From a virus, in the IMG/VR virus record IMGVR_UViG_3300032194_000137, positions 1 to 26,695 of that record: a stretch of 26,695 nucleotides of DNA; one strand, written 5' to 3'. Shown one piece after another: positions 1-26,695 of the stretch (within the stretch, counting starts at the first letter, position 1; each line of letters begins with the position of its first letter). The notes below the pieces were generated by a model. That model made no database searches and was not told the DNA's origin. It saw only the letters and a program-made list of their open reading frames with translations. The position numbers were made by a program, and so were the translations under genes.

Positions 1-3
1 CAC

Positions 4-41
4 AAAAAATCCCTTCATACCTATTTAGGAAGAAGGGATTT
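4..41 (-). terminator. Rho-independent terminator closing the late block
   Basis: On the minus strand a perfect 10-bp stem (arms at 41-32 and 16-7, AAATCCCTTC with GAAGGGATTT) is followed by a run of six T (9-4). The 15-base loop contains CCTAAATAGG, which can form a small nested stem and also carries the late-promoter box CTAAATA. It sits just downstream of the 63-residue gene, where an operon end is expected. The plus strand has no T-run after the stem, so it should act on minus-strand transcripts only. Confidence 0.88.
22..28 (-). promoter_or_regulatory. Late-promoter-like CTAAATA inside the terminator loop
   Basis: CTAAATA reads on the minus strand within the loop of the terminator at 4-41. 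The same box lies upstream of several genes in this window. If used, it would start a transcript for a gene beyond the left edge, with the 3' stem arm in its leader. Chance occurrence cannot be excluded because the downstream gene is not visible. Confidence 0.4.
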
Positions 42-43
42 AG

Positions 44-51
44 TATTTATT
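44..51 (-). promoter_or_regulatory. Late-promoter-like AATAAATA overlapping a stop codon
   Basis: The minus-strand sequence AATAAATA fits the T4-type NATAAATA late consensus and contains the TAA stop (49-47) of the 63-residue gene. It could serve the gene beyond the left edge, but a transcript from it would run straight into the terminator at 4-41. That makes it less convincing than the boxes with an obvious downstream gene. Confidence 0.3.
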
Positions 52-238
52 CAGCAGGTGATTCTGCTGGAACGTCTGGGTCTGAGTCATTTTCTAGAAG
101 ACCTAGAGTCTCAAGACCACCTTGTAGTTTGATTTTATATTCTCTTGCTTTTGCTAGATTTTTTTCTAGTTCTACAATTTGCTTTTCTGTTTCAGCAATT
201 TGTTCTTCAAAATTTTGCTTCAGTGCTGCGGGATCCAT
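47..238 (-). CDS. Small coiled-coil protein, 63 aa
   Basis: I do not recognise a named family. Residues about 4-40 are a strongly charged helix with heptad-like spacing (for example EKQIVELEKNLAKAREYKIK), followed by a GGLETLGLLE segment and an acidic, Pro/Ser-rich tail ending in AESPAE. No membrane segment or signal peptide is seen. The start is taken as the ATG at 238-236. A GTG at 247-245 in the same frame would add three residues (MIT), but it lies closer to the late promoter at 267-273 and has no better ribosome site. No clear Shine-Dalgarno is visible for either start. It is the last gene before a strong terminator and has its own late promoter overlapping the previous gene's stop. A small virion or assembly accessory role is a guess from context. 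Confidence 0.75.
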   Translation of the reverse strand: MDPAALKQNFEEQIAETEKQIVELEKNLAKAREYKIKLQGGLETLGLLENDSDPDVPAESPAE

Positions 239-266
239 AGTTATCACAGTGAATATTGTGTATCAG

Positions 267-273
267 TATTTAG
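267..273 (-). promoter_or_regulatory. Late promoter CTAAATA for the 63-aa gene
   Basis: CTAAATA on the minus strand contains the TAA stop (272-270) of the six-cysteine gene, so box and stop codon are the same bases. It lies 28 bases upstream of the ATG at 238, close to the 28-35-base spacing at the other late boxes in this window. Confidence 0.65.
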
Positions 274-530
274 TCTTGATTGAATTCGTTTAGTTTGGGG
301 TTTACCGTATTTGGATATTCTTTATCAATCTCTTTCCACTTACCCATAGGACATTCTGTCATATTCAATTTTGTTTTGATTGGCATAAAGCATAGACAGA
401 TTTTACATTGAGTAGAAATTTTCATAAATTTCGGGCACTCTTTGCAAACCTCCAGTCTTCTTTTTGCATTCTCTTTTTCAACAAACCAATATTTCCTTTC
501 GGGTGGTTTGGGCATATTATTTTCTTCCAT
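270..530 (-). CDS. Six-cysteine putative zinc-binding protein, 86 aa
   Basis: The cysteines are Cys29-x2-Cys32, then Cys42-x2-Cys45-x-Cys47, then Cys60 in the motif ECPMGKW. This layout suggests a small zinc ribbon or treble-clef-like fold. Small proteins of this layout are, from memory, common in T4-like cyanophages, but I cannot name a family. The N-terminus is Lys/Glu-rich and there is no membrane segment. The first ATG (530-528) lies five bases after the stop of the glycine-rich gene and has no Shine-Dalgarno. A second ATG at 515-513 (starting MPKPPERKYW) has GGAAG eight bases upstream and may be the real start, giving 81 residues. No separate promoter is visible, so it probably shares the glycine-rich gene's message. 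Function unknown; metal binding is inference. Confidence 0.85.
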   Translation of the reverse strand: MEENNMPKPPERKYWFVEKENAKRRLEVCKECPKFMKISTQCKICLCFMPIKTKLNMTECPMGKWKEIDKEYPNTVNPKLNEFNQD

Positions 531-535
531 TAGAA

Positions 536-1342
536 TTATGTTTTCAGTGTAATTTTGACATATCCAGCACCTTGATAACCACCTGTGCTGCTGCTATTTC
601 CACCTCTGGTATTGACTTGTGCTGCTCCAGCGTTGAAAGAACCACCGCCACCACCATGTTGACTATAAGAAGACCATGCACCTGAAGAAGTTCCTCCAGT
701 GTATCCGCCAGCGCCACCAGGACCGCTTAGGTTTCCACCTCCGCCTCCACCAAATCCGCCACGGTTTCCCTGACCACCTGATGTATAGCATCCATCACCA
801 GGACCACCAACACCACCGTTACCATAAGATCTTCCACCAGTTGGTGTACCGCAGTGGTTGTATCCATTTGATCCATCACCAAACCAGCCGCCTCCGCCGC
901 CGCCCCAATAAGAACCATTACCAGATCCACCGTATCCAACAGTTGGTGTTGGAGCAGTGTAACTACCTTGGCAAGTTGTGACTCCTCCTGCGGTGGTAGT
1001 TTGTCCATATGCAGTGGTGACGTTTCTACTACAGGAGTTACCATAGACGTTTCCTGCAGAACCACCGCCGCCGCCAGCAACAATCAATGGGTTACCAGTA
1101 GTATAGTTTTTTACAAAACTACCGCCACCGCCACCTGCTTCATTACCATGAGGAGATGTATATTGATTACCACCATGTCCAACGAGAATTTCTAATTTGT
1201 CTCCTTGGTTCAGATCAAAGTCTCCTTTGATTGTAGCACCCCAGATATCTGTAATACCATAGTTGTTATCTCTACCACCTCTAGCACCACCACACTCAAT
1301 AGTATAAGTTCCAGTAGCAGGAACTGTCCATAATTGATATCC
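536..1342 (-). repeat. Duplicated glycine-rich core, copy B
   Basis: This encodes residues 108-375 of the 375-aa protein. It aligns without gaps to 2290-3096, with about 42 substitutions in 268 codons counted by hand and many silent changes at the DNA level. One stretch of about 45 residues, from GQGNRGGFGG to QHGGGGGS, is identical in both. It marks an in-block gene duplication or a conversion tract. Confidence 0.9.
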
Positions 1343-1663
1343 TTGGTGATCTCCTGTTGTTAGATAATCGCTTACCCAAGTTGTTCCAGCATATCCTGCC
1401 GTAATCACATTGAAGTTAGGACCATCTGCTTCTCCACGACTTCCTCCTTTGAAAGTGTGTGAATCAAATGGATATAGCTGATTGCCAGTACCTACGTTGG
1501 TAGTGTTCCACATACCATTTCCATAAATCTGGACATAGTTGGTATCACTGTTATAGAAGATTTGACCTTCTTGAGGAGTAATAGAATCAATAAACGCTTG
1601 GTCTTGAACAGGAATATTGAAAAACTGCCCAATATTGATTGTTCCTACCGTAAGTGAAGACAT
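536..1663 (-). CDS. Glycine-rich adhesin-like protein, copy B, 375 aa
   Basis: Residues 1-107 form a non-Gly-rich head that includes a fibre-type segment, EGQIFYNSDTNYVQIYGNGM (about 32-51). Residues 108-375 are a glycine-rich domain with GARGG, a GxFxLxxGDxLEILVG-like strand, GNEAGGGGG, PLIVAGGGGG and several Gly runs. The layout resembles the ALK/LTK-type Gly_rich domain and, more loosely, the polyglycine-II tips of T-even gp38 adhesins. Cys211, Cys231, Cys271 and Cys292 are shared with the paralogue at 2290-3429; Cys124 is unique to this copy. The two cores align without gaps at about 84% identity by hand. A CTAAATA box lies 28 bases upstream of the start. A role as a fibre tip or receptor-binding protein is inferred from composition and from its position after the giant fibre-like genes. 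It could instead be a decoration protein. Confidence 0.9.
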   Translation of the reverse strand: MSSLTVGTINIGQFFNIPVQDQAFIDSITPQEGQIFYNSDTNYVQIYGNGMWNTTNVGTGNQLYPFDSHTFKGGSRGEADGPNFNVITAGYAGTTWVSDYLTTGDHQGYQLWTVPATGTYTIECGGARGGRDNNYGITDIWGATIKGDFDLNQGDKLEILVGHGGNQYTSPHGNEAGGGGGSFVKNYTTGNPLIVAGGGGGSAGNVYGNSCSRNVTTAYGQTTTAGGVTTCQGSYTAPTPTVGYGGSGNGSYWGGGGGGWFGDGSNGYNHCGTPTGGRSYGNGGVGGPGDGCYTSGGQGNRGGFGGGGGGNLSGPGGAGGYTGGTSSGAWSSYSQHGGGGGSFNAGAAQVNTRGGNSSSTGGYQGAGYVKITLKT

Positions 1664-1691
1664 GGTGTTGCTAGTTCCTTTTTCCTAATAG

Positions 1692-1698
1692 TATTTAG
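1692..1698 (-). promoter_or_regulatory. Late promoter CTAAATA for glycine-rich copy B
   Basis: CTAAATA on the minus strand, one base after the TGA stop (1702-1700) of the 180-aa gene and 28 bases upstream of the ATG at 1663. Spacing matches the other late boxes. Confidence 0.7.
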
Positions 1699-1699
1699 A

Positions 1700-2242
1700 T
1701 CAGTTAATGTTTGGTAGATCCCAAACCTCATTTGGGTCTCTTACATTCTTGACCCATCCTTGTTCTACCTCACTCCATTCATATGCCGTTGGATCATCTC
1801 CTTCTGGTGGCATTGGAAACTCTCCAGGAGGATACCACTGAATGCCGTCCCATCTCCATGATGGGAATGGTTGATCTGGAATTGGAATAGTAAATTCTGT
1901 TTTGTGTTTTGTAGTTACTCCAGACTCATCTACCCAAAATTCAATTTTGTAGTCGTCATTCATATCAACTACAATATTTTCTACGTAGATAATCTCTTCT
2001 ACAGAGGTAGCAATTTGCGTACCTTTTCTTGGCATCGAAAGACTGCGAAGTAAGTCATCTTTGGAAGGATCAGTATCTCTCCACAATGTATATCCAAAAG
2101 AGAGATTATCAAACTCAAGATTAGTTTCACCATCACGATTGAAACCAATTTTGATTTGCAAATCTCGTGCAGCAGCAGGATTGGAAATAATTTTCCATTC
2201 CCTGTTTACTAAATTGCAAGTTGCTACGATTTTCGATTCCAT
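1700..2242 (-). CDS. Trp/Pro-rich phage protein between paralogues, 180 aa
   Basis: Residues 1-115 look like a small mixed alpha/beta domain with no family I can name. Residues about 125-163 hold an aromatic double motif: PFPSWRWDGIQWYPPGEFP, then YEWSEVEQGWV. Repeats of the kind PSWxWD...WxPP...YxWxExxxxW recur in marine phage proteins near tail fibre genes, in my recollection without an established function. It lies between two paralogous glycine-rich genes, so a fibre-specific chaperone, spacer or accessory role is plausible but unproven. T-even adhesin loci pair a fibre with a dedicated assembly partner, which is the basis for this suggestion. No membrane segment or signal peptide is seen. 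Upstream there is an AT-rich stretch with TATAAT (2277-2272) but no canonical CTAAATA. Confidence 0.85.
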   Translation of the reverse strand: MESKIVATCNLVNREWKIISNPAAARDLQIKIGFNRDGETNLEFDNLSFGYTLWRDTDPSKDDLLRSLSMPRKGTQIATSVEEIIYVENIVVDMNDDYKIEFWVDESGVTTKHKTEFTIPIPDQPFPSWRWDGIQWYPPGEFPMPPEGDDPTAYEWSEVEQGWVKNVRDPNEVWDLPNIN

Positions 2243-2271
2243 GGTTTTTATTGTTATGTATACAGAAAAAA

Positions 2272-2277
2272 ATTATA
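2272..2277 (-). promoter_or_regulatory. Possible promoter, TATAAT variant
   Basis: The 47-base gap before the 180-aa gene contains TTTTATAATTTTTTT on the minus strand, with TATAAT 29 bases upstream of the ATG at 2242. The distance matches the late boxes elsewhere, but the sequence is a sigma70-like -10 or a degenerate late box, and no -35 element is clear. The AT-rich context makes chance likely. Confidence 0.3.
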
Positions 2278-2289
2278 AAATAAACTAGA

Positions 2290-3096
2290 CTATATTAGTA
2301 GTTCAATGGTTACGTAACCAGCACCCTGATAACCACCCAAGCTGCTGCTATTTCCACCTCTGGTATTTACCTGATTAGATCCACCGTTGATAGATCCTCC
2401 ACCTCCGCCATGTTGACTGTAAGAAGACCACGCACCTGAGGAAGTTCCTCCAGTGTATCCACCAGCGCCACCAGGACCACTAAGGTTTCCGCCACCACCG
2501 CCGCCAAAACCACCACGGTTTCCTTGACCAGATGGTGTATAGCATCCATCACCAGGACCACCAACACCACCAGCAGTAAAAGATCTTCCACCAGTTGGTG
2601 TACCACAATGGTTGTATCCATTTGATCCATCGCCAAAATATCCACCACCGCCACCTCCCCAATAGGATCCATTGCCAGATCCACCATATCCAATAGTTGG
2701 AGTAGGTGCAGTGTAGTTACCTTGGCAAGTAGTAACACCACCTTGTGTAGTTGTTTGACCGTATGCATCGGTGATGTTTCTACTGCAAGAGTTGCCGTAG
2801 ACGTTTCCTGCAGAACCGCCACCACCACCAGCAACAATCATTGGAGTGCCCTGGGTGTAATTAACAACATAAGTCCCACCGCCACCACCTGCTTCATTAC
2901 CATGAGGAGAACCATACTGGTTGCCACCAGAACCAATAAGCATTTCAATTTGATCGCCAGCGAGAAGATCAAATTCTCCTCTTATTGTAGCACCCCAAAT
3001 ATCAGAAATGCCATAGTTGTTATCTTTACCACCTCTAGCACCACCAGCAGTAATTCTATAAGTTCCATCTGCTGGTACAGTCCAAAGTTGATATCC
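2290..3096 (-). repeat. Duplicated glycine-rich core, copy A
   Basis: Encodes residues 112-379 of the 379-aa protein and aligns without gaps to 536-1342, 268 codons in each. Similarity ends abruptly upstream of GYQLWTVP, where the two heads diverge. That places a module boundary at this point. Confidence 0.9.
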
Positions 3097-3429
3097 AGCA
3101 TTACTGCCCTGACTCAAATAACCTTCTTGCATAAAAGGTTGTCCAGCATAATTTGATTGCATTGTAGCACCAGAAGGACCTTCTGCACTACCTCTGCTTA
3201 CAAGTGGTTTGAATGTATATTGAGTAAACTCATATAGACTATCTGTATAAGGTCTATATGCATAAACCCAATCAACACCATCATAAAACATCAAGGCAAT
3301 GCCTTCAGTCTCGAAAATAAGACTACCCTTCTGCATACCTGTAAGGGCATCCTTTTGGGCAACATTGACAGTCTTCAGAACTAGTTCATCATCTGTAAGA
3401 GTTAATCTTCCTACATTTACAATGCCCAT
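2290..3429 (-). CDS. Glycine-rich adhesin-like protein, copy A, 379 aa
   Basis: Residues 1-111 form the N-terminal head, with a fibre-like segment around 35-57 (GSLIFETEGIALMFYDGVDW). Residues 112-379 are glycine-rich: GYQLWTVP, GARGG, WGATIRGEFDL, GNEAGGGGG, PMIVAGGGGG, then many Gly runs. Cys215, Cys235, Cys275 and Cys296 match the paralogue at 536-1663. The core fits an ALK/LTK-type Gly_rich fold and the polyglycine texture of phage tip adhesins. The head is only distantly similar to the paralogue's head, so the two may attach to different partners or sites. A perfect T4 consensus TATAAATA lies 30 bases upstream of the start. Receptor binding is inferred from texture and position; no enzymatic motif is seen. 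Confidence 0.9.
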   Translation of the reverse strand: MGIVNVGRLTLTDDELVLKTVNVAQKDALTGMQKGSLIFETEGIALMFYDGVDWVYAYRPYTDSLYEFTQYTFKPLVSRGSAEGPSGATMQSNYAGQPFMQEGYLSQGSNAGYQLWTVPADGTYRITAGGARGGKDNNYGISDIWGATIRGEFDLLAGDQIEMLIGSGGNQYGSPHGNEAGGGGGTYVVNYTQGTPMIVAGGGGGSAGNVYGNSCSRNITDAYGQTTTQGGVTTCQGNYTAPTPTIGYGGSGNGSYWGGGGGGYFGDGSNGYNHCGTPTGGRSFTAGGVGGPGDGCYTPSGQGNRGGFGGGGGGNLSGPGGAGGYTGGTSSGAWSSYSQHGGGGGSINGGSNQVNTRGGNSSSLGGYQGAGYVTIELLI

Positions 3430-3459
3430 ACCAATCCCAGATTGAATTTATCTCTTAGA

Positions 3460-3467
3460 TATTTATA
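3460..3467 (-). promoter_or_regulatory. Late promoter TATAAATA for glycine-rich copy A
   Basis: The full T4 late consensus TATAAATA on the minus strand, directly adjoining the TGA stop (3470-3468) of the 2933-aa gene and 30 bases upstream of the ATG at 3429. This is the closest match to the T4 consensus in the window. Confidence 0.75.
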
Positions 3468-6400
3468 TCAATACAACGCAGTAATATTCCAGACCGAAGA
3501 TGAAGGAACCGTAACATTGAATCCAGAAGCAATTACAATGTCACCAGAACTCTGGCAAACTGTGTTAGGATCAATGTTTACGTTTTCAGCAATGGTGCTA
3601 CCAGAAGATCTGATGATACCCGTGCTATCCTGATACATCTTGACGCCGTTGGCATAGATGATACCAGTTAGACCGATATCTCCAGTAACGTCAAGGGCAT
3701 AAGTTAGATCAGCATCATTTGGTTTATTAATACCAACCTTGGTTCCTCTGTAGATATCAACTTGATTTTGAGTTTCTGACCATCTAGAAGTAACGAATGG
3801 TGCATTGTTTTGGAATACAAGACCATTGATGTTGATGTCTCCACCAATATTGAGAGTATACTGTCTTGCGGTATTATCCTCTGGGTCAACACCAGATGTT
3901 GATGTAGTATTGATAGCAACAGCATTGTTTGTACCATCAACTGCAAGAGCAGGATCACCACTAAATGTAGTTCCACCCTTAGCATCTGATGCTTCAATAG
4001 TAAAGAAATCATTGCTATTAGTATTGCTACCAGCTCTCCAATAGTACGTAGACGAATTGGTGTAGAAGTTGATAGGTCCATTACCAGTGTTCTGAATAGT
4101 TAGTGCTTCAGTAATTCTTGCTGCACCACTTACATCTAATGCACGATCTGGATTATTTTTGTTGATACCGATTCTTCTAGAAGCAATAACATCACCATAG
4201 ACTTTGAAAGCAAGAAGTGTTTCTGTGCCTTGAACATGGAATGACTCATTATAAGCAGCATCAGGAGACTTACTATCTTGGTGGAAGTATGTAATCTTAC
4301 CTTGCTGAGATACATCATCAATGTCGGTAAAGTTGATTTTAGCACCATCTCCAGAAGTTGCTGGTCTTACTAGAATGCCACTATTACCAACAACGTCGAG
4401 AGTTGATAGTGGGTTATTACCAGCATTGACACCAACTTCATCTGCTGAGACATCAACAAACAAGACACCACTGTCAACGTTGAGGTCATTTGACATGGTA
4501 ACAATACCAGTCAGTAATGACGTTCCACTGACACTGAAGTTAGATCCAGCACCAGTGATGTTCAGCGTACCAGTCATGGTATCGCCTGCCTTGAGGACGT
4601 TCAAGGAAGCAGCACCAGTTAGAGATGCGGTGATTGTTCCTGCTTGGAAGTCACCAGCAGCATCTCTCATCACAGCAGACTTAAGTGATGTTGTAGAAAC
4701 TACATTAGAAACATTGAATGCAACGTTACCAGCGTTCCATATGATATTGCTATTTGTAGTTAGTGAATCCTGGTCAGCAACAATGATATTGATTGAACCA
4801 TCACCATCAGTTCCTGTACCGCCAGTAGATACGATTGCTGCGTTATAGTTTGCTACTACCTGAGAAGTATTGAAATAAATTCCGTTAGTAGAAGCAGTGC
4901 CATCAGTTCTACCTAGTTTGAGGTTTGCAGTGCCACCATCACTTTCTAGTTTGGCAACGTCAATCGTGTTGCCATCATCCAAACTAAATTCGTCAAAGTT
5001 GACTCTGTTTGATGCACTACCGATGGTAACAGCAGTTGCAACAGTTGTTAGGTTACCAGAAGTTAGACGACCAATGATGATAGTATAATCATTGAAGTTA
5101 TCATCTGGATCATTGTTGACAATCAAGTTATCAATTTCTAAGTCACCTGCAGCCTGTGACAGATCATCATAGAATTTGACTAGATTACCAGCAGTAAATG
5201 GAGTGGTTGTTAGAATTTGTCCACTGATGTAGACTCTTAGTCTAAGGTCTCCATTGTATGATTTGATTGTTAGACTATCTCTAAAGTTAGTTGCTTCAAT
5301 AAATCTAGGCAATCTTTGCTCAGAAAGAGTACCGTAACTAATGTTTAGAGCGTTCTGATACCAAGTGCCTTGCTTGTTATCAAGTCTATCAGCGTCGAGA
5401 CCTGTACCAGGACCATCATTGAGTGATGTCCACATCTTACCCCAGGAACCGAATGATGTAACTCCCGTTCCAGAACCACGCAACCAGATATTATCATTGT
5501 CGGTGAATGCCATCTGTCTGACACCACCTTCAGCAGTTAGACCTTGACCTTTGTTTCTAATAGTAAGAACAAGGTGCTGAGATCCACCATCATTCAACTG
5601 GTCAGCGGAGTTGTTGATTGTGTTAGCAACCAAACCTTCGACGAAGTTGTTTGGAGTTGGGTTTGATGTTGGGTTGTTAGTACCTGTTGAAAGTCTGATT
5701 GTATTACCAGAAGAACCAGAAACACTAATATTATAAGTTCCTGAAAGTCTATCTGATGGAAGTGTACCAGCATTTTGATTGCTAGAGTTCAGATAGAATG
5801 AACCTTGTCTGGTATCAAGAAGGTCAGCGTCTAGACCAGAGTTTGGACCAGTCTTTAGTTCAACAGAACCATTTCCAGCAGTACCAATATTGAATTGTTC
5901 TTTCTTGTATCTAGCAACACCAATAGTACCATATAGGTCAGAAGAAATTGTTAGGTCTGTAACTCTTGCAATGTCAACAGAAACGTTTGCATACTGTCTA
6001 TTGACAGTAGATACTTTAGCTTCTAGTACAAGAGAAGAACCGCCACCAATTACTACTGGGGGATTTGTAATAGAGAAGTCGCTGTTGTATCCAGTACCGC
6101 CGTCAGTAACGGTAATTTCTGTAACAGCATTTCCAGAAACAACAACGTTTGCTTTGAGTCCTGTTCCCGTTCCGCCAAGAATTTCAACGTCAAAATATTG
6201 ACCGTTAGTAAATCCAAGACCACCATTTGCAATAATAATGTCATCAACAAAGTTTCCTTGAGTATATGTGGACTCAAAGACCATTGGCGAAGCACCACGC
6301 TCGAACTCAATAATAGTTCCAGCATTGATCGTTTGTGTAATTGGATTGTTCAACGAAATAGTCGTCAAACCAGCAGCAGTAATAACACCAGTAATATTGG

Positions 6401-9400
6401 TATTTGCTTGGATTCCAAGTACGCTATTGACTACTTCGTGACCAATGAGAACGTCAGAATTGGTTTGGAAGATAAGTTGGTTAGAACCAGAGTTTGCTGT
6501 ACTATAAAGTTTATCAAAGTATCTAACTTCAGCACCCTTGATGGACTGAACTGCCAATGCATAAGATTGGTCACCACGTAGGAATGTAAAGGAGTTTGCT
6601 ACACCACCAGAGGCAAGTCTGTCAGTTTCAATAACACCTGATGTGATGTCAGAAGCAGCAATCTGGTTGGAAGACAGAGATACCCAGTTAGCATTTGAGA
6701 ATGATGAAGTATTGACAACTCTGGTGATATTCATTGTCACCGCAGGAATATCACTACTCTCAAATGTGTCAGCATCTGTCATTGCGATCTGGTTGACAAT
6801 ATTGCCATACAGTCTGCTTTCAATTAGTGCAGTTGCTTGTGCTTGAGTTCCAGATCCTGCAGGAGCAGCAATGGTAACAGTTGGTGCGGCAGTATATCCT
6901 TTACCACCTCTAAATCCATTGTAATCAACAATAGTAATTGTAACAACTTCACCGTTAGCAATAGTAGTTTCTGCTCTCGCTTCTACACCGCCTTGCTGAA
7001 GAGTACCAGAAATTGTTACGTTTGGAGGAGCAGTATATCCAGAACCACCATCAGTTAGAGTGATTTGATAAACAACACCCTGTCTATATTCAGTAGCTTG
7101 AATTCTACCAGTTGATAGACTTCCAGTGAAGATATCGTTTAGAGTAAACTGAACAGTTGGGTCTGGTTGGAAAGCAAGGAACAGACTATCCAAATCATTG
7201 TTTAGAATGAATGATGTAGAAGTGTCTTGCTGAATAGCAATGTCACCTGCAAGTGCTCCTTCAATAGAAAGTCTTTCTGCTTGATCAGCAACAGTGTAAA
7301 CTTCAAATGGTCTTAGAGCAGGAATTTGGTCAAGAGAAATCTTACCAGATTCTGTAAGTTGAACTAGCTGGTTAGGAACAGCATTTGTACCATATGGTCT
7401 GTTGATGTATGGACCAAGGTTATTAGTGATATAATCTCTAACTGCCTTTTGAGTAGGTAGAACAGAGTTGCTTGTTCCTGCACCACCAAGAGTATTGTCA
7501 GCAGAGAATCCAGTAACAACAACGTCGCCACCTTTCAGTTTCAAGAATTCAACTTCAGAGATGGTAACCGTACCCGTGAAGGTAATAGCACCAGTTCTGT
7601 TTTCAATTCTAGCAAACGTACCAACCTTGAAGTCACCAAGTTCGTCAGTACCAGAGACATATACACGACCATAGTTTTCTGATACCTGTTCTTCTGCTTC
7701 ATCTTTAGTACCACCGTTTTCAGGTAGTGCGAGATAGTTAGTACCAGAACCTGCAAATTCCCAAGTGTGGGAAGAAGAGTTGACGATAGAAGGTCTGTGT
7801 AGACGAACTTCATCACCAATTTGTGGAACTTGACCAGCAGATCCAGCAGCATTGGTTAGATTCATTCCCTGACCATTACCATCATCGATGGTTAGTTCTG
7901 CTTGGAATGGTGGACCAGCGCCAACTGCTCCTACGGAGTCAATAAAGTATTCAACGCTATCACTGGTATTTGTATATGGATCTCCATTTTGATCAACTAC
8001 TTTTACAACATAGTGCTCTAGTGGTTCTCTTCCAAGACCATCAATTGTTAGAATAGTTCTGCCAGTTGGAGTTGCTGATACGTTAGTTACTGTACCAATG
8101 TCAAATACATATGGTTCTCTTCTAAATCCAACACCACGAAGAGCGTGGATACCAAAGTTAGTAGCAGAGTTCGTGATGGAACAATAACCACCAGACTCAG
8201 CAAGAACACCATCAGCACAGAAGATAACGAAGACCGAAACCAACTGAGTATAACCATCTTCAATAACTTTATATCCTGTACCACCAAAGGAGACAATGGT
8301 GAATGCGGATGCAACCATGGATTTACCCTGGTTGGGGAAAGTTGCACTTTGATCTAGTTCTAGACCAGGGAATGGACAGTTGGGTTGCTTGACTTTAGAA
8401 CCATCAACCAGAGCACCACTACCACCAAGGAAGGAGATAACAGAAGAGTTCTGAGTATATGGTGATGCTTCAATGATTGGATAATCATCAAAGTCACCAC
8501 GGATTGCCATGCGATTATTATTCAGATCATATACAAATGAATCTGGATATGTGATGATTTGAGATGCATCATATAGAGTTCCATGATTGATCGTGGTTGC
8601 TCCTGGTGCAGTACCATTTGCAGTGTCAATAGCGTAAAGAAGAATGTCGTCGAGAAGCTGCCAAGAGTTTTGCAGTGCGGATTCAACACCAGCACATAAT
8701 GGATTTCCAGCAGGATCTGCTAGAATTGTAGAATCGACAAACTGAGGAATTGGGGAAGAGGTTGTATATGCAGCACCAGATGCATCTTTCCATCCACGCA
8801 TTGCAGCGATACAAAGATCTCTTACCTGTTGGAATGCAAATCTAGTAGCACCTAGTTCGGATTCTTGAATTCCAGTTAGAGTTGTTCCCGAATAGTATTG
8901 TTCTGCATTTACAAGAGTTCCTGCATTTCCGCCAAGAACCAAGTCTTTGACAAATCCATCAATAATATACTTAGAATCTCTACGACACTTTCTTTGATCA
9001 ATATCATTTAGAGCAAGTGCTGGGAATGATGCTTCAGTGAGACTTAGTGCTTCATCAGCAATTAGGTCTCTGTTTCTAGAAATAGAGTATGCAGCATCTA
9101 GATTTGTTCCAGAAGCATTGTTTGTAATAATGTCTACCCAAAGATATGCTAAAGTATCAATAGCAGATCTTACATCAGCACAAGCAGTACCGTCTGAAGC
9201 AGTACCATCAGCATTTTGTGTAGCAGTTGATGTGATTACTGTATCATCAAAATATCTTGGTACGTTAGAATAAACGGGAGCATAAACTGGTTGAGCAGGA
9301 GTACCATCTCCAGTTCTCCAGTTTCTCATAGCGAAGATTGCTAGTTCTCTAGCATATTCAATAGCACGAGTGATCTGAATGATCTCATCTTCAATATACG

Positions 9401-12269
9401 TAACTTTTTCATCTACAATATACTTCGATGCTGCTTCAATAATATTGTGGTTAGATCCATATTCGAGGTCTCTAACGAGAGCATTCATGAAGTGAATAAT
9501 ATCTTCTCTGCACTGCTCGTCACCATTAGTTCCAATAGAAGCTGGGGAACTATATGATGGGTAGATCTTGGTTCCTGCTTCGCAAGAGATTTCTAGACCT
9601 GCTAATTGAACAATGTCATCCTCACTGAGAGGCATTGTATTTGTAGTTGTTACTGTTGCGATACCAGTATCAAGAGCATCATAGCTGAAATTAGAAATAT
9701 CGTAAGATACTCCACCAAAGGTTACCGTACCAGTTGGATTTGTATTATCGTAAGTATTTGGGTGATCGAGAATTCCTAGGAAAATTTTGAATGAATTTCC
9801 ACTGATATCATATACCGAATAGTATTCAGTCTTGAATTGATCGTTGATCTTTCTTACAACTTCATCTGCAATAAACTCTCTGTTGTTGCGTAAGAATACA
9901 CAAGCATCTTGGAATCTTCTCGCAACAGGAGTTGAGACTGGGAAAGTATTTGGAGAGTTGAGAAGAGAAAGTGTTACAGATCTGGTAAATGTTCCAACTG
10001 TTGCTGTTTGTCCAGGATCAAATTCGGTGTCATTGATGCCAGGAATTTTCTTAGCAATGACAAATCTTCTGCTACGACCGTCAGCGTCTTCTAGAACTTT
10101 ATAAATTCTCTGTTTTCCATTCAACATGGAAATGTCAGGACTATTATTAGTTGGAAGACCACTAATAATAACTTCTTCGCCTTCTTTGAAGTTGTGGATA
10201 TTAGATCTACCAACTAGAGCGTTGGTGTAGAATACAATACCACCAAGATCTTCATTGCTTCCAAAAGTTTCACTGTTTACACCGTCGCCATCGTCTCCAA
10301 CAAATGTTCCTTGCTTAGAGAAGTCAATGAATTGAATTGGTAGAGTTGTTGTAATGTCTTCATTTACTTCTACAACTTCACCTTCTGCTCTAATAGAAAC
10401 TAGTGAAATAGTATCAAATGTATATGAAACTGGTGTTGCTGATCTGATTTCCCAATCAGTTTCAGTAGCATCAATAGAATTCCACTGTTCGGAATTTAGT
10501 AGAGGAACTACAGTTACAGTCCATTCAGTTGGGTTATCTTCATCATCTTCTTCAATTTGTGCAACTTCATAGAATCCAGATGCTGATAAAGTTGAATTAT
10601 TTGGGTCAGTCAATTGAATGAAAGAACCACCAGCGATAATACCAGTTGGATCCGTATCCATTACGAATTTATTTTCTCCACCAGTTCCAATAATATTCAG
10701 TCCAGCAATAATATTGCCAGGACTTGCTGATGTAATATATCTAAATTGTTCACCTTCAACGAAAGAACCACTTGTAAGTTGAATATCAATGTCACCATCA
10801 ATATATGCATTTGGACCTGTTAGATCATTGAAATCGACTCTAATTGCTATCGCTCTAGCACCAGTGTTGACACCAACAACTTCGGTTCCAACTACCAGTT
10901 GCGACAAACCACCATTTTGCTGGAAACCAACACGGAATTTATCTGGTCCAAAAATTTGATGACCAACTGGGAAGTCAACTCCAAAATCGCCATTTGCTTC
11001 ATAATCTAATAAGACTCTTTGCTTGTCGTCAAAGACCATCGCAAAGTCCCAGGTAGCAACTGGATCGCCATTTGCGTCAATCTGGTCTCTATAGGTAACA
11101 CCAATAACGTAGTTCTTATCACCGAATTTGACAATATGTTTGCCAGGGTTCTTAGGTCTGATGATTACAAGACGAAGGTTGTCACCAACGATAGAACAAT
11201 CAGGTGGTAGTGAGATTGGGTTATCTTCTAGATAATCGCCACCAGAAACAACTAGCGTTTCTTTGACGCCAGGAGTTTGCCACGCTAGTTGCGCCGCTTT
11301 TTTGATTGTTCTGACAGGGTTTACAGCAGAGCGACCATCATTTAGGTCGTTACCAATTTGCTCAGAAACATAGATACGACCACCAACGTCATTGGTCGCT
11401 AGATTGAGAACGTATTCTGTGGTAGCAATCTTATCTGATCTATCACCTAGCAAAGGTGTGATTGAACGTGGAAAAGCACCTGCTTCTCCAGTCTCGCCAA
11501 ACCCAAAAGCATTTATATCGCTTACTCTAAAACCAATATGCTTAAGTTGAACTTCGCCGTTGAGTTCAATACCATCAGTATGCTCTGGTGCAAGCGTTCC
11601 AGTTTGACCAGTATTCAGTGCCTGGTAAACGTTTGCACCAAAGTATCTGTAAGAATTTTCTTGAATGATGACACCATCCTGCCAAGGAGTTCCTGTGCCA
11701 TTCATATATGTCTTCAAGTTTGGACCCCTGAGTTCTAGGTCAGGAGTAACAAAGTTATCAATATCAAGGTTTAGAACTCTTGCAGTGTCAGAAATGATAG
11801 ATGTGGATGTTCTAATCGCACCATTGATATCCAATTCATAATCAACGGTATCTCGGAAAGCTTCTGCTTCAGCACCACCACCATTGCCATCATTAGATAC
11901 AATAGTTACGGTTGGAACTTGAGTATATCCACTACCAGGATTGTTGACAGCAATATTGACAACTCTGCCGTTGAAAATAAATGCAGAAGCTAGAGCTTGT
12001 ACGCCACCAGCAATATCTGGAGGTCCAATTTGTACAGATGGAGCGGTAGTATATCCAGTACCACCAGCAGTAACTGCAATGTTATTGATTCTTTCGCCAG
12101 TTCTATTGATACCAACACGGGGCAATCCAGTGTTTGCATCTAACTGGGTTCTAAGAATTTCTCTTTCTGTAGTACCAGAACCTCCTCTAATAGTAAGTTC
12201 ATTATCACCGACGAGTTTTGGTTTTGAGCCTCTAATAAACTCTTTATCGGAATTGATATTAAAACTCAT
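3468..12269 (-). CDS. Giant modular fibre-like virion protein, 2933 aa
   Basis: Probable tail fibre or baseplate-attached fibre. Visible modules, in order: an N-terminal domain; two GxGY beta repeats (about 63-138); a TTEYVL motif (about 283-288); a segment about 298-400 with IYVSEQIGNDLNDGRS, P-RTIKKAAQLA and SIVGDNL, typical of right-handed beta-helix (pectate-lyase-like) folds; two helical Cys-containing modules (about 770-1000 and 1027-1165, each with NRxxIADE, CRxD and AMRxW); a TQKAVRDYI motif; further GxGY repeats (about 1735-1815 and 2010-2090); two GLDADxLD fibre motifs (about 2141 and 2290); and C-terminal GINKxxP...LDVTGD-type repeats. The C-terminus, ending VWNITALY, shows no S74 chaperone motif. 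No catalytic residues of a depolymerase can be assigned by eye. The start is supported by a CTAAATA box 32 bases upstream. The exact virion location is unknown. Confidence 0.92.
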   Translation of the reverse strand: MSFNINSDKEFIRGSKPKLVGDNELTIRGGSGTTEREILRTQLDANTGLPRVGINRTGERINNIAVTAGGTGYTTAPSVQIGPPDIAGGVQALASAFIFNGRVVNIAVNNPGSGYTQVPTVTIVSNDGNGGGAEAEAFRDTVDYELDINGAIRTSTSIISDTARVLNLDIDNFVTPDLELRGPNLKTYMNGTGTPWQDGVIIQENSYRYFGANVYQALNTGQTGTLAPEHTDGIELNGEVQLKHIGFRVSDINAFGFGETGEAGAFPRSITPLLGDRSDKIATTEYVLNLATNDVGGRIYVSEQIGNDLNDGRSAVNPVRTIKKAAQLAWQTPGVKETLVVSGGDYLEDNPISLPPDCSIVGDNLRLVIIRPKNPGKHIVKFGDKNYVIGVTYRDQIDANGDPVATWDFAMVFDDKQRVLLDYEANGDFGVDFPVGHQIFGPDKFRVGFQQNGGLSQLVVGTEVVGVNTGARAIAIRVDFNDLTGPNAYIDGDIDIQLTSGSFVEGEQFRYITSASPGNIIAGLNIIGTGGENKFVMDTDPTGIIAGGSFIQLTDPNNSTLSASGFYEVAQIEEDDEDNPTEWTVTVVPLLNSEQWNSIDATETDWEIRSATPVSYTFDTISLVSIRAEGEVVEVNEDITTTLPIQFIDFSKQGTFVGDDGDGVNSETFGSNEDLGGIVFYTNALVGRSNIHNFKEGEEVIISGLPTNNSPDISMLNGKQRIYKVLEDADGRSRRFVIAKKIPGINDTEFDPGQTATVGTFTRSVTLSLLNSPNTFPVSTPVARRFQDACVFLRNNREFIADEVVRKINDQFKTEYYSVYDISGNSFKIFLGILDHPNTYDNTNPTGTVTFGGVSYDISNFSYDALDTGIATVTTTNTMPLSEDDIVQLAGLEISCEAGTKIYPSYSSPASIGTNGDEQCREDIIHFMNALVRDLEYGSNHNIIEAASKYIVDEKVTYIEDEIIQITRAIEYARELAIFAMRNWRTGDGTPAQPVYAPVYSNVPRYFDDTVITSTATQNADGTASDGTACADVRSAIDTLAYLWVDIITNNASGTNLDAAYSISRNRDLIADEALSLTEASFPALALNDIDQRKCRRDSKYIIDGFVKDLVLGGNAGTLVNAEQYYSGTTLTGIQESELGATRFAFQQVRDLCIAAMRGWKDASGAAYTTSSPIPQFVDSTILADPAGNPLCAGVESALQNSWQLLDDILLYAIDTANGTAPGATTINHGTLYDASQIITYPDSFVYDLNNNRMAIRGDFDDYPIIEASPYTQNSSVISFLGGSGALVDGSKVKQPNCPFPGLELDQSATFPNQGKSMVASAFTIVSFGGTGYKVIEDGYTQLVSVFVIFCADGVLAESGGYCSITNSATNFGIHALRGVGFRREPYVFDIGTVTNVSATPTGRTILTIDGLGREPLEHYVVKVVDQNGDPYTNTSDSVEYFIDSVGAVGAGPPFQAELTIDDGNGQGMNLTNAAGSAGQVPQIGDEVRLHRPSIVNSSSHTWEFAGSGTNYLALPENGGTKDEAEEQVSENYGRVYVSGTDELGDFKVGTFARIENRTGAITFTGTVTISEVEFLKLKGGDVVVTGFSADNTLGGAGTSNSVLPTQKAVRDYITNNLGPYINRPYGTNAVPNQLVQLTESGKISLDQIPALRPFEVYTVADQAERLSIEGALAGDIAIQQDTSTSFILNNDLDSLFLAFQPDPTVQFTLNDIFTGSLSTGRIQATEYRQGVVYQITLTDGGSGYTAPPNVTISGTLQQGGVEARAETTIANGEVVTITIVDYNGFRGGKGYTAAPTVTIAAPAGSGTQAQATALIESRLYGNIVNQIAMTDADTFESSDIPAVTMNITRVVNTSSFSNANWVSLSSNQIAASDITSGVIETDRLASGGVANSFTFLRGDQSYALAVQSIKGAEVRYFDKLYSTANSGSNQLIFQTNSDVLIGHEVVNSVLGIQANTNITGVITAAGLTTISLNNPITQTINAGTIIEFERGASPMVFESTYTQGNFVDDIIIANGGLGFTNGQYFDVEILGGTGTGLKANVVVSGNAVTEITVTDGGTGYNSDFSITNPPVVIGGGSSLVLEAKVSTVNRQYANVSVDIARVTDLTISSDLYGTIGVARYKKEQFNIGTAGNGSVELKTGPNSGLDADLLDTRQGSFYLNSSNQNAGTLPSDRLSGTYNISVSGSSGNTIRLSTGTNNPTSNPTPNNFVEGLVANTINNSADQLNDGGSQHLVLTIRNKGQGLTAEGGVRQMAFTDNDNIWLRGSGTGVTSFGSWGKMWTSLNDGPGTGLDADRLDNKQGTWYQNALNISYGTLSEQRLPRFIEATNFRDSLTIKSYNGDLRLRVYISGQILTTTPFTAGNLVKFYDDLSQAAGDLEIDNLIVNNDPDDNFNDYTIIIGRLTSGNLTTVATAVTIGSASNRVNFDEFSLDDGNTIDVAKLESDGGTANLKLGRTDGTASTNGIYFNTSQVVANYNAAIVSTGGTGTDGDGSINIIVADQDSLTTNSNIIWNAGNVAFNVSNVVSTTSLKSAVMRDAAGDFQAGTITASLTGAASLNVLKAGDTMTGTLNITGAGSNFSVSGTSLLTGIVTMSNDLNVDSGVLFVDVSADEVGVNAGNNPLSTLDVVGNSGILVRPATSGDGAKINFTDIDDVSQQGKITYFHQDSKSPDAAYNESFHVQGTETLLAFKVYGDVIASRRIGINKNNPDRALDVSGAARITEALTIQNTGNGPINFYTNSSTYYWRAGSNTNSNDFFTIEASDAKGGTTFSGDPALAVDGTNNAVAINTTSTSGVDPEDNTARQYTLNIGGDININGLVFQNNAPFVTSRWSETQNQVDIYRGTKVGINKPNDADLTYALDVTGDIGLTGIIYANGVKMYQDSTGIIRSSGSTIAENVNIDPNTVCQSSGDIVIASGFNVTVPSSSVWNITALY

Positions 12270-12301
12270 GGTGCTTGCAACCGCCTACTTTTCCTATGAT
12301 A

Positions 12302-12308
12302 TATTTAG
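12302..12308 (-). promoter_or_regulatory. Late promoter CTAAATA for the 2933-aa gene
   Basis: CTAAATA on the minus strand, two bases after the TGA stop (12313-12311) of the 166-aa gene and 32 bases upstream of the ATG at 12269. The leader also contains AGGAAAAG and AGGCGG as possible ribosome contacts, the latter about 11 bases from the start. Confidence 0.7.
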
Positions 12309-12310
12309 CA

Positions 12311-12811
12311 TCATGCCCATTCAATAGTGACAACTTGAGTTGATGCCACCCATTTGATGTTGTTTGTAGTACCAGCTCTTGTGGTAGAATAACTGAAAAG
12401 ATTAGTACCTGCTAATGGAACGATTTCCCATGTCTGTCCTGTGGGGATATCATCTTTGATAACGGTTCTCATGCTAGAAAGAACACCGCCAATTCCATTG
12501 GAATCATAGATAACTGCTGACTCAATCTTTGCGGAGTAAACTTCTCCCTGTGGATTAGATCCAATGATGTGTGCAGTGATAAAATTGAGAGTGTTATTAT
12601 CAAGACCAATTTGCCCTCCAACATCGTCTAATGTTAGGACTGCAGTGTTCAATCCTCTTAGAATGTACTGAGAGGTATTGGAATCGGTGTAAAACGAATT
12701 CTTGATTTCTAAAGAATTGATATCTTTAGCATTTCTCAGTTCGTCTACCACGACGGTTTTATCTACAGAAAATCCTCCTGCAGAATCAAATTTTTCGATT
12801 GTACTTGCCAT
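12311..12811 (-). CDS. Small virion protein, 166 aa
   Basis: Small protein of the type found between fibre genes of T4-like cyanophages; the start MASTIEKFDSAGGFSVDKT and a mostly beta body look familiar, but I cannot give an experimentally named family. The central part (about 85-165) has VYSAKIES, a D-I/P-x-G-x-x-W-E-I segment and NIKWVASTQVVTIEWA, the pattern of a short beta-sandwich seen in several phage structural proteins. No Cys, signal peptide or membrane segment is present. It begins two bases after the stop of the 1610-aa gene, so the two are probably translationally coupled and made from one message. A connector or cap role between fibres is only a guess. Confidence 0.88.
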   Translation of the reverse strand: MASTIEKFDSAGGFSVDKTVVVDELRNAKDINSLEIKNSFYTDSNTSQYILRGLNTAVLTLDDVGGQIGLDNNTLNFITAHIIGSNPQGEVYSAKIESAVIYDSNGIGGVLSSMRTVIKDDIPTGQTWEIVPLAGTNLFSYSTTRAGTTNNIKWVASTQVVTIEWA

Positions 12812-12813
12812 TT

Positions 12814-15800
12814 TTATTTCTTGGAGATGTTGGACAGGAATGTAACGTTCACCGTTTGAGTATTTGTAACTTCACTAGTTAGAATAACATTTGCTCTAAC
12901 TTCATTAGCATCAGTTACCTCAAACGTAACATCAATTAGATTTGCACCAGTTGTGATATTGCCGTATTCTGTGTAGAATACATCTGTACCATCATCAAGA
13001 AGACCGAACTCAATAAATTCTTTATCGCCTGAGGAAACATTGTGGGCAACAATAGTAGTCTTTGCTGCTTCTTCAATTGTAGTATCGTAAATGATACTAT
13101 TGTTAGTATCAACGGTTCCTTTTTGTAGTGTGAATTTATCAGTACCAATTCTGGCTTGTAGCAATTCAAACTCTTTGAATTCATTGTCAAATACTTTGAC
13201 ACCATTGTATGTACCAGTTCCGAAACCAGTGTTGAAATATACATCACCAGTGTTGTCCAATCTAAAGATAGGATCAATTCTGATACCAGCGGACAAACCA
13301 ATATCAAAGAATTGCTTCGTTGAATATAAGAATGTCTTTGTGACATCAGTATTATCTAGTGTAGTAGCAGCATTGTCGATAGTGAGCATCGATGCTGTAA
13401 TTTCAAATTCATCACTAGTTACAGATCTGAGGGTGTCTACAGTAAAGAAGTCAAGAGATGTTGTTGTAAGTTGTACTGTATTGTTATTATCGTTATAGAA
13501 ATACAGAATGTTTTCATTAGATCCAGGAGATAGTTCTGGAATGATATATGTGTTTTGATCAACGTCTTTTACGCCACCAAGAGAACCCCAGTTTGCGCCA
13601 TTATAACCTTCAAATTGTGATGTTGTTTGACTATATCTAATAGAACCTTGAATTGGTACACCACGATCAGTATCTGGTCCAGCAGGAATGGCAAGAGTGG
13701 ATCCACAATCAATAACAACTTTCTTGCCAGCATTAGGTCTGATAACAAGATCACTAATGTCTGTAGTAATCTCATTATTAGCAAATCTGAGATCTCCATT
13801 GATAACCAGTGGGCATGGAGCAGTAGGTCCAACTCTAATTTCTTCAACGTCTTCAAAAGTCAGTGGAGCAACGGCAAGACCCCAGAATGCTAGAGTTGCC
13901 GTTCCACTTGGTTGAGTACCCGAAGTAAAAATTGGTTCATTTCCTTGAGTTCCTGTAACACCAGCAACTGTTACTTCATAAAGATTATTCTTCCACTTCA
14001 AATAATCTCCTACATTAACTAAAGTATTTGATAGAAACTCAGTAAATGCAGGAGCACTAGTGTTAGAAGATCTAATTCTCTTGTTAGACTCAAATGATAA
14101 TTGTGTCTTACTGAATTTTACGCTAACAACATCATCATTGACAAACCACAGAGTATTATCATTAGATCCAACAGTTTCTTCTGCTTTGATGTAAGTGTTG
14201 CCATCTAGGTCTCTTACACCACCAAGAGATGCCCAAGATCCTGTGGAAGTTCTATATCCCTCATATTGGTCGGTTGATGTATTGAATCTAATAGAACCAT
14301 CTAGTGCAACACCAGCTCCTGGTCTTTCGAGAGTCGTTCCTTTTGGAATAATTAGTGATGATGTTGAATCAATCTTAGTTTGCTTGCCAGAGAATGGAGT
14401 TAGCAATAAATCAGAATTACTATCAACAATAGAGATATTGTTATCGGTAATTCTCAGTTTATCATTAGAGTTGAAATACGTTGTGGTTTTGATATTACCA
14501 CTAGTAACAAGATTACCAGTTGTTGCATTTACAGATGCAAGATCATTGACATTGAGATTGCCAAGTGTTTTTAGAGACGAAGAGTTTACTGTAATTGCGC
14601 CAGTTTCCTGGTAAATTGTATCAGTCTCTACTCTATTTGTAGCAATTATATCACTCGAAGTAACGGAAGTAGAAGCAGTTACTGTTGTAGAATCTACAAT
14701 TGGAGACTCTAGTTCTGCAATTGTTACTTTTCCAGATTCGATATCAGCAAATACTGTATTTGAAGTTGAAATAGTTCCAACAACAAAAGATGCATCACTA
14801 CCAAAAACTTTAGGGTTATTTGGATCTATGGTTATTTGATATTCTTCATTATCAAATCCGCCTTCATTTTCGTGTCCAACTGCACTTACATTACAATAGT
14901 AAAATAAATTAGGGGTGGTTTCTCTAACAAGAATTTCTAAGTAATCATCTGTTCTAACAACAGAATCTGTATACTCTGCACCTCTAAAGTCAGCTACGAT
15001 TGCATTTGTAACGGTAGCATCTTGTGATACTCTTAGAGAAGTGCCATCGATAATTTCTACAACAAACAAATTACTAACAGGAAGACCCAAACCTTGTGTT
15101 ACAGTAACTTCCATTCCAACACCAATTCCAGATGTGCTGGTAACTGTAACGATATCAGATCCTTGAGTAGTATTACCACTAACATTCAAAACTTGAGATG
15201 GAGAATACTTTCCATCTGGGAATTTACTGAGAGCAAAAATATGACTACTAAGAGAACTGTCAGTAAGATCAAATCTATATGTGCTTCCAACATATAATGT
15301 TATTGATGGTTCTAGAGATCCGTCAATGGCAAAACGGTATGTATTAGCAACACTGCTTACTGTATATGTTGTTGGTGATCCAGAAACAACAATACTTCCA
15401 GCAGTAAGAGTAGTTGACTCTACCAATAAGTAATCAATTTGACCACCATTTGTTTTGACAAGTGCGACACGATTGCCATCTCCAGTGTCAGTATCCATCA
15501 AAACATTATCATCAACACTGATAGCTCCAGCAGAAACACCAGACATGTTCAGTCTTTGATATGTTCCTGCAGTAACAGTGAAAAGTTCTGGTTGTACCAG
15601 TAAGCTGTTTTGTACAGTTAGAGAATCTAATACTTCATAACCATTACCAGGATTATTGATTGAAAGGGTTTCAATCTCTCCCAAATTATCAATTCTATAT
15701 GAGAACTGTACTGATGCATCTCCAAACTCAGGAGAAAATGTTAGAGTTACTGCACCAGGGAAAGATGAGTCGTTTGATAAAGTAACAGTATTCGTGTCAG

Positions 15801-17646
15801 TGTCAACTGAAGACACTGTTGTACCAGCTGGAAGTTGTCCCGTTCCAGAAGAAACAGTTACAACCATACCTTCAGTAATGTTAGTCGTAGAAGATACTAC
15901 GACTTCATCAAATGGATCTAGATTTCTAAATGATAGAGTTGCTGCTCCATCACCATCTGGAGCTGTGCTGAGTGTAATTGTAGTTCCTGAAACATTAGAA
16001 ACTGTAGTCGCTGGTGCTAGTAATCCTGTGCTACCTGCCTCAGCAAAAACTGTCATGCCGATAGTGATTCCAGTAGAATCTGCAACTGTGATATTTGTCG
16101 ATGCTGTACTGAGAGTCGTAGCTACACCAGTAACCTCACCATTTAGTGTTCCAGTAATTCCTGTAATACTAGATGGTAAAGTTAGAACATCATTGACTTG
16201 ATATCCAGTTCCTTTCTGAATAAAAGTTAGATTTGTTACACTAGATGGATTGTTTGTGATTGTAAATTGGAATCCAGAACCACCAACATTACCCAAATCT
16301 GCTGTGTCAATAGTTAGGACATCTCCTGTTTCATATCCAGATCCTTGAGTTACAAACTGAACAGAATCTACAACACCAGAATATGTAAATGTTCCTAGAG
16401 TATACTCAAATCCAGCACCAGATCCAATATTAGATGGAGCAAGTGTTAGAGTGTCATTTGGTTTGTATCCAGTTCCTTGTGTGGTAAAATCTAAAGATAT
16501 TACATTTCCAGAAGCATTTACTTCAACATCTGCAAAAGCACCAAAACCATGATTTCCTACCGCTCCAGTAGAAATAGTAATTGCAGCACCCATTCCGTCA
16601 TGAACAGAACAATTATATTTGATGTTTCCAGTTGGAGCATCGGGTGAAATAATAAAGTCTACAAATGCACCAGGATCTCCTGCAACACCACCAGTCTGAA
16701 TAGAATACAAGGATGGATCTAAAATGCTACCATTAGTCTCTTGGAAAACTAGTGGATGACCGAGCATTGATGCATCGGAAATATCAAAGCGATACGTGTT
16801 TCCTCTAACCATAGTTAGAGCTTGCTGTACATTTCCGTTTATAGAATATACATTATTTGGAGGTGGTGTACCAGGATTTGATACAGAAGTAACAGTGTAT
16901 GTTGTAACTGGTACGTTGTATACTGGAATGTTGGTATATGTATTTTCAGTATACCCAGAACCAGAATTGGTAATACTACCACTGTATACAACAGAACCTG
17001 TTACAATGACATTTGCAGTTGCATTAGAACCAGATCCACTAACAGTTACTACAGGAACACCTTGATAGTTTCCTGGTAGATATGCGCTACCAGTATTTGT
17101 AATATCTCCAGCAATATCTTCTACATCGAAAGATACTTCAGCTCCTGTACCATTACCACCGATAAGAAGAATGTTACTATAATTGCCTGCTAAGTAACCC
17201 TCACCATCTTCCGTGATTGTTCCTGTAAAAGCTGTTACGTTGATATCAGTAGTAAGACCTTCACCAGTACCACCATTTAGTGGAACATTTGAATAAAATC
17301 CAGCATCATAATTTGTACCAGCATTCTCAAGTACAAGAGAAGCAACAATATCTCTCTGTAGTGCTAGATCTCTAAAAGAAACAATGGTTGATTGTCCAAT
17401 GTTGAATAGTTTCTTATCATCCGAAACATATCCAATGACGCCATTGTTTGCTCTGAAAATACCTAGTCCTGGTTCATTCTCAAATGCTAACGATGGTAGT
17501 AATTTTGTACCATCACCAATCTTTAAGTTTCCAGTAGCAAGATCACTACCACCAGCAGTAATCGAGAACAACTGATTGCTAATATCATTGATTTTATTCC
17601 TTTGAACCTCAAAGGTATCTGTTCTAGCGACTTGAATTGCTGGCAT
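12814..17646 (-). CDS. Fibre-like virion protein with cupredoxin-like domain, 1610 aa
   Basis: N-terminal domain starting MPAIQVARTDTFEVQRNKIN (1-100). Then come four GxGY/GNYxN beta repeats (about 103-240); a cupredoxin-like domain (249-359) with His297, Cys346, His349 and Met352; three more GxGY repeats (about 385-495) and another near 665; two GMxV turn repeats (about 508-570 and 580-638); and a second cupredoxin-like region (760-940) split by a third GMxV repeat (821-885), keeping His802, Cys918 and His924. A segment rich in short repeats follows. After it lie two copies of an IPxG...GSIRxN/S...EGYxG...SLGGVxDxDxNTYI module (1095-1180 and 1314-1395) and a beta-rich C-terminus. The gene overlaps the end of the 71-aa gene by 23 bases. 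A tail or baseplate-associated fibre is the best reading; copper binding is a sequence inference only. Confidence 0.92.
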   Translation of the reverse strand: MPAIQVARTDTFEVQRNKINDISNQLFSITAGGSDLATGNLKIGDGTKLLPSLAFENEPGLGIFRANNGVIGYVSDDKKLFNIGQSTIVSFRDLALQRDIVASLVLENAGTNYDAGFYSNVPLNGGTGEGLTTDINVTAFTGTITEDGEGYLAGNYSNILLIGGNGTGAEVSFDVEDIAGDITNTGSAYLPGNYQGVPVVTVSGSGSNATANVIVTGSVVYSGSITNSGSGYTENTYTNIPVYNVPVTTYTVTSVSNPGTPPPNNVYSINGNVQQALTMVRGNTYRFDISDASMLGHPLVFQETNGSILDPSLYSIQTGGVAGDPGAFVDFIISPDAPTGNIKYNCSVHDGMGAAITISTGAVGNHGFGAFADVEVNASGNVISLDFTTQGTGYKPNDTLTLAPSNIGSGAGFEYTLGTFTYSGVVDSVQFVTQGSGYETGDVLTIDTADLGNVGGSGFQFTITNNPSSVTNLTFIQKGTGYQVNDVLTLPSSITGITGTLNGEVTGVATTLSTASTNITVADSTGITIGMTVFAEAGSTGLLAPATTVSNVSGTTITLSTAPDGDGAATLSFRNLDPFDEVVVSSTTNITEGMVVTVSSGTGQLPAGTTVSSVDTDTNTVTLSNDSSFPGAVTLTFSPEFGDASVQFSYRIDNLGEIETLSINNPGNGYEVLDSLTVQNSLLVQPELFTVTAGTYQRLNMSGVSAGAISVDDNVLMDTDTGDGNRVALVKTNGGQIDYLLVESTTLTAGSIVVSGSPTTYTVSSVANTYRFAIDGSLEPSITLYVGSTYRFDLTDSSLSSHIFALSKFPDGKYSPSQVLNVSGNTTQGSDIVTVTSTSGIGVGMEVTVTQGLGLPVSNLFVVEIIDGTSLRVSQDATVTNAIVADFRGAEYTDSVVRTDDYLEILVRETTPNLFYYCNVSAVGHENEGGFDNEEYQITIDPNNPKVFGSDASFVVGTISTSNTVFADIESGKVTIAELESPIVDSTTVTASTSVTSSDIIATNRVETDTIYQETGAITVNSSSLKTLGNLNVNDLASVNATTGNLVTSGNIKTTTYFNSNDKLRITDNNISIVDSNSDLLLTPFSGKQTKIDSTSSLIIPKGTTLERPGAGVALDGSIRFNTSTDQYEGYRTSTGSWASLGGVRDLDGNTYIKAEETVGSNDNTLWFVNDDVVSVKFSKTQLSFESNKRIRSSNTSAPAFTEFLSNTLVNVGDYLKWKNNLYEVTVAGVTGTQGNEPIFTSGTQPSGTATLAFWGLAVAPLTFEDVEEIRVGPTAPCPLVINGDLRFANNEITTDISDLVIRPNAGKKVVIDCGSTLAIPAGPDTDRGVPIQGSIRYSQTTSQFEGYNGANWGSLGGVKDVDQNTYIIPELSPGSNENILYFYNDNNNTVQLTTTSLDFFTVDTLRSVTSDEFEITASMLTIDNAATTLDNTDVTKTFLYSTKQFFDIGLSAGIRIDPIFRLDNTGDVYFNTGFGTGTYNGVKVFDNEFKEFELLQARIGTDKFTLQKGTVDTNNSIIYDTTIEEAAKTTIVAHNVSSGDKEFIEFGLLDDGTDVFYTEYGNITTGANLIDVTFEVTDANEVRANVILTSEVTNTQTVNVTFLSNISKK
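14827..15372 (-). other. Split, degenerate cupredoxin-like region
   Basis: Residues about 759-940 of the 1610-aa protein. The opening (TYTVSS, then STYRFDLTDSSLSSHIFAL) parallels the first cupredoxin-like domain, and the closing strand has LFYYCNVSAVGHE. A GMxV turn repeat of about 65 residues interrupts it. His802, Cys918 and His924 are present, but the Cys-to-His spacing is five residues and no Met follows, so a type-1 copper site is unlikely to be intact. Confidence 0.55.
16570..16902 (-). other. Cupredoxin-like domain
   Basis: Residues 249-359 of the 1610-aa protein. An upstream strand with GNTYRFDISDASMLGHPLVF supplies His297, and the last hairpin YNCSVHDGMG supplies Cys346, His349 and Met352. 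The His...Cys-x2-His-x2-Met order matches the ligand order of plastocyanin-type type-1 copper proteins, where the last spacing is usually four residues. Similar GHPL...YxCxxHxGMG domains are, from memory, frequent in marine phage proteins. Fold assignment is by motif only. Confidence 0.6.
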
Positions 17647-17839
17647 TTCTTATTAACTCTCTAAGTAGGGATTTGATTTCAGAGACTTCATCCTTCAACA
17701 TATTTATGTCTTCCAACGCGGAATTCAAGTGCTTTAGTTTACGTCTAGCTTCAATAGCAGAACTGTCGTGATTCAAGATGGCACCAGTGTTTTGGTCTCT
17801 TACAAGACCGTCATGCCCTTCGACTTTGATATAACCCAT
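17624..17839 (-). CDS. Conserved coiled-coil protein, 71 aa
   Basis: The N-terminus has the pattern GYIKVEGHDGLVRDQNTGAI, a short beta segment (Y-x-KVxGH-x-x-LVRD-x-x-TGAI-x-N) that I recall from small proteins in many T4-like marine phages, without a settled function. Residues about 28-65 form a charged helix with heptad-like hydrophobics (LKHLNSALEDINMLKDEV, then IKSLLRELI), suggesting an oligomeric coiled coil. It begins nine bases after the stop of the 2733-aa gene and its 3' end overlaps the start of the 1610-aa gene by 23 bases, which points to translational coupling. A small adaptor between baseplate and fibre proteins is plausible but unproven. Confidence 0.85.
   Translation of the reverse strand: MGYIKVEGHDGLVRDQNTGAILNHDSSAIEARRKLKHLNSALEDINMLKDEVSEIKSLLRELIRNASNSSR
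17701..17708 (-). promoter_or_regulatory. Possible internal late promoter CATAAATA
   Basis: CATAAATA on the minus strand fits the T4-type NATAAATA late consensus. It lies inside the 71-aa gene, 54 bases upstream of the start of the 1610-aa gene. The spacing is longer than at the other boxes and the motif is intragenic, so it may be chance. If real, it would give the 1610-aa gene its own message. Confidence 0.3.
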
Positions 17840-17848
17840 GCGCGGAAA

Positions 17849-20800
17849 TTAGAATGCAGCAACAGCACGAACGTCCTGAATCTTAGGAACGTATGCTGGA
17901 TCAACTCCTTTCATTACAATCTTGATTGCAAATGAGGAGAATTCGGGAAGACCAGATACACTATACTTGAGGTCTTGGTAAGAAGATTGCTTTTCAACAA
18001 CGCTCGAAATAGTATTTTCTGCACTGGCAATTACTAGATCATCTGGTTCTCCACTTTCATTGAAGTAGAACCACTCAGAATCTTCAAAGTTCTCTTGACT
18101 AGATGCTCTCTTATATCTGTAAAGAACTTCGACATTTGCAATGTTCTTTACATTAGCAAGCAAATGAACATTGATTGCTGTAGCAGGATTGGTAATGTAA
18201 ACTTCTTTAGTTACATACTTAGCAACCGAAGAACTATTACCAGAAGTATCCTCTGCAACAAAATCAATACCATTAGTATATGTTACTTTAGAAATCTCCA
18301 TGAACAGTGCTTCGTCTGTTGGTTGATTTGGATAAGCAATCACATCTCCAACTCTGAAGATGTCTGCTACTTGCTCTGATGGATTTGCATTACGATTGAA
18401 CAGAGCATTGTCAATGATTCTCGAATTGTAATCATCAGCAATAGGTCTGATGTCTGTTCTAAGTGTCAACTGTCTCGTAGTTCTATTCCAAACAATAGAC
18501 TTACCAGTAATAATGTTGTTGTAACTTAGAGTGTCATCTTGAGCATTTTCTACAGTAGATGTATTTCTTGCTGTAATAGTAATTGCTTCTCCTGCAGCAG
18601 ATTGTGTAGAACTATTGATTACTGGAGTTGTTAGTGAAGGAGTAGATCCAACAGTAACTGTACCAGAAATATTTTGGGTTTGTGAGAGTTCTACTTCTTC
18701 ACCAATTACAAAACCTTGCTTTGTCTTGACTTTGACGAAAATTCTATTTCCATCAACTTTAGCAATTGTTCCATTAGCAGCAGATGTTTTTCCTTTGATG
18801 CTAAGATTTAGATTATCTGTATAAACATCAGAGTTATCTGTGGATGATAAATCTAGAGCATAGACTGGGAAGAACTCAATAACTTGATCTCTTCTACCAT
18901 ATCTGTTTTCTTGACCATTAGCATTTTCAATTCTATTAGTTGCAGTCTTTACAGAAGCACTTGATAGATCAATTACTGGTGATAGGTGAGAAACTGTAGA
19001 AGAAAGTTCCATCTTATAAGTTAGAGATCTATCAAGATTATTGAGAGTTTCGTTGATCTCTGATGCAATGACTTTCTGATTATCAAAGAAATGAGACTCA
19101 TTCAAGAAAGTCTTCTCATATTCTGTTTGAGAGTATGATGTGTAGTTTGTAGTTGATGAATCAACAGGAACAATATTGGTTGTCTTGACAGATGTGTCTA
19201 GTTTTGTACCAGAGACTGTCAAGTAATGGACCTGTGGATATAAGGTTTCAAACTTTCTATTATACGTGGCGTATACATGACCACCACCAGAAATGGATTG
19301 TGATGCTTTAGTTTCAGAAAAAATATTGTAAGTATCAATACCAGAATTAGATACCTTATAGAGATTTGTGTTTAGAGACTCTGAAGTAACTCCACCAGTC
19401 TCAGTAGCTCCTCTGTAGAACACATAGGATTTTCCGCTGGTTTCAAAACCATTATCTCTGTGACTTACTTTTACGACAGAATTATTGTTTCTAAAGAGAG
19501 TAGAGGTTGCAATGGAGGAAGAAGTTGCATTGGTTTCAAACGGATTCATGTCAATTAGTTCATAACCGAGATTCGTGTTCTGCAGTAGCAACTCGGATGG
19601 TCTAGAAATATCAAACTCAGCACGATACATGCTAAACTTGAGATCTTGATCTAGATCTTCTGTCCAATTTTCAGTATTCTGAGACTTATAAAGAGAACCA
19701 AGAGATGGTTGTGTTGTGATTACAGTGCTAGTAGAAAGATCTGTTTCTCCTAACTTAGAAGTCCAGAGTTCATAATCAGTAGAGTCTGTTTCAATTACCA
19801 ATGCATATTCGGAGTCATTCTCCAGATATACAGGGTAATCAAATGCAAAGTGAGTAGGTGTTGTAGATTCGGTCAGACCATCGAAATCGGTCGCTACGCC
19901 CATTCTAACTGCAGGTGTATCAATCTCAATGAAAGTCTCAACAACACATCCTCCAGCGCCATTACCAACGCCCTTGATGATTACAGAAGGTGCTTCTGTA
20001 TATCCAAATCCAGATAGTGATACTTCTGCATTGTAAATCTTTCCACCAGATACATCAACACGAGCAGTTGCAACAGATCCACCAGGAAGTTGTGGACTTT
20101 CAATAGTCATGATTGCACTATCATAGTTTAGACCAGGATCGACAATCTTGATATCTGATAGTTTGCCACTATCTTTTGCAATTGATAGTTTTAGATCTGT
20201 TCCACCAGTAGCATTTGCTAGTGTTACCGAAGGAATTTCTAGATCTTCGTTCTGCAAGAAAGAACGTCCATTATGATTTCCAAGAACAAGTGTGTATACT
20301 TGCTCATTGGTCAAAGAATAAACTCCTGTTGATGATGGAGTTAGTTCAACACCATTCTTGTCAATAATTCTAGCAATAGGACCAGAAGCAGCGGAACTTG
20401 TACCAACTACAAATTCTCCTCTTGTTACCAAAACATTTCCAGATGTATAACACTTGAGGAATGTCTCGGGAGTTAGAGTCTTCTCTGTTCCAGGAATAAT
20501 ATTCTTAGCAGGTTTATCAAAGTCAACATTTGTCATGTAGACTCTAACTGGAATATTGCTGCTCTTGCTCTTGAAGTAGAGATCAGTACCAGTTACGAAT
20601 ACGCCACCATCAAAGTTTTCAACCTTGAAAATTTGTGCAAGTGGGTTGGGTCTTAGTGGATTGTCAGTATTGCTTTCGACAAACTGAACGCCTTCATTAG
20701 ATTTGAAGATAGATGGTTTTGTTGATACAATACTAGAAGGGTTCTGTGGTAGAATACCAGTAGCAAAATACTTGATTTCTGCATAAGTATCTACAGTTGT

Positions 20801-23800
20801 TTTATCTGCATTGGTATCACTAGATGTAAATCTGAAGGTTAGTTCTCCAGTTGTAAAGCGTAACTCTTCAGAATTTTCATCATAATCTACAGTATCTACA
20901 TCTCCAGTCCAAGTTGCATTTTCTCTTGGAGCATATCCTGCAGGTAAAATAATCAAACCACTAGCATTACCATTCTCATCAGTCACCAGATCGCCGTTGA
21001 AAGCAGATGGTGAATTACCCGCAATGCCAGTAAATCTCAAATCAGGATTTACCCAACGTGCAACGTTTCTTCCTTCTAAGAATACAGATACTTTAGTTAG
21101 AGGCTTGAGTCTTCCAACTACAAACTTGATCAATCTCGATCTAGCAAAGAATTGTAGTGAAGTAGATACTACACTTTCTCCAACAGATTTAGTTTGTACT
21201 CCTTTACCTAGATCGTTGTTTTGTGGACTGATATTGGAAGAACTTCCAACAGAAGCAGCTTTTACAGATGCTTTGGCATTACCAGTATTTGTTTCACCCA
21301 GTGAATTGATTGTAGTGAAAGCAGGCGAAGAACCGACCCAGTTTACGATGAAAGAACCATATAGACTGGAAAGACTTTCTTTGGTGTCATCTTTTGCGAT
21401 AAAGATATCATAAAGACTCGTGTTAGTATCAACAACTAGAGGTTCTAGGCTAGTATCATACCATTGATCAATTTGTGGCGAGATAGATCCTTCACCAACA
21501 TATTGGAATACAACAAATGGATTTGGATTGATTGTCTTGGAAGCAAAATCATTTCCAAGAAGTTTCAAACTAGAGTATGGTAGAGTTACAATATCACCAG
21601 TCTTTTTGTAACCAGCAACTGCTCTTTGATCTTCTCTAGTATTGACTTCTCTAAGAAGAATTGAATCTTCTTTGGATTGTGGTCTTAGAACAGATTGTCT
21701 GCTATCAATAGAACACTTATAATCAGCAGAAACTAAATTACCAATGCCATGAGTCTCAAAATTGTCTACAAAGAAACCAGATTTGAATCTGTCCATTCCA
21801 ATTTCATCTTTGACCTGCATGTTTAGTGCTTGCTGCTCAAGGATGCTAAGAGTGGTGTAATACTCTAGACGCTCGACACGCTTCTCAAGTTTGCCGATAT
21901 CCTTCATTGTGTAACGCTTATGCTCAACAGGAGTAATCCTTACATCCTTACTAGTTGTTGTATATGCTGGGATATAAGCATAGAAGAGAGCAACAGCATC
22001 CTTGACAGGATCTGGTTTGGATGGATTTAGTGAAGAGTTGCCTTCCTTGACAACAAACTCTCCATTCTTATTCAGGAAAATGCCATCAATACGGTCAAGA
22101 TATTGAATCTGACTGAACGAGAAGGTATACTCTAGATTTGCATCTGGAGCAGGTGTTGCTGCTACAACAGAACCAGCACCTGTAAAGTTGCTTGTAATAA
22201 CTTCTAGCGATGCTTTATCTTGGAAACCAGCAACAATTGTGCTGCTATTGACTTTTGGACGGAAATCAATAACGTTCTTGAGTTCTACATTTCCTAGAAC
22301 AGAAGAATTGAATGTTGGGATTTCCTCTTCCAAAACTCCTGCTTCATGGAGATAACTATCGATAGTTACAAAGTCTCCCTGAGAATGCTCGAAGTAATCA
22401 AAAGCAACTACTAGTTGTCCAACTGCTGGTTCAAATCCTGGTTTGATTACAATTCTAGAGACATCATAAATTGTGTCTCTTTGTCCATTATCAAATGTAT
22501 ATCTATTAGTTACATCTGTACCAGAAATCAAGTTGCCAGCACTGTCAATTTCAGGTGGTTGTGCGCTAGTTCCTTCATAAACATAACGTAGTTTGTATGC
22601 ATCCGAGAACGACAATGCTTCAATAACATCAGAATCATAGTCAGTACCTCTGAATGGAACGACTCTATCACCAGCTGCATCAATAACAATACGCTTGTTT
22701 TTGATTGCTGTCTTCAATCTTGGTTTTGCATTTGATACTTCTAGTGTTGCTGTTAGTTTTAGAACAGGAGCAACATAATTTGCCACACCAGCAACATTAG
22801 TATTGAAGTAAGATGTTGGTAGTTCAAATGTAATGCTACCAGAAGTTAGACCACTAGCAGTATCAGTTGCAGATGAAACAGTTACCGCATCTGGATCGAT
22901 GTATACAATGTCTCCATTTTCAACTAGATCGGCACTATTCTTATTCAAAACAGTGATGATGTAATTCTCTTCTGTGAAAGATGTGAATCTTTGTGTACCA
23001 AATGGTAGTTGTGCAGCAAATGTAATAGTACCACCGCCGCTAGATCCAGAAGTAACAAAGTCTCTTCTGAAGTAATACTTGATCTTAGTATCATCGTTAC
23101 CAGCAGAAATCTTTTGGATTTGCTTGCTTCCAGTTGGGAACAATAGAGTTCCAGAGTTTGGATTTTGTACTCTTGGACGCAAAAGAACTACACTAGTGCT
23201 AGTTACATCATCATACAAAGTTTCATCAATATAAATTCTTGTCTTAGAAGATCCTTTTTGTGTAGTTGCATATTGAACAATTGCTCTAATAACATTATTA
23301 GATGCATCGGAGAATTGAATTAGATCTCCTTGCTGAACAATACTGCTGGCATCTGCACTGAAACTTGTAGACTCAAGGAATTTAGTTCCTTTAGTTCCAA
23401 AGAAAGTAAAATCAGTTACAGATTGTACAGTTGCTAAATCTCTATCATCTACTACAGCATCAGCAGTAAAGTAGTTCGTTCCATCAGAACCATAACCACA
23501 TCCAAAAGATTTTACATTTTGTGGTGTGTAAGTTGTTACCGTGTTTCTGTGCAGAACAGGAGCTACTCCAGCTGCCAGAGCTGGTTGAGATACACCAGTG
23601 TCGAAAGCGACAACAGGTGGTTTTGTATATTCTAGTAGATCAGTATCACCAACAGTAATGTTGTAAATTTCTCTGTCAATTTCTAAAATAGCATTAGAAT
23701 AGATTTTTACTTCAAACTGATCGTTTTCATAAGTAACGCCATCAATAATAATTCTAGTGCCAGTTGGGTAACCAGAACCTCTATTTTGAACAACAAAGTG

Positions 23801-26050
23801 TGAAATAGTATTATCTTTAGCAATTTTGACTAGAGTTCCTGCTTCATCCTTGAGAGTTTCTCCAGATACAAACTTACCAAATAGTGTTTTTACAAATAAA
23901 GTTTTGTTAGTAGAATATAGTCCATTGGGACCACCTTCTATAACACCATAAGCACCACTTGTCAGACCATAAATGTATGTACCAATACCATAAGTTCCAT
24001 CAGGTGGTACATTTAGAAGTTTGATCTTTGTAAAGAACTGTGGGTCTAGATATGATAGTGCAAATTTAGCAGTGTATGCATCACCACCTTGCTCTAGAGT
24101 TCCTTTAGAAAGAACGATATCAGAATCGGAATTGAATCCAACACCTCTTTCCTGAAGATAGAAGTTACTTGGTTTTGCTGTACCGATTACGGGTGTGATG
24201 GTATCACTATAATCTACAATTCTACCAAACGCTGTAGAAGCTAGTCCTGCTTGTTCATCGCCCAATGCATCATTTTCGGTGATGAATAGTTTTCTAATTT
24301 TTCCATCTAAGGAAGTCTCATCATATTCAATGAGAAGTTTATCTAGATCATTCTTAGGACCAGCAACAGTAACCTCAAGGAATCTAGATGCTTCATCAGT
24401 TCCTGAGTTGATTAGTGGTTTGAAAACTTTAGAGTATGATAGAACTTCAAGACTTCCTACAGTGTTTGTTCCACCTCTAACTTTTACATAATAAAGTGTG
24501 GGGAATAGATTCTCTAGATTTTCTGGAACAATACTAGTAATAGGAATGGTGGCATCAATAATTTGCACAGTTATTGTCTTGATGCCAAAGTTACTATCTT
24601 TGGTTACATCATTGGAAGACTCAAAGAATTGTCCTCTTCTGCTCTTTGTTTGTCTATAGTTAGAATCTAACTCAGTTCCAGATAGACCAACATATCCATC
24701 ATTGAATGTAGAATATAAGAATACAGTTGGATATGCAGTTAGATCTGCACCTTCTTTGTTGAGAGGGACACTACCAAATACATTAGTAATGCTGAAGGTG
24801 GGGAGACCTTTTGTCTTTAGAGTTACATTGTCGCTACTAAGACTTTCTCTTGCTTTATTGATTTCGAGATACTTAGTTTCTTTGTTGACGATCTCATATC
24901 CTTTGATGTATGCTTTACCAGGACCAATACTAGCGATCATCTTTCTGGATGCTTCGCTAGCAGTCAATCCATTGTATAGATCAAATTCATCTGCAGCATA
25001 GAGACCTCTATTATTATCTCTTTGTGCATACTCTCTAATATCAATAGAGAAATCTTGTACTACATAATCACCACTTTCATCAAAAGTTCTTCTTGCAAGA
25101 GTTTGCTCTAAGATGCTATAATCTGCAGGAGATACTTTTCTCTGTACAATACCTCTGGATACAGTTAGAAGTTGAATAAAGTTTTTATCAGTAATTGCAT
25201 CGAGAGCAAATTCTTTGATCTCTAGACTAATCTTTAGTCTATGTGCTCCAGGTGCTGTGTAGTTAGAAGAACCAATTGCATTATCATATAGAGAAGCATC
25301 TTCTTCGGGAGTTACAACCTCTTCTTTGATTGTAAATCCAACTTTTGCGGAAGGTTTGTTGTAGTATTCGTCGATAACGAGGAGTTGCTCTTCGTTACGT
25401 ACAAAATAACCATTGATAAAATAGATACCTTCTTCTACCTTTACGGCAGAACCATATCCCATAGCAGGACTTTCTAGAGCAGTAACTTCTCCAGTATCTG
25501 GGTTTGTTACATTGATGCTAGTTGGAAGAACACTTCCATCAGTTCCGACGACTAGTAGAGGAGTATTTACTCCATCAACAACCTCTAGTGTTTCACCTTG
25601 GCGGAAAGTAGGTTCTGCATTAGAGTTGCCACTGTTTAGATAACTTACAAACAGAGTATCAGAAGTAGACTCGGTTGATAATTTTGCGGAGAGTACAGTT
25701 GCTAAAACACCAGAAGTTAGTCCGCGAAGTTGTTGACCAACCAACTGAGTGATGTCATATTTCTTGTATACAATATCATCTCCTTCTGAAATAGCAACTT
25801 CAGATACGGAAGATAATTTTACAAAATCTAACTTTGTATTGAGACCAACTTCTCCAGGAATAACCAACTCCCCTTGCTTGAAAGCATACTTACCAAAGCT
25901 TTCAACTTGGTTCTGAAGAATTGATTGTAGCTGAGTTAGTTCCCTACCTTGAATAGAGTAACCAGGACGGAAAAGAATCTTATAAAAATTCTTACTCGCG
26001 TCAAAGTCCTCATAATAAGGATTTACATTTAGGTTAGTCTTCTGAGGCAT
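17849..26050 (-). CDS. Giant DUF4815-type baseplate/tail structural protein, 2733 aa
   Basis: The N-terminus (NVNPYYEDFDASKNFYKILF, then QGRELTQLQSILQNQVESF) is the recognisable opening of DUF4815-family structural proteins of T4-like cyanophages. Around residue 1373 the family-typical stretch YTMKDIGKLEKRVERLEYYT appears, followed by GFFVDNFETHGIG. Around 1635 a region begins with FFARSRLIKFVVGRLKPLTK and VSVFLEGRNV, then ILPAG. Modules of the form TSxAxGxI...GxFVxGExV occur near 700-730, 1880 and 2420, and two GxGY repeats near 1960-2030. The C-terminal 110 residues (YRYKRASSQENF, then FSSFAIKIVMKGVDPAYVPK) resemble a baseplate-type end domain. It follows gp8, where T4 encodes gp9-gp12, so a peripheral baseplate role is inferred. 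The ATG at 26050 has GGCGGAG upstream and a late promoter 34 bases away. Confidence 0.93.
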   Translation of the reverse strand: MPQKTNLNVNPYYEDFDASKNFYKILFRPGYSIQGRELTQLQSILQNQVESFGKYAFKQGELVIPGEVGLNTKLDFVKLSSVSEVAISEGDDIVYKKYDITQLVGQQLRGLTSGVLATVLSAKLSTESTSDTLFVSYLNSGNSNAEPTFRQGETLEVVDGVNTPLLVVGTDGSVLPTSINVTNPDTGEVTALESPAMGYGSAVKVEEGIYFINGYFVRNEEQLLVIDEYYNKPSAKVGFTIKEEVVTPEEDASLYDNAIGSSNYTAPGAHRLKISLEIKEFALDAITDKNFIQLLTVSRGIVQRKVSPADYSILEQTLARRTFDESGDYVVQDFSIDIREYAQRDNNRGLYAADEFDLYNGLTASEASRKMIASIGPGKAYIKGYEIVNKETKYLEINKARESLSSDNVTLKTKGLPTFSITNVFGSVPLNKEGADLTAYPTVFLYSTFNDGYVGLSGTELDSNYRQTKSRRGQFFESSNDVTKDSNFGIKTITVQIIDATIPITSIVPENLENLFPTLYYVKVRGGTNTVGSLEVLSYSKVFKPLINSGTDEASRFLEVTVAGPKNDLDKLLIEYDETSLDGKIRKLFITENDALGDEQAGLASTAFGRIVDYSDTITPVIGTAKPSNFYLQERGVGFNSDSDIVLSKGTLEQGGDAYTAKFALSYLDPQFFTKIKLLNVPPDGTYGIGTYIYGLTSGAYGVIEGGPNGLYSTNKTLFVKTLFGKFVSGETLKDEAGTLVKIAKDNTISHFVVQNRGSGYPTGTRIIIDGVTYENDQFEVKIYSNAILEIDREIYNITVGDTDLLEYTKPPVVAFDTGVSQPALAAGVAPVLHRNTVTTYTPQNVKSFGCGYGSDGTNYFTADAVVDDRDLATVQSVTDFTFFGTKGTKFLESTSFSADASSIVQQGDLIQFSDASNNVIRAIVQYATTQKGSSKTRIYIDETLYDDVTSTSVVLLRPRVQNPNSGTLLFPTGSKQIQKISAGNDDTKIKYYFRRDFVTSGSSGGGTITFAAQLPFGTQRFTSFTEENYIITVLNKNSADLVENGDIVYIDPDAVTVSSATDTASGLTSGSITFELPTSYFNTNVAGVANYVAPVLKLTATLEVSNAKPRLKTAIKNKRIVIDAAGDRVVPFRGTDYDSDVIEALSFSDAYKLRYVYEGTSAQPPEIDSAGNLISGTDVTNRYTFDNGQRDTIYDVSRIVIKPGFEPAVGQLVVAFDYFEHSQGDFVTIDSYLHEAGVLEEEIPTFNSSVLGNVELKNVIDFRPKVNSSTIVAGFQDKASLEVITSNFTGAGSVVAATPAPDANLEYTFSFSQIQYLDRIDGIFLNKNGEFVVKEGNSSLNPSKPDPVKDAVALFYAYIPAYTTTSKDVRITPVEHKRYTMKDIGKLEKRVERLEYYTTLSILEQQALNMQVKDEIGMDRFKSGFFVDNFETHGIGNLVSADYKCSIDSRQSVLRPQSKEDSILLREVNTREDQRAVAGYKKTGDIVTLPYSSLKLLGNDFASKTINPNPFVVFQYVGEGSISPQIDQWYDTSLEPLVVDTNTSLYDIFIAKDDTKESLSSLYGSFIVNWVGSSPAFTTINSLGETNTGNAKASVKAASVGSSSNISPQNNDLGKGVQTKSVGESVVSTSLQFFARSRLIKFVVGRLKPLTKVSVFLEGRNVARWVNPDLRFTGIAGNSPSAFNGDLVTDENGNASGLIILPAGYAPRENATWTGDVDTVDYDENSEELRFTTGELTFRFTSSDTNADKTTVDTYAEIKYFATGILPQNPSSIVSTKPSIFKSNEGVQFVESNTDNPLRPNPLAQIFKVENFDGGVFVTGTDLYFKSKSSNIPVRVYMTNVDFDKPAKNIIPGTEKTLTPETFLKCYTSGNVLVTRGEFVVGTSSAASGPIARIIDKNGVELTPSSTGVYSLTNEQVYTLVLGNHNGRSFLQNEDLEIPSVTLANATGGTDLKLSIAKDSGKLSDIKIVDPGLNYDSAIMTIESPQLPGGSVATARVDVSGGKIYNAEVSLSGFGYTEAPSVIIKGVGNGAGGCVVETFIEIDTPAVRMGVATDFDGLTESTTPTHFAFDYPVYLENDSEYALVIETDSTDYELWTSKLGETDLSTSTVITTQPSLGSLYKSQNTENWTEDLDQDLKFSMYRAEFDISRPSELLLQNTNLGYELIDMNPFETNATSSSIATSTLFRNNNSVVKVSHRDNGFETSGKSYVFYRGATETGGVTSESLNTNLYKVSNSGIDTYNIFSETKASQSISGGGHVYATYNRKFETLYPQVHYLTVSGTKLDTSVKTTNIVPVDSSTTNYTSYSQTEYEKTFLNESHFFDNQKVIASEINETLNNLDRSLTYKMELSSTVSHLSPVIDLSSASVKTATNRIENANGQENRYGRRDQVIEFFPVYALDLSSTDNSDVYTDNLNLSIKGKTSAANGTIAKVDGNRIFVKVKTKQGFVIGEEVELSQTQNISGTVTVGSTPSLTTPVINSSTQSAAGEAITITARNTSTVENAQDDTLSYNNIITGKSIVWNRTTRQLTLRTDIRPIADDYNSRIIDNALFNRNANPSEQVADIFRVGDVIAYPNQPTDEALFMEISKVTYTNGIDFVAEDTSGNSSSVAKYVTKEVYITNPATAINVHLLANVKNIANVEVLYRYKRASSQENFEDSEWFYFNESGEPDDLVIASAENTISSVVEKQSSYQDLKYSVSGLPEFSSFAIKIVMKGVDPAYVPKIQDVRAVAAF

Positions 26051-26066
26051 CGTACTCCGCCAAATA

Positions 26067-26092
26067 CTAGTATCTAGTCTCTAGTATTTAGT
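26067..26092 (-). repeat. Imperfect 12-base direct repeat in the leader of the 2733-aa gene
   Basis: On the minus strand ACTAAATACTAG (26092-26081) and ACTAGATACTAG (26078-26067) differ at one base and are 14 bases apart. The first holds the late box CTAAATA, the second the variant CTAGATA. The second also lies in a perfect inverted repeat ACTAG-ATA-CTAGT (26078-26066). It may be a duplicated promoter element or a small leader hairpin. Confidence 0.6.
26085..26091 (-). promoter_or_regulatory. Late promoter CTAAATA for the 2733-aa gene
   Basis: CTAAATA on the minus strand, 34 bases upstream of the ATG at 26050 and just after the terminator that ends the gp8 transcript. Terminator followed by promoter marks this as a transcription-unit boundary. 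It should drive at least the 2733-, 71-, 1610- and 166-aa genes. Confidence 0.72.
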
Positions 26093-26098
26093 AGAGAT

Positions 26099-26126
26099 AA
26101 AAAAAATCCCCCCATTGCTGGAGGGA
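26099..26126 (-). terminator. Rho-independent terminator after gp8
   Basis: On the minus strand TCCCTCC (26126-26120) pairs with GGGGGGA (26113-26107) with one G-T wobble, around a six-base loop AGCAAT, followed by eight T (26106-26099). It lies 20 bases after the gp8 stop codon. Confidence 0.88.
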
Positions 26127-26146
26127 CTGTTTTTGTCTGTTTTGAA

Positions 26147-26695
26147 TCAGAATTCAATAACGAGTTTGATGTCTTCAATCTGGTCAGGAGCACGAGTGAT
26201 TAGACGACGGTTCTCAATGTAGATAACGTCACCTGAGTTGTTCTCAATCTCAGGAGCTGCTAGACCGTTGGTGAAGGTTGAACCTAGGAGAGTGTTGCTA
26301 TATCCAGTGTCAACGTTGCCAGAAGCAGCAGACTGTACACCAGAAATTGCGTTAGCACCGTTGCTCTCGAATGCTCTTACAACACCTTGATCAGTGTGAG
26401 CATCATTGGTTTGGATATACTTGAGAACACCAGCGGTAGTTGAACCACTGTCGAGTGTCCAAGAAACAACTGTGCCGTATGCAGTACCACCAGATACAGT
26501 CTGAGAAATTGCTTCGTCAGGAATGTAATCAGCAGATGCACCAGTGATCTTGACTGCCTTGAGACCCGATAGAGTATCAGAGGTTGCGAAAGTTGTGGTT
26601 CCCCAGTTGAATGGATCCTTGATAATACCGATACGACGGAAGTCGTTATCTACAGGGAAGTCACCAGAACCTTCTGCGTAGGTTAGGCGAATGTT
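26147..26695 (-). CDS. gp8: Baseplate wedge protein gp8, C-terminal part (partial)
   Basis: The reading frame is open to the right edge, so the N-terminus is outside the window; 182 residues are visible, from NIRLTYAEGSGDF to the end. The last residues, GDVIYIENRRLITRAPDQ then IEDIKLVIEF, match the T4 gp8 ending GEMIYMENRPPIIMAMDQ then TEEINILFTF. The segment FRRIGIIKDPFNWG matches T4 FRQISIITNPLEAK. Gp8 is a wedge component of the contractile-tail baseplate. Between these two conserved segments T4 has roughly 30 residues, while this protein has about 120, including a beta-rich stretch with DEAISQTVSGGTAYGTVVSW. The TGA stop is at 26149-26147. Assignment is by recall of the T4 sequence, not a search. 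Confidence 0.88.
   Translation of the reverse strand, partial: NIRLTYAEGSGDFPVDNDFRRIGIIKDPFNWGTTTFATSDTLSGLKAVKITGASADYIPDEAISQTVSGGTAYGTVVSWTLDSGSTTAGVLKYIQTNDAHTDQGVVRAFESNGANAISGVQSAASGNVDTGYSNTLLGSTFTNGLAAPEIENNSGDVIYIENRRLITRAPDQIEDIKLVIEF

Follow-up and report, generated by a model that had tools for sequence, protein, structure and literature searches.

A virion structural protein of a marine cyanophage contains a domain, here called D1, that is likely, on sequence comparison and structure prediction, to be of the cupredoxin type, with a metal site retained by selection, most likely for copper, and to be used as a module of the phage tail. The four predicted ligands are under clear selection, as shown by their conservation and by their joint loss in relatives. 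We are fairly confident that the predicted site would bind metal of some kind, and copper is probably the metal bound.

A structural protein encoded in the baseplate region

The window (the whole stretch of DNA analysed, 26,695 bases) is a record representing a fragment of a T4-like marine cyanophage genome. The protein under study and its neighbours are as follows.

12814..17646, minus strand, virion structural protein of 1610 aa with both cupredoxin-like domains (PHROG 6005, gene order)
26147-26695, neighbour, baseplate wedge protein (PHROG 438)
Neighbour, 2733-aa protein (DUF4815, PHROG 358)
Neighbour, 71-aa ORF
Neighbour, 166-aa virion structural protein (PHROG 5449)
Neighbour, 2933-aa protein

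The 1610-aa protein matches PHROG 6005, 'virion structural protein', with E 0, the best stretch being its C-terminal half. It is surrounded by baseplate-region genes and annotated as a virion structural protein; its identity as a fibre is putative. The annotations of cyanophages Syn1 (Syn1_097 to 101) and ACG-2014h show the same gene order, and the closest whole-length relatives among named phages (S-H9-1, S-CAM4, ACG-2014j, ACG-2014h and S-H9-2) share 42-48% identity with it. Scanned over its full length, the protein matched no Pfam or NCBIfam model. Weak Pfam matches seen in the analysis (Head_fiber_dimeric, E 7.5e-4; At5g54830-like; DUF4850) were under the cut-off. Cys (4) and His (6) are scarce in the protein as a whole, and six of these ten residues fall in the sites of D1 and of a second domain, D2, described below.

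Predicted ligand residues of D1 and their spacing

D1 and its predicted ligands occupy the following positions.

16564..16902, minus strand, D1, cupredoxin-like domain, residues 249-361 (AlphaFold2, profile-profile alignment with PF00127 proteins)
16756..16758, minus strand, codon of His297, first predicted ligand, in the loop preceding domain strand 51-55 (AlphaFold2, conservation)
16591..16611, minus strand, predicted ligand loop C346-S-V-H349-D-G-M352, joining the last two strands (AlphaFold2, conservation)
16609-16611, minus strand, codon of Cys346
16600-16602, minus strand, codon of His349
16591-16593, minus strand, codon of Met352

An earlier note, made from the sequence alone, had pointed to His297, Cys346, His349 and Met352 as a plastocyanin-like copper ligand set. 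The four residues are indeed where it placed them, with YNCSVHDGMG following GHPLVF 49 residues on, and the proposed likeness to a type-1 copper site is supported by the predicted cupredoxin-type fold and by profile-profile alignment with copper proteins. The loop type, however, has to be corrected. The two-residue spacing between His and Met was rightly seen to differ from the four residues of plastocyanin, but it is no anomaly, since amicyanins in the PDB read YHC-x2-H-x2-M. The loop therefore departs from plastocyanin only and stays within known copper loops; going by PDB sequences, C-x2-H-x2-M is the amicyanin type. Judged by the loop, D1 falls outside plastocyanin (Cys-x2-His-x4-Met) and within amicyanin (Cys-x2-His-x2-Met; compare amicyanin YHCTAHPFM).

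The pattern H-x(30-70)-C-x2-H-x(2-4)-M occurs once in the 1610-aa protein and never in 20,000 shuffled versions of it; a chance ligand pattern was rejected on this ground. Each domain has a single Cys, so a disulphide cannot explain conservation of this residue and was likewise discarded. A zinc finger was rejected because the fold is wrong and the Met is kept.

Predicted fold and relation to copper proteins

AlphaFold2, supplied with the phage alignment, predicts D1 as a nine-strand sandwich (pLDDT 95.1, pTM 0.87). In this model, H49 (domain numbering) precedes strand 51-55, C98 ends strand 92-98, and H101 and M104 precede the last strand, 107-111. The ligands thus occupy the cupredoxin layout in the predicted fold.

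Foldseek comparison of D1 with the PDB returned the cupredoxin domain of Hyphomicrobium denitrificans nitrite reductase with probability 1.00; rusticyanin and plastocyanin also matched. No match reached E <= 1e-3, and Ig domains were among the best E-values. Phage tails are rich in Ig-like domains, and both facts would suit an Ig-like or other beta-sandwich that bears the ligand pattern by coincidence. We regard such a coincidence as highly improbable and already disfavoured: by TM the best cupredoxins (0.50-0.57, plastocyanin 0.5) are ahead of the interleaved Ig domains (about 0.35-0.4), the motif is absent from all shuffles, the same arrangement recurs in a second domain of the protein, and profiles match copper proteins with the ligands in register.

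The last point rests on a wider family of relatives, which have a different body sequence (GHPLRFST...YTTGVTTNGTPG...LYYYCTNHSGMGG) and possess the four ligands in every copy displayed. With hhalign, the wide-family profile was compared with profiles of PF00127 proteins (relatives of the L133 bacterium; cyanophage petE). The probability was 93.5-95, with E 2e-7 to 4e-8 for one comparison, and first His, Cys, second His and Met were all in register. The narrow D1 alignment reached probability 80 over the Cys loop only, while among the controls the D2 insert scored 1.1 and 30 column-shuffled profiles no more than 1.5.

Direct searches were less productive. D1 reaches no Pfam model, has no score against PF00127 (Copper-bind) and so fails the Pfam gathering cut-off, and no PF00127 match was found elsewhere in the window; we therefore file D1 neither as a PF00127 member nor as a plastocyanin. 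A PDB sequence search with D1 returned plastocyanin only, at E 0.1-1, plus noise, which is too weak on its own. Amicyanins were absent from the PDB sequence matches of both D1 and its profile. Consequently, the copper loop of D1 may function as that of amicyanin does, but D1 is not classed as an amicyanin.

Likeness to amicyanin, a blue copper protein, extends to the beta-sandwich, to a His followed by Cys-x2-His-x2-Met between the last two strands, and to a Y-x-C motif ahead of the loop (YHC in amicyanin, YNC in D1). Amicyanin, however, is a free electron-transfer protein, whereas D1 is embedded in a virion protein of 1610 aa, has 48 residues between first His and Cys, and gives no significant direct sequence match. 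With plastocyanin, including cyanophage petE, D1 shares the kinds and order of ligands and a profile-profile match, but plastocyanin is a soluble photosynthetic electron carrier and D1 a part of a virion protein. True petE is encoded elsewhere in the related phages Syn1, Syn33 and ACG-2014h. A photosynthetic copper role as for petE was rejected, D1 being situated inside a virion protein. The best cupredoxin fold matches of D1 and D2, namely the N-terminal cupredoxin domain of H. denitrificans nitrite reductase, rusticyanin and AcoP, are redox proteins, and these matches reach only E 5e-3 to 2e-2.

Among viral models, Foldseek matched D1 to 53 proteins at E <= 1e-3, the named ones being mainly cyanophage tail-fibre and structural proteins. 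The D1 fold is also matched, in BFVD, by short 'beta-sandwich proteins' of pithovirus- and marseillevirus-like giant viruses (E 4e-6 to 5e-4).

Conservation of the D1 site

Relatives of D1 were collected in two IMG/VR scans, in the second of which the ligand stretch was excluded from the search pattern. They gave 85 distinct near-complete copies; two that run into a contig edge were left out and 83 scored. The complete H-C-H-M set is present in 81 of them; frequent loss of Cys or His among homologues, which the earlier note had named as the finding that would speak against a site, is absent. One exception (L021) has lost both His residues, to Tyr and Asp, and the other (L078) has lost all four ligands, with D, S, T and A in their places. 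Clustering at 80% identity gave 50 clusters (median pairwise identity 48%), in which the ligands are still 96-98% kept (first His in 48/50; Cys 98%, second His 96%, Met 98%). Several non-ligand columns (Y, F, S, G, Y) are conserved to the same level. Conservation alone is therefore no proof of a metal site; it is the joint losses that single one out.

A second, split domain in the same protein

Another site, made up of H802, C918, H925 and E928, had escaped the earlier note. It belongs to D2, the parts of which are listed here.

14821..15372, minus strand, D2, cupredoxin-like domain, residues about 759-942, split by an insert (AlphaFold2, D1 profile match, Foldseek)
15241..15243, minus strand, codon of His802, first ligand position of D2
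14863..14895, minus strand, D2 ligand loop C918-x6-H925-x2-E928, with Glu in place of the Met of D1
14983..15186, minus strand, D2 insert of about 68 residues (821-888), separating the D2 halves (comparison with D1 and with uninserted relatives)

D2 is predicted by AlphaFold2 with pLDDT 94.7 and pTM 0.88. Without the insert it matches the D1 profile with probability 98.9 (E 1.7e-17), and in the PDB its 13 top-ranked Foldseek matches, with E 5e-3 to 2e-2, are without exception cupredoxin proteins. Compared with copper proteins on its own, the insert shows no similarity (probability 1.1).

D2 could be judged in 58 copies. Cys is found in 41 of these, always accompanied by the second His, which in L052 occupies a shifted position. 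The remaining 17 have lost both Cys and second His, and ten of these lack the first His as well. Fisher tests on D2 clusters, which are not fully independent, gave p 2e-9 for Cys versus second His and 6e-6 for first His versus Cys. The D2 tree implies about six losses (5-6 in bootstrap; strongly supported branches force at least three). Two clades (seven rows, four clusters) retain the first His after loss of Cys and second His. D2 is thus a diverged copy of the D1 design, the site of which is dispensable in several lineages. Retention or loss of these residues as a group indicates that they share a single ligand, as a metal would be.

The joint losses also bear on the idea that both domains are merely a cupredoxin-derived scaffold, in which His, Cys, His and Met are kept for loop packing and the virion carries no bound metal. 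Many non-ligand columns are equally conserved, and ligand-less lineages occur in D1 (L021, L078) as well as in D2 (17/58), so that the fold needs no metal. Yet all-or-nothing loss of Cys and second His, mostly together with the first, is what a shared metal predicts; the lost residues are replaced by unrelated ones (D, S, T, A, F, Y), and packing gives no obvious need for one Cys, two His and one Met at the four places where cupredoxins have their ligands. We consider the metal-free scaffold unlikely and favour a selected metal site.

The D2 loop is mostly C-x5/6-H-x2-Glu, and C-x2-H forms occur too. At the axial position, Glu is found in 30 of the 41 intact copies and Met in ten. Two near-identical D2 domains (L096:6780-7379 and L041:5801-6379) differ by Glu versus Met in the axial place and constitute a natural test pair.

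Since D2 mostly has Glu for the axial Met, a different metal is possible there. That the natural metal is other than copper (zinc, iron, cobalt or nickel), at least in D2, seems to us improbable. The prevalence of H-C-H-E among intact D2 copies would fit it, as would the folding of the protein in a copper-poor cytosol. A precedent for iron exists in the tail fibres of T4, where gp37 holds iron at HxH sites, according to work cited in PMC11705849. Against another metal, Met is kept in 48 of 49 D1 clusters, Met ligands favour copper, and the D1 loop is a copper-protein loop. Copper thus remains our preferred metal.

Relatives in other tail proteins and in cells

The presence of a copper-type fold in a virion protein, suggested by the earlier note, is supported, but it is no curiosity of a single fibre; the domain belongs to a large phage family. 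Using tblastn, we found the domain in 48 phage records with D1 as query and in 326 with the C-terminal copy of Syn33 gp9. In cyanophages, gp9 is the annotated baseplate wedge tail-fibre connector, having Pfam T4_gp9_10_N at its N-terminus and a cupredoxin-like domain at its C-terminus, as in Syn33 (L135:9092-10312), S-SM1 (L211:286-1509) and P-SSM4 (L212:292-1521). D1 matches PHROG 677 (gp9) at positions 315-409 of 412 with E 7e-10. While gp9 has a C-terminal domain related to D1, it is about 410 aa long and carries T4_gp9_10_N, a Pfam match that the 1610-aa protein does not have. The motif H..C-x2-H-x2-M is kept in gp9 of S-SM1, P-SSM4, Syn33, S-RIM2, S-RIM8 and others.

Other carriers include tail-fibre proteins of the Pelagibacter phages EXVC032P, Mosig and HTVC028P, as well as Methylophilales phage Melnitz-3, P-SSM2, Bellamy, a virion protein of S-TIM5 and podovirus P-GSP1. 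At all 23 sampled loci, from 21 named phages, at least one copy has the His and the C-x2-H-x2/3-M loop.

In P-HM1 (L142) and ACG-2014h (L143), a cupredoxin-like domain is joined to a subtilase (Peptidase_S8) and scores slightly below the Copper-bind cut-off (16-21 bits against PF00127, cut-off 21.2). From its sequence, this fusion may be a secreted or virion protease carrying a copper-type domain.

A pattern-based scan of 84,980 bacterial and archaeal genomes yielded a single cellular relative, a Bacteroidetes FG-GAP surface protein. It is a large protein with FG-GAP and TIG repeats, in which the domain (L133:306-614) has its ligands intact. With one cellular relative only from this pattern-based scan, a cellular donor cannot be named.

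Possible role and significance

We propose that the domain is a module of a family which marine phages incorporate into their baseplate and tail-fibre proteins. The protein folds in the cytosol, a compartment from which cyanobacteria exclude copper, so that copper would be taken up after release, probably when the virion meets lysate or seawater. The metal might then pin the loops together, giving a compact and stable bead in the tail, and/or shape a surface facing the host or an adjacent tail protein; of these steps we are less sure. A metal-dependent role in attachment or tail function is conceivable but doubtful. Equally tentative is a broader picture in which each tail would bear several copper-loaded cupredoxin domains, conserved among cyanophages and the phages of Pelagibacter and Methylophilales and located where the tail fibre joins the baseplate (gp9), with copper binding or redox state controlling tail stability, fibre release or attachment. 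Electron transfer by D1 is possible in principle but very unlikely, and nothing in the data calls for it.

The open-access literature search found no paper linking cupredoxin to cyanophage structure, tail fibre or baseplate. Iron in phage tails is known; copper-protein domains in virions seem undescribed. The nearest precedent is iron in phage tails together with its proposed use in the ocean, as put forward in PMC11705849; there, the 'Ferrojan horse' idea of a metal-holding phage tail protein is proposed for marine phages too. The two systems differ in that T4 gp37 binds iron through paired His residues (HxH) of the fibre, whereas D1 has a predicted single-chain, Cys-containing site of copper type. 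What we claim as new is the conserved site, its joint loss, the split H-C-H-Glu variant and the spread through tail proteins; the fold may already be assigned in InterPro/Gene3D.

The domain occurs in several hundred cyanophage records, in proteins annotated to the machinery that meets the host, and gives a name to part of proteins whose present annotation is 'hypothetical', 'structural' or 'tail fiber'. The tails of marine phages may thus bear copper or a metal like it. Should copper-loaded tails be real, they would represent a new class of metallovirion and a new oceanic pool of strongly bound copper, and D2, which combines an H-C-H-Glu set with an inserted domain, would add a new type to the known cupredoxin sites.

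Further features of the window

Between D1 and D2 (15500-16520, minus strand), the protein contains several G-x-G-Y-x3-D-x-L-T repeats, for example GTGYKPNDTLTL, GSGYETGDVLTI and GTGYQVNDVLTL. Two further genes of the window, 536-1663 and 2290-3429 on the minus strand, each match PHROG 22713 (unknown function) and hence look like paralogues.
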